DNA from: Bdellovibrio sp. ZAP7
GTDB lineage: Bacteria; Bdellovibrionota; Bdellovibrionia; Bdellovibrionales; Bdellovibrionaceae
NCBI RefSeq assembly: GCF_006874645.1
Contig: NZ_CP030082.1
Location: 2,976,001-3,040,000, forward strand
Reading direction: 5' to 3'
DNA length: 64,000 nucleotides
Position 1 is the first letter of the stretch, and each line of letters begins with the position of its first letter. This document shows positions 1 to 64,000 of this stretch, piece after piece. The position numbers were made by a program, and so were the translations under genes. Below the pieces are notes generated by a model that saw only the letters and a list, made by a program, of their open reading frames with translations, was not told the origin of the DNA and did no database searches.

Positions 1-2310
1 TCCCACCGGAGTCGAGTCAAAAAAGCGAATCGGCGCGCGCAAAACACTGGCTAGCATTTTGTTATGCATGTCTTTACCTGCCTTGATCCCACGATCCAGC
101 CAGAACAAGTGATTCATTAAACTGCCACCCAAAACCACGATACCTAGCAGTCCATATATGCCAATCGCAAACAGAGGCGTCATCACCGACTGATGATCGG
201 TGAAATAAGAAAGCCACGATTTCTGCGCCAATGGAAAAAGGCTCGCAGAAACCGTCCCCACTCCTAAAAGCGCCAGAATCCACGGCTTCCATTTCCTATT
301 GTCGCCACCTAAAGAGCTGACGTAATCCCAATAGACGGTGCTTTTCACTGCACCCACTTCGCGATCTTCATCTTCAGTCACACGAGTGGCATCTGTTTTC
401 ACAACAGTCATTGCCGCAGCGGCTTCATGCGCGGCCTTTTCGTGTTCACTGCCTTCGCCTTGAGATTTTGCATGCTCTTGATAGAAACTTTTGAAAGACA
501 CTGAGGTCTTCAAAAGTTCCTCATAGGTTCCGACGGCGGCGACTTTTCCTTCTTGAACAAAAAGGATCTGGTCAAAGCTCTTTAAATGCTCCAAGCGATG
601 TGTCGCCACGATACGAGTGGTGTTTTTCCACTCACCGAAAAGCAATCGCTCACACAGTAAGTCTTCGGTACTTCCATCTACTGCAGACAAAGGATCATCC
701 AAGAGCACGACTTGAGGTTTGCGCAAAAATGCCCGCGCCAATGCCAAACGCTGCTTTTGGCCGCCAGAAAGATTCACACCTTTTTCACCAATTTCCGTAC
801 GCAGACCACCTGACCATTCCTGCAAATCTCTTTGCAGACAGCTTAAATACAATGACTTTTCAATATCACTGTCGGTGGCTTCCTCCCCAAATTTCAAATT
901 TTCCAACAAAGAACCATTCACAATGTAGGCTTCCTGGGGAACGTAAGCCATGCGAGGGCGTCCTTGAGATTCAGGAATAAAGCGGATGTGACCTTGGGTG
1001 GGAGCTAGCTCCCCCAAGACACTCAATAGCAGTGTACTTTTCCCCGTCCCGACGGCACCGACAATGGCCAGGGAAGAACCGGCGGGAATTTCCACTGAAA
1101 CGTCTGACAAAACATTGGCCGCTGCTCCCTCGTGTCGCACATTCAAGTGATCAAAGCTAATACCTACGGCTTGCCTTGCATCAACTCGCTCATTAAGTTC
1201 CAAAGACACTTGCGACGCTTGGAAGTACGCTAGCAAACGTCGTGCGCCGACGAAGGCATTCGTCGTCCGTGAAATCATGCGTGAAATATCCCCGAAAGGA
1301 CCTTCCAACAGACCGAACAAAGAAATACAGGTAAAGATCAAAGCGGCATTTAATGTTTCACCACGCCAAGCATGCATCGCTAAGGCCACGAATAACACAA
1401 TCGAAGAGACTCCCAGGTAACCTACGCTGGAAACGACTTCTGCTTTGGCCATACGACGGCGGGCTAAAAGCTCCTTCTCGCGAACCTCGGTCACTTCTTT
1501 CGCAACACTTTTTTCCCAAGCGAAAAACTTCACCACACGAATCGCGTTCATCGCTTGCGTCATCAACGTCACGCGACGGTCACGGTGAAGCATCATCTCT
1601 TCATCCAGATGTGTGAACTTCTTAGCCACATAATTTGTTAAAGGAGCTAAAGTCAAAAGCACGGCTAAAGCAGCAAACGCCGACCATCCTATATAATAGA
1701 ACAGCATCGTCACCACTCCGATGATCAACATCACATTCGAGAACCAGTCACCCACCACCGAGTTAAAATCAGCAACGTTCTCGCTGTCAGAACTCATGTA
1801 GTTGACGATGTCACCAACCTGATTTTTTTGTCTGGCACTTTGACTTAAGTTTAAGCTGTGCAGAAAAATTCTTTCATTCATCAAATTCATCATCACTTGA
1901 TGGGCTTGCAGAGAGTTAAAGAAATAGTGCTGCATCGCCAGGCCCGAGATAAATCCGCAAAAGCCCAAAAGCACGCCATAAACCATGGCTGGCACCAAAG
2001 TCTCTTGAGTTAGTCCAGCTGACACCAATCCGATGAAGCGATTCACCAGGACCGGAGAAAACAGAGCAAACAACGAAGACATAAAATACCAAGCATACGC
2101 GGGGTAAGTGTATTTGCGAAGAGCGACAACTGAAGAGAACAAGAGCGCACGAGGCGAATCCCACATCAGTGCCTTCCCCTGAGCTCCGGCATTTTTTGGA
2201 TGCAAGTGTCCCGGCAAAGGCAGCAAGTCGCTTTCCTCAAGGTATTTGGTTTTAGCCAGCTTCACTAACGGTGAAGCCTGACTGAATAATAAACGTCTAA
2301 AAAAATTCAT
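1..2310 (-). CDS. ABC transporter, ABCC/MRP-like fused permease-ATPase (partial, 3' end missing)
   Basis: The frame is open from an ATG at 2310 to the window edge, giving 770 residues with no stop. The order is membrane domain, nucleotide-binding domain, start of a second membrane domain. The first nucleotide-binding domain has Walker A GAVGTGKST near residue 418, a Q-loop (AYVPQEAYI), the signature LSGGQKQRLALARA and Walker B VVLLDDPLSAVD. After a charged linker a second membrane domain begins and is cut at the motif RFFDSTPVG, which is typical of ABCC-type exporters. The complete protein is therefore probably a four-domain single-chain transporter of about 1,200-1,300 residues. By family it would be an exporter in the inner membrane; the substrate cannot be read from the sequence. 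It faces away from the DUF2089 operon. Confidence 0.9.
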   Translation of the reverse strand, partial: MNFFRRLLFSQASPLVKLAKTKYLEESDLLPLPGHLHPKNAGAQGKALMWDSPRALLFSSVVALRKYTYPAYAWYFMSSLFALFSPVLVNRFIGLVSAGLTQETLVPAMVYGVLLGFCGFISGLAMQHYFFNSLQAHQVMMNLMNERIFLHSLNLSQSARQKNQVGDIVNYMSSDSENVADFNSVVGDWFSNVMLIIGVVTMLFYYIGWSAFAALAVLLTLAPLTNYVAKKFTHLDEEMMLHRDRRVTLMTQAMNAIRVVKFFAWEKSVAKEVTEVREKELLARRRMAKAEVVSSVGYLGVSSIVLFVALAMHAWRGETLNAALIFTCISLFGLLEGPFGDISRMISRTTNAFVGARRLLAYFQASQVSLELNERVDARQAVGISFDHLNVRHEGAAANVLSDVSVEIPAGSSLAIVGAVGTGKSTLLLSVLGELAPTQGHIRFIPESQGRPRMAYVPQEAYIVNGSLLENLKFGEEATDSDIEKSLYLSCLQRDLQEWSGGLRTEIGEKGVNLSGGQKQRLALARAFLRKPQVVLLDDPLSAVDGSTEDLLCERLLFGEWKNTTRIVATHRLEHLKSFDQILFVQEGKVAAVGTYEELLKTSVSFKSFYQEHAKSQGEGSEHEKAAHEAAAAMTVVKTDATRVTEDEDREVGAVKSTVYWDYVSSLGGDNRKWKPWILALLGVGTVSASLFPLAQKSWLSYFTDHQSVMTPLFAIGIYGLLGIVVLGGSLMNHLFWLDRGIKAGKDMHNKMLASVLRAPIRFFDSTPVG

Positions 2311-2551
2311 GAACGAATCCGTAACTGTTCCTATGGGAACCTGAAATCTAATTTTTAAATGCTAATAATCGAACTGGGTTTTGTTACGACTGCTAGAACT
2401 GGGACAGGAGAAGGCCTTGCGATGAACTTTGATCAAATAAGAACATGGTTGCCTCCTCTCTTTTGTGAGATGCACTAAGCCTAGCGAAAGCTGTTTAGCT
2501 TGTCCAGCTCCGGATGAAAGGAATTTGCTAAGTTGCCGTTATCATTCTGTT

Positions 2552-2579
2552 TTGCCTTAAATTTTTAATATTTTAAAAT
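2552..2579 (+). promoter_or_regulatory. Candidate sigma-70 promoter of the DUF2089 operon
   Basis: In the 310-bp gap 2311-2620 there is TTGCCT (2552-2557), a 16-bp AT-only spacer and TAAAAT (2574-2579), about 40 bp upstream of the first gene. The spacer and downstream stretch are extremely AT-rich. I recognise no RNA gene or other feature in the rest of the gap. Confidence 0.45.
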
Positions 2580-2620
2580 CAGTATTGATATTTTAAATCA
2601 AAAGGCGTATAAACTTGAAT

Positions 2621-3013
2621 ATGAGCAAAATCGATTCAAATCTTCAATGCCCCGCTTGCCAAGGCCTTTTGAGCCCTACGGTCCTGTCTTGCGGTCACTG
2701 CCATATCCGTGTCGAAGGACCATTTCAGCTAAACGAGTTCGCGACTCTGCCAGCAGAAGACCTTCACTTCCTGCGCATCTTTATTCAGTGCGAGGGAAGA
2801 ATCCGCGATATGGAACCAGCTTTGGGTCTGAGCTATCCGACGATTCGCACTCGTCTTACACAGTTGAAAAACAAACTGACTGGTGAGCTTGAACAGCGTG
2901 CGACGGAAGAAACCCCTAAAACTTTCTCGACCGAGGAAGTTCTTACTCGCCTGGAAAAGGGCGAGATCAACTTCGATCAAGCCATGAGCTTGATCAAGAA
3001 AGGCTCCAAATAA
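2621..3013 (+). CDS. DUF2089-family zinc-ribbon/HTH regulator
   Basis: This protein of about 130 residues opens with a zinc ribbon made of two Cys pairs (CPAC and CGHC, 14 residues apart). A winged-helix-like segment follows (IRDMEPALGLSYPTIRTRL), then a short C-terminal helical module (FSTEEVLTRLEKGEINFDQA). This is the DUF2089 layout, which is predicted to bind DNA. The start is uncertain: a TTG at 2615 sits 7 nt behind AAAGGCG, while the ATG at 2621 is further from it. The stop overlaps the next start by one base (TAATG at 3011-3015), so the two genes are probably translationally coupled. Such proteins often sit beside genes for cell-surface beta-helical proteins, as here. The role is inferred to be transcriptional control of its own operon. 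Confidence 0.85.
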   Translation: MSKIDSNLQCPACQGLLSPTVLSCGHCHIRVEGPFQLNEFATLPAEDLHFLRIFIQCEGRIRDMEPALGLSYPTIRTRLTQLKNKLTGELEQRATEETPKTFSTEEVLTRLEKGEINFDQAMSLIKKGSK

Positions 3014-4173
3014 TGAAAGAACAAATTAAACGAATTCTAGACATGACTAAAAGTGGCGCGCTCACTGATGATCAGGCGACGGCCCTTATTGATGAGTTGA
3101 TGAAGAAAGCTCAAGCGGAGGGCTCCACTGAGCCTTCTTCAAGAGAGGATTCTCGCCAGGAAGAAACTCGTCGCGAACAAAGAGATGAAGAAGACCTGCG
3201 TAGCCGCTTTCGCGGTGGACGTGGTGGGCCTCATCATCATCGTGATCGCGACGGTCGTCGTCGTGGCCCGTGGGCCGATGGTCCACGCGATTTCCGCGGT
3301 GCGGGTCCTCACTTCGCCTCTTTTATTCATGATAAAATCCATCGCAAAATGAATGAAGCCTTCGGTGGCTTTGGCGAGGAAAATGATGATGGCAATTCCA
3401 TCACCATGTCCAAGTTCGAAGCCCCCTCAGGTCCTAATTCAGAATTCAAAGGAAACTCCATCACCGTTTCTTCATTTAAAGACGTGCTTTTGCAAAGATC
3501 TAAAATGAATGAAAACCGCATTGATGCAAGTAAAGTGGAAGATGTCGAACTTAGCGATTCCCAGGTTTCCAAAATGGGCCTTGCTGGCAGCTCTTTCGCG
3601 GATATCGAAATTGCCAACAGTGAAATGATCGATGTTCACTTCCACGGCTGCAAAGTCAGCGATATCACTTTAAATAGCGAAAGTCGCATCATCGACAGCG
3701 AATTCAATGGGGCTGTACTGCGTGACATGAAACTCGCGGGTGGCTCATCCATTTTGGGTTCCAGCCTAACCGGCGTAAATCTTCAGGACATCAGCCTGGA
3801 CGGATCTAAAATTGAAAAGATGGCTATCGAAGGAGCCTCTTTAAAGGATATGCATTTTGTCGACTCCACCCTGCAAAACTGCCTGATCAAAGCCGGCTCG
3901 ATGGAGGACGTGAGCTTTAAGACTTCCACTTTGAACGAAGTGATTTTCATCAATGATGATACATGGTCTCTGAGCAAAAAAGGCATGCACGATGTGCAGT
4001 TCAACCAATGCAATTTCGATCAAGTGAAGTTCACGGACTGCAATTTGAGTGACGTCACCATCCGTAATGTCACGATCAAAGGTGCTAAGATTCAAAAGAT
4101 TGATTTATCTGACGTAGAAATTGACGGTAACGAAGCTTTCATTCAGGCCTTCAAACCCGTGATTAAGAATTAA
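3013..4173 (+). CDS. Pentapeptide-like right-handed beta-helix protein with SHOCT-like N-terminus
   Basis: The protein has 386 residues and no signal peptide. Residues 1-30 form a short amphipathic module (ILDMTKSGALTDDQATALID) that resembles a SHOCT domain and also the C-terminus of the preceding DUF2089 protein. Residues 40-105 are highly charged, Arg/Glu/Gly rich, with an HHH cluster. From about residue 115 to the end there are coils of about 20 residues with a recurring S-x-F/L-x-D-hydrophobic pattern (for example SSFKDVLLQRS, NCNFDQ-like and CNLSDVTIRN), consistent with a right-handed beta-helix of pentapeptide type. It is coupled to the upstream regulator. The function is unknown; a scaffold or sensor working with the DUF2089 protein is an inference. 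Confidence 0.75.
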   Translation: MKEQIKRILDMTKSGALTDDQATALIDELMKKAQAEGSTEPSSREDSRQEETRREQRDEEDLRSRFRGGRGGPHHHRDRDGRRRGPWADGPRDFRGAGPHFASFIHDKIHRKMNEAFGGFGEENDDGNSITMSKFEAPSGPNSEFKGNSITVSSFKDVLLQRSKMNENRIDASKVEDVELSDSQVSKMGLAGSSFADIEIANSEMIDVHFHGCKVSDITLNSESRIIDSEFNGAVLRDMKLAGGSSILGSSLTGVNLQDISLDGSKIEKMAIEGASLKDMHFVDSTLQNCLIKAGSMEDVSFKTSTLNEVIFINDDTWSLSKKGMHDVQFNQCNFDQVKFTDCNLSDVTIRNVTIKGAKIQKIDLSDVEIDGNEAFIQAFKPVIKN

Positions 4174-4183
4174 GGAATTTAAA

Positions 4184-4483
4184 ATGAAAATATTCAGACT
4201 TTTTAGCGCACTTTTCTGGGCCATCCCCTTTTACTTTATCTGGAACTATTTGGCGCCCATTTATGCTCCCCAACTTCCAGCGCAATATCTGGATGTTCCT
4301 TACTGGCATGTCGCAGGGCTTTTTGCGCTGATCGCGATTTTGAATATCGTGATCAACCCACGCCGTGGTGGTCGTCACCATCGCGAACATTATGGCTGGC
4401 AAGGTGGTCGTCATCACTTCGGCAAATATGCGAAGTACTGCAAACGTGGCTACTGGACGGAAAAGTACTATCACCGCACATAA
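4184..4483 (+). CDS. Small two-helix membrane protein, His-rich tail
   Basis: This 99-residue protein has two hydrophobic segments, roughly residues 3-25 and 40-60, followed by a basic tail rich in His, Gly and Arg (RRGGRHHREHYGW). AAGGA lies 7 nt before the ATG. It is 10 bp downstream of the beta-helix gene and ahead of a strong terminator, so it closes the three-gene operon. The His-rich tail could bind metal, but that is only a suggestion. I do not recognise the family. Confidence 0.7.
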   Translation: MKIFRLFSALFWAIPFYFIWNYLAPIYAPQLPAQYLDVPYWHVAGLFALIAILNIVINPRRGGRHHREHYGWQGGRHHFGKYAKYCKRGYWTEKYYHRT

Positions 4484-4485
4484 AC

Positions 4486-4512
4486 AAAGGAGCCCACGGG
4501 GCTCCTTTTCAT
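4486..4512 (+). terminator. Rho-independent terminator of the DUF2089 operon
   Basis: A perfect 10-bp stem (4486-4495 with 4499-4508, AAAGGAGCCC/GGGCTCCTTT), a 3-nt ACG loop and a T-rich tail follow directly after the small membrane protein gene. Confidence 0.9.
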
Positions 4513-4604
4513 TTTCTTAACCTTCCCGACCTAATATCAGACAATTCTGCGGTGTTCTTTTTTCGCTGCCGATTTCGGAACGGAATCGCAAGCCGGTATC
4601 GCAT

Positions 4605-4616
4605 TTGATGCATCAA
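4605..4616. promoter_or_regulatory. 12-bp perfect palindrome upstream of the fibre gene
   Basis: TTGATGCATCAA lies about 30 bp upstream of the fibre gene start. It may be an operator. The site is short, so chance occurrence is possible. No convincing sigma-70 or sigma-28 promoter was found in 4512-4641. Confidence 0.25.
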
Positions 4617-4647
4617 GTACGCTAAGGGTACAGTCGATACATTGAGC

Positions 4648-7600
4648 ATGGGATCGTTCAACTTTAAAAAAACCATGCTACTTATTGGGATGCTTTGCTT
4701 CACGCTCGCAACTTCGTCAGTAGCATTGGCGAGCGCAACCTCCCTGACCTATCAAGGACGAATTCTAACCGCGAGCGGCCAACCCTTTGAATACGCGCAC
4801 GCAAGTTTCCTTTTTAAGATCACATCTCCCGATGGACAGTGCGTGATTTACCAAGAACAATTTAATGGTGTTGATATGACAAACTCCAACGGTATCTTTG
4901 ATGTACCGATTGGAACTGGCAGCGTTCAATATATATCTAGTCCTGCATCGACCGTCATAGACATCTTTAATAACTCCAGCAGCTATCAATGCGGAACCTG
5001 CAGCCCCAGTGCTGGCAATACATATACTTGCTCTCCTTCCATGGCAGCCCCTTATGTCGCAACTCCGGCTGATGGTCGCTTACTGCGTGTGGCATTCTAT
5101 GATGGTTCCGGTTGGAATGCGGTCACTCCTGACAACAAGATCAGAGCCGTCCCTTACGCGGGCTATTCTTTCACTGCATATAAATTAGGCTCTCACGTCG
5201 CGAACGACTTTATGCTAAAAGCCGATGTCCCAGGAGCCTGTGGTACCGCAGGAAATTTTCTGACATGGGATGGAGCTCAATCCAAATTTGCTTGTTCAAC
5301 ACTTGCGAGTGCTGGTGCTGGAACTATAACCGGGGTCACTGCTGGCACAGGGCTCACAGGAGGTGGAACCTCCGGAAATGTGACGGTGTCATTGAATAAC
5401 ACCGGCGTCACAGCGAGCTCCTATGGTTCTGCGACTCAAGTTCCCGTAGTGACGGTGGATGCCCAAGGTCGTATTACCAGTGTTACAAACACGACAATCT
5501 CCGGTATTGCTCCAAGTGGCACCGCCGGAGGGGACCTGACCGGGAGCTATCCAAATCCAACAATCGCAAACAATGCTGTGACCAGCGCCAAGATTGCTGA
5601 TGGCAGCATCACTTCTGCAGATATGAATTTCACCGGCACAAATACAGCCACATCGGGCCTCGTTGTTAAAGACTCCGTCGGTAATTTTGCTGAATTCGCC
5701 TGTTCGACTGTGGGCCACACAGCAACGTGGACTTCTGTGGGATGGGGCTGCCAAGCACCTTCCACAACGGATACTACCAAGTTGCCACTTGCGGGTGGCA
5801 CGATGAACGGCACCATAGACATGAACTCTAACAACATCACAAACATCGGCTTTATGACGATGTCTCCGAATAAGAGTTTGCATGTTTCAAACAACTCTTC
5901 TGATCCAAGTTTGGTGGCAGCGGATAAAGGAAAAATCTGGTTTAACTCTACGACGAATGAATTAAAATACTGGAATGGTACTGCCGCCGTGGCGGTAGGA
6001 TCCACAGGGGCTGCTCTGACAGGTCTCACTGGAGATGTAACAGCAACAGGCCCCGGCTCTGCAGCGGCAACAATTGCGAATAGCGCAGTGACAAATGCAA
6101 AGATGGCCAATATGGCAGCCAATACTTTAAAAGGTAATATCACGGGTTCTGCGGCCGCACCGGCGGATATACCGATTGCGAGTCTGCAGGGGACTTCCGG
6201 AACGACATTTGCCGCCGGGAATGATTCTCGTATCACGGGCGCCATGCAATCGGGTTCTACGGCAGGTGGTGATCTTACTGGCAATTATCCAAATCCAATA
6301 ATTGCTTCAGGTGCTGTGACCTCTGCAAAAATTGCGAGCGCTACAATCCTGGGTTCCAACATGGATTTCACGGGAGCTAACAGCGGCACCACTGGAATGG
6401 TTTTAAAAGATTCCACCGGGAAGTTCGTGAACTTTACATGTTCCACTGCGGGCGACGTGCCGACGTGGACTGCTTCAGGTTTTTCGTGTCAAACTCCGTC
6501 ACCACTACTCCCTTCTCTTGCTGATGGCAAAATGTGGGTCGGTGTTACTGGAACTGCAACAGCCGTTACAATGTCCGGAGATGCCACTCTTTCGAATGTG
6601 GGTGCATTGACTCTCGCGACTGTTGCTACTGCAGGCACTTACACGAAAGTGACTATCGATGCTAAAGGTCGCGTCACAACGGGCGCTAACTTAGCAGCTG
6701 GTGATATCACAACCGCTTTGACTTACACTCCAGTGAATAAAGCTGGTGATGTGATGACTGGTTCTTTGGGTCTTGGTATTTTTACGAATGCCACGGAAGC
6801 AACACTGATTACCGGCTGGACTGCTGCTGACAAAGGTAAAACTTGGTTCAATACTTCAACTAATCAAGTAAAATACTGGGATGGTTCTGCGGCACAAGCT
6901 TTAGGTGTTTCCGGTGCTGGTTTGACTTCACTAAATGGTGAATCAGGCTCCGCGCAAACTTTCGCAACGCCAGGTACTTCGGGAACGACCCCCGCATGGT
7001 CTTCAGCTTCCAATGCTCACACATTGAATATCCCAATGGCTTCTGCTGCGGGCGTGACCGCAGGTCTAATCAGTAAAACTGATTATGATTCTTTCGCGGG
7101 TAAGCAAGCGGCTGGGAATTATGTCACTGCACTAACCGGTGATGTGACGGCATCTGGTCCGGGCTCTGCTGCTGCAACGATCTCTGCCAATTCAGTAACC
7201 AGCTCTAAAATCGCTGACGGTACTGTTGTTGGCGCAGATATGGACTTTACAGGTGTCAACGCTGGCACTGCGAATTTAGTTATTAAAGATTCATCTGGTA
7301 AGTTTGCAAACTTCGGTTGTTCTACAGCTGGTCACGTAGCCACTTGGTCTGTAACAGGTTGGTCGTGTGCGGCCCCCACTCCCCTGATACCTTCACTGGG
7401 TGATGGTAAAATGTGGGTTGGTGATAACGCCAATGCAGCGACCGCAGTTACGATGAGTGGTGATGCGACACTTTCAAATGCAGGTGCATTGACACTGGCG
7501 AACGTGGTTTCTGCAGGCACTTATACGAAAGTAACTGTCGATACAAAAGGTCGCGTAACGACGGGTGCAAACTTGACTGCTGGTGATATCACAACAGCTT

Positions 7601-10482
7601 TGACTTACACTCCGGTAAATAAAGCGGGCGACGTGATGACAGGATCTTTGGGTCTTGGAAATTACAACGACGCTGGAGAAGGGACCCTAACCACTGGCTG
7701 GGGCGCTTCTGATAAAGGTAAAACTTGGTTCAATACGACTTCGAATGTTGTTAAGTACTGGGATGGCTCCGGCATTAAAGTTGTCGGCGCAGTTGGCGCG
7801 GCCGTTGTATCTTTGAATGGATTATCAACGACGACACAAACATTCGCAACACCTGGCACTTCAGGGACGGCTCCAGCGTGGTCATCTTCAGGTTCAGCAC
7901 ATACTTTGAATATTCCAATGGCTTCTGCATCAAGTGTGACTGCGGGTCTTTTGAGTAAAACAGATTACGATGCTTTCGCTGCCAAACAAGCTGCGGGCAA
8001 CTACGTGACTGCGCTGACTGGTGATGTAACGGCTGCGGGTCCGGGCTCTGTTGCTGCAACTATTGCGGCAAATGCTGTAACGAGCTCTAAAATTGCGGAT
8101 GGTACGATCAACTCTGCTGATATGGACTTCACCGGTGCTAACGCAGCCACAACTGGAATGGTTTTGAAAGATTCCACAGGTAAGTTCATGAACTTTACGT
8201 GCTCCACGGCCGGCGATGTACCGACCTGGACTGCTTCAGGATTTGCGTGCCAAGCTCCGACTCCTCTTTTACCGACACTTGCTGATGGTAAAATTTGGGT
8301 AGGTGTTGCTGGGACTGCTACTGCAGCAACTATGTCTGGAGATGCAACGATTTCAAACGCCGGCGCCTTAACTTTGGCGAACGTTGTTTCTGCTGGCACA
8401 TATACGAAAGTAACTGTGGATACAAAAGGTCGCGTAACTACAGGCGCAAACTTAGCTGCCGGTGATATCACAACAGCTTTGACTTATACACCAGTGAATA
8501 AAGCCGGTGATGTTATGACGGGCTCATTGGGTCTTGGCAATTACAATGATGCTGGTGAAGGGACCCTAACCACTGGCTGGGGCGCTTCTGATAAAGGTAA
8601 AACTTGGTTCAATACGACTTCGAATGTTGTTAAGTACTGGGATGGCTCTGGCATTAAAGTTGTCGGCGCTGTGGGCGGCGCTGTTGTATCTTTGAACGGT
8701 TTAGCCACGACGACTCAAACATTCGCAACTCCCGGCACCACTGGAACTGCTCCGACTTGGTCTTCTGCGGGCTCGGCTCATACCTTGAATATTCCGATGG
8801 CTTCTGCCGCAAGTGTTACGGCGGGTCTTTTAAGTAAAACAGATTACGATGCCTTCGCCGCTAAACAAGCGGCTGGGAATTACATAACAGCCCTTACTGG
8901 CGATGTGACTGCTGCAGGTCCTGGTTCTACTGCGGCAACCATCGCGAATAGTGCTGTCACGAACGCAAAAATGGCGAACATGGCGGCAAATACTTTGAAA
9001 GGTAATATCACAGGTTCCGCGGCGACTCCGACCGACGTCACAATTGCAAGTCTTCAGGGAACAACTGCGACGACCTTCGCTGCTGGAAATGACTCTCGGA
9101 TCACAGGCGCCATGCAATCCGGCGCCACCGCAGGGGGTGATCTAACTGGAACATATCCAAATCCTACAATCACCTCTGCCGCAGTAACGACTGGAAAAAT
9201 CGCGTCAGGAACTATCTTGGGTTCAAACATGAATTTCACGGGAGTGAATGCCGCAACTACAAATATGGTTCTAAAGGATTCGACAGGAAAATTCTTCGAC
9301 TTCGGTTGCAGTACCGCAGGCCACGTTGCTACTTGGACTGTTTCCGGATGGGCTTGTCAGGTTGTCAGCCTTACTCCTTCTGGCTTTGGCTCCCAAACAC
9401 AAAATACATTCCTTGCCGCTCCAAATGGTTCAGCGGGCAATCCCACATTTAGAACAATTGCCTCTGCGGATCTGCCGATTACGGGGGCAACCGGTGTTTA
9501 TGTAAATGGTGGTAATTCTTTTGGGTCGGCCGCAACACTTGGTACTAACGATGCCAACTCTCTTTCTTTAGAAACGAACAATACCACGCAGCTTTTTATT
9601 AGCGCTACAGGTTCTGTGGGTGTTGGGACTGTATCCCCGACTGCCAAACTTCATATAAGCACTTCGCTTACAGGAAACTCCGGACAACTTTACACCAATT
9701 TCTTTTACGCAACCGCCGATCCGACGGCAGCCTCCTCGGCCACTTATTATGGAAGTCAGGGGACTGTTGCAAATTACAACAGCAATACAAGATTGAATGG
9801 TGCTACTTTAACGGGTGTTGCAGGATTGGTTGAACAAGGTGGAACTGGCATAGTTGGAAATGCAAATGCTATCGAAGCCCTGGTCAGCAAATTCGCATCG
9901 GGTAATATGACATCGGTCAATGGCGTATACTCCCACCTGAATAGTTCAACTTCTGGCACGACTGATACGTTCCGCGGGCTTTATGTCAGCACGAATATTT
10001 CTGGCACAAGCACGTTGACGAATGGTTATGGGGTTTACCTGGATTCAATGGGTGGCACGACAAATAGTTACGGTATTTATCAAAACGGCGCTAGTGATCG
10101 CAACTACTTTGCAGGACGTGTGGGTATTAATACCGCATCCCCAAGTGCCAACGCAAAACTTGAAGTTACAGGCACCATCGTCAGCACTCCGACCTCTGTG
10201 GCTGGAGCATCAGTGAATCTTGCAACATCAAATACAATAACTCTTACGGCTGTGGGAGGATCTGCAATTACGCTCTCGAACATGGTTCATGGTGGCAACT
10301 ATACGTTGCTTGTAAGCGATACCACTTCCCGAACATATACTTTCACTGGTTGCAACACGAGCAAATTTAGACCGGCAAATGCCGCGACTACCGCCAGCAC
10401 TGGCACGATGTACAATATTATTACGATTTATAACGGATCAACATACGATTGCTGGATTACGTGGGGAAGCGGATATCAATAA
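4648..10482 (+). CDS. Giant secreted phage-fibre-like repeat protein (Bdellovibrio mosaic adhesive trimer type)
   Basis: The protein has about 1,944 residues. A basic start and hydrophobic core ending ...SSVALASA form a signal peptide. The mature N-terminus (LTYQGRILTASGQPFEY) begins the conserved domain seen in Bdellovibrio fibre proteins. The body alternates fibre-like modules: GDLTG-YPNP-I blocks near residues 295, 540 and 1498, AVTSAKIADG blocks, AGTGLTGGG, and a 293-residue unit seen three times, marked by TYTPVNKAGDVMTGSLGLG at about nt 6714, 7593 and 8472. The end (residues ~1780-1944) is non-repetitive and finishes WITWGSGYQ, as expected of a fibre tip. Known context: Bdellovibrio uses trimeric chimeric fibres to bind prey. 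Role as a prey-recognition fibre is inferred. A TTG start at 4642 is an alternative. Confidence 0.8.
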   Translation: MGSFNFKKTMLLIGMLCFTLATSSVALASATSLTYQGRILTASGQPFEYAHASFLFKITSPDGQCVIYQEQFNGVDMTNSNGIFDVPIGTGSVQYISSPASTVIDIFNNSSSYQCGTCSPSAGNTYTCSPSMAAPYVATPADGRLLRVAFYDGSGWNAVTPDNKIRAVPYAGYSFTAYKLGSHVANDFMLKADVPGACGTAGNFLTWDGAQSKFACSTLASAGAGTITGVTAGTGLTGGGTSGNVTVSLNNTGVTASSYGSATQVPVVTVDAQGRITSVTNTTISGIAPSGTAGGDLTGSYPNPTIANNAVTSAKIADGSITSADMNFTGTNTATSGLVVKDSVGNFAEFACSTVGHTATWTSVGWGCQAPSTTDTTKLPLAGGTMNGTIDMNSNNITNIGFMTMSPNKSLHVSNNSSDPSLVAADKGKIWFNSTTNELKYWNGTAAVAVGSTGAALTGLTGDVTATGPGSAAATIANSAVTNAKMANMAANTLKGNITGSAAAPADIPIASLQGTSGTTFAAGNDSRITGAMQSGSTAGGDLTGNYPNPIIASGAVTSAKIASATILGSNMDFTGANSGTTGMVLKDSTGKFVNFTCSTAGDVPTWTASGFSCQTPSPLLPSLADGKMWVGVTGTATAVTMSGDATLSNVGALTLATVATAGTYTKVTIDAKGRVTTGANLAAGDITTALTYTPVNKAGDVMTGSLGLGIFTNATEATLITGWTAADKGKTWFNTSTNQVKYWDGSAAQALGVSGAGLTSLNGESGSAQTFATPGTSGTTPAWSSASNAHTLNIPMASAAGVTAGLISKTDYDSFAGKQAAGNYVTALTGDVTASGPGSAAATISANSVTSSKIADGTVVGADMDFTGVNAGTANLVIKDSSGKFANFGCSTAGHVATWSVTGWSCAAPTPLIPSLGDGKMWVGDNANAATAVTMSGDATLSNAGALTLANVVSAGTYTKVTVDTKGRVTTGANLTAGDITTALTYTPVNKAGDVMTGSLGLGNYNDAGEGTLTTGWGASDKGKTWFNTTSNVVKYWDGSGIKVVGAVGAAVVSLNGLSTTTQTFATPGTSGTAPAWSSSGSAHTLNIPMASASSVTAGLLSKTDYDAFAAKQAAGNYVTALTGDVTAAGPGSVAATIAANAVTSSKIADGTINSADMDFTGANAATTGMVLKDSTGKFMNFTCSTAGDVPTWTASGFACQAPTPLLPTLADGKIWVGVAGTATAATMSGDATISNAGALTLANVVSAGTYTKVTVDTKGRVTTGANLAAGDITTALTYTPVNKAGDVMTGSLGLGNYNDAGEGTLTTGWGASDKGKTWFNTTSNVVKYWDGSGIKVVGAVGGAVVSLNGLATTTQTFATPGTTGTAPTWSSAGSAHTLNIPMASAASVTAGLLSKTDYDAFAAKQAAGNYITALTGDVTAAGPGSTAATIANSAVTNAKMANMAANTLKGNITGSAATPTDVTIASLQGTTATTFAAGNDSRITGAMQSGATAGGDLTGTYPNPTITSAAVTTGKIASGTILGSNMNFTGVNAATTNMVLKDSTGKFFDFGCSTAGHVATWTVSGWACQVVSLTPSGFGSQTQNTFLAAPNGSAGNPTFRTIASADLPITGATGVYVNGGNSFGSAATLGTNDANSLSLETNNTTQLFISATGSVGVGTVSPTAKLHISTSLTGNSGQLYTNFFYATADPTAASSATYYGSQGTVANYNSNTRLNGATLTGVAGLVEQGGTGIVGNANAIEALVSKFASGNMTSVNGVYSHLNSSTSGTTDTFRGLYVSTNISGTSTLTNGYGVYLDSMGGTTNSYGIYQNGASDRNYFAGRVGINTASPSANAKLEVTGTIVSTPTSVAGASVNLATSNTITLTAVGGSAITLSNMVHGGNYTLLVSDTTSRTYTFTGCNTSKFRPANAATTASTGTMYNIITIYNGSTYDCWITWGSGYQ
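6714..9100 (+). repeat. Three in-frame long repeats (period 879 bp) inside the fibre gene
   Basis: The unit beginning with the codons for TALTYTPVNKAGDVMTG recurs at about 6714, 7593 and 8472, exactly 879 bp (293 codons) apart. Between copies 2 and 3 the block 7678-7769 equals 8557-8648 base for base (92 nt), and identity continues for 20 nt after one mismatch. Elsewhere the copies differ at many synonymous sites. A separate module at about 6070-6150 recurs at about 8940-9020 with an identical protein sequence but many silent changes. Confidence 0.85.
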
Positions 10483-11379
10483 TTATTGGCCTACTTCTTC
10501 AGTGAAATGCTCGATGAACTTACGCGCAGCCAAACTTAATTGACGACCTTTTTTAATCGCCAACCACAAGTTGAATTCATGAGGATGCTCGACCGGAACT
10601 TCGAAAAGATCCCCGTTCGCAATTTCCTTTTCAACCATGGAACGAGTCAAATATGCCAAGCCTTCGCCAGCCAGACAAAAACGCTTTTGCGCTTCTTGAC
10701 TGTTGGTTTCCAAACCAATCTGAGGAGCTTCGCCAAACAGTTCCATGATCACACGCTTAGGACGTGTTTCCAGTAGCGCCCCGATCGAGCAGAGATAGCC
10801 GTAGTTTTCCAAAACTTTACGCAAAGTTTTCTCGTTATTCGAAGACTTACATTCTTTCCACAGTTGCGGTTTACAAACTAAAGACATGAATTCAGATGTC
10901 AGACGACGATACTCGATATTGGGAATCGCAACCTTTGCAAATAACAGAGCAAATTCATTTTCAGTGTGAATCAAAGAATCAATAATATCATCAGGAGGAC
11001 CTGACATGATACTTGGAATGACTTTAGGGTACTTACGACGAAACGTGTGCAAGGGTTCAACCAAATAATCATTGATCACGTTGTCAGTAGCTGCGAAACG
11101 CAAAGGACCTTCGCACTTTTCCTGAACCTCACGACACAGGTTTTCAATCGCCTTTTCAGTACGAAAAAGTTCTTCGCACAGATGGAAGACTTGATGACCT
11201 TTGGCGGTTAGCTCCACGCCACTTTTAGAGCGATCGAATAAAACCACGCCTTCTTGCTCTTCGAGCAAAGAAACAGAACGGCTCAAAGCACTTTGACTGA
11301 TGTTCAGTCGTGCTGCTGCTTCGGAAAACTTTCCAGATTTAGCCACTTCAAAGAAGGCGCGAAGATAATTCAGTTCCAC
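10483..11379 (-). CDS. LysR-family transcriptional regulator
   Basis: This 298-residue protein has the usual LysR length. It has an N-terminal winged helix-turn-helix (residues 1-60: FFEVAKSGKFSEAAARLNIS then SALSRSVSLLEEQEGVVLFDR) and a C-terminal periplasmic-binding-like effector domain. Its stop codon abuts the stop of the fibre gene end to end with no spacer, so the two transcripts converge without a visible intrinsic terminator. No obvious target gene sits divergently next to it. The upstream neighbour is an orphan solute-binding protein on the same strand. The effector is unknown. Confidence 0.9.
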   Translation of the reverse strand: MELNYLRAFFEVAKSGKFSEAAARLNISQSALSRSVSLLEEQEGVVLFDRSKSGVELTAKGHQVFHLCEELFRTEKAIENLCREVQEKCEGPLRFAATDNVINDYLVEPLHTFRRKYPKVIPSIMSGPPDDIIDSLIHTENEFALLFAKVAIPNIEYRRLTSEFMSLVCKPQLWKECKSSNNEKTLRKVLENYGYLCSIGALLETRPKRVIMELFGEAPQIGLETNSQEAQKRFCLAGEGLAYLTRSMVEKEIANGDLFEVPVEHPHEFNLWLAIKKGRQLSLAARKFIEHFTEEVGQ

Positions 11380-11509
11380 CGAAGAACGTCCTTTTTAAAT
11401 ATCTCAAATGTAGATACTAAAATGGTATCATTCGAATTTGTGAATCCAAAGACTATTTCGCGTTTACTATAAGTTATCCAGCCATAACTAAAAGGCACAA
11501 CGGTAGAAC

Positions 11510-11530
11510 TGATGACCAAAAAAGTCATCA
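11510..11530. promoter_or_regulatory. Perfect 7-bp dyad at the end of the solute-binding gene
   Basis: TGATGAC and GTCATCA flank a 7-nt spacer of c plus six a. The dyad overlaps the stop codon of the gene at 11528. It could be an operator for the downstream LysR gene or a weak terminator; it has no T-tract after the stem. Confidence 0.3.
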
Positions 11531-12295
11531 TGGCAGAAAAGCCTTGTTTTTATGAAGATAACTTTCCACTGCACTATTGTATCCAGCTTCAGTGAAGGAT
11601 GCATTGAAAATTCTGAGTGCTTCTTTGCCGTTGGGTGAATTTTTGAATGCCACTCCATACTGATAGACTTGCAAGGGCTTGGGGTTGAACTGCAACTTCT
11701 TTTTGATTCCCTTCAACTGTTCGTTCGTTTGCATAAGCCTGTTAAAAACAGCGCTATCAATAAATACTAAATCCAAACGGCCTTTGGCTAACTTTAAAAG
11801 ATTCAGCTCATCACTGGCCGCTTCTTCGATGTCGAGAGCTTTCTCTTTTTGAAGCGGCCACAATACGGCCGCTAAATCATACCCAACGACATTGCCGATA
11901 CGGTATTTCTTAAGGTCGGAAACGTCTCTCCAAATCACAGGACGATCGGCTCTTTCCGCCACCCCCCAGGTACTGACGTGCACTGTTCGCGATAATATAA
12001 AATTCTTCTGAATATTCTCAGACACAGCCGGAAAATAGCCGTCGACATCAGCACGTTCTGCCGCCTGCTTTTTGGCGCGGATTACCGGAGCAAAGGAGAC
12101 TTTAAGATTGTATCCTTCTTTACGATAAAGTTCCTTAAACGCTGCCACAGCAGCACCACCATCAGGAAGACTTTCCTTGGCGAAAGGAGGAAGCTCAAAC
12201 GTCATAAGCAGAACTTCTTTGGGAGAATTTGCAGCCACAGCAAAACTGGATCCGAAAATTAAATTGGAGATAATAATCCAGGAAAACAATCCCAC
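11528..12295 (-). CDS. Periplasmic solute-binding protein, family 3 (orphan)
   Basis: The 255-residue product starts at a GTG (12295) behind GGAACGAG. Residues 1-22 are a signal peptide ending SSFAVAA. The mature part has the family 3 layout, with MTFELPPFAKE near the start, a GNVVGYDLA-type central element and a repeated Asp/Leu lobe (RLDLVFIDSAVFNRLM). No permease or ATPase gene is nearby, so it may feed a distant transporter, a sensor, or act alone in the periplasm. A second orphan of this family lies at 23500-24294. Confidence 0.8.
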   Translation of the reverse strand: MGLFSWIIISNLIFGSSFAVAANSPKEVLLMTFELPPFAKESLPDGGAAVAAFKELYRKEGYNLKVSFAPVIRAKKQAAERADVDGYFPAVSENIQKNFILSRTVHVSTWGVAERADRPVIWRDVSDLKKYRIGNVVGYDLAAVLWPLQKEKALDIEEAASDELNLLKLAKGRLDLVFIDSAVFNRLMQTNEQLKGIKKKLQFNPKPLQVYQYGVAFKNSPNGKEALRIFNASFTEAGYNSAVESYLHKNKAFLP

Positions 12296-12425
12296 CTCGT
12301 TCCGACATATTGATGCTGAATCAGATTAAGGGACGCTCCCCTGGGGAAGCAACCGACGAGCTAGAATGACAATCCGATCTGGACCGTCCCCACTAGCAAG
12401 GCAATGAAATTAAATTGCTGGCAGT

Positions 12426-12770
12426 TTATTTTTCGCTTTCGACAACATAACCTGCGTCGAAATAAACGTTTTTATCCATCGTCACTTCTGCATACTTCTT
12501 GTCGTGAATTTTCGAAACTTGAGCAAAGCCAACGCGGTCTTTGGTGCAAACAGAAAATCTGCCACCTTTGCATTCTTCACGAAACACCGCCAGACGCTGT
12601 CCAAGTTTAACTGCGGCTTTGGATTCTTCCAAATTCACTTGCGCAGTGGATTCATTGAGCTTCATCGTCACATCACCATGAACGGCTTTTTTATAAGAAC
12701 AGAATGCAGAAACAGAAATGAACATCATCGCCACGAACGTAAACGCCGCCACCATATTGAAAACCCCCAC
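12426..12770 (-). CDS. Small exported or membrane-anchored hypothetical protein
   Basis: The product has 109-114 residues depending on whether GTG 12770 or ATG 12755 is used; GGGGG lies 7-8 nt before the ATG. The N-terminus (VAAFTFVAMMFISVSAFC) is a hydrophobic helix or signal peptide. The rest is Lys/Val-rich with three further Cys (KAVHG then EECKGGRFSVC) and looks like a small beta-rich domain. I do not recognise the family. Confidence 0.6.
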   Translation of the reverse strand: MGVFNMVAAFTFVAMMFISVSAFCSYKKAVHGDVTMKLNESTAQVNLEESKAAVKLGQRLAVFREECKGGRFSVCTKDRVGFAQVSKIHDKKYAEVTMDKNVYFDAGYVVESEK

Positions 12771-12852
12771 AGTTTTTTCTTAAATTTACTGCACGGCTGC
12801 GCAGTGGGCAACTAAGACCCAAACTACGCTCCCAGAATATGCTCTGCGTTTT

Positions 12853-13752
12853 TTACTCTACGTAGTCCTTAAGAAGAGTCTCAAGCAAATCCATAAAAAC
12901 TAGGACACGCTTGGCGACGTTTCTTCGGTGAGGATAGATGATAGAAACTGGCATGGGTTCCGCTCGTAGCTTGGGAAGGATTTCTTCAAGTTTGTTTTTA
13001 CTTAAGTAGTCCCCCTTTCCTGTCGAGGGAGCTTGAATAATCCCTAAGCCAGCCAAGCAAGCGGCCGTGTATGAATCCACGTTATTCACGGCGATTTTTG
13101 ATTTCATCGGCAGTGTTCGATACTTTTCGCCGTCAAAATATTCGAAGCCATCGGGCTTTCCACCCCAGGTTTGTACATAGTGAATTAAAAAATGATTCTG
13201 CAGGTCTTCAAGTTTGCGCGGACGACCGTACTTTTCCAAGTAAGCACTGCTCGCATAATTGGTGATCGTGAATTTTCCAATGGGACGAGCAATTAGGCCT
13301 GAGTCCGTCAAATTTCCCACACGGACGACACAATCAAAACCCTCACGTACCAAATCCACGCGGCGATCGGAGCAGCTGAGTTCAATTTGAATATCAGGAT
13401 ATTTTTTAAGGAATTCAGGTAATCGCGGAATCACCACATTGCGAGCCATAACCGCTCCCATATCCACACGAATTCTTCCCTTCACTTGCGAGGAGTCTGT
13501 GCGAAACATACTTTCGACTTCATCGACGTCGGATAGCAGATCTCGACAACGTTCAAAGAACGTCATCCCATCCTGAGTCAGTTGGACTTTTCGCGTCGTT
13601 CGATGAAAGAGTCTTGCCCCCAGACTGTTTTCAAGTTGTTGGACAGCATTCGAAACTGTCGCTTTCGGCAGGCTTAAATGCTCCGAAGCACCGGTAAAAC
13701 TGCCTAATTCAGCCACTTTCATGAAGATCTGCATATTTTCGATACGATCCAT
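12853..13752 (-). CDS. LysR-family regulator (CrgA/AaeR-like)
   Basis: This 299-residue protein has an N-terminal helix-turn-helix (FMKVAELGSFTGASEHLSLP then KATVSNAVQQLENSLGARLF) followed by the effector-binding domain typical of the subgroup, with the motifs GVMA-like MGAVMARNVVIPRL and DCVVRVGNL. It is divergent from an SDR oxidoreductase gene, with 107 bp between starts, the classic arrangement for a LysR protein and its target. The effector is unknown. Confidence 0.92.
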   Translation of the reverse strand: MDRIENMQIFMKVAELGSFTGASEHLSLPKATVSNAVQQLENSLGARLFHRTTRKVQLTQDGMTFFERCRDLLSDVDEVESMFRTDSSQVKGRIRVDMGAVMARNVVIPRLPEFLKKYPDIQIELSCSDRRVDLVREGFDCVVRVGNLTDSGLIARPIGKFTITNYASSAYLEKYGRPRKLEDLQNHFLIHYVQTWGGKPDGFEYFDGEKYRTLPMKSKIAVNNVDSYTAACLAGLGIIQAPSTGKGDYLSKNKLEEILPKLRAEPMPVSIIYPHRRNVAKRVLVFMDLLETLLKDYVE

Positions 13753-13768
13753 AGGCCCCTCTGGGATT

Positions 13769-13831
13769 GTTCGTAAATCTTGAACAGTGTTTTTAATAAT
13801 AGCCTATTTATTCGGTTTTATGAACAGGCTA
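13769..13831. promoter_or_regulatory. Candidate LysR operator sites between lysR and SDR genes
   Basis: The first dyad is GTTC-N9-GAAC (13769-13785). A related TTCG-N6-TGAAC occurs at 13811-13825. The second lies inside a wider inverted repeat, TAGCCT (13800-13805) and AGGCTA (13826-13831). Two similar half-site pairs about four helical turns apart fit the usual LysR recall and activation sites. Confidence 0.45.
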
Positions 13832-13859
13832 AATTAGAGGCATCACAAGGAGTTCTAAA

Positions 13860-14612
13860 ATGAAAATCGCACTCATCACCGGCGGCAGCCGCGGACTTGG
13901 TAAAAGCTCAGCTCTTCATATGGCAGACAAAGGGATCGGCGTCATCCTGACTTACAACAGCCAGAAAGAGGACGCCGATAAAGTTGTTTCTGAAATCGAA
14001 AAGAAAGGTGGCAAAGCCGCCGCTCTTCAATTGGATGTGGGCAACTCTAAAAACTTCGCAGCTTTTTCAGGTGCGATCAAAGATCTACTAAAAACAAAGT
14101 TCTCGGCGGATCATTTTGATTATTTAGTGAACAATGCCGGAACTGGCGCCTACGTCGCTTTCACAGAAATGACCGAAGAAACTTTCGATCAACTTTCTAA
14201 TATTCACTTTAAAGGTCCCTACTTCCTGACCCAAAAACTTTTACCGCTGATGAATGATGGCGGACGCATCGTCAATGTCTCCAGTGGCCTGGCTCGCTTC
14301 TCGGTTCCGGGCTCCTCTGCTTACGGTGCTATGAAAGGAGCCGTGGAAACCTGGACTCGATATTTAGCAAAAGAATTAGGCCCTCGCCGAATCACAGCCA
14401 ATGTTGTTGCCCCTGGACCGATCGCCACAGACTTCGGCGGAGGACGTGTGCGCGACAATAAAGAGATGAACGCCATGCTGTCATCACAAACAGCTTTGGG
14501 TCGCGTCGGCGAAGCGGATGATATCGGCAAACTTGTCGCAAGCCTGGTTCAAGACGACATGGGCTGGGTGAACGCACAAAGAATCGAAGCCTCCGGCGGC
14601 ATCTTTATTTAG
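13860..14612 (+). CDS. Short-chain dehydrogenase/reductase (SDR), classical type
   Basis: This 250-residue protein has the classical SDR pattern: TGGSRGLG dinucleotide-binding loop at residues 8-15, NNAG near 91-94, catalytic Ser in VSSGLARFS, and catalytic Tyr/Lys in AYGAMKG. After the active site it has the proline-glycine motif APGPIATDF. AAGGAG lies 9 nt before the ATG. It is expected to be a soluble NAD(P)H-dependent oxidoreductase with an unknown small substrate, probably under control of the divergent LysR protein. A bidirectional terminator follows. Confidence 0.92.
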   Translation: MKIALITGGSRGLGKSSALHMADKGIGVILTYNSQKEDADKVVSEIEKKGGKAAALQLDVGNSKNFAAFSGAIKDLLKTKFSADHFDYLVNNAGTGAYVAFTEMTEETFDQLSNIHFKGPYFLTQKLLPLMNDGGRIVNVSSGLARFSVPGSSAYGAMKGAVETWTRYLAKELGPRRITANVVAPGPIATDFGGGRVRDNKEMNAMLSSQTALGRVGEADDIGKLVASLVQDDMGWVNAQRIEASGGIFI

Positions 14613-14618
14613 CCAAAA

Positions 14619-14650
14619 AAAATCCCAGGTGTTTGGCACCTGGGATTTTA
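14619..14650. terminator. Bidirectional terminator between the SDR gene and smc
   Basis: An 11-bp perfect stem (14621-14631 with 14637-14647, AATCCCAGGTG/CACCTGGGATT) has a TTTGG loop, an A-tract on the left and T residues on the right. It serves both convergent genes. Confidence 0.92.
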
Positions 14651-14670
14651 GTGTTTGGAATCTTAAAAGA

Positions 14671-17600
14671 CTATTTGATGTCGTTCAAAGCTACAGAAAC
14701 CATCGTCGATACACCACGCTCTTGCATAGTTACGCCGTAAAGTTTCTTAGCAACTTCCATCGTGTGCTTGTTATGGGTAACAACGATGATTTGAGAGCGT
14801 TTTGCCATCTCGCGAACCAAGTCGTTGAAACGGAATACGTTGGCGTCATCAAGTGGCGCATCAACCTCATCCAGCAAGCAGTATGGTGATGGTTTCACCA
14901 GGAAGATCGAGAATACTAGAGCTACCGCAGTCAAAGCTTTCTCACCACCGGACATCAAAGACACGTTTTGTGTTTTCTTGCCTGGAGGGCGAGCGATGAT
15001 TTCGATACCCGCTTCATTTTTCTCAGTTTCTTCAACCAGCTCCAACCACGCTTCACCACCACCGAATAGGACTGGGAATACACGAGTGAAACGCTCATTA
15101 ACCAAGTCAAAGGTCTCTTTGAAACGTTTAGAACAGATTCTGTTGATACGATCGATAACTTTACGAAGTTGCTCTTTCGCTTCTGTCAAATCTGCATGTT
15201 GTTTCGTCAGGAACTCATAACGAGTGGCTGTTTCTTCGTACTCTTCGATTGCTGACAAGTTCACTTCGCCGATTTTCGCCAATTTCTCGCGAAGATCTTT
15301 CAATTGAGCATCAGCTTCCATGAAGTCGCCTTCTTTATTAATGTATTTTTCAATAACATCAGGAAGGTTCAACATGTAACGTTCACGGATTGAATCCACC
15401 AAGTACTGCTCTTTCATTTTAGCTTGTTCAAGCTTCAATTGAGAGTCGTTCATTTTGTGTTGTCTTTCGTTGCGAAGACGTTGAGAAGCACTTGCTTCCT
15501 CTTCGATCGCGCGGATTGTCTCAGACATCACTTCGTATTCGTCCTTCGTGCGAGCCGCTTGAAGTTTCAATTGCTCAACTTCATCCAAAAGACGTTCAAA
15601 TTCGATTTTCTTTTCTTCCAAAGTCACTTGGCTCTCAGTCATTTGAGAGTTGTAGCCTTCAGCCTCTTCACTCATACGAGCGAGTTGAGCATCAAGGTCC
15701 GACAAAGATTTGGAAACCATCTCAAGCTGTCTCAAAACACCGGTGTATTCCTGAGTTTTAGAAGCCGATCTTACTTGAAGATCAGTTACTTCCGCTTGCA
15801 GACCGTCAAAGCCCAGGCGAACTGAGTTCAATTCTGAGTTCAAAGCTTCTACTTCGCCTTCAAGAAGAACTTTCTTCTCGCGAGCTTCGATCAAAGCCTC
15901 GTTCAACTCTTCCATTTTTTGCTCTTGAACCTCTAACTGTTCAGACAATTTTTTGACTTCGCGTTCTTGGCGTTCAACCGCAGCTTGCGCGTTTTGAACT
16001 TCGTTCTCGGCGCGTTCAAGGTCTTTTCTGAATTCAGTAACTTTGATTTCTTGGTCAATTTTGCGTTTTTGAGCGCCTTCGAAATCGTTCAATACGTTCG
16101 CCAATTGCTCTTCAACTTTTTTAAGAGCCATTTGCGCCAATTGAAGTTTGCCGGCGTATTCGTCTTTTTTCTCAGACAATTCTTTGATCTCACGGCGACG
16201 TTTAAGCATTCCAGAATCCGCAGATTCAGAGGAACCACCTGTCAAAACACCGTCAGCAGTCAAAGTGTCACCATCAAGAGTAACAAATGTCCAGCCCGTG
16301 TAAGTCGCACGAAGATTCAAAGCCGTACGGATAGAATCAACGATCGCTACACCGTCCAACATATAAGTAACAGCGTTTTTGAACTTATCCGCCGCCTGCA
16401 CCACATCTTTCAAGATAGCTTGAACGCCTTCTTGACCAATTGGAGATTCAGAACGGTTGAAAGCCACATTTTGATCGCTTGCGGACATGAAGCTGGAACG
16501 ACCGGATTTTTGTTCCTTCAAATGAGAAACAGCGTCTACGGCGATGTTCGCATCAGAAGACAAAAGCATTTGCAGGCGCGAGCCCAATGCCGCTTCCATT
16601 GCCACTTCATACTCAGCCGGAACTTCAACAACTTCAGAAACCGGTTGGAAGTGAGTAACCACTGAACCATCAGCCATCAACTCTTGGGAGCGAGTTTTTT
16701 GCCACAACATCACTTGTTTCACACCTTCTTGGAAACCCTCGAAGTTGTTTTGCAAGTTTTCAAGACCGTACAAACGAGAAGCCACTTCATTCAAAGAGTC
16801 TTTGAATGATTCCACTTCCAATTTTTTCTCGGCCGCTGACTCGGTCAGGATCTTTTTATTAGCTTCGAAAGAATCAACGTCAGAAGCCAAGTCCAATTGC
16901 ATTTGGCGTTCTTTATCAAGATCGTTCGTCACTTTTTTGCGACGGCTTTCGAACTCAACCTGTTTTTCACGAAGTTCGTTCAAAACTTGTTGTTCGTTAT
17001 CCTGGCGCTCGCTCAAATCAGCGATCTGTGCTGACAAAGAGTTCACACGCGCATCCAATGAAGACTCCGACTGACCCACTGCGAACAATTCGCGGCGTTT
17101 CGTCGTCAAATCTTCATCAACAGTCCCAATACGGGAGTTGAAGTTTTGGAAGATGTCATTTTTTTCGTTAAAAGTCGCAGTCAGTGTTTCCGCTTCTTCT
17201 TTAAGCTCTGTTACTTGAGCTTCCAAAGTCGCTTTGTCACGAGCTAGCAATTCCTGACGAGCTTGTTGCTCTTGCAGGATTGTCCCAGTCATTTGTTCAT
17301 TACGACGGGCTTGTTCGATTTCGAAACGAAGTTCTTGAATCTCCATCTCTTTCTTTTGAACAGTGCCTTGTTTGTCGAAGTAAACAGTCTGGTGCTCTTC
17401 AGCCATTTTCTCTTTTTCAAGGATTTGCAGTTTCAAAACTTCCAATTGACCTTGAAGAGTCGAAAGATTGGCGTCGCCTTCGATTTCCATGCTTTGCGCT
17501 TCATTGAAGATTGCTTGAGCTTCCTCAGCCGCGCGAGCCAACTCCACGTATTGAGCTGTAGAAATCCACAAATCCAAATCTTCGATTTGGTTTTTGATGT

Positions 17601-18258
17601 TGCGGTAACGTTCTGCACGTTGTGCTTGTCTTTGCAAAGAATCGATTTGACGTTTCAACTCGCCCACGATGTCTTGCAAACGAAGCAAGTTTTGATCTGT
17701 TTGAATCAATTTACGTTGAGATTCTTTTTTACGAGCTTTGAACTTCGTGATACCCGCAGCTTCTTCGATAAGCATACGACGGTCTTCCGGTTTCGAAGTG
17801 ATGATCTTACCGATCATACCTTGAGCGATGATAGAGAAACCTTTAGAGCCCGCACCCGTATCCATGAAGATCTCTTGCAAGTCCTTCAAACGAGCTGGTT
17901 CTTTATTGATGAAGTACTCACCCTCACCGTTTCTGTGAAGACGACGAGTCACCATGATCTCAGAGTGTTTGATGTATTTAACTGGGAATGCGCCGCCATC
18001 ATTTTCAAGCGTCAATGACACTTCACACATACCTAGGGGCGCGTAGCCTTCAGCACCACCGAAGATAACGTCAGTCATTTGCGATGCACGAAGATCTTTC
18101 GCAGACTGGTCACCCATAACCCACATTAGGGCATCTACGATATTGGATTTACCGCAACCATTTGGTCCAACGATACCTGTAATACCAGAATCGAAATGGA
18201 TCACCGTGCGATCTTTGAACGATTTAAAACCAATGAGTTCAATCTTTTTAATTCTCAA
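14671..18258 (-). CDS. smc: Chromosome segregation ATPase SMC
   Basis: The start is TTG at 18258, giving MRIKKIELIGFKSF. GAGGGG sits 8 nt upstream, whereas the longer reading frame has no such signal. The 1,195 residues contain Walker A GPNGCGKSN near residue 31, two long coiled coils (about 170-500 and 660-1020), a hinge in the middle with the conserved glycines around TGGSSESADSG, the signature LMSGGEKALTAVAL, and Walker B CLLDEVDAPLDDAN near the end. This is the standard bacterial SMC length. The protein works as a dimer with ScpA/ScpB in chromosome condensation and segregation. scpA and scpB are not in the window. Confidence 0.97.
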   Translation of the reverse strand: MRIKKIELIGFKSFKDRTVIHFDSGITGIVGPNGCGKSNIVDALMWVMGDQSAKDLRASQMTDVIFGGAEGYAPLGMCEVSLTLENDGGAFPVKYIKHSEIMVTRRLHRNGEGEYFINKEPARLKDLQEIFMDTGAGSKGFSIIAQGMIGKIITSKPEDRRMLIEEAAGITKFKARKKESQRKLIQTDQNLLRLQDIVGELKRQIDSLQRQAQRAERYRNIKNQIEDLDLWISTAQYVELARAAEEAQAIFNEAQSMEIEGDANLSTLQGQLEVLKLQILEKEKMAEEHQTVYFDKQGTVQKKEMEIQELRFEIEQARRNEQMTGTILQEQQARQELLARDKATLEAQVTELKEEAETLTATFNEKNDIFQNFNSRIGTVDEDLTTKRRELFAVGQSESSLDARVNSLSAQIADLSERQDNEQQVLNELREKQVEFESRRKKVTNDLDKERQMQLDLASDVDSFEANKKILTESAAEKKLEVESFKDSLNEVASRLYGLENLQNNFEGFQEGVKQVMLWQKTRSQELMADGSVVTHFQPVSEVVEVPAEYEVAMEAALGSRLQMLLSSDANIAVDAVSHLKEQKSGRSSFMSASDQNVAFNRSESPIGQEGVQAILKDVVQAADKFKNAVTYMLDGVAIVDSIRTALNLRATYTGWTFVTLDGDTLTADGVLTGGSSESADSGMLKRRREIKELSEKKDEYAGKLQLAQMALKKVEEQLANVLNDFEGAQKRKIDQEIKVTEFRKDLERAENEVQNAQAAVERQEREVKKLSEQLEVQEQKMEELNEALIEAREKKVLLEGEVEALNSELNSVRLGFDGLQAEVTDLQVRSASKTQEYTGVLRQLEMVSKSLSDLDAQLARMSEEAEGYNSQMTESQVTLEEKKIEFERLLDEVEQLKLQAARTKDEYEVMSETIRAIEEEASASQRLRNERQHKMNDSQLKLEQAKMKEQYLVDSIRERYMLNLPDVIEKYINKEGDFMEADAQLKDLREKLAKIGEVNLSAIEEYEETATRYEFLTKQHADLTEAKEQLRKVIDRINRICSKRFKETFDLVNERFTRVFPVLFGGGEAWLELVEETEKNEAGIEIIARPPGKKTQNVSLMSGGEKALTAVALVFSIFLVKPSPYCLLDEVDAPLDDANVFRFNDLVREMAKRSQIIVVTHNKHTMEVAKKLYGVTMQERGVSTMVSVALNDIK

Positions 18259-18309
18259 GGTATATTCCCCTCTTGAGTCACATGAGTTACTCAAAATATA
18301 CAAGCCCAA

Positions 18310-18424
18310 GGTCTAGCTAGGTTGTTGGCAAATCAGCTTATTCGAGGCGAGAGGGAGGAAGCTGTACATTGTACTGCAACGACCGATCAACGAAGAAGAA
18401 GGTGATTTGCCAACAACCTAGACC
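18310..18424. repeat. 115-bp inverted repeat upstream of smc
   Basis: The right arm at 18403-18424 (22 nt, TGATTTGCCAACAACCTAGA then CC) is the exact complement of 18310-18335 once a CTAG insertion in the left arm is ignored. Between the arms lie about 67 bp of purine-rich sequence with a smaller palindrome, GTACA-T-TGTAC (18365-18375). The element lies just outside smc's start. It could be a mobile hairpin (MITE-like), a regulatory structure or a structured RNA. Confidence 0.8.
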
Positions 18425-18437
18425 AAAGGCCATTTAA

Positions 18438-18454
18438 CTCTCCAGTCTGGAGAG
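18438..18454. promoter_or_regulatory. 17-bp perfect palindrome (operator candidate)
   Basis: CTCTCCAG-T-CTGGAGAG is perfectly symmetrical around one base and lies 14 bp from the end of the larger inverted repeat. It fits a dimeric repressor site, but no regulator can be assigned. Confidence 0.35.
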
Positions 18455-18503
18455 ACCTATGTCAACTGTGGCTTGCCAAAAGAATTATAAACGCTGAAAA
18501 GTT

Positions 18504-18574
18504 AAGCAGAAATATCGCGAGTCCTTTAACGAAAAAGCGCTCCGCATTATATGCGCAGCGCTAAATTTCTGCTT
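18504..18574 (+). other. Nested inverted repeats (possible structured RNA or terminator)
   Basis: Outer arms AAGCAGAAAT (18504-18513) and ATTTCTGCTT (18565-18574) enclose an inner hairpin AGCGCT-c-CGCAT-tat-ATGCG-c-AGCGCT (18536-18562). Another short hairpin, AGAGGC/GCCTCT (18599-18604 with 18612-18617), follows. The strand of any transcript is unknown. Confidence 0.4.
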
Positions 18575-18659
18575 TTGATTTATTTTTGATGAGGCTTCAG
18601 AGGCATTTTACGCCTCTTTGATTCCCGGAGTTTTATGATCTGCGCATCAGGAGGCATCT

Positions 18660-18776
18660 ATGCAATACAAAAAATCTGAAATTTATCCGAAAGAAAAAAT
18701 CTCTAAAGAAGCCGCATTTAAGATTGTGATAACAACATTAACTCTGACGATTTTGGTGACGTACTTTCTTCACTAA
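18660..18776 (+). CDS. 38-residue single-helix membrane peptide
   Basis: This ATG-initiated ORF has AGGAGG 6 nt upstream. It encodes a basic, polar N-terminal half (QYKKSEIYPKEKISKE) and a C-terminal hydrophobic helix of about 17 residues (FKIVITTLTLTILVTYF) ending in LH. The layout is that of a tail-anchored or small inner-membrane protein. It converges on the next gene and the two coding regions overlap by 4 nt at their ends. It is too short for routine gene calling. The excellent ribosome-binding site and helix are the only support. Confidence 0.55.
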   Translation: MQYKKSEIYPKEKISKEAAFKIVITTLTLTILVTYFLH

Positions 18777-19816
18777 TTAAAAAAGTAAAGATCACCAACT
18801 CTGCGTCCCTGATGATCGATTAAGGTGAAGCTTAAAGTTTTAGGAGCCTGCACATCTACTTCCAAGAACATCCTGTGGTAGTACTCGTGATATGGCGTCG
18901 AACCTCTGACGTTATCCATAATGTTCACATTAATCTGATGCACATCCTGAAGATAATCGCTGAAGGCCAGATAGAAAAGGTTTTCGGGATTTTGCGCAGC
19001 CCTCACGCGGATCACGTCGCGCAAGTCAATTTTATAAGGAAAGGGTTCAGAACAATTCATCTTTGGGTTTTTTTTGCACAAGAATCGATCCAATTCCTCA
19101 AAGCCACCAAAGAAATCATCCATTGGAATAATCACTGGCGACCAGTCTTCATCAAGAATTGAATCAGGACGATACTGAAGGATGATGGCCGGAACCAGAG
19201 GCAGCATGGGCTGGTGAACAAAAACACCCAAAGCATATAAAACTCTAAGTAGATGGGTCTTACTTGCGGGCTCCTGAAAATGAGCTTGAGCGGCTTGTTC
19301 GATATCAATGATTTGCTCGTAGGTCGCGCTAGGATTCACCAACCACAGAGCCTCGTGAAAAAGAATTGCCGCTTGTTCAATTTCGTTCAAGCGAAAGAAC
19401 TCTGGCAAAAGCATTGTCTTTTTCGTTTTTGGCTCAGTGACGGCAAAGATCACCACGTTATCTGATGAAACGTTCAAAAGCTTTGCATAAATCGCAACCA
19501 GATTGCGACGTGCATCCGGATCAAATTTGTCAGAGCTGATTTGGTGATAGTTTCGTGCAAGTGACGGCGTGATGGCCGCCAACAATTCCCCTTTTACATT
19601 CTCAGGCAACGGCATTCGTAAAATACGATCCGTCAACAGACTTAATCCTGGAACCGCATAGAAACCCAAGGGATCTTTATCCACAGAAATGCGCGCAGAA
19701 CCAAAAGTTTGGTAAGAACCATCTTGAGAAGTCCCACCCCCACCATTTTGCACTTCTTTCGCGGCAAAGATGTTTACAGAAAATAATAAAACACAAACGC
19801 CGATTAGAATTTTCAT
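18773..19816 (-). CDS. Secreted protein paired with a TIGR02147 regulator
   Basis: This 347-residue protein has a signal peptide (ICVLLFSVNIFAAKE) followed by EVQNGGGGTSQDGSYQ, a start common among secreted Bdellovibrio proteins. It contains RMPLPENVKGELL and AAILFHEALWLV. The HEALW-type helix looks like a relict or variant zincin helix (HE-ALW lacks the second His). The gene overlaps the end of the TIGR02147 gene by 4 nt (ATGA type), so they are probably co-translated. I do not recognise an enzymatic family; function is unknown. Confidence 0.75.
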   Translation of the reverse strand: MKILIGVCVLLFSVNIFAAKEVQNGGGGTSQDGSYQTFGSARISVDKDPLGFYAVPGLSLLTDRILRMPLPENVKGELLAAITPSLARNYHQISSDKFDPDARRNLVAIYAKLLNVSSDNVVIFAVTEPKTKKTMLLPEFFRLNEIEQAAILFHEALWLVNPSATYEQIIDIEQAAQAHFQEPASKTHLLRVLYALGVFVHQPMLPLVPAIILQYRPDSILDEDWSPVIIPMDDFFGGFEELDRFLCKKNPKMNCSEPFPYKIDLRDVIRVRAAQNPENLFYLAFSDYLQDVHQINVNIMDNVRGSTPYHEYYHRMFLEVDVQAPKTLSFTLIDHQGRRVGDLYFFN

Positions 19817-20676
19817 TCTGCATCTCCTTTGAGCTCAAACAACTGCATGGACAAACTAAAGACTTTTTCTTTACCGGGAATCGCTTCCAGATCACGAACC
19901 AAAGCACGACGGAATTCACGTAGTCGGTCTTTGGCATATTTCATCTGCTCTGCACTCATTGCAAAGATCACCGATGAAAATTCGCGCTCCTCAACGGCAT
20001 CATTCTGGATGGCGCGATCCGCGCGCTTTAACATCTGATGATGGAAATTTTGAATCGCATGGGAAGACACATCTGCAGAGGTTGTGAAGTCGCCTTCCAG
20101 CGCTTGCCAGCGTTCCCCGGTCGTGTCCAACATCTTGCTCGCCACCAGTTGTGCGACGACCTCTTCAACTTCAGATACGGGAAGCCCCAGGCGTTTCGCA
20201 AAGGATGATGCCGAAGTTTCGATTTCTGGAACCGCCAAAAGTTCAAGCAAAGCCAGGTTCCGCCAATCCACGACGGCGTGAACTTCAGAATCTGTCAAAG
20301 TGCGTTCGTCAAGCAGGTACATGCGAACGCGCTCGCGAGCTTCTTTCTTAGCAATTGAACTCCGCGAATGCTCCGCACGAATTAGGTCCAAGAAGTATTC
20401 GCGATCTTTACCACTGAGGCCAAAACGCCCTGCCATCTCTGCGCCCTTAAGATCTGACAAACCTACTTTACCATTCATAATTTCGCTCAAACGAGAGGCA
20501 TTCAGGTCCAAATCACGAGCGAACGCACGCATCGAGTAAGAGGAGTTTTTAGTCTTTCTCTTCTTGAATTCTTCGAAAATAAAATCTCTGTATGTCTGCG
20601 ACTTAAGACTTCCCGTTTTCATAAGTTCGTCATTAAACATCCGTAACTTTATTTGTCGAACCATAACACACGGCAC
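19813..20676 (-). CDS. TIGR02147-family (DUF4423) regulator
   Basis: The product has up to 287 residues. The N-terminus matches the TIGR02147 pattern (SQTYRDFIFEEFKKRK, then an HTH in MRAFARDLDLNASRLSEIMN), and the C-terminal half is the DUF4423 region ending with SVIFAMSAEQMKYAKDRLRE and a stretch with VFSLSMQLFEL. This family was first described as a Fibrobacter paralogous family and is also expanded in Bdellovibrio. Members often pair with secreted proteins, as here. The start is unclear: GTG 20676, ATG 20662 and ATG 20638 are all possible and none has a strong ribosome-binding site. Confidence 0.85.
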   Translation of the reverse strand: MPCVMVRQIKLRMFNDELMKTGSLKSQTYRDFIFEEFKKRKTKNSSYSMRAFARDLDLNASRLSEIMNGKVGLSDLKGAEMAGRFGLSGKDREYFLDLIRAEHSRSSIAKKEARERVRMYLLDERTLTDSEVHAVVDWRNLALLELLAVPEIETSASSFAKRLGLPVSEVEEVVAQLVASKMLDTTGERWQALEGDFTTSADVSSHAIQNFHHQMLKRADRAIQNDAVEEREFSSVIFAMSAEQMKYAKDRLREFRRALVRDLEAIPGKEKVFSLSMQLFELKGDAE

Positions 20677-20730
20677 TGTTTAGTTTTTCGGCATCATCAT
20701 CGCATTGATATTGAGCGTGTTCGAAATTCG

Positions 20731-20776
20731 GAAACCACATCCAATAAGTGATGGTTTCAATGTCAGCACATTGACA
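20731..20776. promoter_or_regulatory. Two dyads between the TIGR02147 gene and the metalloprotease gene
   Basis: GAAACCA-N14-TGGTTTC (20731-20758) is followed by TGTCA-N6-TGACA (20761-20776). They lie in the divergent promoter gap, upstream of TATAAC (20781-20786). They are candidate operators, perhaps for the TIGR02147 protein. Confidence 0.35.
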
Positions 20777-20807
20777 GGTGTATAACTAAATTCGGGAGAA
20801 TCTCATA

Positions 20808-22550
20808 ATGAGACATTTCACGACTCTTACAGCAATTACTCTAGCCTTAGCCACTTCATTGGTTGCCTGTCGTGACACTTCCTCGAAAAGTCCCGAGAGC
20901 TTGAGCCCCGCAGCGATTGCCGATCAAAATCGACCTGCAACGGACCCCGCTAACGGCGAAAGCCGTGGACTTACAGCGAACGGTCGCTTCAGCGAGAGTT
21001 TTAAAAACAGCTATCCCCTTGAGTACGCGTGCACCACAGAACTTTGCAGCACTGAATTTCAAAAATACCCAAGCCTTATTAAAACAACTCAAGCAGCATC
21101 CACCCCCACAGTGGCCCAAAAAAAATATTATGCGGACTACATTCAACCGGCCTTGGTGAGCTATTACAACTCACGCAAAGCGAACTCTGCAAAATGGCTC
21201 AGTCAGCTTGAGGCGAAAGAAAATGAATTTGCCAATATCAATCTAAGCGAAGATCAACTGAGAATTCTCCAGACATTAAATGCCCTTCAAAATTCTGACA
21301 AAATTCCATTGATGTCCCTTTATTGGAACGGCAAATTTTCCCAAGTCGATTTCCAAAAAGCCTTCTACATTTATCAACACATGGGCAAATGGTCGTATCT
21401 GCAACAAATGCATCCAAAGCTTTCATTAATCGAAGCGGCCAAAATGGAATTGGACTTTATTGAGAAAAATCTTCCGCGTCTGACCAAAATTATCGGAGGC
21501 GCGAATTCCCTGGACGCGAATATTACGGAAAAAATCAAAGCCTCTCAAGCCCTGGATCTGGATGAGATGGAGGAGCTTTCAGAGTACTCCCTGTCTATAC
21601 ACCGACTTGAACATTTTCTGTTTGGCGAAGGCAAGGCCGTTATTACGGAGCTAATGAAATCTTCTCCTTTAACTTCAGAGCAACTCTACAAAATCTATTC
21701 GAAAAAGAAACTGCAGACGGAACATACTAAACGCATGCAAACGGATCTAAGGGACAATTGCTCGGATCGCTATTTTCAATCGATCAATCTGTATCCCCAA
21801 ACAGAACAATTGGAAAAGTTTAAATCCTTGGCAGAGCAAACTCGTGAATCGGCCCTCTCAATGATTAGCACTCAAGATCCGGCTTATGAAAAAGTGAAGG
21901 CGATCCAATTTATGTATCCACCCACTTCAGATAAAAATAGCACCTCTTGGTTAAATGCCCTGCGCTCCAAAGCAGCAAGCATCCAGGAAGACACCGATGG
22001 ACTTGAACAGCTTGATTCCCAATCTTTGTATGCCAAGGCGCTGATCATGACGATGTTTGCCGACTATTCCAAAGAGGAAAACCTTTGCCCAAAAATCCCA
22101 GACGAAAAAATTTCTGACAAAAACGCCGTGTCTTATGGTTACGTGATGGTGAGCTGGTACAGCGTCAGATATCCTGAATTGGGCGCCTCGATTGTTGCCC
22201 ACGAGATCGGTCACTCGGTTTATGCTTACAGCAATATGGCTGACGCAACAAAGTCCTGCCTACAACAGAAACAGGCATCGGACAATTTCACTAATGAAGA
22301 TTTCGCAGACCTATTCTCTGCGAAGGTCAGTCAGAATCTCGCAGCCAGATATCAGATTCCCACAGGTAATATGGCTTGTGCCTTGATGGATAATCTTTAT
22401 CCCTTGAACAGCCGCGACACCTCGGATCCGCATTCAACCCTGCTGTATCGCGCCTTGCAACTGGGCATTGCGACGGGAAAACAGATTCCAGCGTCCTGCC
22501 AACAACTGGCTCAACGAGACAATGCTTCCGCGACTCGCCAGTGTAATTGA
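20808..22550 (+). CDS. Lipoprotein with HEIGH gluzincin metalloprotease motif
   Basis: This 580-residue protein has a lipoprotein signal peptide ending LVAC (Cys at residue 21), so it is probably envelope-anchored. The C-terminal third carries the zinc motif HEIGH (His465, Glu466, His469) and a downstream ENEDFAD-like element (NEDFAD; Glu497 the likely third ligand), an M13/M48-like gluzincin geometry. The middle is helical and unrecognised. GGGAGA precedes the ATG. It is divergent from the TIGR02147 gene and its stop abuts the stop of the MipA gene. Role in envelope or prey-protein degradation is an inference. Confidence 0.8.
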   Translation: MRHFTTLTAITLALATSLVACRDTSSKSPESLSPAAIADQNRPATDPANGESRGLTANGRFSESFKNSYPLEYACTTELCSTEFQKYPSLIKTTQAASTPTVAQKKYYADYIQPALVSYYNSRKANSAKWLSQLEAKENEFANINLSEDQLRILQTLNALQNSDKIPLMSLYWNGKFSQVDFQKAFYIYQHMGKWSYLQQMHPKLSLIEAAKMELDFIEKNLPRLTKIIGGANSLDANITEKIKASQALDLDEMEELSEYSLSIHRLEHFLFGEGKAVITELMKSSPLTSEQLYKIYSKKKLQTEHTKRMQTDLRDNCSDRYFQSINLYPQTEQLEKFKSLAEQTRESALSMISTQDPAYEKVKAIQFMYPPTSDKNSTSWLNALRSKAASIQEDTDGLEQLDSQSLYAKALIMTMFADYSKEENLCPKIPDEKISDKNAVSYGYVMVSWYSVRYPELGASIVAHEIGHSVYAYSNMADATKSCLQQKQASDNFTNEDFADLFSAKVSQNLAARYQIPTGNMACALMDNLYPLNSRDTSDPHSTLLYRALQLGIATGKQIPASCQQLAQRDNASATRQCN

Positions 22551-23450
22551 TTAATCGATAGGAATGAGACGTTCATGCCGCTGCTGTCTGTAGCGGTTGA
22601 TCACACCTTGAGTGTCTTCGGGCGCGACCGATGGGCGTGCAGACTCACCAAACTGATAAATCATCCCCACCCCATAGCCGACATTCAAATCTGATCGATG
22701 GAGGGGGCTTGAGCGATTCGCAGACCACGTATAGTCCGAAACCGATGCGCCAATATAGAGTGAAAAACGACCGGAAGAAAATCTTTGATAGTAAGAAAGA
22801 TTGTTATTTAAAAAGCCCGCCCGGGCATTGTAAGCCGCGCGAGAAGCCGTCGCAAACATCGGATCCACTTCAAAGTAAGTTTGCATGTACTCTTGGCTGG
22901 CGGCGTTCATTTCCAGCGCCGTGGTACCGGAAATATAAATGGGCGAGGAAAAAGGTCCCCGCGCATAACTTTCCCAGCGGTAGATAACTTGAGCTTTAAA
23001 GCGCATTCCATTCTGACGGATATACGTGCCGTAAGCTGCGGCCGAAAGAAAGGGAGCTAATTGAAACTCCCACGTTCCCCCACTTGACCAAACCAGCTGC
23101 GGGCCGCCGTCTAGCACCAAGGGCAAATTCTCCATGCCTTCACGGGCCAAATTCTTGGATGAATCCAGAGGCAATCGTCCCCCTCCAGAAAACTCCAAAG
23201 ACCACGCATCAGATTTAAAGAGATAAGCCCGGCCCCCTTCGCGATCGTCCGCACGCAAGTACTCGCCACGATATTGAAAGGTCGGAAATGGAAGCATCAG
23301 ATCGGAATACTCATCTGATGACGGATAGTCAGCATAGCGTATATATCCCAGACCTAAGCCCCACTCCCATAATGGGGGAGACGGCTCCTCATCGGCCAAA
23401 GCCAATGGAGAAATCGAAAGTACCAGAAGGAGAGCCAGGAAAAAACGCAT
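22551..23450 (-). CDS. MipA/OmpV-family outer-membrane protein
   Basis: From ATG 23450 the protein has 299 residues with a clear signal peptide (MRFFLALLLVLSISPLALA). The longer TTG start at 23492 would bury it. The mature protein has the MipA/OmpV features: WEWGLGLGYIRYADYPSSD near the N-terminus, alternating aromatic strands, and an internal SVSDYTWS element before the final strands, with a tail that extends past the barrel. It is expected to be a beta-barrel in the outer membrane. In other bacteria relatives act as murein-enzyme scaffolds or antigens. Confidence 0.85.
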   Translation of the reverse strand: MRFFLALLLVLSISPLALADEEPSPPLWEWGLGLGYIRYADYPSSDEYSDLMLPFPTFQYRGEYLRADDREGGRAYLFKSDAWSLEFSGGGRLPLDSSKNLAREGMENLPLVLDGGPQLVWSSGGTWEFQLAPFLSAAAYGTYIRQNGMRFKAQVIYRWESYARGPFSSPIYISGTTALEMNAASQEYMQTYFEVDPMFATASRAAYNARAGFLNNNLSYYQRFSSGRFSLYIGASVSDYTWSANRSSPLHRSDLNVGYGVGMIYQFGESARPSVAPEDTQGVINRYRQQRHERLIPID

Positions 23451-23499
23451 AAAGCCGTTATCGGCTGTTCTCACGTTTTCCCAACTGGACAATCAAATA

Positions 23500-24294
23500 T
23501 TAATCGTTAGGAACAATCGCGTTTTGGATGACGAGAGCAGAGGAGTATTTAGCATAAATTTTAGCTAATGTTCCATCACGTACCATTCCCACCAGCGCTG
23601 TTTCGAGCATCTTAACATCAGCGTCGCTGATGCGTTTTTTCGAATAGTAAGTTCCCACGCCGGTGAGGACCTTGCGATCGATCTGCAAGCCAAAATCCCG
23701 CATTCGATATTTCTGTAAAAAATAATCTGAGATCGATACGGAACCAACAAAGACTTTGACCTGCCCCCGCTTCAACGCTTGAAACACTGTCGCATAATCT
23801 GGAAATTGCCTGATCCGCCCCTGTTCCCGCAACTGAGTTAACTCTTGCTCCAGAAAGTATCCTTGAGTGCCGATGAAGCTTCCAAAAATAACCGATTTAT
23901 CCGCCAAAGCTTTATCAAGATCGTATTTCTTTTTTTGTAAATCAGGCGAAAGAGTGACCGCACGGTAACTGCGAAACATTTGAATAAAATGACCGACTTT
24001 ATCCATCGTGGGAGTTTTAATGGAAAGCACGGTGATATCCACGCTGGAATTTTTCATCCGCTCCACCAGCGTGGGTCGCGACATTTCTAAAACTTCGAAA
24101 GTACAGCCCGTGCGTTTCCGAAGTTCCTCCACCGTATCCAACATCGATCCACGTGCTTCACTTTGTTCCAAAAAATATAGAGGCTCATTCTGAATCACCC
24201 CCACGCGGAAAGCGCGCTCACACTTTACCACTGCAGAAGATGAAGACGTGTAAGTCAGAATCCCAACAAAAAAAGCGACGCAAATTTTAAACAT
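23500..24294 (-). CDS. Periplasmic solute-binding protein, family 3 (orphan)
   Basis: This 264-residue protein has a signal peptide (CVAFFVGILTYTSSSSA) and the family 3 pattern: FRVGVIQNEPLYFLEQ, a TPTMDKVGHF hinge-like stretch, and KRGQVKVFVGSVSISDYFL in the second lobe. Two Cys in the mature part (at VVKCER and TGCTFEV) may form a disulfide. No transporter genes are adjacent. Its closest partner in the window is the orphan at 11528-12295. The ligand is unknown. Confidence 0.82.
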   Translation of the reverse strand: MFKICVAFFVGILTYTSSSSAVVKCERAFRVGVIQNEPLYFLEQSEARGSMLDTVEELRKRTGCTFEVLEMSRPTLVERMKNSSVDITVLSIKTPTMDKVGHFIQMFRSYRAVTLSPDLQKKKYDLDKALADKSVIFGSFIGTQGYFLEQELTQLREQGRIRQFPDYATVFQALKRGQVKVFVGSVSISDYFLQKYRMRDFGLQIDRKVLTGVGTYYSKKRISDADVKMLETALVGMVRDGTLAKIYAKYSSALVIQNAIVPND

Positions 24295-24370
24295 GAAAAG
24301 AAGTTATCAAGATCTTTTGTTTTAGGAAAAGCAATTGAGAGGCCGTCTGCAGCCCTACATAGTGGGGAAA

Positions 24371-24398
24371 TAAAAAAGGGAGCCCCTAAGGCTCCCTT
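24371..24398 (-). terminator. Rho-independent terminator of ppdK
   Basis: A 9-bp stem (24376-24384 with 24390-24398, AAGGGAGCC/GGCTCCCTT) has a 5-nt loop. On the minus strand it follows the ppdK stop and ends in a T-tract. Confidence 0.92.
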
Positions 24399-24405
24399 AC
24401 GATTG

Positions 24406-27123
24406 TTAAGAATGCAGCTTCTTTGTCAGAAGCGCTGCTCTGGCAGCAGCAAGCCTTGCAATGGGTACACGGAACGGAGAACAAGAAACGTAATCAAGTC
24501 CCACTTTGTGGAAGAACTCGATAGATTCCGGATCACCACCGTGCTCACCGCAGACACCGATTTTCAAAGCCGGCTTCATACGACGCCCTAAATCCACACC
24601 CATTTTCACCAAGGAGCCTACGCCCACCTGGTCGATTGATTGGAACGGATCTTTAGGCAAGATGCCGTTAGAAACGTAAGAACCCAAGAAGCGGCCGGAA
24701 TCATCACGAGAAAGGCCCAAAGTCGTTTGAGTCAAATCGTTCGTACCGAAGCTAAAGAAGTCTGCATGTTCAGCGATCGCATCCGCCGTCAAAGCCGCAC
24801 GAGGCAGCTCGATCATAGTACCGATGGCATAATCAAACTTCATGTTCTTTTCGTTCAGAACTTTTTTAACTTCTTTTTCCGCCTGACCACGAAGCATGTC
24901 CAACTCTTTGTCAGTCGCCACCAGTGGAATCATGATTTCAGGAGCTGAAAGCTTCAAACCTTCCTTCATAATCATGCACGCTGCTTCTGCGATAGCGCGA
25001 ACTTGCATGATATAGATTTCAGGATAAGTGATCGCCAAACGGCAACCACGGTGACCCAACATTGGATTGAATTCGTGTAAAGCTTTTACTTTGGAACGAA
25101 GACGATCAAAGTCAGTACCGATGCGTGCAGCCAACTCTTTAGTTTCCTCATCCGTGTGAGGAACGAACTCATGAAGAGGTGGATCCAACAAACGGATCGT
25201 TACTGGTAAGCCGTCCATGATTTTGAACAATTGATAGAAGTCATCACGTTGCATCGGCAACAACTTCGACAAAGCCTTTTCACGGTCCATTTTGTTATCA
25301 GCGATGATCATTTCACGAACGGCATCGATACGGTCTGCACCAAAGAACATGTGCTCTGTACGGCAAAGACCGATACCTTCTGCACCAAAGTTTTTAGCAG
25401 TTTGCGCATCTTTCGGAGTATCGGCATTCGTACGCACTTTCAACTTACGCGTGCGATCCGCGATTTTCATGATGCGTTCGAAGTATTGATCCAATTTAGG
25501 TTCAATCGTTTTAACTTCGCCCAAGAAGACTTCACCTGTGGAACCATCCAAAGTGATCACATCGCCCTTTTTAAGAACGTAGCCTTTCACTTTCATAGTT
25601 TCCGTGCGGTAGTCGACTTCAACTTCACCACAACCAGCTACGCAGCATTTACCCATACCACGAGCGACAACCGCAGCATGAGATGTCATACCTCCACGAG
25701 TTGTGAAGATACCTTGTGCTGCCACCATGCCTGCGATGTCTTCCGGAGAAGTTTCCACGCGAACCAGGATAACTTTTTTGCCTTGCTCTTTCCATTCAAC
25801 AGCTTCTTCGGAAGTGAATACGATTTGACCGTTCACGCCGCCTGGAGATGCCGGAAGACCTTTAGCCAACAGGGTTTTTTGCGCTTTGGGATCCAACGTT
25901 GGATGCAGAAGCTGATCCAAAGAAGAAGGATCCAAACGAAGAAGTGCTTCGTCTTCTGTGATCAACTTTTCATCGATCATATCGCAAGCAATTTTCAAAG
26001 CTGCCGCGGCTGTACGTTTACCGTTACGAGTTTGCAGCATCCACAACGTAGAGCGCTCGATCGTGAATTCGATATCCTGCATATCGCGGTAGTGACCTTC
26101 TAGTTTTTTATAAATATCCACAAGCTGTTGGTAAGCTTGGGGAAGCGCTTCTTCCAAAGACTGAACGCCAGATGCCGCCGCCGCAATTTTCGTAATTGGC
26201 TGCGGAGTTCTGATACCCGCCACAACGTCTTCACCTTGTGCATTGATCAAGAACTCACCATAGAACGCTTTATCACCTGTGGAAGGGTTGCGAGTGAACG
26301 CCACCCCCGTTGCAGAGTCATCACCCATGTTACCAAAAACCATGGATTGAATATTAACTGCCGTACCCCAAGCAGCTGGAATGCTGTGAAGTTCACGGTA
26401 AGTGATCGCGCGAGGAGTGTTCCAAGAGCGGAATACTGCAGAGACCGAACCCCACAATTGCTCCCAAGGATCAGACGGGAAAGACTGACCTGTCATTTGG
26501 TGCACAAGTTCTTTGAACTTTTTAACCAACAACTTCAAATCGTCCACTGTCATTTCAGTATCAAGTTTGTAGTGTTTGTCTTCCTTCATGTCTTCCATCG
26601 TCACTTCAAGAAGTGACGAGTTCATCCCCATCACAACATCAGAGTACATTTGGATGAAACGGCGATAAGAATCCCAGGCAAAGCGTGGATTGTTAGAAGA
26701 CTTAGCCAAGCCCTCAACTGTTTGATCGTTCAAACCCAAGTTCAAGATGGTATCCATCATCCCTGGCATGGAAGCACGAGCACCGGAGCGAACAGAAACC
26801 AAAAGTGGATTGTTCACATCACCAAATTTTTTACCGATTTTCGTTTCCACTTTTTGCATGGCTTCAATTACTTTTGGACGAACCCATTCTGGAAGCTTGC
26901 CACCTTCTTCATAGAAGTGCGTGCAGATCTCAGTCGAGATTGTGAATCCCGGAGGAACTGGAATTCCTAGAGAAGTCATTTCGGCAAGGTTTGCACCTTT
27001 ACCACCCAAGATGTTTTTCATTCCCGCGTTGCCTTCAGAATCCCCGGCAGCGAAGAAATAAACGAACTTCTGCGGAATAGTCGTTTTGTTAGTTGGTTTT
27101 TCAACCGTGACGTTCTGGTTCAT
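24406..27123 (-). CDS. ppdK: Pyruvate, phosphate dikinase
   Basis: The start was set at ATG 27123 (MNQNVTVEKP) because GGAAGGGA lies about 6 nt upstream, giving 905 residues, the normal length. The enzyme interconverts pyruvate, ATP and phosphate with PEP, AMP and pyrophosphate. The N-terminal ATP-grasp part includes GGKGANLAEMTSLGIPVPPG. The swivelling domain has the phosphorylated His482 in GGMTSHAAVVARG. The C-terminal PEP/pyruvate barrel has LCRTEHMFF and the catalytic Cys858 in GVCGEHGGDP. It is a single gene with its own terminator. In a predator it could link PEP to pyruvate flux during growth on prey amino acids; that is inference. Confidence 0.97.
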   Translation of the reverse strand: MNQNVTVEKPTNKTTIPQKFVYFFAAGDSEGNAGMKNILGGKGANLAEMTSLGIPVPPGFTISTEICTHFYEEGGKLPEWVRPKVIEAMQKVETKIGKKFGDVNNPLLVSVRSGARASMPGMMDTILNLGLNDQTVEGLAKSSNNPRFAWDSYRRFIQMYSDVVMGMNSSLLEVTMEDMKEDKHYKLDTEMTVDDLKLLVKKFKELVHQMTGQSFPSDPWEQLWGSVSAVFRSWNTPRAITYRELHSIPAAWGTAVNIQSMVFGNMGDDSATGVAFTRNPSTGDKAFYGEFLINAQGEDVVAGIRTPQPITKIAAAASGVQSLEEALPQAYQQLVDIYKKLEGHYRDMQDIEFTIERSTLWMLQTRNGKRTAAAALKIACDMIDEKLITEDEALLRLDPSSLDQLLHPTLDPKAQKTLLAKGLPASPGGVNGQIVFTSEEAVEWKEQGKKVILVRVETSPEDIAGMVAAQGIFTTRGGMTSHAAVVARGMGKCCVAGCGEVEVDYRTETMKVKGYVLKKGDVITLDGSTGEVFLGEVKTIEPKLDQYFERIMKIADRTRKLKVRTNADTPKDAQTAKNFGAEGIGLCRTEHMFFGADRIDAVREMIIADNKMDREKALSKLLPMQRDDFYQLFKIMDGLPVTIRLLDPPLHEFVPHTDEETKELAARIGTDFDRLRSKVKALHEFNPMLGHRGCRLAITYPEIYIMQVRAIAEAACMIMKEGLKLSAPEIMIPLVATDKELDMLRGQAEKEVKKVLNEKNMKFDYAIGTMIELPRAALTADAIAEHADFFSFGTNDLTQTTLGLSRDDSGRFLGSYVSNGILPKDPFQSIDQVGVGSLVKMGVDLGRRMKPALKIGVCGEHGGDPESIEFFHKVGLDYVSCSPFRVPIARLAAARAALLTKKLHS

Positions 27124-27415
27124 AAGTTTCCCTTCCAGCTTGTCTAAAATACTCTTAAATGTGTCTGAAACACCTAGCATAAGACCAAGCTAAACCCTTA
27201 GAATCAATGAAATATTTCGACACTTCGCCCCTCACAATATTAGAGCCTGGGCTCGATCCACGGGGTTCCGTAATCTCAAAGAAAAACCAGCACTTAGGTG
27301 ACAATTTTCTGAACACCTTTTCAAGGTTTTACAGGCCTGGGGTTTCCATACCGGGAACTTCGCCTCGCTATGTTAAAACTGCGGCATCTGTTTTAACGAT
27401 TTTAAGGAGATTCCT

Positions 27416-27709
27416 ATGAAAGTTTTCGCTGTTATTTTGACTTTGTTAGCTACCACTTCTGCTTTTGCTGCTGATGACTGTTCTATCGAACAAGCACAGG
27501 TTATCGGCCGTGTGACTGCCATCCAAACTACACAGGGCGACCTTTGCGTAGCGCAAATTTCTTTTAGCTATTTCGAGCCAAGCTATTCATGCCCTTTGCT
27601 TAGAAGCCAAGTTGGTATCGTTGAGCTTGAGTGCAATCACGCTGTTGGCTCCCAAGTTGACGGCATCCTGAATCACCCAGCTGGCAGCAACAAAGTTTCT
27701 CTTTACTAG
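27416..27709 (+). CDS. Small secreted four-Cys protein, first of a tandem pair
   Basis: The product has 97 residues with a signal peptide (KVFAVILTLLATTSAFA) and AAGGAG 6 nt before the ATG. The mature chain of about 80 residues has four Cys at positions matching its downstream neighbour (in DDCSI, DLCVA, YSCPL and LECNH). The pattern is C-x(20-25)-C-x(16-20)-C-x(14-17)-C. I do not recognise the family. It and the next gene form a tandem duplicate ending at a shared terminator. Confidence 0.75.
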   Translation: MKVFAVILTLLATTSAFAADDCSIEQAQVIGRVTAIQTTQGDLCVAQISFSYFEPSYSCPLLRSQVGIVELECNHAVGSQVDGILNHPAGSNKVSLY

Positions 27710-27721
27710 ATTGGTGATTGC

Positions 27722-28045
27722 ATGAAGGTGGTTTTATCTCTTTTCGCATTTTTCGCCGCTTCTTCAGCTCTTGCAGAAACTGTGGTTTGCAAACAGTTAG
27801 ATGCGAAAGTGGTTGCAGAAATTGTCGACATCAAACCCCTAGAGGGCACAGGACTTTGCGAAGCTGAACTTTCGTTTGAAGGTTCCAAAGCACTGTACCT
27901 GGAAAACAACTCCTGTGCTCTTCCCTATGATGAAGTCATCGCCAGAAAAGTCGCTCTTAAATGCGAACACAAGCCCGGCGACGAATTGATCGGACTGTTA
28001 TATCGTTCCGTCTTTGATGTGCAGATTTATTTCTATAAACCATAA
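27722..28045 (+). CDS. Small secreted four-Cys protein, second of a tandem pair
   Basis: The product has 107 residues with a signal peptide (VVLSLFAFFAASSALA). Cys residues in VVCKQL, GLCEAE, NSCALP and LKCEHKPGDE align with those of the upstream gene, and both share a C-terminal GxQVDGIL / GDELIGLL element. The gene is 12 bp downstream of its paralogue with no separate promoter evident. It probably folds into a small beta-rich disulfide-stabilised domain. The function is unknown. Confidence 0.75.
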   Translation: MKVVLSLFAFFAASSALAETVVCKQLDAKVVAEIVDIKPLEGTGLCEAELSFEGSKALYLENNSCALPYDEVIARKVALKCEHKPGDELIGLLYRSVFDVQIYFYKP

Positions 28046-28077
28046 AAAAAGGGAGCTGATAAAGCTCCCTTTTTTTA
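28044..28077. terminator. Bidirectional terminator
   Basis: Seven A, GGGAGCT (28051-28057), loop GATAA, AGCTCCC (28063-28069), then seven T. It lies between convergent genes and overlaps the last codon region of the gene on the minus strand. Confidence 0.95.
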
Positions 28078-28761
28078 TTTCTTTTTAAGATCGCTATAGT
28101 CGCGCAAATATAATTTCCGATCCACCATATCCATCACGGTGAACTTCCCTGAATCAAAAGCAGAACGAATGATTCCCGATCTTGCACCCACCCACACATT
28201 ATCTTCAGCACACAGATTTCGATAACACGGAATTCGCTTCGCCACTAAAGTTTGATCACGAACATAGCTTCCGCCATCAAAGTTTTCCTGCACGATGAAA
28301 AGCCCCCGCTCATACACCGCTCTGACGACACCTTCGGTATAAGTTTGATTTCTAAACGGTCCCACTAAAACTTTATCACCCGGCCAGATATCGCGGGGTC
28401 CTTTGTTCATGCGTTTTGAAATATAGCGGGCTTCGCGCTGATAGACCTGGTAGTCATCATCGTCTCTGACCCACACCGTGCGCCCGTCAGTCGAAACCTT
28501 GACGACGATTCCTGTGATGTAGCGGCCGCCTTTAAAAGGTCCCGATAAAACGAAATCCCCAATAGTAATTCGTCCTGGCGCAGGCGCTGGTGTCGATGGC
28601 GGCTTGGGTGCTGGTGGTTTTGGCTGAGGTGTTGGATCGTTCGGATCCGGAGGCAGGGGTTGAGGAAATTCATCCCCAGGATTCGGCAAGTCTTGAAGCT
28701 GTGCCCAGGAAGTTGTCGTGAAACCGAATAAAACCAAGAAGACGAACAATGCTGTTTTCAT
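28075..28761 (-). CDS. Secreted protein with Pro-rich linker and SH3-like repeats (paralogue 1)
   Basis: The product has 228 residues. A signal peptide (ALFVFLVLFGFTTTSWA) leads to a Pro-rich linker (about residues 22-62) and then three repeats of about 45 residues. Each repeat has the form G-D-x-V-x-x-G-P-F-x-x-x-x-Y-x-x-G-x-V, followed by an aromatic/Asp strand and YVRD- or YLRDYSDL-type ends, suggesting small SH3-like or KOW-like beta domains. It is paralogous to the next gene upstream. The location is probably periplasmic or secreted. The function is unknown. Confidence 0.72.
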   Translation of the reverse strand: MKTALFVFLVLFGFTTTSWAQLQDLPNPGDEFPQPLPPDPNDPTPQPKPPAPKPPSTPAPAPGRITIGDFVLSGPFKGGRYITGIVVKVSTDGRTVWVRDDDDYQVYQREARYISKRMNKGPRDIWPGDKVLVGPFRNQTYTEGVVRAVYERGLFIVQENFDGGSYVRDQTLVAKRIPCYRNLCAEDNVWVGARSGIIRSAFDSGKFTVMDMVDRKLYLRDYSDLKKK

Positions 28762-28814
28762 AAAACACGGCTCCTTTAAGCGACGCCGTGTCTTGTGAAA
28801 TTACGCGGCCTCTT

Positions 28815-29723
28815 TTAGCGAATCTCGCGGTAAGGGCGCAAAGTCAAATTACCAGAATAAGGGTCTTGAATAGCAAAGAAGCCGTTGTCGTAAGCACGAA
28901 CGATCGTGCCCATGTAAACCTGCTGACCGACACACAAACTGCGATAGCAAGTTGTCTGTCTTACCAAATCGCCATTTTTGCGAATGTCTTTTCCGTTGTA
29001 CAAAGCATTGATAAGGTAAACGCCGCCTTCGTAAACTTCCGCCACACGCGTTTCGAAAAACGGAGCACCATTCACGGGTTCTGTCAGAACCATTTCATCT
29101 TTGCAGATACGTGTTTTGCGATCACAATTCGTTGCACGCAAAACTTCTTTCGTCGACGCCACATAAGTTCGGCCTGACAATTCTTCTCTAACAACCATGT
29201 AACCATTGGAGTACACGCCTTGGATTTCCACCGGGTTGTAGTTACGGCCGCGGTTGAATTCGTACATGCCTTTTGCACCAACACAGTGACCTTTGTTGTT
29301 GCAGTTCAGCCATACGCCAACGTACTTCGCTTTGACGGAAGAGAATTGACCGTTGAATTCGTTACGAACTGTGATGATTTTTCCGTCACGAGAAATACCT
29401 GCGATAGTTCCGGTGATGTACATGCCGTCAAGAACTGCCAATGCGCGATCACCGATCGTAAATTGATCGTCACTGTCTACACCCGGGCCACCATTTGATG
29501 GAGGACGAGGCACCGGCTGAGTTGGTTCCTGCGGTTGCTGTGGAGGTCGCGGTTGCTCCGGATTTGGCCAAGGAGTTGGATCTTGGGGTTGTTCAGCAGG
29601 AGGTTCTGGAAGTGGTTGCACCGGACCCGAGCCATCATCACCTGGAATTGGCAAATCGGACTCTTCTGCCCAAGCATGAGAAAGATTGAAAATCACCAAA
29701 GCGGCAATCAGAAGGTTTTTCAT
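28815..29723 (-). CDS. Secreted protein with Pro-rich linker and SH3-like repeats (paralogue 2)
   Basis: The product has 302 residues. A signal peptide (LIAALVIFNLSHAWA) is followed by a mature start EESDLPIPGDDGSG that parallels QDLPNPGDEFPQ in paralogue 1, a Pro/Gln-rich linker (about 30-80) and four repeats with DG-x-Y-x-x-G-x-I/V and RTYVAS-type ends. Cys pairs in NCNNKGHC, NCDRKTRIC and CYRSLC recur once per repeat and match CYRNLC in the paralogue. GGGAG precedes the ATG. The length difference from paralogue 1 equals about one repeat plus a longer linker, which points to repeat gain or loss. Confidence 0.74.
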   Translation of the reverse strand: MKNLLIAALVIFNLSHAWAEESDLPIPGDDGSGPVQPLPEPPAEQPQDPTPWPNPEQPRPPQQPQEPTQPVPRPPSNGGPGVDSDDQFTIGDRALAVLDGMYITGTIAGISRDGKIITVRNEFNGQFSSVKAKYVGVWLNCNNKGHCVGAKGMYEFNRGRNYNPVEIQGVYSNGYMVVREELSGRTYVASTKEVLRATNCDRKTRICKDEMVLTEPVNGAPFFETRVAEVYEGGVYLINALYNGKDIRKNGDLVRQTTCYRSLCVGQQVYMGTIVRAYDNGFFAIQDPYSGNLTLRPYREIR

Positions 29724-29885
29724 GGAACTCCCTTTTCAATAAACAGAGCTCCAGCTATCAAAATAGCCCGGTGGTGTCACCTTTTTAGCCCCCAGAATGG
29801 ACATCATTGAGTTAACTTTGAAAAACGTACGCCATCCTCAACGAAAGCACGCTGCGTCATCAGCGATAGGTCGTCGTTTTCAAAA

Positions 29886-29916
29886 TAAAAAAGGAAGCTT
29901 CAACAGCTCCCTTTCT
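29886..29916 (-). terminator. Probable terminator of glyS
   Basis: AAGGAAGCT and AGCTCCCTTT pair with one G-U type mismatch around a TCAAC loop, with an A-tract on the left (T-tract on the minus strand). It lies 36 bp beyond the glyS stop. Confidence 0.6.
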
Positions 29917-29951
29917 TATGCGCAGCTCCCAGAAATAGGACCTGGCACCTT

Positions 29952-31295
29952 TTAGAAATTTTTAATTTTTCCAGCAACGTAGGCGTTCAATTGTGACATT
30001 GGGATACGCTCTTGAACCATTGTATCGCGGTGACGAACTGTAACCGCCTGGTCGTTGATTGTATCAAAGTCGATCGTCACGCAGAACGGAGTCCCGATCT
30101 CGTCTTGACGACGGTAGCGTTTACCGATGGAAGCCGCTTCGTCGTATGTCACATCAAAGTCTTCAGCCAATTGATCACGAAGTTTATCCGCGATCGAAGT
30201 CAGCTCTTCTTTTTTGGACAACGGCAAGATCGCAACTTTGAACGGAGCGATTTCTGGGTGAAGACCCATCACCACGCGCACGTCTTCTTTGCCTGCTTCG
30301 TCCTTCGTCACTTCTTCACGGTAAGCATCGCACATGAATGCCAGGAACAAGCGATCACAACCCACTGCCGTTTCAATAACGAAGGGGATGAATTTTTCTT
30401 TGTTCGCTTCGTCGAAGTACTCAAGATTTTTACCCGAGAACTTCATGTGTTGAGTCAAATCGAAATCAGAACGGTTATGGATACCCTCAAGTTCGGAGAA
30501 ACCCATTGGGAATTTGTATTCCACGTCAACAGCCGCGCGAGCATAGTGCGCAAGCTTCTCGTGAACGTGAACTTTCAAGTTTTCTTTTTTGATTCCGTAT
30601 TTGGAATAGAACGCCAAACGACGCTCTTTCCATTCTTCAAAGAATTTTTCGTCAGTTCCTGGTTTTACGAAATATTGCATTTCCATTTGTTCGAATTCAC
30701 GGGTACGGAAAATAAAGTTTCCTGGAGTGATTTCGTTACGGAACGACTTACCGATTGCCGCGATACCAAATGGTACTTTGTAACGAGAAGATTGTTGGCA
30801 GTTCAAGAAATTCACAAAGTGACCTTGAGCTGTTTCAGGACGCAAGTAAACGACACTCGCAGAATCCTCCAAAGGACCCATGTGAGTTTTAAACATCAAA
30901 TTGAAATTGCGCTCTTCAGACAAGTTTTTGCTGCCACAGTTCGGGCACTTTCCGTCTTTAAGGTAAGACTCGGTGTTGTCAGCGCGGAAACGTGTTTTAC
31001 AATCTTTACAGTCCACCAATGGATCCGAGAAACCATCCACGTGACCAGAAGCTTTCCAAACTTGGGGATGCATCAAAATAGCCGCGTCAAGACCCACAAT
31101 GTCGGGTCTGCGAGTCATGGCATTCCACCATGCGCGTTTCACGTTTAGTTTCATCAAAGAGCCCAGAGGACCATAGTCCCAGCAGCTACCAAGACCACCG
31201 TAGATCTCGGATGATTGGAAGACAAATCCACGACGTTTGCTAAGGCTGACCAAGGTTGCTAAATCGGTAAGTGGTCTGATTTCAGGAGTGCTCAT
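29952..31295 (-). CDS. glyS: Glycyl-tRNA synthetase, dimeric type
   Basis: From ATG 31295 ([12 protein letters not shown]) the product has 447 residues, the usual size for the alpha-2 enzyme. The longer TTG frame adds an unrelated N-terminus. It charges tRNA-Gly. Visible signs are the N-terminal [20 protein letters not shown], a four-Cys zinc-binding insert (CKDC and CPNC), [13 protein letters not shown], and class II motif 2 [20 protein letters not shown]. The C-terminal anticodon-binding domain ends with [13 protein letters not shown]. There is no beta subunit, as expected for this type. Confidence 0.95.
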
Positions 31296-31460
31296 GAAGG
31301 CTCTACTTTCCCCTCCGATGGCTTCGGAGTTGCTAGTTTGTTTTGGACTCAAGGCAGGACTGCCTTGTGCTAGGTCACGAAGTTACACTTGGGTCCAGAT
31401 ACAGTCAACAAATCAGGGTCTTTCTTGATCTGGGACCTGGTCCTGGGTGATCCTAGTTTT

Positions 31461-31814
31461 ATGCAGCGCAATTTCATGATTTTCAGTCTTCTTTCAGTTC
31501 TGTTTTTCGTGGGTTCAATCACCTCGGCAGAGTCCGTACCTAAATTCGTTAAAAAAGAAGAAAATATTCGTGAAGAGATGGTCACGATCTCCCGTGAACT
31601 TGGCGTCACCTGCACTGAATGTCATAACGTTCAAAACTTCACTGACAACAGCAAAAAAAGCTTCAAGGTCGGCAAAGAACACATGAAGCTGACTCAAATG
31701 CTAAAGGAAAACGGTTTCGACGGTAAAAAAGGCCCGACAGCCACATGCTATATGTGCCATCGCGGAAAACTAATGCCGGAATATAAAGAACCCCAATCCG
31801 CTCAAGCACACTAG
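31461..31814 (+). CDS. Periplasmic di-haem cytochrome c (reaction-centre cytochrome-like)
   Basis: The start was set at ATG 31461, which gives a signal peptide (IFSLLSVLFFVGSITSA) and 117 residues. Two haem-binding motifs are present, CTECH and CYMCH. The stretch GVTCTECHNVQNF and the closing CYMCHRGKLMPEY resemble the repeat of the photosynthetic reaction-centre cytochrome subunit family (PF02276), which is also found in non-photosynthetic bacteria. It is probably a periplasmic electron carrier. It stands alone and is divergent from glyS. No redox partner is nearby. Confidence 0.8.
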   Translation: MQRNFMIFSLLSVLFFVGSITSAESVPKFVKKEENIREEMVTISRELGVTCTECHNVQNFTDNSKKSFKVGKEHMKLTQMLKENGFDGKKGPTATCYMCHRGKLMPEYKEPQSAQAH

Positions 31815-31949
31815 GACTGTGTGCCCATCCTCGGCACTGCAAAATCCCTTAGCCGCATCAACTTGAGAATGTCCTTGCCAACTCCGATATAGCCCCCTGC
31901 ACCTGCGCACGCCCCTTGCTTCTACATTCTGCAAACGGGAGTGCGAAGA

Positions 31950-32408
31950 ATGAAAATCTTTTTGTGCTGTCTCATGTTGGGACTGACTTTCCTAAAATAT
32001 AGCTCTGAGATGACCAGCGACTTCGCATCGACAACTCCACACCTCTGGGATGGCCGCGAAGGGTCTTACACCCTGATCGGCGGAGCTGACGGCTGCCCGA
32101 CCACAATCACTCTGATTGAACAGTGTGGCGGCTTTACTTTAAATCCACGCCTGAAAGACACGGACCTCGACACAGTTCGCTTTTGCCACATCGACAAAGG
32201 CCCACGGTTTTCCCGCAATGACTTCGGGAAGGTTTCGACTGCCTCTAAAACTGAAGACGAATACATTCGCAGAACTGAAGTAGCCCACCTGGGCCCTCAG
32301 ATCTTGCCACTCAGCCAGGATTTAGTGTTTTTAAATCCCGATCGCCTTAGATTTCAGTGGGAGCACATCGTGCGCGGTCGTGGCGTGAGCTGCCTTTACG
32401 CCAGATAA
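31950..32408 (+). CDS. Small secreted hypothetical protein
   Basis: The start was set at ATG 31950 with GGAG 9 nt upstream, giving 152 residues. The N-terminus (KIFLCCLMLGLTFLKYSS) is a signal peptide or anchor. The mature part is beta-rich, with Cys at GCPTT, QCGGF, FCHID and SCLYAR, so two disulfides are possible. I do not recognise the family. Confidence 0.65.
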   Translation: MKIFLCCLMLGLTFLKYSSEMTSDFASTTPHLWDGREGSYTLIGGADGCPTTITLIEQCGGFTLNPRLKDTDLDTVRFCHIDKGPRFSRNDFGKVSTASKTEDEYIRRTEVAHLGPQILPLSQDLVFLNPDRLRFQWEHIVRGRGVSCLYAR

Positions 32409-32427
32409 TATTCAACCAAATTTGATC

Positions 32428-32841
32428 TTATTTTTTATTAAGAATAGCGTTGTAAGCCGTTTCGAAAAACTCGATGGATCCTTTGTCGCAACGACGGATC
32501 TGAGTCTGATAGGCTTCGGTAACCGTCTTGATCGACGCCCCTGCCGGCACTCCCAAAACTTCGTAAGCATCCCAAGTATGAGAATTATAGCTAAAGATCA
32601 CATTTAGATTTTTGGGTCTTACCCCTTGCAAATCCGGATGAACAGCTGCGCGCGTAGCCGCCACAGGTCCCACCTCTTTGGCAGAAGTTGGCTGTTCGGG
32701 CTCGATGAGCGGCGGCGCGCTGTCCTTTGCTTTCATGTCCAGGCGCGTAGGAGTTTTCTCCCCACCTCTAGATAAAAGGTACCAGACAACGAAGGCCCCT
32801 GCTCCCACAAGGTTCAACGTCAAAAAATCTTGGCTATTCAT
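32428..32841 (-). CDS. Membrane-anchored protein with degenerate J-like domain
   Basis: From ATG 32841 the protein has 137 residues. It has one transmembrane helix (about 8-26, LNLVGAGAFVVWYLLSRG), a charged linker and a C-terminal segment (TWDAYEVLGVPAGASIKTVTEAY, read as two pieces) that matches helices I-II of a J domain (xxxYxVLGVxxxASxxxIxxAY). The HPD loop that activates Hsp70 is missing; QTQIRRCDKGS stands in its place. It is therefore a J-like domain without the catalytic motif. It is divergent from mrp, with 51 bp between starts. Confidence 0.65.
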   Translation of the reverse strand: MNSQDFLTLNLVGAGAFVVWYLLSRGGEKTPTRLDMKAKDSAPPLIEPEQPTSAKEVGPVAATRAAVHPDLQGVRPKNLNVIFSYNSHTWDAYEVLGVPAGASIKTVTEAYQTQIRRCDKGSIEFFETAYNAILNKK

Positions 32842-32892
32842 GTAAAGTCTATTATTCGTTGTCAGCTTAAAATTAGCAAGGAGTCCCTGACC

Positions 32893-33687
32893 ATGGCAGC
32901 ACCAAATCCTTTCGAAAAACAAAACGCTATTCCCGGAGTGAAACATATTATCGCAGTAAGCTCGGGTAAGGGTGGAGTTGGTAAAAGCACCGTTGCGACC
33001 AACCTCGCAATGGCCTTGGGGCGCAAATCAAAAGTTGGTTTACTTGATGCTGACGTGTATGGTCCGAGCATTCCTCGTATGTTGGGCTCTCTTGCTCAAA
33101 AACCAAACATCAACCCCGAAACGAACCAACTTGAGCCGATCAACCGTTACGGCATCAAACTGATGAGTATTGGCTTTTTGATCGAGGAAGGTTCGGCCGT
33201 TATCTGGCGTGGCCCGATGTTGTTCAAAGCGATGGATCAGTTCCTGCGCGATGTGAATTGGGGCGAATTGGATTACTTGGTTGTCGATCTGCCTCCAGGC
33301 ACGGGAGACATCCAACTGACTCTGGCACAAAAAGTTCCAGTGGCCGGCGCCGTTTTAGTATCCACTCCGCAGAACGTTGCGTTGATTGATGTCAAAAAAG
33401 CAGTCGATATGTTTCAACGCGTAAACGTACCTTTGCTGGGTATGGTTGAAAACATGGCCTATATGGTCAACCCAGTGAATGGCGAAAAAATGCAGCTTTT
33501 CCCGAAGGGCGAGATCGACTCTTACGCGGCACAAAAAGGTATTGCAAAGCTTGGGGAAATTCCATTTAATCCCTCTGTAGGCTTGGCATGTGAAGCAGGT
33601 ATTCCGATCGTCGAAGCAAACAGCAACGGCGCAGAGGCACAGGCTTTCATGGCGATCGCTGACAAACTGCGTGAGATGTTGCCATAG
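32893..33687 (+). CDS. mrp: Mrp/ApbC/NBP35-family iron-sulfur carrier ATPase
   Basis: The start was set at ATG 32893, which has AAGGAG 9 nt upstream, giving 264 residues. The deviant Walker A SSGKGGVGKSTVATNLA is near residue 20, with switch I LLDADVYGPSIPRML and VVDLPPGTGDIQL. The family binds and transfers Fe-S clusters, but this protein lacks both the MIP18/DUF59 domain at the N-terminus and an obvious CxxC pair (the region after VENMAYMVNPVNGEK has no Cys). Cluster binding is therefore questionable. It is cytosolic and a single gene. Confidence 0.9.
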   Translation: MAAPNPFEKQNAIPGVKHIIAVSSGKGGVGKSTVATNLAMALGRKSKVGLLDADVYGPSIPRMLGSLAQKPNINPETNQLEPINRYGIKLMSIGFLIEEGSAVIWRGPMLFKAMDQFLRDVNWGELDYLVVDLPPGTGDIQLTLAQKVPVAGAVLVSTPQNVALIDVKKAVDMFQRVNVPLLGMVENMAYMVNPVNGEKMQLFPKGEIDSYAAQKGIAKLGEIPFNPSVGLACEAGIPIVEANSNGAEAQAFMAIADKLREMLP

Positions 33688-33727
33688 ATTTAACGATCAC
33701 AAATCCCCTTCATTGAAGTTTTACAAC

Positions 33728-33756
33728 TTGCCATCACTCTGGATTGTTTGTTGAAT
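33728..33756 (+). promoter_or_regulatory. Candidate sigma-70 promoter of the Cys-rich cluster
   Basis: TTGCCA (33728-33733), a 17-bp spacer and TTGAAT (33751-33756) lie 29 bp before the first gene, whose ribosome-binding site is GAGGGGG. Confidence 0.4.
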
Positions 33757-33784
33757 AACGAAAAACCATATTGAGGGGGATCTC

Positions 33785-34069
33785 ATGAAAAAATTCTTCG
33801 CTGCTACTTTGATCGCTTTGGGTTTCTGCGTTTCTGCACAAGCTGAAACTGCAATGCCTATTCTTCCAGTTTCTGTTCAATCTGAAGTTTACGCTACAAC
33901 TGCTGAGCAAGCCGCTGGCGAAACTCAATGGGCGACTCAAGGTAAATATTGCTGCTTCCAAAGCCATGGCGGCGGTTTCTGTGAATTGAACAACTACTTC
34001 AACGTGGGCACTCCATGCAAATGCACTAACGGTGGCAACAACACCATCTCTGGTCACGTTTGCCGCTAG
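33785..34069 (+). CDS. Small secreted six-Cys protein 1
   Basis: The product has 94 residues. A signal peptide (FFAATLIALGFCVSAQA) leads to a 30-residue Thr/Glu-rich segment and a C-terminal domain of about 40 residues starting KYCCFQSHGGGFC. The Cys pattern CC-x8-C-x(n)-G-x2-C-x-C-x(10-12)-G-x-V-C is shared with the next two genes, so the three are paralogues. Six Cys suggest three disulfides. The family is not recognised. The secreted location and small knot-like size fit an effector, adhesin or surface protein, but the role is unknown. Confidence 0.78.
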   Translation: MKKFFAATLIALGFCVSAQAETAMPILPVSVQSEVYATTAEQAAGETQWATQGKYCCFQSHGGGFCELNNYFNVGTPCKCTNGGNNTISGHVCR

Positions 34070-34191
34070 TTCTGTAATAGAACGACTCGGCCATGGGTCC
34101 GTCCCGGTTATGTTCCGCAACACAGTATCTTGTGAGTGGTGATTAGCTGGGCGAAAATAGATTCGTGGCCGTTATAACTTCAGAGGCAATC

Positions 34192-34473
34192 ATGAAAGCG
34201 TTTTGTCTCGTACTCATTATAGGATTGATTTTTTCAAAGTCGATCCATGCTTCGACTCAGGGAACTCTTCGTTTCCCTCTTCAAAATCAAACACCGTTGT
34301 ATTCTTCATCTGCACTTGATCCCGAGATCGATAGTGATGACGTGTACGCTATGAGCGTGTGCTGCCCCGTGAGGCCTGCTCCATCATGTGGTTGGGGTGA
34401 CTTCCCTATTGGCAGCGAATGTTACTGCAGTTATGCCGGTCAAATTTATCCTGGAACCGTTTGCGGAAAGTGA
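34192..34473 (+). CDS. Small secreted six-Cys protein 2
   Basis: The start was set at ATG 34192 (AGAGG upstream), giving a signal peptide (FCLVLIIGLIFSKSIHA) and 93 residues in total. The Cys domain begins VCCPVRPAPSCGWG and ends YPGTVCGK, with the same CC ... G-x2-C-x-C ... G-x-V-C frame as its neighbours. The segment before the domain is polar and low complexity. It is 122 bp after protein 1 and 29 bp before protein 3. Confidence 0.75.
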   Translation: MKAFCLVLIIGLIFSKSIHASTQGTLRFPLQNQTPLYSSSALDPEIDSDDVYAMSVCCPVRPAPSCGWGDFPIGSECYCSYAGQIYPGTVCGK

Positions 34474-34502
34474 TTTCTGTGAACTTAAATTAGGAGGATT
34501 TT

Positions 34503-34817
34503 ATGAGAAAGGTATTAGCCACCCTTACTCTGGCCCTTGCATTCTCTTCCGCTGCGATCGCGGCTCCGCAGTCACAGCTGCCTTCAGGACGTCCCCTTTT
34601 CCCTATTGAAACGCAAGCCGCAGGCCTGATGAGTACGACAGCAGAACAGGAACAATTGGATATGGCGAAACTTGATGAAGGCGATGCCAAATACTATTGG
34701 GGCAATAAATGTTGCACCAATTATGGTTGGTGTTATCTGAACCAATGGGCGCCAATCGGTTACAACTGTTATTGCTATAGCTATGGTTGGTATTATTACG
34801 GCAGAGTTTGTTACTAA
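34503..34817 (+). CDS. Small secreted six-Cys protein 3
   Basis: This 104-residue protein has AGGAGG 6 nt before the ATG and a signal peptide (LATLTLALAFSSAAIAA). The mature N-terminal segment includes STTAEQEQ, matching ATTAEQAA in protein 1. The Cys domain NKCCTNYGWCYLNQ ... GYNCYCYSYGW ... GRVCY is unusually Tyr/Trp-rich. A long hairpin terminator follows, so it ends the transcription unit. Confidence 0.78.
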   Translation: MRKVLATLTLALAFSSAAIAAPQSQLPSGRPLFPIETQAAGLMSTTAEQEQLDMAKLDEGDAKYYWGNKCCTNYGWCYLNQWAPIGYNCYCYSYGWYYYGRVCY

Positions 34818-34847
34818 CTCGTCTTGAAGACAGCCACACTCTTGCTT

Positions 34848-34882
34848 GAATAAAGATGCCGATTTCATCGGCGTCTTTATTC
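34848..34882. terminator. Long bidirectional hairpin terminator
   Basis: GAATAAAGA-t-GCCGAT (34848-34863) pairs with ATCGGC-g-TCTTTATTC (34867-34882), one internal mismatch and a TTC loop. It sits between the convergent six-Cys protein 3 gene and the ASH-like gene. Confidence 0.85.
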
Positions 34883-34893
34883 ATATTGCCAAT

Positions 34894-35355
34894 CTATCTA
34901 TAAACCTGCGCCTTCATCTGAATATTAAAAAGATCTTCTTCCCCCGGTTCTTCATGGGCATAGCGGATCTCCAGCTTGCCGGTTTTATGCCCCACGGCCG
35001 ATGCGGGATTCGCGTAAAATGAAACTTTCATCGCTGTTGTTTCACCCGGCTCAACAGCAAAATTCTCCACGGTGTAACCGAAACCCTCACCGGTGAAAGT
35101 CGCTCCCCGACAAGTTACAACATGATTGGTGTTATTCTTAAACTTAACAAATTTAATTTTGGTATGTCGTTGCTTCACTTTCCCAAAATCCACGAATTGC
35201 AATTGCTCGCGAAGATCCTTTTTTAATTTCTCCATCTGATAGATCTCTATCGTGGGTATTTGCGAGCCATCGTAAATCACGGCAGGTTCGATACTCGCGA
35301 AGGCAAAGGAGACAGCAAACAATAAATAACTGCTGCATAAAAGGGCAACTTTCAT
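34894..35355 (-). CDS. Secreted single-domain ASH/DUF1573-like protein
   Basis: The product has 153 residues with AAGGAG before the ATG and a signal peptide (LCSSYLLFAVSFAFA). The mature protein has the pattern of an immunoglobulin-like ASH (ASPM-SPD-2-Hydin) or DUF1573 domain: VDFGKV near the start, FKFKNNTNHVVT-like strand, then FAVEPGETTAMKVSF and GKLEIRYAHEE. It is probably periplasmic or surface located. It is divergent from the riboswitch RNA; the intergenic stretch 35356-35522 shows nothing I can name except their promoters. Confidence 0.68.
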   Translation of the reverse strand: MKVALLCSSYLLFAVSFAFASIEPAVIYDGSQIPTIEIYQMEKLKKDLREQLQFVDFGKVKQRHTKIKFVKFKNNTNHVVTCRGATFTGEGFGYTVENFAVEPGETTAMKVSFYANPASAVGHKTGKLEIRYAHEEPGEEDLFNIQMKAQVYR

Positions 35356-35522
35356 TCTTATAATCTCCTTTTTGTTTTCTTTTTCAGTCTTGCTGATATT
35401 TTTTTAAGCGCAAGCAATCGCCGAATTCTGTGCTTTCAATCAATTTATCGAGGGGCTTTTACTCAAGATTTCTCGACGTGAGACGAATCTCGAACTGTTT
35501 TGAGAAAATGATGACCATCACT

Positions 35523-35550
35523 TTGTCGAAAAAGAAAATCGAGCTATTCT
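35523..35550 (+). promoter_or_regulatory. Candidate promoter of the riboswitch RNA
   Basis: TTGTCG (35523-35528), a 16-bp spacer and TATTCT (35545-35550) would start transcription near 35557. A sigma-28 (FliA) signature was sought and not found. Confidence 0.35.
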
Positions 35551-35629
35551 GTAAATGTTGAAACCGAGGGGCCTGTTAGACTCGACTTGTTCGGGTGAAT
35601 GCTTAAGGGCCAGCTAAAGGAGGACAGTG

Positions 35630-35674
35630 ATGAAGTTTCGTATCCACGACCATCATGATGAAGCACCGAAGTGA
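35630..35674 (+). CDS. 14-codon ORF inside the riboswitch RNA
   Basis: AAGGAGG (35617-35623) sits 6 nt before an ATG that opens a 14-residue frame, MKFRIHDHHDEAPK, ending at TGA 35672-35674. It is His/Asp-rich. It is upstream of the aptamer. It could be a real leader peptide or a chance frame behind a purine-rich RNA element. Coding is not proved. Confidence 0.35.
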   Translation: MKFRIHDHHDEAPK

Positions 35675-35774
35675 CGAGGCGTCACCAGGATTACTACCGC
35701 AAAAGGTTCGGTCAGATTCTATAGATAACTCAAAGGAGGTTCCTAGGGTTATACTCGTTAGGATTTAGATCCTT

Positions 35775-35852
35775 CCTTTGCCTCAAGGCAAACTATGGGA
35801 AACCATAGGGCGCAAAGCTACAGGGGCTTCACTGCCAGCCAGCTGCCAAAGG
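35775..35852 (+). promoter_or_regulatory. Cyclic-di-GMP-I (GEMM-I) riboswitch aptamer
   Basis: P1 is CCTTTG (35775-35780) with CAAAGG (35847-35852). P2 is CTATGG-GAAA-CCATAG (35793-35808), closed by the conserved GAAA tetraloop. The conserved joining stretches GGCAAAC and GCGCAAAGC are present on either side, and P3 (35817-35846) contains the GGC/GCC pairing and CAGCCAGCTGCC on the 3' side. All main GEMM-I landmarks are in order. Confidence 0.9.
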
Positions 35853-35931
35853 TCACAGAGTACCTAAGGGAACTTAGAGGTGTGCAAAATGGAAGGTCTT
35901 TTTATTACAAAGGATTGGTTTCATTCCCCTC

Positions 35932-35976
35932 GCCTAGGAGCTATCAATGATGATTATTCCTAGGCACTTTTTTTTC
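35932..35976 (+). terminator. Rho-independent terminator of the riboswitch RNA
   Basis: GCCTAGGA (35932-35939) pairs with TCCTAGGC (35958-35965) around an 18-nt loop and is followed by AC and a run of T. The T-tract is at the same time the outer end of the large inverted repeat that follows. Confidence 0.88.
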
Positions 35977-36208
35977 TTTCTTCTCTTCTTTTAAATCCTT
36001 AAAACTTAGTTCTCGGTTCACCCAGCTTGCTGGGTAGGCGTACTTGCATAACGTCGACACGCCATCGTGGCTCACCGTCGCCGCCCTTGGCGGTTCGCGC
36101 ATCCATGCGCCGACGGAGGTCGACTTTTATGCAAGTACGCCTACCCATCAATCTGGGCGTTCGACTGCTTAGTTTTTGGACTTCAAAAGAAGAGAAGAAA
36201 GAAAAAAA
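35969..36208. repeat. ~240-bp imperfect inverted repeat
   Basis: Perfect outer arms of 24 nt (35969-35992 T/C-rich, 36185-36208 A/G-rich) and perfect inner arms of 21 nt (36031-36051 with 36127-36147, beginning TGGGTAGGCGTACTTGCATA) are joined by about 40 bp of similar but diverged sequence. GTCGAC marks 36053-36058 and 36119-36124. The centre folds into CCGCC-ctt-GGCGG (36081-36093) and GCGCAT-cc-ATGCGC (36097-36110). No plausible protein is encoded; the stretch 36209-36278 beyond it shows nothing recognisable. Confidence 0.9.
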
Positions 36209-36278
36209 GGGTCTCGGCTTACTTCGGTGTTTGTTCCTTCGGTCGGTTCTTTCAACCAAACCTTTTCCATATTGAGTT

Positions 36279-36764
36279 TTAGTGTCTTGCTAGGCCCAAT
36301 GACTTTTGTTTTGGGAGGACGTTTATGTCTACGACTTTGGTGGTTGGGTGTTGTTTTTTTATTTTTTCGGTTAGGTAGTGGCGGTGGCAGTCGGTGGCTT
36401 CGTTTTCGTAGCAGAGTAAGGCTGAGCGGCCTCTTTGTTTTGATAGAGATATGACTTCTTCTACTTCTTTGGGGTGTTTGGGTAGGATTTTGGATTTGTA
36501 GTCGTTGAACATTTTTTTGCGGGTGATGAGGTGTTCTTTGGCGGCTTTTCTCCAGGCTGAGGGGACGCCTAGTTCTTTTCCTAGGTAGGTGTATTCGATG
36601 CCTGCTTCTTTTAGTTCGGCGGCTAGTTTGTTTTTAGAGAAACCTTTTTTTCGGCTTACTGGGTTTCTACGGATATCTATGATTCTTTTTATTTTATTCT
36701 TTTTGAGGCCTTCTACGAATTCGTCGATGTCGCAGCCTTCGTAGCCTACTGTGTAGATTGTCAT
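36279..36764 (-). CDS. DUF488-family protein, codon use unlike neighbours
   Basis: From ATG 36764 (GGAGG 8 nt upstream) the product has 161 residues, the usual DUF488 size. Family signs are MTIYTVGYEGCDIDEFVEGL, IIDIRRNPVSRKKGFSK, YTYLGKELGVPSAWRKA, and the Cys motifs ALLCYENEATDCHRHYL. The family is widespread and poorly understood; a nucleic-acid or DNA-damage role has been suggested for relatives but is not shown here. Codon use is distinct: many ATA, CTA, AGA and GTA codons and C-ending two-fold codons, unlike adjacent genes. With the neighbouring large inverted repeat this suggests recent transfer. Confidence 0.88.
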   Translation of the reverse strand: MTIYTVGYEGCDIDEFVEGLKKNKIKRIIDIRRNPVSRKKGFSKNKLAAELKEAGIEYTYLGKELGVPSAWRKAAKEHLITRKKMFNDYKSKILPKHPKEVEEVISLSKQRGRSALLCYENEATDCHRHYLTEKIKKQHPTTKVVDINVLPKQKSLGLARH

Positions 36765-36833
36765 TCTTGCACCCTCCCCTCTTAGTTTATTTTTCTTAAG
36801 GGTGGTAACCAAGAGGGGCTGGCAAAATGCAGA

Positions 36834-37382
36834 CTAATTCAAGTCTGAATCTCTGTAGTTGATGTACAGAATAACACTGTCGGCGACGGCTTTTCTGCCG
36901 TCTGTTAGTGTGACTGGTGTTGGACCTATTTTGATTCTTACAGGACTGACAAAAGCATCGATCACATATCTGCATGATTCATTCGTGCCGGGCTTGCCGT
37001 CAAATCTTATCGAAATGTCGTAGGTGTTATCTGAGCCCAGATTCCCGAAGCCAGCGGAGCTTGCTGGGCATCCTGGCATTGTCGTATTGATTTCGTACCA
37101 AGAAGCCCCGCGGAGTTCTACCTCTTGCACTTTTGGTTCTAGAAACTGAACATTATGGAGGCTTCCTCTAAGGAACGCCATGCCATGAAAACCTCGAGTG
37201 GAAAGAAGATCCATCGAAATTGCAGCGTAGGCTTCTGCTCGAGTCAGATGCAGCTCTTCTCCCACCATATATAATTTGGGCTTATCTTCATCAGCAGCGT
37301 TGTTACCGGAACATCCAACCGAACTTGCGGCAGTTAACAAAAGAAAGGATAAGAAAAGGTGTCTAAGTGTCTTTGATTTCAT
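36834..37382 (-). CDS. Hypothetical lipoprotein
   Basis: The start was set at ATG 37382 with AAGGAG 7 nt upstream, giving 182 residues. A lipoprotein signal peptide ends SSVGC. The mature protein is beta-rich and has a likely disulfide between the Cys in MPGCPASS and ESCRYVID. The C-terminal half (YDISIRFDGKPG, VSPVRIKIGPTPVTL) looks like an Ig-like or lipocalin-type sandwich. I do not recognise the family. It is divergent from the next lipoprotein gene. Confidence 0.72.
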   Translation of the reverse strand: MKSKTLRHLFLSFLLLTAASSVGCSGNNAADEDKPKLYMVGEELHLTRAEAYAAISMDLLSTRGFHGMAFLRGSLHNVQFLEPKVQEVELRGASWYEINTTMPGCPASSAGFGNLGSDNTYDISIRFDGKPGTNESCRYVIDAFVSPVRIKIGPTPVTLTDGRKAVADSVILYINYRDSDLN

Positions 37383-37609
37383 AGTGATCTCCTTGATGGA
37401 GACCGGACATTGCATCCGGAGGGCCAACCCCAGATCGAATATATGCTGAAACACGCAGAGACTAGGGTCCTTATTCTTAAGTTCCGGATTCCAAGGCTGC
37501 TCCTATTCCACGCCCTCGGAATCTTTAGTGTGATATCGATTTTATGGCGGATTTAGACTGGCATCATGGCTGCAATTCGGCCCGGCAACCTCAACCGAAT
37601 GGAGAAACC

Positions 37610-37933
37610 ATGAATCCCATCAAATCAAAAACGACACTAGCCATCCTTGCATCCGCTGTAGGCTTCCTATCTGCCTGCCAGCCTTCCTCTTCAGGAAAGA
37701 AAGTCGACCCCTCACTCATCTACGAATTCGAATATAACGGCTGCAACACCGGAGCTCACGGCTTCAAAACCCTGGTTGATTATTGCGACGCTCTTCGCAG
37801 CAATGAATTAAACAAAGGCTGTGCTCTTGATTTACGAGCGCAGGAATATGCGAACCGTTGCGAAAGCCAACAACAAGCCGAACTCAATGTGACGTCATTC
37901 GATGAGGAATTAGATCAGAGTGACGATCTCTAA
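37610..37933 (+). CDS. Small lipoprotein with Cys-rich mature domain
   Basis: The start was set at ATG 37610 (GGAG 6 nt upstream), giving 107 residues with a lipobox LSAC. The mature chain has five or more Cys (YNGCNTG, VDYCDAL, NKGCALD, NRCESQ) and an acidic tail. I do not recognise the family. A strong bidirectional terminator follows. Confidence 0.7.
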   Translation: MNPIKSKTTLAILASAVGFLSACQPSSSGKKVDPSLIYEFEYNGCNTGAHGFKTLVDYCDALRSNELNKGCALDLRAQEYANRCESQQQAELNVTSFDEELDQSDDL

Positions 37934-37940
37934 TCGCTAT

Positions 37941-37970
37941 AAAAAAACCCACTCTCTCGAGTGGGTTTTT
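37941..37970. terminator. Bidirectional terminator
   Basis: AAAACCCACTC (37944-37954) pairs with GAGTGGGTTTT (37959-37969) around TCTC, with A-tract and T-tract on either side. It separates the lipoprotein gene from the convergent transglycosylase gene. Confidence 0.95.
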
Positions 37971-37981
37971 ACTTTTTTAGC

Positions 37982-39580
37982 TTAGTTATTCTCAGCTACG
38001 GGGATGTGGATTCTTGTTCCGACCATCAAGCTTGCTGGGTTGCGAAGCTTTTTGTTGTTTTGTTTTAGCTGGCTCACCGACACGTTGTATTTGGCAGCGA
38101 TGTCAGTCAGGTTGTCGCCCTTACGGACTACGTGTACCTTGCTTTTGGCTACCTCCCGGGCAGAGCTGCTGTTGTCTCCGCCTGGAATTTTAAGTTTCAT
38201 GCCCAACTTCAATTTGCTTTTGCGTTTGATGTTGTTGGCTTTTTGAAGTTCCGCAACGCTAGTTGAGTATCTTTGCGCGATAGAGAACAAAGAGTCACCT
38301 GATTGAACTACATAGAAACGGCCACCTATTAATTCTGCAGCCGCAGTTTCAACTGATTTTTCTGGAGCTGGTTTTGCGTTGGCTTTCGCAGCTACAGTGC
38401 TGTTGTTTTTGCGGTCTGAACGATCACGAAGCGGTGTGCGATCTGGAACGTAGATCGTGCGACCCACTGTCAAACGTGATTTTCTTGGCAAATCATTTAG
38501 ATCGCGAAGGTAAGCTACAGAAGTTCTGTACTTACGAGCGATAGATTTCAAGTTATCACCTTTACGGATTTTGTAAGTTTGCGTGTCACCGCTGTCAGCG
38601 ATAAATTTCACGTCAGTTACGAAAGATTCCGTTGCAGCCACAGTTGCCGTCTCAGTCGTGCCCGGTGGGATACGAAGGATCAACTCGCTGCCTTTAAGAA
38701 TCGCCACTTCACCTTTGAACTTAGGATTCAACGCTTTGAAGTCCTCGTAGTTCAAGTTTAGCTTTTCGGCCATTTGGCGCATGTTCACTGGTTGTTTTAC
38801 CGTGATGTGATCAAACTCGATCGGTGGAAGATAATCGATATCTTCGAAACCGTATTTTGCTGGATCTTTTGCGATCAACTTGGCAGCGATGAATTTCGGT
38901 ACATAGTTGATGGTTTCTTTAGGAAGGCGGTTTTTGCGGGCAAGTTCCCAGAAATCACGCGTGTAGTGATTCATCACTTCGCGTTTTACGCGGTTTTCAC
39001 CCACGTTGTAGGAAGCCATTGCCAAATACCAAGAACCGAATACGGAATAAAGACCTTTGAAGTATTCTGCTGCTGCTTGAGTCGCGAACACGGGGTCACG
39101 ACGTTCATCGACGAATGGATTGATTTCCAAACCATAACGTTTACCCGTCCCACGAATGAACTGCCAGTATCCAACGGCTGCTGCGTGTGACGTTGCTTGT
39201 GAACTGAAACCTGATTCGATCAATGCGATATAGAAAATATCTTCAGGCAAACCGTTGTCACGCAACACCTTTTTCATCAGCTTTTCATAGCGTGAAGAAC
39301 GCGCCAAATATCTTTCCATGTGCTCGCGACCGCGGCCTTGGAAATACGTGATCCATTTTTCAACCAAAGGATTGATTTCTGTAGGGATAACATCCAACTC
39401 TTGGTCTACGACCTTGGGACCCTCAGGATCAGACAAACGGAACGAGCCGATGTCTTTGATTTCAGAAGCAGGCTCGTTGCCCGCGTTCCCTGTTGCCTTT
39501 TCGCCATTCGCATTCAATTCCTTATGAACGCAACCCGAAAGTAGGCCCAGGACTATACTTAATGTAACTAGTCTCCTCAT
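37982..39580 (-). CDS. mltD: MltD-like membrane-bound lytic transglycosylase with three LysM domains
   Basis: The product has 532 residues with GGAGG before the ATG. It is a lipoprotein (LSGC, Cys17). The transglycosylase domain (about 95-250) has the catalytic Glu122 in ALIESGFSS, then AVGYWQFIRGTGKRYGL and AMASYNVGENRV. Three LysM peptidoglycan-binding repeats follow at about 335-380, 420-465 and 480-527 (YKIRKGDNLKSIARKY, YVVQSGDSLFSIAQRY, HVVRKGDNLTDIAAKY). It cleaves peptidoglycan glycan strands in the periplasm. Wall remodelling is central to growth and, in predators, to prey entry; which wall this enzyme attacks cannot be told. Confidence 0.95.
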   Translation of the reverse strand: MRRLVTLSIVLGLLSGCVHKELNANGEKATGNAGNEPASEIKDIGSFRLSDPEGPKVVDQELDVIPTEINPLVEKWITYFQGRGREHMERYLARSSRYEKLMKKVLRDNGLPEDIFYIALIESGFSSQATSHAAAVGYWQFIRGTGKRYGLEINPFVDERRDPVFATQAAAEYFKGLYSVFGSWYLAMASYNVGENRVKREVMNHYTRDFWELARKNRLPKETINYVPKFIAAKLIAKDPAKYGFEDIDYLPPIEFDHITVKQPVNMRQMAEKLNLNYEDFKALNPKFKGEVAILKGSELILRIPPGTTETATVAATESFVTDVKFIADSGDTQTYKIRKGDNLKSIARKYRTSVAYLRDLNDLPRKSRLTVGRTIYVPDRTPLRDRSDRKNNSTVAAKANAKPAPEKSVETAAAELIGGRFYVVQSGDSLFSIAQRYSTSVAELQKANNIKRKSKLKLGMKLKIPGGDNSSSAREVAKSKVHVVRKGDNLTDIAAKYNVSVSQLKQNNKKLRNPASLMVGTRIHIPVAENN

Positions 39581-39642
39581 GAGTCCTCCGAACAGGTTTC
39601 AGGCTACAAAAGTCGAAGGAGTTTTACAATAAAACAACGTAC

Positions 39643-41880
39643 TTATTTTGCCTTTTTAGTAAGCAAGTCTTGCCAAATGATTGGCGGAACGGCGTAGGAC
39701 TCCTTACCAATAGTCTGATAAAGCAGAGTATTTCTTAGAATAGCTTTCACATAGAAGCTCGTCTCATTCCACGGCAACTCATCCACCCAGATCTCCGCCT
39801 CTGGAGAAGAACCTGGATTTGTCATCGCAGATGAAACCTCTGGACGTGCTTCAATCCATTTTTTCAAACGATAGGGTCCTGCGTTATATGCTGCGAGCGC
39901 AAATGGCACACTTTGCGAGAACTGGCCCAACATCTGGGAAACATAGAACGAACCCATGGGAATATTCACTTCGGGTCGGAACATATCTTCTGGCACTTCC
40001 ACTTTCATTCCCAAACGTTTCGCAGTGTCTTGCGCTGTCGGAGGAATCATTTGCATCAAGCCCAACGCATTTGACGTGGAAATCGCCTTCATATTAAAAC
40101 CACTCTCTTGACGAGTCAGGCTTCGCAGCAGAATCACATCGATACCATAGCGATCTGATTCTTTCCTATAAAGACTGGTGAAGACTTCTGGATAACCTAT
40201 TTTCAAGAATTTTTCCTGACGCAAACGCGGATCATTTTCCAGGGCATCATTCACGAAACGAATAGCTGTAAAATACTGCCCGCGCTCCGCAAGCTTTTCT
40301 GCCAACGCCACTTTCAATGTCGGATCTTTCATCGGAGGCAGATCAGAAAGTTCTGTTTGCGCTTCACTCACCCACCCTGCATGCGACAAAGCAACAAAAC
40401 GGTCCCATGATTTTTTCTGGTTTCCAGCAAGATAAAAGGAATTTGCCAGCGCCAGATTTTTATCAGTTACTTCTGGCCAAGTTAATTTTCCATTTTGATT
40501 TTCTGCACGCAAGCGCAAGCCATAATATGAAAACGGATACTTTTCGATCAGAGCCTGAGAGGCTTTATCGGCGCGGTCTTTACTAAATTGTTGAAGCGAT
40601 CGCACCAACCAGTACTGTGCATTCAGATCATAGCGATCTTTGCCCTGCTGAACCAACCGCTCAAGCAGTGCAGATGCCGTCGTGAAATCTTGTTTGCGAT
40701 AGTAAATCAAGCTTGAGCGGAACAACGCTTCAGATGATTCATCCGATCCGTTGGCCGTGACGATCAATTTATTATAAAGATCGAGTGCTTTATCGTACTC
40801 GCCCAAAAAGTGAGCGGAACGAGAAGCCACCCACAAGGAACTGACGATGGATGGTGATTGCGGATTTTTATCGTAAGCCTTTTGCGCAAGTTCCAGACTG
40901 GAAGCCCATTCCCCTTTGCGGTGCAGGTTTTGCGCCCATTCCAACAATCGTGAAGCATCAGCATGAGACATTTCCACGAGGGCTTTTTCAGCAACCATTT
41001 TATCGCTGATGGAGTTATAAATTTCCAAAGGCTTGTCTTTCAAACGACGAGCCGCGCGACCACCAGGGTATTGATTCAACAGACTGATGGTGTCTTTCAA
41101 CGCTGGAATTAAATCGTTTTGTTTTAATGACTGACGAATACGCTCTTCAAGTTTTCCATCTTCACCGATGGCTTCCACTTGCACCGGAACAGCGGCTTTT
41201 GCAGACTGACTGCGGGCTTTGGCCAAAAACTCTAACTTTTCAGTTAGATATTTTGAGTCTTTCATACTTTGCGCTTCTTCATACAAGAACTGCGCTTGAA
41301 CGTAGTCATTCGCATTCAACGCAAAATCCCCCAGCATTTGATAACACTGAGATTTCTGTTCGCGGTTTAGTTTGGAACCATTATCCAAAAGTTTTTCGAT
41401 GCGGGATTCAATTTTACGATTTTTAAGTTTCGCCTGGGCATCAAGATAGCTTAGTTCCTGACTCACCCACATATTCCAAAGATCTTGAGACCAAGGGCCC
41501 TCGTCGAAAAGGTCCCAGGATTTTGCGATCGCTGTCAGAACGCGATCTTCCTGACCTGAGCTGGTCTTCTTTTGCTGAGCTTTATCCAAGCAGTGCAACC
41601 ACACTTGCCCGACCCAACCCTTAAGTTCTTTCTGTGCCGCAAATACTTTAGGTGAAAGGTTCAAACACTCATTCCAACGGCCGTTGATTTCATGACCCTT
41701 AAGCTGAGCCAGCGCTGGAAGCTTGGCGATTTTTTTTGCATCCATATCGTAAAGGTCCACATAGCCCGTGCCTTTAAGATCACGATTGATATCGATTTTA
41801 CGAACGACAGAGGCCGGCGCCGCAGGAGCCGCTGTTGCACTCGTGACCAAAAGTTTTAATAACAGAGACATTCCAGACAT
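39643..41880 (-). CDS. Soluble lytic transglycosylase Slt-like
   Basis: The product has 745 residues with a short signal peptide. Residues 30-560 form a long alpha-superhelical region with TPR-like repeats. The C-terminal SLT domain has the catalytic Glu592 in LTRQESGFN, then ALGLMQMIPPTAQ and FALAAYNAGPYRLKKW. This matches the ring-shaped Slt70 layout. It cuts peptidoglycan. Its ATG shares a base with the stop of the upstream GT39 gene (TAATG at 41878-41882), so the two are co-translated, which is an unusual pairing. Confidence 0.93.
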   Translation of the reverse strand: MSGMSLLLKLLVTSATAAPAAPASVVRKIDINRDLKGTGYVDLYDMDAKKIAKLPALAQLKGHEINGRWNECLNLSPKVFAAQKELKGWVGQVWLHCLDKAQQKKTSSGQEDRVLTAIAKSWDLFDEGPWSQDLWNMWVSQELSYLDAQAKLKNRKIESRIEKLLDNGSKLNREQKSQCYQMLGDFALNANDYVQAQFLYEEAQSMKDSKYLTEKLEFLAKARSQSAKAAVPVQVEAIGEDGKLEERIRQSLKQNDLIPALKDTISLLNQYPGGRAARRLKDKPLEIYNSISDKMVAEKALVEMSHADASRLLEWAQNLHRKGEWASSLELAQKAYDKNPQSPSIVSSLWVASRSAHFLGEYDKALDLYNKLIVTANGSDESSEALFRSSLIYYRKQDFTTASALLERLVQQGKDRYDLNAQYWLVRSLQQFSKDRADKASQALIEKYPFSYYGLRLRAENQNGKLTWPEVTDKNLALANSFYLAGNQKKSWDRFVALSHAGWVSEAQTELSDLPPMKDPTLKVALAEKLAERGQYFTAIRFVNDALENDPRLRQEKFLKIGYPEVFTSLYRKESDRYGIDVILLRSLTRQESGFNMKAISTSNALGLMQMIPPTAQDTAKRLGMKVEVPEDMFRPEVNIPMGSFYVSQMLGQFSQSVPFALAAYNAGPYRLKKWIEARPEVSSAMTNPGSSPEAEIWVDELPWNETSFYVKAILRNTLLYQTIGKESYAVPPIIWQDLLTKKAK

Positions 41881-43391
41881 TACTCTTTCTCCTTCGCAGG
41901 ACCGACAACTTGAAACGCTCCTGTATAAAGCTCACCGAAAAGACTTTTCTTTAGATACACCACGGAATATTCACGCTGCTGACGAAGCATGATACGTATT
42001 TTCATGAATTGCTCTTTGAGCTGGCTTTCCACATTGGCTTCGCCAGCCGTATCACAGTAATAAAGCCAAGCATCAGGAACAGCGCGATCCGCGCACACAT
42101 CCCAATGAGTTTTGAACGATCTGTAAATCCACGGGAATGGCCATTGCTCTTTCATGCCGATCTGCACCGACTCTGTTAAAAGATTCGGATGATCCTTGGC
42201 CACTTGCAAAATCAAATTCTGCAAATCCTTCATCTCATAAGTCGAGTTCACATAAATATATGGATGATTTAAATCAATGGGCTGTGAATAAACCGAACGC
42301 CAGTCACTGCGAAGGCTCCCCAAGGTTCCGACCAAGATGATTGAACCGAAAAGATATCCCTGCCAGTCACGACGCGCGAGAATTTTTTCAGCATACAATG
42401 CCAGAACAAAATAGAAGCCCCACACCAAAGAAAGTATGCACCACACAGTCTTATAAGGAATCCAGGAATAAACAAACAGTTGAAACAAAGAAAACGCTGA
42501 AACCATACGCAGGCGCGCATCTTTCGTGAAAAGTCCCACGAAGGCCATTCCCACACCGAACAGAACCAAAGGCTCAGCATCGGCTAGGACCTTCACCCAA
42601 TAAAGGAATTCTTTGTTGTGACCTGTCTCGCCCACGCCGGTTTTCATCCACGGCAAAAAGGCCTTAATGAAATCAAACAAACCCGGCCAATTACGTAAGA
42701 ATCCGGTGAACAACAATACAAAAGATATCAACAAGACCACAACCATATAGGTTAAGCGATGTGACCATGCGGCTTTAATTTTTCCAAAATTAAAATACTG
42801 ACGAATAACTGCTGGGCCGGCAAAGACCAATCCAACCACCCACGATGCCAAGGTGATGGCAAAAGTTTCTTTTAATGTGGCCATCCCCACGACACCCGTC
42901 AAAAGCAGCCCCAAAGATGTTCCGTCAAATTTTTCAGTCCAACGAAGCATCCCCAAAGCAAACAGCAATTGGAAAAACACAAAGGGCATCTCATGAATGC
43001 CGGAACGGCCATAAAACAAAAAAGCGGGACTGAAAAACAGAAAGAATAACATCGACCAGCGCACAGCTTGCGAACGAATCAGGGCGAAGCTGAAAAGCAT
43101 GACACTGAATACAGAGAACACCGCTGGAACAGCGCGCAGAATCTCAACACTGTGTCCCCAGATCGCGGTGAACGCCCGCAAAAGATAAAAATACAGGGGA
43201 CCGTGATAGTTGGTCGGGTCGTATTTATAGAAACCATTGATTTTCATCTGCAAAACGAACCAGCCGTTGATGCCTTCATCAAAATGCAAGGGCTTATTGG
43301 TCAATAAATAAAAACGGCTAAACACAGTCAAAAGAAGAATGACAAGCCAAATGATGTATTTCTGGATTTGAGTGACGCGAATCGATTTCAT
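41880..43391 (-). CDS. GT39-like polytopic glycosyltransferase (Agl23/TIGR03663-like)
   Basis: From ATG 43391 the product has 503 residues and about 10-11 hydrophobic helices. The first periplasmic loop has the acidic motif HFDEGINGWF and then NYHGPLYFYL, which match the TIGR03663 family (flippase activity-associated Agl23) within the GT-C/GT39 superfamily. The likely activity is transfer of a sugar from a polyprenyl-phosphate donor on the outer face of the inner membrane. The acceptor is unknown. It lies back to back with a GT2-like gene that could make such a donor. Confidence 0.85.
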   Translation of the reverse strand: MKSIRVTQIQKYIIWLVILLLTVFSRFYLLTNKPLHFDEGINGWFVLQMKINGFYKYDPTNYHGPLYFYLLRAFTAIWGHSVEILRAVPAVFSVFSVMLFSFALIRSQAVRWSMLFFLFFSPAFLFYGRSGIHEMPFVFFQLLFALGMLRWTEKFDGTSLGLLLTGVVGMATLKETFAITLASWVVGLVFAGPAVIRQYFNFGKIKAAWSHRLTYMVVVLLISFVLLFTGFLRNWPGLFDFIKAFLPWMKTGVGETGHNKEFLYWVKVLADAEPLVLFGVGMAFVGLFTKDARLRMVSAFSLFQLFVYSWIPYKTVWCILSLVWGFYFVLALYAEKILARRDWQGYLFGSIILVGTLGSLRSDWRSVYSQPIDLNHPYIYVNSTYEMKDLQNLILQVAKDHPNLLTESVQIGMKEQWPFPWIYRSFKTHWDVCADRAVPDAWLYYCDTAGEANVESQLKEQFMKIRIMLRQQREYSVVYLKKSLFGELYTGAFQVVGPAKEKE

Positions 43392-43408
43392 TGGTATTAA
43401 TCGTAAAG

Positions 43409-44152
43409 ATGGAATCCTCAGAGTCAACCCCTCACTGCTCTCTCCTGGTATATCTGAACAAAGATGCGGACGTTGTCCCTTCTTTTCTTCAGGATCTGCG
43501 CACGTTCTTTCAAAAATTTCCTATGAAGTACGAGCTGATTGCCCTTGTGGAGCAAGGCGCCGATAAAACTTTTGCAGTGCTTAATTTACAGGCCGCGCAT
43601 TCGAACTCCAATGAAACACTAAGCGTCCATAAAAACGAGAGCAAGAAAGGACGCGCACTGAGCCTCTATCAAGGTATGGAATTGGCGCGCGCACCTTTTG
43701 TGATGATATTAGACTCGGAACTGGCGTCCCCTTTTGGTGATGTTTTCAAATTATGGCAACATCTGGTCGCTGAAGACAAAGTCGACGTGTGCTGGGGCGA
43801 TCGTTATCGCAAAAAAGAAAATCCATTTCTGCGTGGCGAATCACCGCGCGCAAAAACAGAAATCCTGTTCAACAATATCCTGCGCGAAAGATATAACAAC
43901 TCTTTGCAAGACCCATTATGTGAGGTTATTGCCATTAAAAAATCTGCTTGGGAAAAAATCCGCACAGAGCTGCCTTTACAAAAGCTTCGTGGATGGTATC
44001 TAACCCCGGCTTTGCATCAAAGCGCGCGCTTGCAGACATTGAGTATTATCGAAATTCCCGTTTATGACTCCGGCAGATCATCCAAGTCATATAATGTATG
44101 GAAAGAACGTTTGAATTTATTCCGAGATAGTATTTTTACGAACCGGCAGTAA
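43409..44152 (+). CDS. GT2-like glycosyltransferase
   Basis: From ATG 43409 the product has 247 residues. It has a GT-A-like fold: a first strand (SLLVYLNKDADVVPSF), then FVMILDSELASPFGD where DSE occupies the DxD position, and later CWGDRYRKKENPF, resembling dolichyl- or polyprenyl-phosphate sugar synthases. It lacks C-terminal membrane helices. The DxD is degenerate, so activity is uncertain. Its start is 17 bp from the divergent GT39 gene. Its 3' end overlaps the hydrolase gene on the other strand by 17 bp. Confidence 0.72.
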   Translation: MESSESTPHCSLLVYLNKDADVVPSFLQDLRTFFQKFPMKYELIALVEQGADKTFAVLNLQAAHSNSNETLSVHKNESKKGRALSLYQGMELARAPFVMILDSELASPFGDVFKLWQHLVAEDKVDVCWGDRYRKKENPFLRGESPRAKTEILFNNILRERYNNSLQDPLCEVIAIKKSAWEKIRTELPLQKLRGWYLTPALHQSARLQTLSIIEIPVYDSGRSSKSYNVWKERLNLFRDSIFTNRQ

Positions 44153-45107
44153 ATTCTTGGGCCATCTTACCCAAAGCTTCATGCAGATAGTAATCAAGCC
44201 AACGGTGGCTTCCCAACGGGGTTTTATGTTTAGAAATATAACCCAGGTGACCACCACGCCCTTCGATATGCAAAGAAATGTCTTTAGATAAATTGGCATC
44301 GCGATAATCTTGGACCGTCACAAATGGATCATCAGCCGCGGTTAGCATATAAGTTGGCACGTCGATATTGTGAACATAGTGAATGGCCGAACAACTTTCG
44401 TAGTAATCTTCGCGATCGCGGAAACCCGATGCGGGCGCTGTATAAATGCTGTCTAAATCATGAATCGTCGCCCACATAGGAATACGATACGGTTGCTCGA
44501 TTAATCCAAAGCGATACTTCATGTCGATGTTTTGGCGCAGCCTGTGAACAAAGCGAACATCGTAAATACGATTGAATCCACTTCCCAGCAAACGTGCCCC
44601 CCGGCCCAAGTTCAATGGAGCATTGACCGTAATGATACCATCAGGCTTGTGATCACCACGAAATCCCCCACCCAGCCCCAATACAATGCAGCCGCTCATC
44701 GAGTAACCGACGGCGATTTGTTTTTTGTTCGGGAATTTCTTTCTTAATACTTTAAGAACTTCAGAAACATCCTCAGCTCGGCCGGAATGATAAGGATGTC
44801 TTGCTGCTGTCAGTCCTGGGCCCGCTCCGCGGTGATTGACCAAAACCACCGTGTGACCCAATTTCCGACAAAGGATCGCCGTTCGTTGCATGTAATCTGC
44901 TTGCATGTCTCCAGAAAGACCATGGTAAAGGCTGACCACAAGATCCGTGTTACCTGGATGGTAATAACAAAAAAGTCGATCCCCATCAGGAAGATCGACT
45001 TCAAAATTAATTCCAGGATTTTCTAACTCAGGTGATTTTAGGAAATGCCCCCATAAAGTTTGTCCGTGACCGCTATCGGCCCAGAAAGGAGCTTCACATG
45101 AAATCAA
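44136..45107 (-). CDS. YheT-family alpha/beta hydrolase
   Basis: The family typically has about 320-340 residues; a TTG at 45107 gives 323, but a longer frame reaches back to 45215 through the DUF3465 gene and no start has a good ribosome-binding site. Signs are WADSGHGQTLWG near the N-terminus, HGLSGDM, NHRGAG, the nucleophile Ser in GYSMSGC, Asp in TAADDPFV and His in EGRGGHLGYI. It is probably a cytosolic esterase or lipase-like enzyme of unknown substrate. Its start is 2 bp past the stop of the DUF3465 gene, so it is probably co-translated with it. Confidence 0.85.
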   Translation of the reverse strand: MISCEAPFWADSGHGQTLWGHFLKSPELENPGINFEVDLPDGDRLFCYYHPGNTDLVVSLYHGLSGDMQADYMQRTAILCRKLGHTVVLVNHRGAGPGLTAARHPYHSGRAEDVSEVLKVLRKKFPNKKQIAVGYSMSGCIVLGLGGGFRGDHKPDGIITVNAPLNLGRGARLLGSGFNRIYDVRFVHRLRQNIDMKYRFGLIEQPYRIPMWATIHDLDSIYTAPASGFRDREDYYESCSAIHYVHNIDVPTYMLTAADDPFVTVQDYRDANLSKDISLHIEGRGGHLGYISKHKTPLGSHRWLDYYLHEALGKMAQEFTAGS

Positions 45108-45109
45108 CT

Positions 45110-45535
45110 CTAGTCTTTGCAATAGTAAACTCCATTTAGCAGCACATAACCGTCTGGACGGTTGCCGCGTGGATCGTGATGGAGCCAGTGAAGCAAACCA
45201 CCTTGGTTTGTCCAAAGGAACATCCCGCCCATAGCGACGCGATCACCGACTTGTACTGGAACGCGCGGGCACATGTCTGAATTGTACACGGCTTGCATTG
45301 TTTTTCCATTTGAAAGTCTCACAACCCACTTTTGGTGTTGATTGCCATTTGTGTCGTCAGGCAACACTTGGATAACTTCCATATCTGAACCTTCAACGAA
45401 ATCCACACGTCTGTGAGATTCCATCGCACTTACGATTGCAGAATCGTTTCCGGACGCTTGGTAGTATGCATGAGCTTGGCTTGAAATTGCGGCAACTGAC
45501 AAAAGAACTGAAAGTAAACGAGTCGTTAACTTCAT
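45110..45535 (-). CDS. DUF3465-family exported protein
   Basis: From ATG 45535 (GAGGGGG 6 nt upstream) the product has 141 residues with a signal peptide (RLLSVLLSVAAISSQAHA). The C-terminal part has the family landmarks QVGDRVAMGGMFLWTNQGG then LHWLHHDPRGNRPDGYVLLN. The HWxHHDPxG motif could bind metal. Relatives are small periplasmic proteins of unknown role, with an OB-like fold predicted. It probably forms an operon with the hydrolase downstream. A Pho-box-like repeat lies upstream. Confidence 0.85.
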   Translation of the reverse strand: MKLTTRLLSVLLSVAAISSQAHAYYQASGNDSAIVSAMESHRRVDFVEGSDMEVIQVLPDDTNGNQHQKWVVRLSNGKTMQAVYNSDMCPRVPVQVGDRVAMGGMFLWTNQGGLLHWLHHDPRGNRPDGYVLLNGVYYCKD

Positions 45536-45608
45536 TGTGATCCCCCTCTGAATCGGCAACGAAGTTATCATTTGTTAGGACAAAAACAAGACAATAAATA
45601 CGCTATTT

Positions 45609-45637
45609 CTTTAGGGTTTTGTTAGGGCCTTGTTCGT
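45609..45637 (-). promoter_or_regulatory. Weak Pho-box-like direct repeat upstream of the DUF3465 gene
   Basis: CTTTAGG (45609-45615), TGTTAGG (45620-45626) and TGTTCGT (45631-45637) on the plus strand have an exact 11-bp period, as in the pstS box, and lie 74 bp from the start codon versus 67 bp for pstS. The outer units are degenerate. The same region holds a dyad TTAGGGT/ACCCTAA (45611-45617 with 45639-45645). Confidence 0.3.
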
Positions 45638-45663
45638 GACCCTAATGACAAAAAGTGAAATTT

Positions 45664-46140
45664 TTACTTATACTCGACATTCTCGATCGTTACGAAAACT
45701 TCTCCAGACGGTTTGATGAGTTTTACCTCATCTCCGAGCTTCTTTCCCAGCAGAGCACGCGCCACCGGCGACTTCCACGAAATCTTTCCGACCTTGGGAT
45801 CAAACTCATCTTCACCGACAATCTGATATGTGAGCTCGTCACCATCTTCATTAACCAACGTCACTGTGGCGCTGAACAAAACCTTATCGCCCTTCATCAA
45901 TTTCGGGTCCACGACCTCTGCATCTTCAATTCTTTTCGTAAGAAAATGCACACGACGATCAATTTCACGCAGACGTTTTTTTCCATACTGATAATCAGCA
46001 TTTTCAGAACGATCGCCATTGCTCGCTGCCCACTGCACGATCTCCACAATCTTGGGACGCTCGCCATGCATGAGTGCCTGGTACTCGTCGCGGAGTTTCG
46101 CTAGACCTTCGGGGGTGATGTAGTTCTTGTTATTATCCAT
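45664..46140 (-). CDS. greB: Transcription elongation factor GreB/GreA family
   Basis: From ATG 46140 (MDNNKNYITPEG) the product has 158 residues. The N-terminal coiled coil carries the acidic tip GDRSENADYQYGKKRLREID that enters the RNA polymerase secondary channel. The YQYGKKRLREIDRRVHFL sequence is GreB-like. The C-terminal FKBP-like domain includes PVARALLGKKLGDEV. It rescues backtracked RNA polymerase by stimulating transcript cleavage. Other ATGs at 46149 and further upstream are possible. It is divergent from the FecR operon. Confidence 0.93.
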   Translation of the reverse strand: MDNNKNYITPEGLAKLRDEYQALMHGERPKIVEIVQWAASNGDRSENADYQYGKKRLREIDRRVHFLTKRIEDAEVVDPKLMKGDKVLFSATVTLVNEDGDELTYQIVGEDEFDPKVGKISWKSPVARALLGKKLGDEVKLIKPSGEVFVTIENVEYK

Positions 46141-46191
46141 AGGTAACATACTAGACCATTTTCCGGTCACATTCCAAGTCTTTTGGACCAT

Positions 46192-46218
46192 CAAATAAAT
46201 CGAGAAATTTTCCGATAA
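46192..46218 (+). promoter_or_regulatory. Candidate FliA (sigma-28) promoter of the FecR-cyclase operon
   Basis: CAAA (46192-46195), exactly 15 bp, then TCCGATAA (46211-46218). The -10 matches 7 of 8 bases of GCCGATAA and the -35 core matches three of four bases of TAAA at the right spacing. The predicted start lies at about 46225, on top of the ribosome-binding site, so the leader would be very short. Confidence 0.5.
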
Positions 46219-46237
46219 ATGTATGAGGAGGAAACAG

Positions 46238-48112
46238 ATGAAAAATCAAGTAAAGAGATTAGTTGTCGCTGCGATAAGCTCGTCATCTGTTTTTGCGCTG
46301 ACGTGGATTTGGTATCAATCAACGGATAAGCAGCAAAACTCTCATACCAATGAGAAACCGCTGGCTTACGTCGGCAAAGTTGTCGACGATATCCAACGCC
46401 GACCAGCAACGCGCTTGCTGTGGCAACTCGTGAACTCCGGTGAACCACTTTACGATGGCGAAGCTATTCGCACCTCTGATCGCGGTGAAGTGCGAATTCA
46501 ATTTACGGATTCAGATCGCTATTTGGATTTGGAACCAGAGTCATTGATCGTTATCAAAAAATCCCAGGGCGAAATTGCACTTGATTTGATGGAAGGTAGT
46601 CTTTTCGTTAATGCGAAAGCTGGCAACGAAGATGGTAATGCTCCCGGACTCGTGCTTAATTCCGCGAATGGTAAAGTCGATTTGAGTCAGGCATCCGCCT
46701 CTCTTTCTAAAGGAAGTGGAAACTCTGTCGATGTCCAGGTCCTTGAAGGTAAAGCTTCGGTGAAATCGAAAGACGGTAAAAGTCAGGAGATCTCAACTGG
46801 AAGTTTCGGGGCCTTGGGTGCGAGTGGTTTGCAGTTTGATAAAAATAGTGTGAAAATCACCAGTCCGAATTTGCAAAAACCGGTGGCTATGAATGCCGAT
46901 GATTTGCAACCGATTCCCATTAAATGGTCAGGCTTTCCGGCAGATGCGCAAGTCTCTCTTTTCACCGGCACCAATCGCCGTGAGATGAGGGAAATGGCCA
47001 AAGCACCTGCGGGTGATTCTGTCATTATGGCAAAGCTTCCATTTGGTAAGCACTATTGGAAACTCGTGGCGAAATCTGCGAATGGCGAGTCCCTTGGCGA
47101 GAGTCCTATTTATAGAACAGAAATCCAGGCAAGATATGCCCCGACTGTGACTTTCCCTACAGCAGATGTGGAAATTCCGGCTCACACCAATCCGTTTGAT
47201 ATGACTTTCAAATGGCAAAAAAGCGATGACACTCGTCAGATGACTTTGCAGGTGTGGTCAGATGCTAAGCTGACACAACCCATTGCCACAAAAACATTTA
47301 CAAGCGAAGACAGCTACACAATGCCCGGCCTGCAAGAAGGCACGTATTACTGGCGCATGACTTCTTACTTTAATGATTCAGACAAACCGGTGCTGGGTAA
47401 AATGCAGAAGTTCTCTGTGAAGTTCACAGAGATGTTAAAGCAAGCTTCAGCTGAAGCTGCGGCGCCAACCCCGGCTCCAAAACCAGAGGTAAAACCTTTG
47501 GCCTTCACGATGACGGAATCGCAAATGACTCAGTACTTTGTGGATTCTCCGAAAGTGAATATGTCCTGGGGTGCCGAGAACATGCAAAATGTCAGCGCTT
47601 ACCGCGTAAGACTGCATGATGAAACTCAAACGGCAGCTGATGTTCAGCCCGTGGAAGTGAAAGAAAACAAATTGACGGCAGCAGTTCCAAAACCAGGTCG
47701 TTATATTGCATCGATCGAAGCCGTGGATAAAGACGGTCAAGTGGTGGGCTCGGGTACTTCTCAAGCCATCACGGTCACACCGATGCCGATCCTGAAAGCT
47801 CCACTATTCATTCCAAATGAAGGCCCGCTGCAAGCCTCAATGGATGGCCGCTCTACTTTAGAGTGGAATAAAATTGATGGTGCTGCTGATTACGAACTCG
47901 TGATCAAAAAAGACGGCAAAGAATTGAAACGCACTAAATATAAGAACACATCCACGGCCATCCGCAATCTTTTGCCGGGTGAATATGAAGTGATGATCTC
48001 GGCTCAAGACACTTACGGTCGTGCTGGAGAAACAGGACCAGTTCGTAAACTGATCGTGCCGGATAAATCGAACTTAAAGGCCCCTACTTTAAAGAAGATT
48101 AAAGTGAATTGA
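46238..48112 (+). CDS. FecR-domain envelope protein with FN3-like repeats
   Basis: The start was set at ATG 46238, because GAGGAGG lies 6 nt upstream and the earlier ATG 46223 overlaps it, giving 624 residues. One N-terminal transmembrane helix (RLVVAAISSSSVFALTWIWY) is followed by a FecR-type domain (about 45-185; GEPLYDGEAIRTSDRGEVRI, LDLMEGSLFVNA, VDVQVLEGKASV). Three or more FN3/Ig-like repeats with YYWRM, YIASIEA and YEVMIS strand ends make up the rest. It probably spans the periplasm from the inner membrane. The stop overlaps the next start by one base (TGATG). Confidence 0.85.
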   Translation: MKNQVKRLVVAAISSSSVFALTWIWYQSTDKQQNSHTNEKPLAYVGKVVDDIQRRPATRLLWQLVNSGEPLYDGEAIRTSDRGEVRIQFTDSDRYLDLEPESLIVIKKSQGEIALDLMEGSLFVNAKAGNEDGNAPGLVLNSANGKVDLSQASASLSKGSGNSVDVQVLEGKASVKSKDGKSQEISTGSFGALGASGLQFDKNSVKITSPNLQKPVAMNADDLQPIPIKWSGFPADAQVSLFTGTNRREMREMAKAPAGDSVIMAKLPFGKHYWKLVAKSANGESLGESPIYRTEIQARYAPTVTFPTADVEIPAHTNPFDMTFKWQKSDDTRQMTLQVWSDAKLTQPIATKTFTSEDSYTMPGLQEGTYYWRMTSYFNDSDKPVLGKMQKFSVKFTEMLKQASAEAAAPTPAPKPEVKPLAFTMTESQMTQYFVDSPKVNMSWGAENMQNVSAYRVRLHDETQTAADVQPVEVKENKLTAAVPKPGRYIASIEAVDKDGQVVGSGTSQAITVTPMPILKAPLFIPNEGPLQASMDGRSTLEWNKIDGAADYELVIKKDGKELKRTKYKNTSTAIRNLLPGEYEVMISAQDTYGRAGETGPVRKLIVPDKSNLKAPTLKKIKVN

Positions 48113-49734
48113 TGCTGAAGAGACTTGCCACCCTTCTTTTACCAATGCTTCTTATCTGCGGAGTGACCGCCAAGGCCGAGCCATATCGTCGCCTGGTGAA
48201 CTTTGAGTGGGAGCAAATTGAAGGTGCAAAATCTTATGACATCGAATTGACCCAGGTGAAAAAAGAAGGCGAAACCGGCAAGCCTAAAACCTTTAGCTTC
48301 AAAACTGCAGATTCCATCTGGAATGGTCGCCTGACGCCAGGTAAATACATGATGAAATTGCGTGCGCGCGATTATCGTGGAGTTCCGGGTGACTGGTCTG
48401 CCCCAAGTGAATTCAACGTGGGCTTGGATAACGTCAACATGAAGTCCCCTGCTCCGAAATCATCTGTCGCTTCAAACGACGAAGAAAAAACAGATGTGGA
48501 ATTCAAATGGGATCCCGTGGGTGGCGCCGATCAATACGCGTTCGAACTGACGTCCGATGATGGAAAAACAAAAATTTCTGAAATCGTGAAGGAAGCGAAG
48601 TTTAAAACTTCAGTTCCGGTTGCGAGTTCTTACACTTGGAAAGTCACAGCGCAAAGCTCCGAAGGCATTGCAAGTGATGCAACTTCCACAGCGCAGTTTA
48701 CGGTGATGGGTAAAGCCCTGGCCGCCCCTGCGATTGTAAAACCAGAATCCATGTTCGTACGCGAAATCAAATGGACTCGCCCGGACTATATCAAAGATTA
48801 CGAAGTGATCGTGGCGCGCGCGAATCCTACGACCAAAAAATGGGAAAAAGTTAAAACGTATGAAAACTATACGGAAGACTCTTTGCCATTTGATTCCTCT
48901 TGGGAAGGTGGAAAATACCAGATCATCTTGAAAGCCAAGTCAGATCTGCGCCCGGCTTCCCCATCCAGTAAAATTATTTTTGACGTTCGCGAAGGCGATC
49001 GTTCGGCCGCCGCGGAATACACCGCTTTGGTTCGTCGCTCGATTGAAAAAACCAATGGCTGGTATGGTATCGCAAGTTACCTAGTCACCGACATGAAGTT
49101 CTCGGGTTCAAACCCAGAAAAGAATTCTCAGGTCGCCTATGATGCCTTCGGTGGTACGGGCCGCGTGGGTGTTGGTTGGAATGGTCGCAAGTCTCCTTGG
49201 GGATTTTTGGCCATCATCGACATGAGCGGCTTCACAATCGGTGGACAAGTTCGTACCTTTGCAGCAGCAGAGGTGAACGCCGTTTATAAGCAACCCGTTG
49301 GTGATCGTGCAGAACTTCGCTATCAAGTGGGAGCTTTTTATAAAGAACTTCCAGAAACAATTGGTGATCCATTTACCGGCACTTCAGAAAATCAAACTAT
49401 CAGCTCCGTGGGTCCGCATGGTGGCGTGGAGTATTGGTATTCGCTGACCCCGAAATGGGGCATTCAACTGAATGCCCACCTTTATGCATCGGTGATGAAA
49501 GTATCGACGCCCAACGGCCAGGACATTTCACCAACGATGTCGACTCAATTTGGAATTTTAGGCAGCTATAGATTTAGTGAGCGATTCACAGGACTGATGG
49601 GTTATGCACGCCGCGAAGACCGTATGTCCTATAAAGCCATCCCTTCGACGACGAACTTTGCGTTGGATGGCGATGTCAATGAATCTGTAGTTGTCGGCAA
49701 TTATCTTAACTTCTTCGCGGAATGGAGTTTCTAA
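48112..49734 (+). CDS. Exported FN3-repeat protein with C-terminal outer-membrane barrel
   Basis: This 540-residue protein has a signal peptide (LATLLLPMLLICGVTAKAEP). Residues 25-310 form three FN3-like repeats similar to those of the preceding FecR protein (FEWEQIEGAKSYDIELTQ, FKWDPVGGADQYAFELT). From about 310 the sequence changes to alternating aromatic strands with Gly, ending in NFFAEWSF, the C-terminal Phe signature of an outer-membrane barrel. It probably links barrel and periplasmic stalk. The start codon overlaps the upstream stop, and its stop overlaps the cyclase start (TAATG). Confidence 0.78.
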   Translation: MLKRLATLLLPMLLICGVTAKAEPYRRLVNFEWEQIEGAKSYDIELTQVKKEGETGKPKTFSFKTADSIWNGRLTPGKYMMKLRARDYRGVPGDWSAPSEFNVGLDNVNMKSPAPKSSVASNDEEKTDVEFKWDPVGGADQYAFELTSDDGKTKISEIVKEAKFKTSVPVASSYTWKVTAQSSEGIASDATSTAQFTVMGKALAAPAIVKPESMFVREIKWTRPDYIKDYEVIVARANPTTKKWEKVKTYENYTEDSLPFDSSWEGGKYQIILKAKSDLRPASPSSKIIFDVREGDRSAAAEYTALVRRSIEKTNGWYGIASYLVTDMKFSGSNPEKNSQVAYDAFGGTGRVGVGWNGRKSPWGFLAIIDMSGFTIGGQVRTFAAAEVNAVYKQPVGDRAELRYQVGAFYKELPETIGDPFTGTSENQTISSVGPHGGVEYWYSLTPKWGIQLNAHLYASVMKVSTPNGQDISPTMSTQFGILGSYRFSERFTGLMGYARREDRMSYKAIPSTTNFALDGDVNESVVVGNYLNFFAEWSF

Positions 49735-51545
49735 TGAGAATACCCATCTCAACCAAACTCATCACAGTGACGATCCTGATTCTGGTGGCCTCCACCGGCG
49801 CGATCACACTGATTTCATCAAACTACTTCGAGAAAAAAGCCTCGGAGCAAGTCGATATCGCCAATCTGGAGTCTGCTTCGGCAAAAGCCAAGGAAGTTGA
49901 TAACATCATCGCATCGTTGATTGATAAAACACGTACGAATGGTTCCCTGCTGATGAAGGGTGCAGCAGCAGCGGAAGATTTGGATTTCAACTTTACTAAA
50001 GACAAGAACTTTGTGGCTTTGGAAGTATTGAAACTGAATGGCTCCTCTGTGGAGTCCGTGGCTCGTAAAGTAAAAGAAGATGTTCTGAAGCCTTACCTAT
50101 TGGGTGAATCTTATTTCGTCAACTTGCGTGCTTGGCAACAGTTCCCGGTGCGCAACTTGGCTGAAGGTAGCATCGAAATCAAGAATGCGTCTTATCCAAA
50201 AGCTCCCGCGATGATCACGATCGGTATCCCGTTGGTGAAAGATGCTCAAGGGAAAATCACTCACGTGGTTTTGGCTGACGTGATGATGGCTCCCCTGCAA
50301 AAACCTTTCACGGATCTTTCCGAGCGCACTCAATATCTGATTGATGGCCAAGGTGAGGTTCTTGCCCATAAAGACGAACAAAAAGCGATCTCTCGTTTAA
50401 GCTTGAAAGCCTACCCGTTCGTTACAAAAGCGATGAACACCAAGTCTCCGCAATATCAAACGAAATTCGTAGACCCGGAAACACAGTCTAACTTCTTTGG
50501 TGCGTCTGTTAAAACTTCCTATGGGCCGATGGTAATTTCGCAAACATCTGAGGCTGCCATCCTGGAGGTATCGAACGAAGTTAAACGCCGAGCGATATTT
50601 GTGGCTGGTTCTGCAATCTCGCTGGCGATCTTCTTTATCTTCTTGTTCTCTATGACCCTAACCTCCCCGATTGAAAAATTGGCGGGTTTGATCAACATGG
50701 TTTCCAGAGGTAATTTCGATGTAAAAGCCCGTGAACATGTGAAATCCCACGACGAAGTGGGCGACCTGGCTTCCGCGTTCGACCACATGACCGAGGGTCT
50801 GAAAGAGCGCGATAAAGTTAAAAGCTTATTCTCTAAGTTCCACGGCTCGGCGGTGACTGAGGACTTGATCGGTAAAGACATCGGAGTCGGCGGTCAAAGT
50901 AAAAACGTGGTGGTCTTCTTCTCGGATATCCGTGGTTTCACGGCGTTCTCTGAAAAACGTTCTCCTGAAGAAGTCGTAGAAATGCTGAATGAATACTTTG
51001 GCGTGATGGTGGGAATCATCAATGCCCACGGTGGTGTCGTCGATAAGTTTATCGGGGATGCGATAATGGCGGTTTGGGGTGCTCCTAAAACGGGTCCAAA
51101 AGATGCATTCAATGCAGTTCGTGCCTGCTTGGAAATGCGCCGAGGCTTGGACAAATTAAATGAAACCCGCATTGCCCGAGGCCAGCCTCCGATCAATATC
51201 GGTATGGGCTTGCATGCAGGTCCTGCGATCTCGGGAACCATCGGTTCTGACGAGCGTATGGAGTACACAGTTATCGGCAATACGGTGAATACGGCTTCTC
51301 GTATCGAAGCTTCCACGAAAGCCTTTGGTGCTGACCTTCTGGTCACTGATTCGGTTATCGATCAAGTGGGTGATGCCTTTAAAACCGAGCTTGCGGGTGC
51401 TGCCGAAGTCAAAGGCCGCTCTGAGGCGATCAAGATGTATAAGGTCCGTGCCTACAAAGCTGGAGACAAATACGTCGAAGTCAAAACCCCGTATTCCGAT
51501 TACGAAGCGGAATCAGCTGATAAAGTGAAAATCAAAGCTTCTTAA
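49734..51545 (+). CDS. Membrane-bound class III adenylate/guanylate cyclase with CACHE-like sensor and HAMP
   Basis: The product has 603 residues from ATG 49734. A transmembrane helix at about 8-29, an extracytoplasmic CACHE-like sensor (about 35-280), a second helix (about 287-307), HAMP (about 308-360) and a class III cyclase domain (about 390-560) follow in order. Catalytic signs are the two metal Asp in FFSDIRGFTAF and IGDAIMAVWG, Lys in VDKFIGD, and Asn/Arg in NTVNTASRIE. The base-selecting position is Thr in EYTVIG, so cAMP is likely but cGMP is not excluded. It is coupled to the FecR and barrel genes, suggesting an envelope-to-cytoplasm signal. Confidence 0.93.
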   Translation: MRIPISTKLITVTILILVASTGAITLISSNYFEKKASEQVDIANLESASAKAKEVDNIIASLIDKTRTNGSLLMKGAAAAEDLDFNFTKDKNFVALEVLKLNGSSVESVARKVKEDVLKPYLLGESYFVNLRAWQQFPVRNLAEGSIEIKNASYPKAPAMITIGIPLVKDAQGKITHVVLADVMMAPLQKPFTDLSERTQYLIDGQGEVLAHKDEQKAISRLSLKAYPFVTKAMNTKSPQYQTKFVDPETQSNFFGASVKTSYGPMVISQTSEAAILEVSNEVKRRAIFVAGSAISLAIFFIFLFSMTLTSPIEKLAGLINMVSRGNFDVKAREHVKSHDEVGDLASAFDHMTEGLKERDKVKSLFSKFHGSAVTEDLIGKDIGVGGQSKNVVVFFSDIRGFTAFSEKRSPEEVVEMLNEYFGVMVGIINAHGGVVDKFIGDAIMAVWGAPKTGPKDAFNAVRACLEMRRGLDKLNETRIARGQPPINIGMGLHAGPAISGTIGSDERMEYTVIGNTVNTASRIEASTKAFGADLLVTDSVIDQVGDAFKTELAGAAEVKGRSEAIKMYKVRAYKAGDKYVEVKTPYSDYEAESADKVKIKAS

Positions 51546-51565
51546 TTGTGACTTAATTCAAAAAT

Positions 51566-51600
51566 AAAAACGGCGACCTCAGAGTCGCCGTTTTTATTTT
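51566..51600. terminator. Bidirectional terminator after the cyclase operon
   Basis: AAAAACGGCGAC (51566-51577) pairs with GTCGCCGTTTTT (51584-51595), loop CTCAGA, flanked by A and T runs. Confidence 0.95.
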
Positions 51601-51791
51601 TAAAGCTGCTTTAGGATTTCTTCCACAGTCTCTTTCACTTCAACCTTGTCATGCACATCAAGGCTGAAGCGAATCAGAGTGTAAGACTCTTTTACGCCGC
51701 CTTCGTTTCGCTCATGTTGTGACATCCAGTGGATGTGATCAGCGTTGATATACAAAACCTCATGGGCCTTAGTCACTTTAACGAACTTCAT
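51600..51791 (-). CDS. Small FlbD-like protein
   Basis: This 63-residue protein has GGGGGAAG just before the ATG. Its pattern (VLYINADHIHWM ... LIRFSLD ... KVEVKETVEEILKQL) has the strand-Asn-Ile, then strand, then VKETVEEIL helix order of the FlbD family of small flagellar-associated proteins. No flagellar genes are near, so it may instead be a general small regulatory domain. Homology is suggestive only. Confidence 0.6.
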   Translation of the reverse strand: MKFVKVTKAHEVLYINADHIHWMSQHERNEGGVKESYTLIRFSLDVHDKVEVKETVEEILKQL

Positions 51792-51865
51792 ACTTCCCCC
51801 AAGTCATTTAATAAACTATGGGATAAGCGTAGCATCCCGCCCCACACTCCCGCAACATGACACAG

Positions 51866-51901
51866 AAAGAAAAAAGGCTGCATCCTTACGAATGCAGCCT
51901 T
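51866..51901 (-). terminator. Rho-independent terminator of pstS
   Basis: AAGGCTGCAT (51874-51883) pairs with ATGCAGCCTT (51892-51901). On the minus strand a T-rich run follows the stem beyond the pstS stop. Confidence 0.88.
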
Positions 51902-51928
51902 GGAGGGTCTGAATCTTTAAAACGACTC

Positions 51929-52921
51929 TTACAGAGTTGTCTCAAGTTTCAAGATTTGTTCAATCGTCAAACCAACTTTAGCTTCGCCGCCGAAAACAGT
52001 TCCTGTTTTCTTTTTCGTCAAATGCTCTTTCGCTGTTTTATAAGCATTTGCTGGAAGAGGGATGTACTGAACTTGCTTCGCCATTTCAGCAGCTTTGTCC
52101 AAATAGAATTCCACGTATTGTTTCACTTCTGGTTTTTTCATCGCTTCTTGAGAAACGTAGATAAAGATAGGACGAGATAGTGGATTGTATTGGCCAGAGA
52201 TCACAGTTTTTTCATCTGGAAGAACCGCTTTGTTTTTCATTGGAGATTTAGGACCGCCAACAACGCCCAACAATTTCAATTTGTCTTTATTAGTTACGTA
52301 GTATGAATACGGAAGGTAACCCAAGCCACCTTTGTTACCGCTAACACCCGTTACACGCGTGTTGTGATCAACAGACGCTGTGTAGTCACCGCGAGAAGAT
52401 TTGGCTTTTTCCATGATCGCTTCAGTGAAGTAGTCAAAAGTACCGTTGTCAGTAGAAGCCCCGAAAAGAGTCAATTTTTCGTCAGGCCATTTTGCATTTA
52501 CTTGTTTCCAAGTCATGATTTTGCCTTGAGCTGCGGGTTCCCACATTTTTTTCAATTCTTCAGTCGTGATTTCGCTCACCCAGTTGTTTTTCGGATTTAC
52601 CACGATGGCGATCGCGTCGAAAGCGATTGGCAATTCAAAGTAAGTCACTTTAGCAGCACGGCACGCCGCCATTTCTTCTTTCGTGATAGGGCGAGATGCA
52701 TTTTGAATATCTGTTTCAGCACGGCAGAACTTTTTGAAACCGCCACCAGTACCAGACACGCCTACAGTCACTTTCGTCGCACCTTTAGAAACAGTTTGGA
52801 ATTCTTCAGATACAGCTTCAGTGATTGGAAATACTGTGCTGGAACCGTCAATTTTAACTAGGCTTTCCGCTTTTGCGGCAAATGCGCTTAGAACCAAAGC
52901 GCTCATGATCAAGAACTTCAT
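51929..52921 (-). CDS. pstS: Phosphate ABC transporter substrate-binding protein PstS
   Basis: This 330-residue protein has GGAGG before the ATG and a signal peptide ([16 protein letters not shown]). Family signs are [48 protein letters not shown] and [11 protein letters not shown], all lining the phosphate site. It captures phosphate in the periplasm for PstCAB. The permease and ATPase genes are not adjacent. A Pho box lies upstream, consistent with PhoB control under phosphate limitation. The following terminator suggests a single-gene unit. Confidence 0.96.
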
Positions 52922-52987
52922 TATTATCCTCCGATAAATGGATATCAGAAAATTAACAAAGTCCCTGGCGAAGAGGTATCTCCCCAG

Positions 52988-53016
52988 GGTTAAGATTGTG
53001 TTAGGTAATCGTTAAG
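52988..53016 (-). promoter_or_regulatory. Pho box (three direct repeats) upstream of pstS
   Basis: Read on the minus strand, the 7-bp units CTTAACG, CCTAACA and CTTAACC are each separated by 4 bp (ATTA, CAAT), so the period is 11 bp, the geometry of a PhoB box. The box ends 67 bp from the pstS start. The rest of the 154-bp gap has no other obvious feature. Confidence 0.7.
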
Positions 53017-53075
53017 AAGTAGTGCGCCGTCAGCGACGACGCAGCAACGCAGAGAAAAACAGGGCTGGCAGTACA

Positions 53076-54341
53076 CTACAAGCGGACGCTCAAGCCGTCT
53101 TTTAAAGCCTGCTTTTGCGCACGAAGCGCCGGGATAAGACCGATCAGAATGCCAGCTGCAACGGCTGCAAAGATATAGATAAGTTCAGAACTTGTGATGG
53201 CTGCTCCATCTAAATACAAACCAAATTCATTCTCTAGCCATGGCTTCAAAGCCGTAGCGAGGACGAAGGACAAAATAGTCCCTGAGACCACTCCGACAAC
53301 TGTCAAAAGAGCGGATTCAAAAACCAAAAGACCCAGAATTTGTTGCGATCCAGCTCCCACGGCACGTAAGATCGCCATTTCGCGGCGGCGCTCGTTCAAT
53401 GTCGTCGTCAGAGCAATCAACATCCCCATAAAGCCCACGGCCAAAACCATCCAAGAAATAATACGCAGAACATTTTCCACATAGGAAAGTCCCTGCCACA
53501 ATTCACTCAAAGTCGCCCCCGGAATGATTGCAAGCAATGGCTCTGCTTTAAATTCATTGATTTCACGTTGCAGCTTCAAAGTTTCGATGCGGGATTTAGC
53601 CCCCACGAAAAACGCTGTGATACTGTGAACTTTGATGTTTTCTTTTTTAATCTCAGCGGCTGGCGTTTCTTTCGCAGCTGATGGAACAGCGCCGTCTTGC
53701 CAGTCCATATGAAGAGCTTCCATTCCTTCTAAACTGACATAAACAGAACGATCCAGCGGAGTACCCGTGCTATTCAAAATACCTGCGACTTTAAAGGGAC
53801 GACGGTCGTGTTTAACCACGCCCTCGCCTTTGGTGACTCCGTGAGCAATAACTACGCTGTCACCCAGTTTATAACCAAGCTTATGCGCAACCTCAGCCCC
53901 AATCACCACATCCCAAAGATCCTGAAGCTCGTGTCCAGAATGCAAAGATACCTGCTGATCACCACGATAATGATAATGCTTAAAGAAATCCGCCGTCGTG
54001 CCCACCACACGAAAACCACGGTGGCTATCCCCTAGCGAATATGGAATCGTCCATTCAACGGCCGGATGCTTTTGAATTTCTTGATAGGATTCATACGAAA
54101 CATTGTGAGTCGCATTTCCCATATTGAAAACCGTGTACAGAATCAACTGCAACGGACCACTGCGAGCGCCCACAATCAAATCAGTTTTAGAAATAGTTTG
54201 AGTGAAACCTTCTTGAGCGGCTCTTTGTGCGCGCTCCACTGACAAAAGCAAACCTACGCTGAGGGCGATAGAGATCACAGTCAAAGTCGTCGCCAGGGCG
54301 CGGTTCTTAAGAGATTTAATAGCCAGGTTCAAGAAGATCAT
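53076..54341 (-). CDS. FtsX/MacB-type ABC transporter permease (Zrg-like system)
   Basis: The product has 421 residues with four membrane helices in the MacB/FtsX order: one N-terminal helix (ALATTLTVISIALSVGLLLS), a large extracytoplasmic domain (about 40-285), and three C-terminal helices including ERRREMAILRAVGAGSQQIL between them, the hallmark loop of the family. The N-terminus reads NLAIKSLKNRALA. It overlaps the ATPase gene by 4 nt (54338-54341). Such proteins work as mechanotransducers or lipoprotein-type exporters rather than classic importers. Its partners point to a metal-related role. Confidence 0.88.
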   Translation of the reverse strand: MIFLNLAIKSLKNRALATTLTVISIALSVGLLLSVERAQRAAQEGFTQTISKTDLIVGARSGPLQLILYTVFNMGNATHNVSYESYQEIQKHPAVEWTIPYSLGDSHRGFRVVGTTADFFKHYHYRGDQQVSLHSGHELQDLWDVVIGAEVAHKLGYKLGDSVVIAHGVTKGEGVVKHDRRPFKVAGILNSTGTPLDRSVYVSLEGMEALHMDWQDGAVPSAAKETPAAEIKKENIKVHSITAFFVGAKSRIETLKLQREINEFKAEPLLAIIPGATLSELWQGLSYVENVLRIISWMVLAVGFMGMLIALTTTLNERRREMAILRAVGAGSQQILGLLVFESALLTVVGVVSGTILSFVLATALKPWLENEFGLYLDGAAITSSELIYIFAAVAAGILIGLIPALRAQKQALKDGLSVRL

Positions 54342-55033
54342 CGTGCTGTCCCGTTAATTGATTCAAGCGACAGCGAACGCGTAAAGAGGCTTTCAATGCC
54401 TCGATCGTGAGAAACAAAGACCACTGTCGTTCCATAAAGCTCAGACAAGTCGAAAAGCAGCTTCAAAAACTTCTCGCGATGATCGGCATCTAGTGCCGAT
54501 GTCGGCTCATCAGCCAGCAACAAGTCAGGTTTCCCCAACAGAGCACGGGCGACGGCAACACGCTGCTGCTGTCCTACGCTTAACTCAGTCACTTTTTTAT
54601 CCAACAAATCACCAATACCCAAGTTACCGCACAAAGCACGGATCACCATATCCGTATCTACGCTACCAAGGCGCGATTTACGAACGGGACTTAGATGCAA
54701 AGGCAATTCGATGTTTTCAATAACTGAAAGATACGGAATCAAATTGAAACTTTGAAAAACATAACCCATGTGTTCAGCGCGAAAAGCATCGCGTTCTGCA
54801 GAACTCATAGTGGTAAGATCACGACCCAAAATCTTGATACTGCCTTTCGTAGGAACCAAAACTCCCGAAAGACATTCCAATAAAGTTGTTTTTCCCGTCC
54901 CACTGGGACCATACAAAAAGAGTTCTTCGCCTTTTTGCACCGTGAACTCGGGCACCACTAACGTCGGCTTATTATAGCCAGGATAAGTGTACTCAAGGTT
55001 ACGAATTTCAATCAAAGCTTCACTAGAGCTCAA
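54338..55033 (-). CDS. ABC transporter ATP-binding protein (LolD/MacB type, Zrg-like)
   Basis: The product has 231 residues with Walker A GPSGTGKTTLLECLSG, Q-loop YVFQSFNLIPYL, signature LSVGQQQRVAVARALL (Val for the usual Gly at the third position), Walker B LLLADEPTSALD and the switch His in VFVSHD. It is cytosolic and pairs with the FtsX-type permease. It overlaps the permease by 4 nt and the DUF2796 gene by 11 nt, so the three are tightly co-translated. Confidence 0.92.
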   Translation of the reverse strand: MSSSEALIEIRNLEYTYPGYNKPTLVVPEFTVQKGEELFLYGPSGTGKTTLLECLSGVLVPTKGSIKILGRDLTTMSSAERDAFRAEHMGYVFQSFNLIPYLSVIENIELPLHLSPVRKSRLGSVDTDMVIRALCGNLGIGDLLDKKVTELSVGQQQRVAVARALLGKPDLLLADEPTSALDADHREKFLKLLFDLSELYGTTVVFVSHDRGIESLFTRSLSLESINGTAR

Positions 55034-55502
55034 CCTGTTCTCCGCTCTTCTTAATTTCCTGGGACTTTTGTGTTTCCCCAGTAATCACTGTGACCTTCAC
55101 AGTCTTCACACGAGTAAACACTTTTTGGACCCCAAAAGTCACCGCTGTACCAGTCGGTGCTGTTTCACAAGTCACATTAAAAATGGCGTTCACATCCGCA
55201 TGTTTGTCCTTTTGGACAACTTCGTTGTAATCCATTTTTACTTCACACTTGTTTTCCGCTGCAAACTGAAACAAGTCATTCACTTTATCATTAAATTTCT
55301 TAAGACCTGCCTCTTTATTGGCCTTGTCTTTGGCAGACTTCGCTTCGTATTCAAAACCATAAATACTTGATGCAGGAGCATGGAACTCAATTTTGCCATT
55401 TTTTCCATCAAAAGCGACATCGACCGTCGCCACACCGTGGGCGTGAGCCCCTTGCTCGCGTGCGGCCAAGGCCAACACTGAAAACAAAAGCACCTTGAAC
55501 AT
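55023..55502 (-). CDS. DUF2796 (ZrgA-family) periplasmic protein
   Basis: This 159-residue protein has a signal peptide and a mature start AHGVATVDVAFDGKNGKIEF followed by FHAPASSIYGFEYEAK, the DUF2796 signature. Two Cys (NKCEVK and VTCETA) may bind. Known: in Vibrio a DUF2796 protein (ZrgA) belongs to a zinc-regulated system with an FtsX-type ABC transporter. Here the same partners are present, so a role in zinc handling is likely by analogy. The N-terminus is His-poor compared with typical ZrgA, so metal binding is not certain. Confidence 0.85.
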   Translation of the reverse strand: MFKVLLFSVLALAAREQGAHAHGVATVDVAFDGKNGKIEFHAPASSIYGFEYEAKSAKDKANKEAGLKKFNDKVNDLFQFAAENKCEVKMDYNEVVQKDKHADVNAIFNVTCETAPTGTAVTFGVQKVFTRVKTVKVTVITGETQKSQEIKKSGEQVEL

Positions 55503-55535
55503 AAAACCCCCTTATGTGGTGAGTCTGGAAGGAGC

Positions 55536-55982
55536 CTATTTATAAGGCTCTACCGCCTCACCGGTAATTTCGAAGGATGCGTCACCGTACATTGATTTCT
55601 TGGTTACGAGTTTAAAAGTGCCATACACCCAGATTGGGCCTTGCATTGCTGGCACACCCTTTTTCATTTTAACATAGACCATTTGATTCGGCGGCGGAGC
55701 GGGTACGTGAATGCACGCCTGAGAACTTGGCACCAACAGAAATTCCACGACCTGGCGCTGCTCGTCTTCCAGTGGTACCATGAAGCCTGGAATTCTGACC
55801 GGTTTTTCATTCAAGGCATCTAGCTCCGGAGTACCTTTCCCAGTAATATAATCCATCTCTCCCAAAAGGCGCCAATCGACGGTCGCACCTCCGAGGTCAG
55901 GGCCCTCTTTCAATCGCTGATAAGTAGCGACTGTGGCGATGACAGCTAGAATTAAAATACCGGGTACAAGCCAATTCCTCAT
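55536..55982 (-). CDS. DUF3299-family exported protein (Zrg-like operon)
   Basis: The product has 148 residues with an N-terminal membrane anchor (WLVPGILILAVIATVATYQ). The DUF3299 landmarks are VDWRLLGEMDY, VRIPGFMVPLEDE and FLLVPSSQACIHVPAPPPNQ, the latter with the conserved ACIH-type Cys/His that could coordinate a metal. It is the first gene of the four-gene operon DUF3299 - DUF2796 - ATPase - permease, 33 bp upstream of DUF2796. It is divergent from hisS. Confidence 0.88.
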   Translation of the reverse strand: MRNWLVPGILILAVIATVATYQRLKEGPDLGGATVDWRLLGEMDYITGKGTPELDALNEKPVRIPGFMVPLEDEQRQVVEFLLVPSSQACIHVPAPPPNQMVYVKMKKGVPAMQGPIWVYGTFKLVTKKSMYGDASFEITGEAVEPYK

Positions 55983-56024
55983 AGATCTAATTTAAGACCT
56001 CTGCCCTCTTAAATGCAATAGCTT

Positions 56025-56052
56025 TGCTTGACTCCAGCATCTCTGCTATAAC
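56025..56052 (+). promoter_or_regulatory. Candidate hisS promoter
   Basis: TTGCTT (56025-56030), a 16-bp spacer and TATAAC (56047-56052) lie 29 bp before the hisS start. Confidence 0.4.
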
Positions 56053-56081
56053 CAAAAACCTGATACCAAGAGGTACTAATT

Positions 56082-57332
56082 ATGAGCGGAAAAATTCAAA
56101 GAGTTCGTGGTACGCGTGATCTTCTTCCCGAGGAAAGCAGAGTCTTTCGATTTGTCGAAGAATCAGCCTATGAAAAAGCAAATCTTTACGGTTATGGCGA
56201 AATAGAAACGCCCATTTTTGAATTTTCTGACGTATTTCATCGCACTTTAGGCGAAACTTCCGACGTTGTAAGCAAAGAGACTTATGATTTTACAGATCGC
56301 GGCGGAGAAAGCCTCACTTTAAGACCCGAAGGGACTGCGGGCGTGGCTCGCGCTTTTATTTCAGAAGGCATGAGCCAAAATCTTCCTTTAAAATTCTATT
56401 ATTCTGGCCCCATGTTTCGTTATGAGAGACCACAAAAAGGTCGTTATCGCCAATTCTTCCAATTAGGCGCAGAGTGTCTAGGTTATGACACTCCTCATGC
56501 AGATGTAGAGTGCATCGCCTTTGCCTGGGACCTCCTGAAAAGCATCGGCATTTCCGAAGAATGCACTCTGGAATTGAACACACTAGGTGACGCTGAAAGT
56601 CGTGCTGCCTACCGTGAAGCCCTGGTGCAATACTTTACAGCTCATCATGAACAATTGTCTGCAGACAGTAAAACTCGTTTAGCAAAAAACCCCCTGCGTA
56701 TTTTGGACTCCAAAGACGAAGGAGACAAAAAGTTGAGCGAGAATGCGCCAAAATTCCAACAGTACTTAAACGAAGCTTCACAAAAGTTTTTCGCTTCTGT
56801 GATTTCAGGAATTGAAAAACTGGGCATCCCTTACAAGGTGAATCCATTCATCGTGCGTGGCCTTGATTACTACTGCCACACCGTTTTTGAATTCACGACA
56901 GATAAGCTAGGGGCACAAGGCACAGTTTTGGCCGGTGGACGTTATGATGGCTTGGTTGAAACCATGGGCGGACCTCGCACTCCGGGAGTGGGTTGGGCCG
57001 CAGGGATTGACCGCTTGGCTGATCTGACTCCGAAAGAATTAGCTCTTAAGAAAGAAGTTTTGGTCGCAGTTATCGGCGCCGATGATCAAGGTGAAGACGA
57101 AAGCGTCAAACTGGCTCACGAGATCCGCACTCGCGGTATTAAAGCTGAAAATTTCTTGTCCGGCAAAATGGGTAAGAAAATGCAAAAGGCCAATAACAAA
57201 GGTGCACATTATGCGCTGATCTTAGGTGGCAACGAAGTCACCAGCAAAACTGTCACAGTTAAGAATTTTGTGACGGGAGAGCAAAGTACGATCCCTAGAT
57301 CTGAAATTGCCACTTTCGATTTTAAAATCTAA
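56082..57332 (+). CDS. hisS: Histidyl-tRNA synthetase
   Basis: The product has 416 residues, the typical size for bacterial HisRS. It charges tRNA-His. Signs are [11 protein letters not shown] at the N-terminus, class II motif 2 [20 protein letters not shown], the histidine-specific [12 protein letters not shown] and [15 protein letters not shown], and the motif 3 [11 protein letters not shown], followed by the C-terminal anticodon-binding domain. It is a single-gene unit with its own promoter and terminator. Confidence 0.96.
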
Positions 57333-57336
57333 AAAT

Positions 57337-57369
57337 AAAAAAGGACAGGCTTAAAAACCTGTCCTTTTT
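57337..57369 (+). terminator. Rho-independent terminator of hisS
   Basis: AAAAAAGGACAGG (57337-57349) pairs with CCTGTCCTTTTT (57358-57369). It can also serve the convergent lipoprotein gene. Confidence 0.93.
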
Positions 57370-57395
57370 AGTTTCTGAATACCCGTCGCTATCGC

Positions 57396-58145
57396 TTAGT
57401 TACCAGCGATCAAAGACATCAAAATTTGGCTGACTTGCTCTGGGCCCACGCCGTTCGCTTGCGCCGCTTTTTCAACCAAAGCATTGACGTCACTGTAGTC
57501 ACCTTGAGATTGCTTAACCATAGCGGCTTTCAACTGGCCGTATGAGCTACCAATGATCTCTTTTGTGTAAGCATCGTAGTCCGCATCTGTCATGCTGGAT
57601 TTTGGATTGTTTTTCAATTGAACTGCCAAGCGAGCCAATGTTGTTGAACGTTCTGCGCTCAAACCGAATTGGGCTTGAATACCTTTTGCAGATTCATTGA
57701 TATCCATTGCTTGTTTCATGGCTGTTACTTTTGCCAAATCTTTGCTGGAAGTCGCTGTCTCTTCATAAACGTAACCAGCAGCATCTTGATAGTAACCATT
57801 TCCGATGTAGTTAACATCGTACCATTTTTGAGAGTAGATATAGCTGCTGATGTCTTGCCCCACGGCCCAGTCATCAATGAACACAGCTTGTGTGTTACCG
57901 TGATAATCCACAACGATATAACCTGCAGAGTTCGTCGTGCTTTTCACCAGAGTCAAATTCACACCTGCATCCGTGTAAGCTCTTTTTACGAACTCACGCG
58001 CCAATTCATCGTGTGTGTAATAAACATTGCCCGTGCTGACAGAACCGCCACCACCGCCGCCGCCACCGCAAGCGCTGATTGCGACTGTTGTTGCAGTGAC
58101 CAATCCCAAACTCATTGCCGTTTTCAAAATTTTTGATGCATTCAT
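57396..58145 (-). CDS. Lipoprotein with poly-Gly after the lipidated Cys
   Basis: The product has 249 residues with GGGGAA before the ATG. The lipobox ISAC is followed by eight Gly and then a folded domain with several YY/WY motifs. The C-terminal half is helical (LSAERSTTLARLAVQLKNNP). The Gly run is encoded by near-identical triplets (complement of an ACC/GCC tract at about 58045-58070) and could vary by slippage. I do not recognise the family. Confidence 0.75.
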   Translation of the reverse strand: MNASKILKTAMSLGLVTATTVAISACGGGGGGGGSVSTGNVYYTHDELAREFVKRAYTDAGVNLTLVKSTTNSAGYIVVDYHGNTQAVFIDDWAVGQDISSYIYSQKWYDVNYIGNGYYQDAAGYVYEETATSSKDLAKVTAMKQAMDINESAKGIQAQFGLSAERSTTLARLAVQLKNNPKSSMTDADYDAYTKEIIGSSYGQLKAAMVKQSQGDYSDVNALVEKAAQANGVGPEQVSQILMSLIAGN

Positions 58146-58165
58146 TTGTGGTTCCCCTTTTTTCT

Positions 58166-58182
58166 GTAGAACTTGGTTCTAC
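58166..58182 (-). other. 5'-leader hairpin of the poly-Gly lipoprotein mRNA
   Basis: GTAGAAC and GTTCTAC form a perfect 7-bp stem with a 3-nt loop, ending about 20 nt before the start codon and followed by an A-rich stretch carrying the ribosome-binding site. It could stabilise the mRNA or be an operator. Confidence 0.4.
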
Positions 58183-58300
58183 GTTTGTTGTTCAGTGTTT
58201 TTTGAAATTCCGTTCGCAATTCAATTCAAATATATTTTGCAAATCCTTTGCCAACTTTTTCAGTGTCGTTTTGTTCCTGTGCACTGGACAGGCAACGCGT

Positions 58301-61240
58301 TTATAGACTTAATGGCAAGATGCGCAACTCAGCACTCGTACTGCCCCCGCACATCAACACCGCAAAGTTCTTATTTTTATAATCCGTGAATTTTTGCGGA
58401 GTGAGTGCGCGACATTCAGAGGGAATATCCAGGTTTAATTTTGCTGGCGCGATAAGTTTTCCCTCGTCACTTTCCGTCCAGAAATAAATATGATTGGAAT
58501 ACATTTGCGTCGCATCGACATAGATCGCAGGGCTTAAGCGCGATCCATTTTGCACCACTGCCGGGAACAAAAGTTCTGTTGAGCTGATACCAGGCCATGT
58601 CGCACGGTGAATCGAGCTCTCATAGCGGCGCACAGAGCCGTTCGAATTGTTAACCTGCATGATCAAATTGCTTTTGCTTTGCGCAAAGGTAAAATACTCA
58701 GCACCACGTCGGAAGCTTTGCACCAAACTGATCAACAGATCTTTTGTTGTCGATGACTGCAAAATGAATTCGCCTTGCACACGTGCGTTCAAATCAAAAA
58801 ATAAATTCTGCGCTTTAATAGGTGTCAAAAACACACCGAAGGAAACTGCGGAATTTTTGACAGCGAAATTGTCCGTCAAATCTGTCACCGGAGCTGCAAC
58901 TCCGCTGGCCATCATCGAGGAAGAATAGTCCATCGGGCGCAGTTCAAATTTATGTTGATCCAACCACTCCCCGCGCGTTTCCACGACCACGAAACGTTTC
59001 AGATCCTGACTGCCATATGCGTACAACAAGCGAATGCGATCCAGACTATTCACTGATTGAGGTAACATTGTGATCAGGCGCAAATCCTGTTGAAAGTTTA
59101 GTCCCAAGGCGGCTCTGACACCGTCGGTGAATTGATAGTTGTCGAAGTTGCGTGTTTGATATGTCCAAGCACCCTTCTCCTGAACAGCTTTCAGATAAAA
59201 CACCCGGCGCATGGGCGAGTTGTTTTCAAATTGAAATCCGTCGGGATTGACATCAGCTTTTGGAATTTTACCGATTGTTGTGAAAACCGGAACCAGACCG
59301 CTCGAATTTTGCAACGCAAACTGCAAGCTCGTGACGGCGTCTTTATCCATGACCACCGTCTCTGGTGAAAACGTGATCACACGACGCTGGGATACCAGGT
59401 CTTCAGAAACCAACAGATAAGTCATGGTTTTAGTTTTGCCATCGGCCGCTAAGCCCATAGTACCAATCCAATAGCCCTGCATGCCATTCGCCAAGGGAAC
59501 TTTCATGAAATTTAAAATATTTTTTGTCCCGGCAGGCAGTTCGATGTGTCTTTGCTGATAGGAGGAGCCGTTCATTTGCAGAATCGAAAGGTGCAGTTGC
59601 CCCTCTTTCGCTTCCCAGAAATAGTAGTCGGGTGCATCAGAGATCCCTGCCACATCATTGACGGTCATTGTCGTTTTGATGACGGCAGCAGAAGTTCCCG
59701 GCAGCAGGCGAATCGGTAAACGCATCACCGCAGCGTCATTTTTTAGACTGCGTGATAATTCAAATTCATGAACAAAAGAGCGGGCACCAAAAGAGGTCTG
59801 TACGGTCACACGAATTTTGACACTGGAGCTGGCACTTTGATCTTGAATGCGGGCCACGAGTGCGAGGTTTTTCTGCTCCCCGCTGGCTAAGGACAAAGTT
59901 TGAGAGGAACCCGATTCCAGGGCAAAATTTGCAGAGAGCGATTGCACAGTCACACTGACGGAATCAGCTGCCTGCCAATAGTTCTTAACCGGTAACGCGA
60001 TTTGCACCACGCCTTCCCCAGCGTTGAATAAGGCACGCGACAGACCTTTAAAATCTGGCGCTACCACAGGGCGCGCAGACATATTTAGTGCTGACTGAAT
60101 TTTCAATGTTCCAAACAGAGTGAATTTACCTTTTTCCAGATCTTGAGCTGCCGAAAAAAGACGAGCCTTGATTTCATCGGCACTGATTCCAGGATAAGCT
60201 CCTTTAAGAACTGCCACGCCCGCACTTACAAAAGGCGCCGCCTGACTTGTTCCATTCAAAAGCTCATACCCCTTCACTGAAAAGTTCATCGGAGCTTTTG
60301 CGTTGGGGTATGTACTTAGAATTTCCTCACCTGGAGCACTGATATCAACTTGGCCACCATAGTTTGAAAAACCGGTTAAGGTATTATCAATCCCCGTCGC
60401 AGCCACACACAGAACACCCGGATAAGAGCAGGGAAAATTAAAACTGTTGTTATTGTTATTTCCGGCGGCCGCAACGATAAAGATCCCGGCCTGTTGTGCT
60501 TGTGCAAACGTTTGGCGAAGCTCTGCCGAATCAGTGGCCGCGGGCCAACCCATACTGATATTGATGACATCGACACGCTTTTCGATCGCATATCTGAGGG
60601 CCTTGATCACACGAGACGTTAATGCCGTACTTGCAGAAATTGATGAGTTCGCGGCATTGGCATCCGCAGCACCCGTCACTTTCAGGGGCAAGATGCGCAC
60701 ACGGTTCGTGATTCCCGCAACGCCGGTTTTATTACCAATTTGCGCGGCAATAATTCCCGCCACATGAGTTCCATGTCCCAAATCATCATCAGGATTGTTT
60801 TCATTCGGAGCTCCTGCCGGCACCATGAAGTTCCAACCGATGCAGTCGCCTTTATATCCGTTTGCATCTTTATCGGCTTCCGGTTTATAGGGAATTCCGC
60901 CGTTAAGACATTCTTTATCATTGTGATAAAGAATGGCTGCCAGGTCTGCATGCTGCACTTCCACACCGCTATCGAGAACAGCCACGACAATGTTTTTCTT
61001 CATCACAGAAGCAAAACCATCGGGGCTTGCCTGAACATCAGCACTGCGCCCCGGAATGGCGGAAACTTCTTGCGAGCGAATATCCGTGTCATCGCGAAGA
61101 ACACGGTGATCACTCGCCTGCAAAGCCCATTGGTATTTTGTCAAAGTGTCATTGCTAAATGGCGCCCGCGTGGCGGCCGTTAAGGCCCCTTGTGCAGAAG
61201 TCGCCAGAATTAAGCCGAGAGTAAAAATGGTTTTATTCAT
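58301..61240 (-). CDS. Subtilisin-like (S8) secreted serine protease
   Basis: The 979-residue protein has a signal peptide (IFTLGLILATSAQGALTAA). The catalytic triad is Asp90 in VAVLDSGVEVQH, His156 in DLGHGTHVAGI and Ser332 in LNGTSQAAPFVSAG, with the oxyanion-site Asn in AAAGNNNNN. The protease domain spans about 80-385. The remaining 590 residues are beta-rich and probably form several accessory domains; a propeller-like part is possible. There is no recognised inhibitor propeptide. GGAG lies 6 nt before the ATG. Predators carry many such proteases. It is 9 bp downstream of a large exported protein gene and probably co-transcribed. Confidence 0.93.
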   Translation of the reverse strand: MNKTIFTLGLILATSAQGALTAATRAPFSNDTLTKYQWALQASDHRVLRDDTDIRSQEVSAIPGRSADVQASPDGFASVMKKNIVVAVLDSGVEVQHADLAAILYHNDKECLNGGIPYKPEADKDANGYKGDCIGWNFMVPAGAPNENNPDDDLGHGTHVAGIIAAQIGNKTGVAGITNRVRILPLKVTGAADANAANSSISASTALTSRVIKALRYAIEKRVDVINISMGWPAATDSAELRQTFAQAQQAGIFIVAAAGNNNNNSFNFPCSYPGVLCVAATGIDNTLTGFSNYGGQVDISAPGEEILSTYPNAKAPMNFSVKGYELLNGTSQAAPFVSAGVAVLKGAYPGISADEIKARLFSAAQDLEKGKFTLFGTLKIQSALNMSARPVVAPDFKGLSRALFNAGEGVVQIALPVKNYWQAADSVSVTVQSLSANFALESGSSQTLSLASGEQKNLALVARIQDQSASSSVKIRVTVQTSFGARSFVHEFELSRSLKNDAAVMRLPIRLLPGTSAAVIKTTMTVNDVAGISDAPDYYFWEAKEGQLHLSILQMNGSSYQQRHIELPAGTKNILNFMKVPLANGMQGYWIGTMGLAADGKTKTMTYLLVSEDLVSQRRVITFSPETVVMDKDAVTSLQFALQNSSGLVPVFTTIGKIPKADVNPDGFQFENNSPMRRVFYLKAVQEKGAWTYQTRNFDNYQFTDGVRAALGLNFQQDLRLITMLPQSVNSLDRIRLLYAYGSQDLKRFVVVETRGEWLDQHKFELRPMDYSSSMMASGVAAPVTDLTDNFAVKNSAVSFGVFLTPIKAQNLFFDLNARVQGEFILQSSTTKDLLISLVQSFRRGAEYFTFAQSKSNLIMQVNNSNGSVRRYESSIHRATWPGISSTELLFPAVVQNGSRLSPAIYVDATQMYSNHIYFWTESDEGKLIAPAKLNLDIPSECRALTPQKFTDYKNKNFAVLMCGGSTSAELRILPLSL

Positions 61241-61249
61241 GACAGACTC

Positions 61250-64000
61250 CTAAAGTGGATTTAGCAACCAGGTGATAAAGAACTCACCATTTAAGATTTG
61301 TAGATTTTGTTGAATGAAGTTCAAAGGACCGTTGCTGGCGCGAGCGCCCACCACCCCGATGGTATTTCCCATCAGTGGTGTATCGCCCAATTCATCGTTT
61401 TCACGGAAACCCTGGATGCGAGCCTGGATAAAGATATTGTCTTCACCCACCACAGCGACCAGCTTTTTCCCTGGGAAATAAGTCTCTGCCAGATCCACCA
61501 TCGCCAGGGCACGCTCTGCTGCCAAAGGACCATTCGTGGACTTCACTTCCAGATATTCTTTTTGCGATCTTAGATAACGACGGAAGTGTGTATCCAGGGA
61601 TTTTTGCGCACGATCACACTCCCCACTCGGCCAAGGATTTTTGCACAGGTCATACATGGAATTCTTCATCAGCATTTCCACTTGATCGCGCGGCATGGTC
61701 GCAAGCTTTTGCAACCCTGTTTTATAGACATTGATGCTTAATGTGATCGAATAAAGTAGAATCTTGCGCGTGTCGTTCAATGCCTGCGCATCAATTAACT
61801 TTACGCCAAAGTCTTCATTCATTTCTTTTAGGATTTTAAGAGCTTTCTCTTTGGAGATGTTCCAACCCTTGTGCTGATGCACGACTTGGGCAAACTCGGC
61901 CTCGGGGCCGCTGGCCAATCCAGCATTTGGGTCAGTGCTATCCTTTTGTGTTCCTTGGAAACTGACCAGTCGGGAAACAGCACTCCCCATGAACGTGTCA
62001 CCCGGATTTCCACTGCCACCGGTGTCCAGAACCACGTTGTCACTGCCCGTTTTATCGCGCAGGAATCCCGCCAGGGTCTGCATCACCAGTGAATAATAAT
62101 CTTTGCCCGTGCGCAAACCTGTTGAACGGTACAACACCGATGTCTTGCTGCCGGATGGAAGCTCCACCTGGAAGCGGTCTTTCAAAGTCATTTTGCGAGT
62201 TTGATAGAACAAGAATCCGAAGTTTACGTCTCTTTCAGAAAAATCATGGGAGATCAAAGTCGGATCTTGATCCACATTCAACATCTCAAGTGAATTGCTC
62301 ATAAAGATCTGACGCAAGATACGCACATTCGTTTCGTATTGTGCGAGATTTCTTTCCATCTCGGCTGCATCGGAAGAACCAATTGTCAGAGTGTAAAACT
62401 TGGTGTTCACCCGTCCTGCCATAGCACCCACACTTAATGTCACCAATGGCACACCATAGGACGTTAAGCCGACGGCCACAGAACCCTTCGTCACGCGACC
62501 TGGATCATTATAGATCTGGAATGTGTATTTGTCTTTTTTGTAGATCTGAATACGGTGCAGGAACATTTGCGACGCATTGAAGGCGGTTTGGAATTGCACA
62601 GTAGGTGATGTTGGATAGGTCAGGCTTAAGCCCGCTTGCCCTGTCACGCTGTCTGTAATCAGCAAGGATTCGCCCACGCCCATCTCTTTATCCAAAGACT
62701 CAGCAATCGCCTGCAAGTTGCTGGAACCATCCGCGGCCGTGGGTTCGTCCAATTCGGCTGCCCATTTTTTCTTAAGGAAGGGAACCAGCACGTTGCGGTA
62801 AGGAGTTTTATTAACTGCCTTGATACTTTTTAAAGGCTTGATATGAGTGTAAGAACGTTGCAATTGCAATCCGATGTTACCGCTTTCACTGATACCATTC
62901 AGACCTTGAATACCAATGAAAAAACCTGGAGTGACTTGAAAACCAAAGGTGTCAGCCATTTGCACCAAGTTGTCAGTGCCCATGTAACTTCCCACCACCA
63001 CTTCACGAGAGAACAACAGGCGTCCCGACCAGGAAGGAATCGCATACATACCCAACGGGATGTTTTTCTTTTGCCCTGTGGTGGCTTCGCTGATCATTTG
63101 ATCAACGATGTTACCCAAAGTACGTTGGTTCACTTTGCCTTGAACGGCGTTGTTGTTATTGAAAAAGGAGTTCATATAAGACATCGCTGAATCAATCAGG
63201 GAGCTGATGCCTTTGGCTTTTAAGAACGCGGTGACTTCGGATGTGGACAGTGGGTTGTCAGGATCACCGAAAGAGAAACGTGATGCATAACCTGGCCAGT
63301 TTGAGGCCTTTAATTTTCCTTCGACCAAGTTTGGCACTAAAGAAACAGCACTGATGATGGTTAGTGGCTCTGCAGGGATTTGAAATAGTTTAACCAGATC
63401 ATTACGACGAGATTTTAATTTTTCATGAAGCAGCATGGAAACTTCGTTGGGAAGTTTGGCTGCCTGAACGATCTCTTTCCAGTCATGGGAACCCAGGCGA
63501 GAAAGACGGCGTACAATCCACTGCGCATCTTGAAAGCTGGGATTAAACCAAGAAGCCCATTCGTAATTCAAGTACACAGATTGATTTACGATACGACCTG
63601 CGAGCCACGAAAAACTGTTCAAGCTTTCTGGTACGTCTACTAATTGGTAAGGCACCAACAATGCATTCATCACACGGCGCCCCTGAATTACCGACGGAGG
63701 AATCGCTCCCGTTTCAAGGCTGTAAAAAGTTTGAGTCGCAGGCAAAAGCACGACATCTTGCAAATCTACATAATCGACATTGGGATCTTGGGTGTTATTC
63801 ACGACCCAGCGACTGGGAGCACCCTCCGTATTGTTTTGAATGTCCGTCAAGAACCCCAAAAGACTGGCGTGGCCATTCAAGCGCACACGCAGGCGTGACA
63901 TCCACTGCGTTGGCTGAACTTTGTATCCCAATTTTTCCAACAAGGCTTTGCGCAGTAAAAGATTGTGGGCTTTTTTACCCAGCATCACTTGGTATTGTTC
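61250..64000 (-). CDS. Large hypothetical protein (5' end missing)
   Basis: The frame stays open to the window edge (917 residues visible). The first in-window GTG (63988) and ATG (63985) are in the middle of what looks like folded sequence, so the true start is outside. No signal peptide can be judged. The sequence is rich in short strands and loops with long helical stretches towards the C-terminus (AERALAMVDLAETYFPGKKL). It ends QQNLQILNGEFFITWLLNPL. I do not recognise any domain. Operon with the S8 protease suggests an envelope or secreted role, such as a protease partner or substrate. Confidence 0.7.
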   Translation of the reverse strand, partial: EQYQVMLGKKAHNLLLRKALLEKLGYKVQPTQWMSRLRVRLNGHASLLGFLTDIQNNTEGAPSRWVVNNTQDPNVDYVDLQDVVLLPATQTFYSLETGAIPPSVIQGRRVMNALLVPYQLVDVPESLNSFSWLAGRIVNQSVYLNYEWASWFNPSFQDAQWIVRRLSRLGSHDWKEIVQAAKLPNEVSMLLHEKLKSRRNDLVKLFQIPAEPLTIISAVSLVPNLVEGKLKASNWPGYASRFSFGDPDNPLSTSEVTAFLKAKGISSLIDSAMSYMNSFFNNNNAVQGKVNQRTLGNIVDQMISEATTGQKKNIPLGMYAIPSWSGRLLFSREVVVGSYMGTDNLVQMADTFGFQVTPGFFIGIQGLNGISESGNIGLQLQRSYTHIKPLKSIKAVNKTPYRNVLVPFLKKKWAAELDEPTAADGSSNLQAIAESLDKEMGVGESLLITDSVTGQAGLSLTYPTSPTVQFQTAFNASQMFLHRIQIYKKDKYTFQIYNDPGRVTKGSVAVGLTSYGVPLVTLSVGAMAGRVNTKFYTLTIGSSDAAEMERNLAQYETNVRILRQIFMSNSLEMLNVDQDPTLISHDFSERDVNFGFLFYQTRKMTLKDRFQVELPSGSKTSVLYRSTGLRTGKDYYSLVMQTLAGFLRDKTGSDNVVLDTGGSGNPGDTFMGSAVSRLVSFQGTQKDSTDPNAGLASGPEAEFAQVVHQHKGWNISKEKALKILKEMNEDFGVKLIDAQALNDTRKILLYSITLSINVYKTGLQKLATMPRDQVEMLMKNSMYDLCKNPWPSGECDRAQKSLDTHFRRYLRSQKEYLEVKSTNGPLAAERALAMVDLAETYFPGKKLVAVVGEDNIFIQARIQGFRENDELGDTPLMGNTIGVVGARASNGPLNFIQQNLQILNGEFFITWLLNPL

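Follow-up and report, generated by a model that had tools for sequence, protein, structure and literature searches.

Whether Bdellovibrio could convert an event at its outer membrane into a cAMP signal is the question raised by a cluster of three genes in the analysed window, a 64-kb stretch of the complete 4.12-Mb genome of Bdellovibrio sp. ZAP7, a congener of B. bacteriovorus HD100. On the plus strand, the genes encode, in this order, a FecR/FN3 protein of 624 aa (46238-48112), an FN3 protein with a barrel of 540 aa (48112-49734) and a dCache-HAMP class III adenylate cyclase of 603 aa, predicted to be of class IIIb (49734-51545). At both junctions the stop and start codons overlap by a single base (TGATG at 48110-48114 and TAATG at 49732-49736), and the operon ends at a strong intrinsic terminator hairpin of 18 bp that is flanked by an A run and a T run (51560-51601, plus strand; RNA fold -23.8 kcal/mol, z -6.84). 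The three-gene operon with one-base overlaps that had been proposed from the sequence is thus upheld by both junctions and by the 3' terminator. The upstream boundary is formed by a divergent gene for a GreA/GreB-type elongation factor (45664-46194, minus strand; Pfam), the true start of which is probably located further inside the listed ORF. The FecR gene should start at the ATG at 46238, which is preceded by the ribosome-binding site AGGAGGA (46226-46232, plus strand) with columns strongly conserved in the genus, while 46192 is the first base of the promoter. Besides the GreA-type factor, the neighbours of the operon are a DUF3465 protein, a phosphate-type binding protein and an FtsX permease. 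The HD100 counterpart of the operon (1,049,550-1,054,805, minus strand) adjoins the same GreA-type gene (L173), which also recurs in L095.

The FecR/FN3 protein contains a FecR domain (PF04773; 26.2 bits, cut-off 24) and fn3/Ig-like matches in Pfam. Its AlphaFold2 model (pLDDT 84) consists of a TM helix (residues 2-38), a FecR beta domain (about 43-215), four FN3-like domains and a flexible tail, and a Foldseek search with the whole model returned only long FN3/Ig arrays and no FecR-specific relative. In 24 orthologues (alignment A2) the TM helix begins after only a few residues, and an N-terminal cytoplasmic anti-sigma domain is absent from these orthologues and from the model. With almost no cytoplasmic part, the protein could therefore signal only sideways, in the membrane or in the periplasm. 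The C-terminal tail is conserved and reads APTLKKIKVN in Bdellovibrio, while distant families have variants, for example APKLRAPVVK. The resulting motif APxLxxhxV is common to barrel-linked FecR proteins from Bdellovibrio to these distant families, whereas it is lacking in a barrel-less FecR/FN3 paralog with a different C-terminus (REFTLYHQKNETFVK). In the simplest reading of these sequences, the tail would be a docking segment for the barrel partner. One genome (G026) that has the cyclase and a FecR protein with the tail, and in which the barrel was undetected, is either a counter-example to this reading or an assembly with a missing piece.

The product of the second gene has no Pfam match above the cut-off and no match to a TonB-receptor family. 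Its AlphaFold2 model (mean pLDDT 88.9) comprises a signal peptide, three FN3-like domains folded as beta-sandwiches (residues 27-292), a helix (299-311) and a barrel of ten long strands (316-540). The ten strands are antiparallel (316-539) and close with a C-terminal aromatic strand ending in ...LNFFAEWSF. Because the strands number ten and the final one ends in ...EWSF, both ends of the barrel should face the periplasm; the FN3 domains would then be periplasmic and the loops on the outside short. Conserved positions are found mostly within the barrel strands and the FN3 domains (alignment A1). The top structural match of the barrel is OpcA (Z 22.9 over 208 residues), followed by the omptins OmpT and Pla (about Z 17). 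Strand number and fold are the same as in these barrels, but the identity is about 10% (9-11%), the loops are short and three FN3 domains are placed in front. A reading as an omptin protease was considered on the basis of the common fold but not adopted at this level of identity.

The barrel gene varies in several genomes. In a complete Bdellovibrio genome (G012; L085/L060) it carries a frameshift near residue 462, due to either natural loss or an assembly error, with FecR and the cyclase intact. In another genome (G004; L026, L105, L174) it lies outside the operon, as a diverged 613-aa copy on another contig, and members of genus g6 (G046, G051, G055 and G057) contain a second copy elsewhere in the genome that is 34-37% identical.

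The third protein has the order TM, dCache, TM, HAMP and class III catalytic domain, with Pfam scores of 101 bits for Guanylate_cyc and 38.9 bits for HAMP; dCache_1 scores 30.4 bits, below its cut-off of 45. The residue set of the class III enzymes (PF00211) is complete, with two metal Asp, an adenine-pocket Lys, a Thr, and an Asn and an Arg for catalysis. These positions, known to determine catalysis and the choice of ATP (D398, K438, D442, T512, N519 and R523), are invariant in 24 orthologues (alignment A3). The combination of Lys and Thr is the pattern of class IIIb adenylate cyclases, and sequence matches in the PDB are bacterial class III cyclases such as CyaB. The protein is thus predicted to be a class IIIb adenylate cyclase converting ATP to cAMP. 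Class IIIb membrane cyclases such as CyaB have the same catalytic residues, including the purine-pocket Lys and Thr, whereas the enzyme described here is locked into a gene module with FecR/FN3 and the barrel. The architectures put forward in the sequence-only reading, i.e. FecR/FN3, an exported FN3 barrel and a Cache-HAMP class III cyclase, are all recovered by Pfam and AlphaFold2. Four adenylate cyclases are annotated in HD100 (PMC6717892), and by position and elimination the counterpart of the cyclase is bd1116. HD100 also contains the cAMP receptor Bd1971, a cAMP-activated c-di-GMP phosphodiesterase (PMC6717892), which together with the cNMP-binding matches (15 in each of two genomes) offers targets for the cAMP.

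Co-conservation of the three genes, on which the proposal of a common module had been staked, held. Among 119 genomes of the order, strong matches to both the cyclase and FecR are present in 59 and to the cyclase only in 12, while 48 have neither and FecR only was found in none; the counts for the cyclase and the barrel are identical, with score thresholds chosen within this analysis. The corresponding Fisher p of 3e-22 is descriptive, as it ignores shared ancestry. More telling is the patchy genus g3, in which three genomes contain all three genes, ten contain none and one has only a diverged cyclase. Within Bdellovibrio, FecR adjoins the cyclase in 24 of 24 genomes and the barrel gene lies between them in 23, so that the module is contiguous in 23/24. 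In other families the cyclase gene is convergent with the barrel-FecR pair (L108, L109, L119, L120) or divergent from FecR-barrel (L176, L177, L179, L180 and L121). The linkage of the genes thus outlives changes in their order, from operon to convergent and divergent, and the deeper families keep them as divergent or convergent neighbours. At one of these loci (L121:4728-7867) the length is split differently, with just 298 aa in FecR and 748 aa in the barrel protein, which adds up to 1046 aa versus 1164 aa here. FN3 domains seem to have moved between the partners with the summed length about kept, as if a periplasm-spanning reach mattered. In a profile search around cyclases from other phyla (L123-L171), no FecR/FN3 or barrel neighbour was found, bar one FecR fragment below the cut-off near a Spirochaetales cyclase (L124).

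The FecR/FN3 protein of the operon has a paralog that is likewise encoded beside a receptor. A second FecR/FN3 protein (209-224 bits to the FecR profile) is found in the genome of the window and in HD100, with its gene divergent from that of a TM-Cache-TM-HAMP-SpoIIE/PP2C phosphatase (L215:3753-7540, about 2615752-2619540 in the window's genome; L214:4198-8311 in HD100). By comparing match tables by hand, this neighbourhood was recognised in about 46 genomes. As in the operon, a homologous FecR/FN3 protein is placed beside a TM-Cache-TM-HAMP receptor, but the output is a SpoIIE-type phosphatase, the barrel is absent and the FecR C-terminus is different. The paralogous FecR/FN3 gene has a FliA-like site upstream and is followed by a gene for a PAS-Hpt-HATPase protein. 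A special kinship between the Cache domains of the cyclase and of the PP2C receptor was considered and dropped, since a Cache-only cyclase profile missed the PP2C receptor in two genomes and hhalign gave a probability of 7%; the match of alignment A3 to this receptor over residues 4-355 may be mostly HAMP and membrane frame. As the Cache domains are hardly alignable, the parallel rests on architecture and FecR homology. Each of the three FecR genes found in HD100 neighbours a gene for a membrane receptor whose output is enzymatic, which supports a role of FecR as a periplasmic receptor partner. It thus looks as if FecR/FN3 proteins partner Cache-HAMP receptors in the periplasm, the outputs of these receptors being exchangeable. 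Tentatively, the FecR/FN3 proteins might be grouped into a general co-receptor class of the periplasm that serves Cache-HAMP receptors with either cyclase or PP2C outputs. In the operon, the co-receptor would be coupled to a barrel through the tail and so provide sigma-independent surface signalling that turns the envelope state into cAMP.

Expression of the operon would start from a putative FliA (sigma-28) promoter, CAAATAAA-N11-TCCGATAA (46192-46218, plus strand), which was read directly and has a -10 element that is conserved in the genus. In 24 genus-level upstream sequences, the seven bases CCGAAAA are on average 95% conserved compared to 59% in the preceding spacer, and in the -35 part a T and an A each reach 100%. 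Nearly all sequences of the genus have CCGAAA or CCGATA 25-27 nt ahead of the ATG, so that CCGAWA at a fixed distance, a TTAA/TAAA-like -35 and flagellin-like spacing are found genus-wide. The use of CCGAAA in place of CCGATA is normal for Bdellovibrio, as flagellin promoters carry both variants, and what appears to be the same flagellin promoter reads CCGAAAA in HD100 and CCGATAA in Bdellovibrio sp. ZAP7. Furthermore, GCCGAAAAG lies 5' of the mapped start of the attack-phase sRNA6, which is marked as FliA-driven (PMC3627812), and the genome encodes a clear FliA. The FliA-type promoter claimed earlier is present as written and its element is conserved throughout the genus, but the copy in the window is weak by itself: with a Bdellovibrio FliA matrix it ranks about 50 in the 64-kb window, so that the single site is no evidence alone and the support for the promoter is comparative. 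On these sequence grounds, the operon is likely to be under FliA control. Where the cyclase forms a separate unit, FliA-like elements of varying strength occur upstream of it (L108, L109, L110, L114, L119, L120, L176, L177 and L178), often at 14-16 nt ahead of its annotated start codon; either the mRNA would then be nearly leaderless or the start codon is misplaced.

With about equal weight for and against, the operon can be read as an envelope-spanning sensor, a form of FecR-like surface signalling that ends in cAMP and for which the contacts, direction, stimulus and output would be as follows. The barrel protein would reside in the outer membrane, its three FN3 domains facing the periplasm. 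The FecR/FN3 protein, which a single helix would fix in the inner membrane, would reach outward with its FN3 chain and dock its tail on the barrel protein. Contact, spacing, damage or a small ligand could cause a change at the outer membrane, which FecR/FN3 would relay to the Cache domain that the cyclase exposes to the periplasm; HAMP would then set the production of cAMP for cNMP-binding effectors, e.g. Bd1971 in HD100. FliA would place the device in the swimming attack phase. A physical path from the outer membrane to cAMP is plausible. This reading draws on the even number of barrel strands with the FN3 domains N-terminal to them, on the confinement of the APxLxxhxV tail to barrel-linked FecR, and on the invariant catalytic set of the cyclase together with the known cAMP receptor in HD100. 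It is also favoured by the FliA-like elements in front of stand-alone cyclases in several genomes. The genomes in which the barrel is undetected (G026), far off (G004) or frameshifted (G012) speak against it, as do the short loops predicted for the barrel, the poor alignability of the two Cache domains and the whole-model pTM values (0.44 and 0.51), which do not fix the domain arrangement.

Alternatively, FecR/FN3 and the barrel could mainly be a structural tether between the inner and outer membrane, with a co-regulated cyclase that independently senses a small molecule through its Cache domain. Arrays of FN3 domains together with a short-looped barrel of ten strands are indeed tether-like, the cyclase owns a periplasmic Cache domain, and it is a separate transcription unit in several deeper lineages. 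However, a general tether would not need a cyclase, and neither FecR nor the barrel ever occurs without it in the 119 genomes; the barrel-less FecR/FN3 paralog is again paired with a Cache-HAMP receptor. The tether is thus considered unlikely. The same absence of FecR without the cyclase, the joint absence of the genes in the patchy genus, the linkage kept through all three gene orders and the paralogous pairing in about 46 genomes argue for the envelope-spanning sensor.

Prey recognition, in which the barrel binds prey surface material and cAMP triggers attachment or invasion, would suit a predatory genus, a FliA-type, attack-phase-like promoter and a barrel with an adhesin, OpcA, as its nearest fold. 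Nevertheless, the short extracellular loops predicted for the barrel are not those of a classic receptor for a ligand or for prey, the conserved positions lie mainly in the strands and FN3 domains, and the likeness to OpcA, at such low identity, says nothing on function, which renders this explanation improbable. A role in sigma/anti-sigma surface signalling of the FecI/FecR type, suggested by a FecR domain above the Pfam cut-off and by the adjoining outer-membrane barrel gene, is rejected as highly improbable, since its three defining features, a cytoplasmic anti-sigma domain, a neighbouring ECF sigma gene and a TonB-dependent receptor, are all absent.

The envelope-spanning sensor is nevertheless comparable to FecI-FecR-FecA, in which an outer-membrane barrel with a periplasmic domain and an inner-membrane FecR likewise pass a signal to the cytoplasm. 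In the operon, however, the barrel is a ten-stranded, OpcA-like FN3 barrel rather than a TonB-dependent receptor, FecR has no anti-sigma domain, no ECF sigma factor gene is present among the neighbours and the output is an adenylate cyclase. If correct, the reading would carry FecR signalling beyond sigma factors, to second messengers. The module is conserved across the sampled genus and a large part of the order. It carries a FliA-type promoter, has a putative docking tail, a barrel partner and a cyclase as its parts, and bears on how Bdellovibrio senses prey contact or the state of its envelope and on the input to the cAMP-controlled c-di-GMP phosphodiesterase.

No description of the three-gene module was found in the open-access literature that was searched, the scope within which the earlier label 'undescribed' stands. 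New here are also the pairing of the FecR/FN3 paralog with a Cache-HAMP-PP2C receptor and the tail that is specific to barrel-linked FecR. A comparable published arrangement is the adjoining pair of MtxA and a CHASE2 adenylate cyclase in Magnetospirillum (PMC4439547), where, as here, an exported protein with an Ig-like domain is encoded beside a membrane class III cyclase. In contrast to the operon, the cyclase of this pair has CHASE2 instead of Cache-HAMP, a barrel gene is not described and MtxA contains TPRs; the cyclase in the window has dCache_1 and HAMP and no CHASE2. The MtxA_IG-like family has no match in the proteins of the window and scores 16.8 bits, below the cut-off, in the HD100 paralog. 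Closer to the MtxA arrangement than the operon is a locus in HD100 without a FliA-like site (L216:6018-11641, about 2,560,017-2,565,640), where a CHASE2 adenylate cyclase gene is convergent with genes for a TPR protein and a 305-aa FecR protein.
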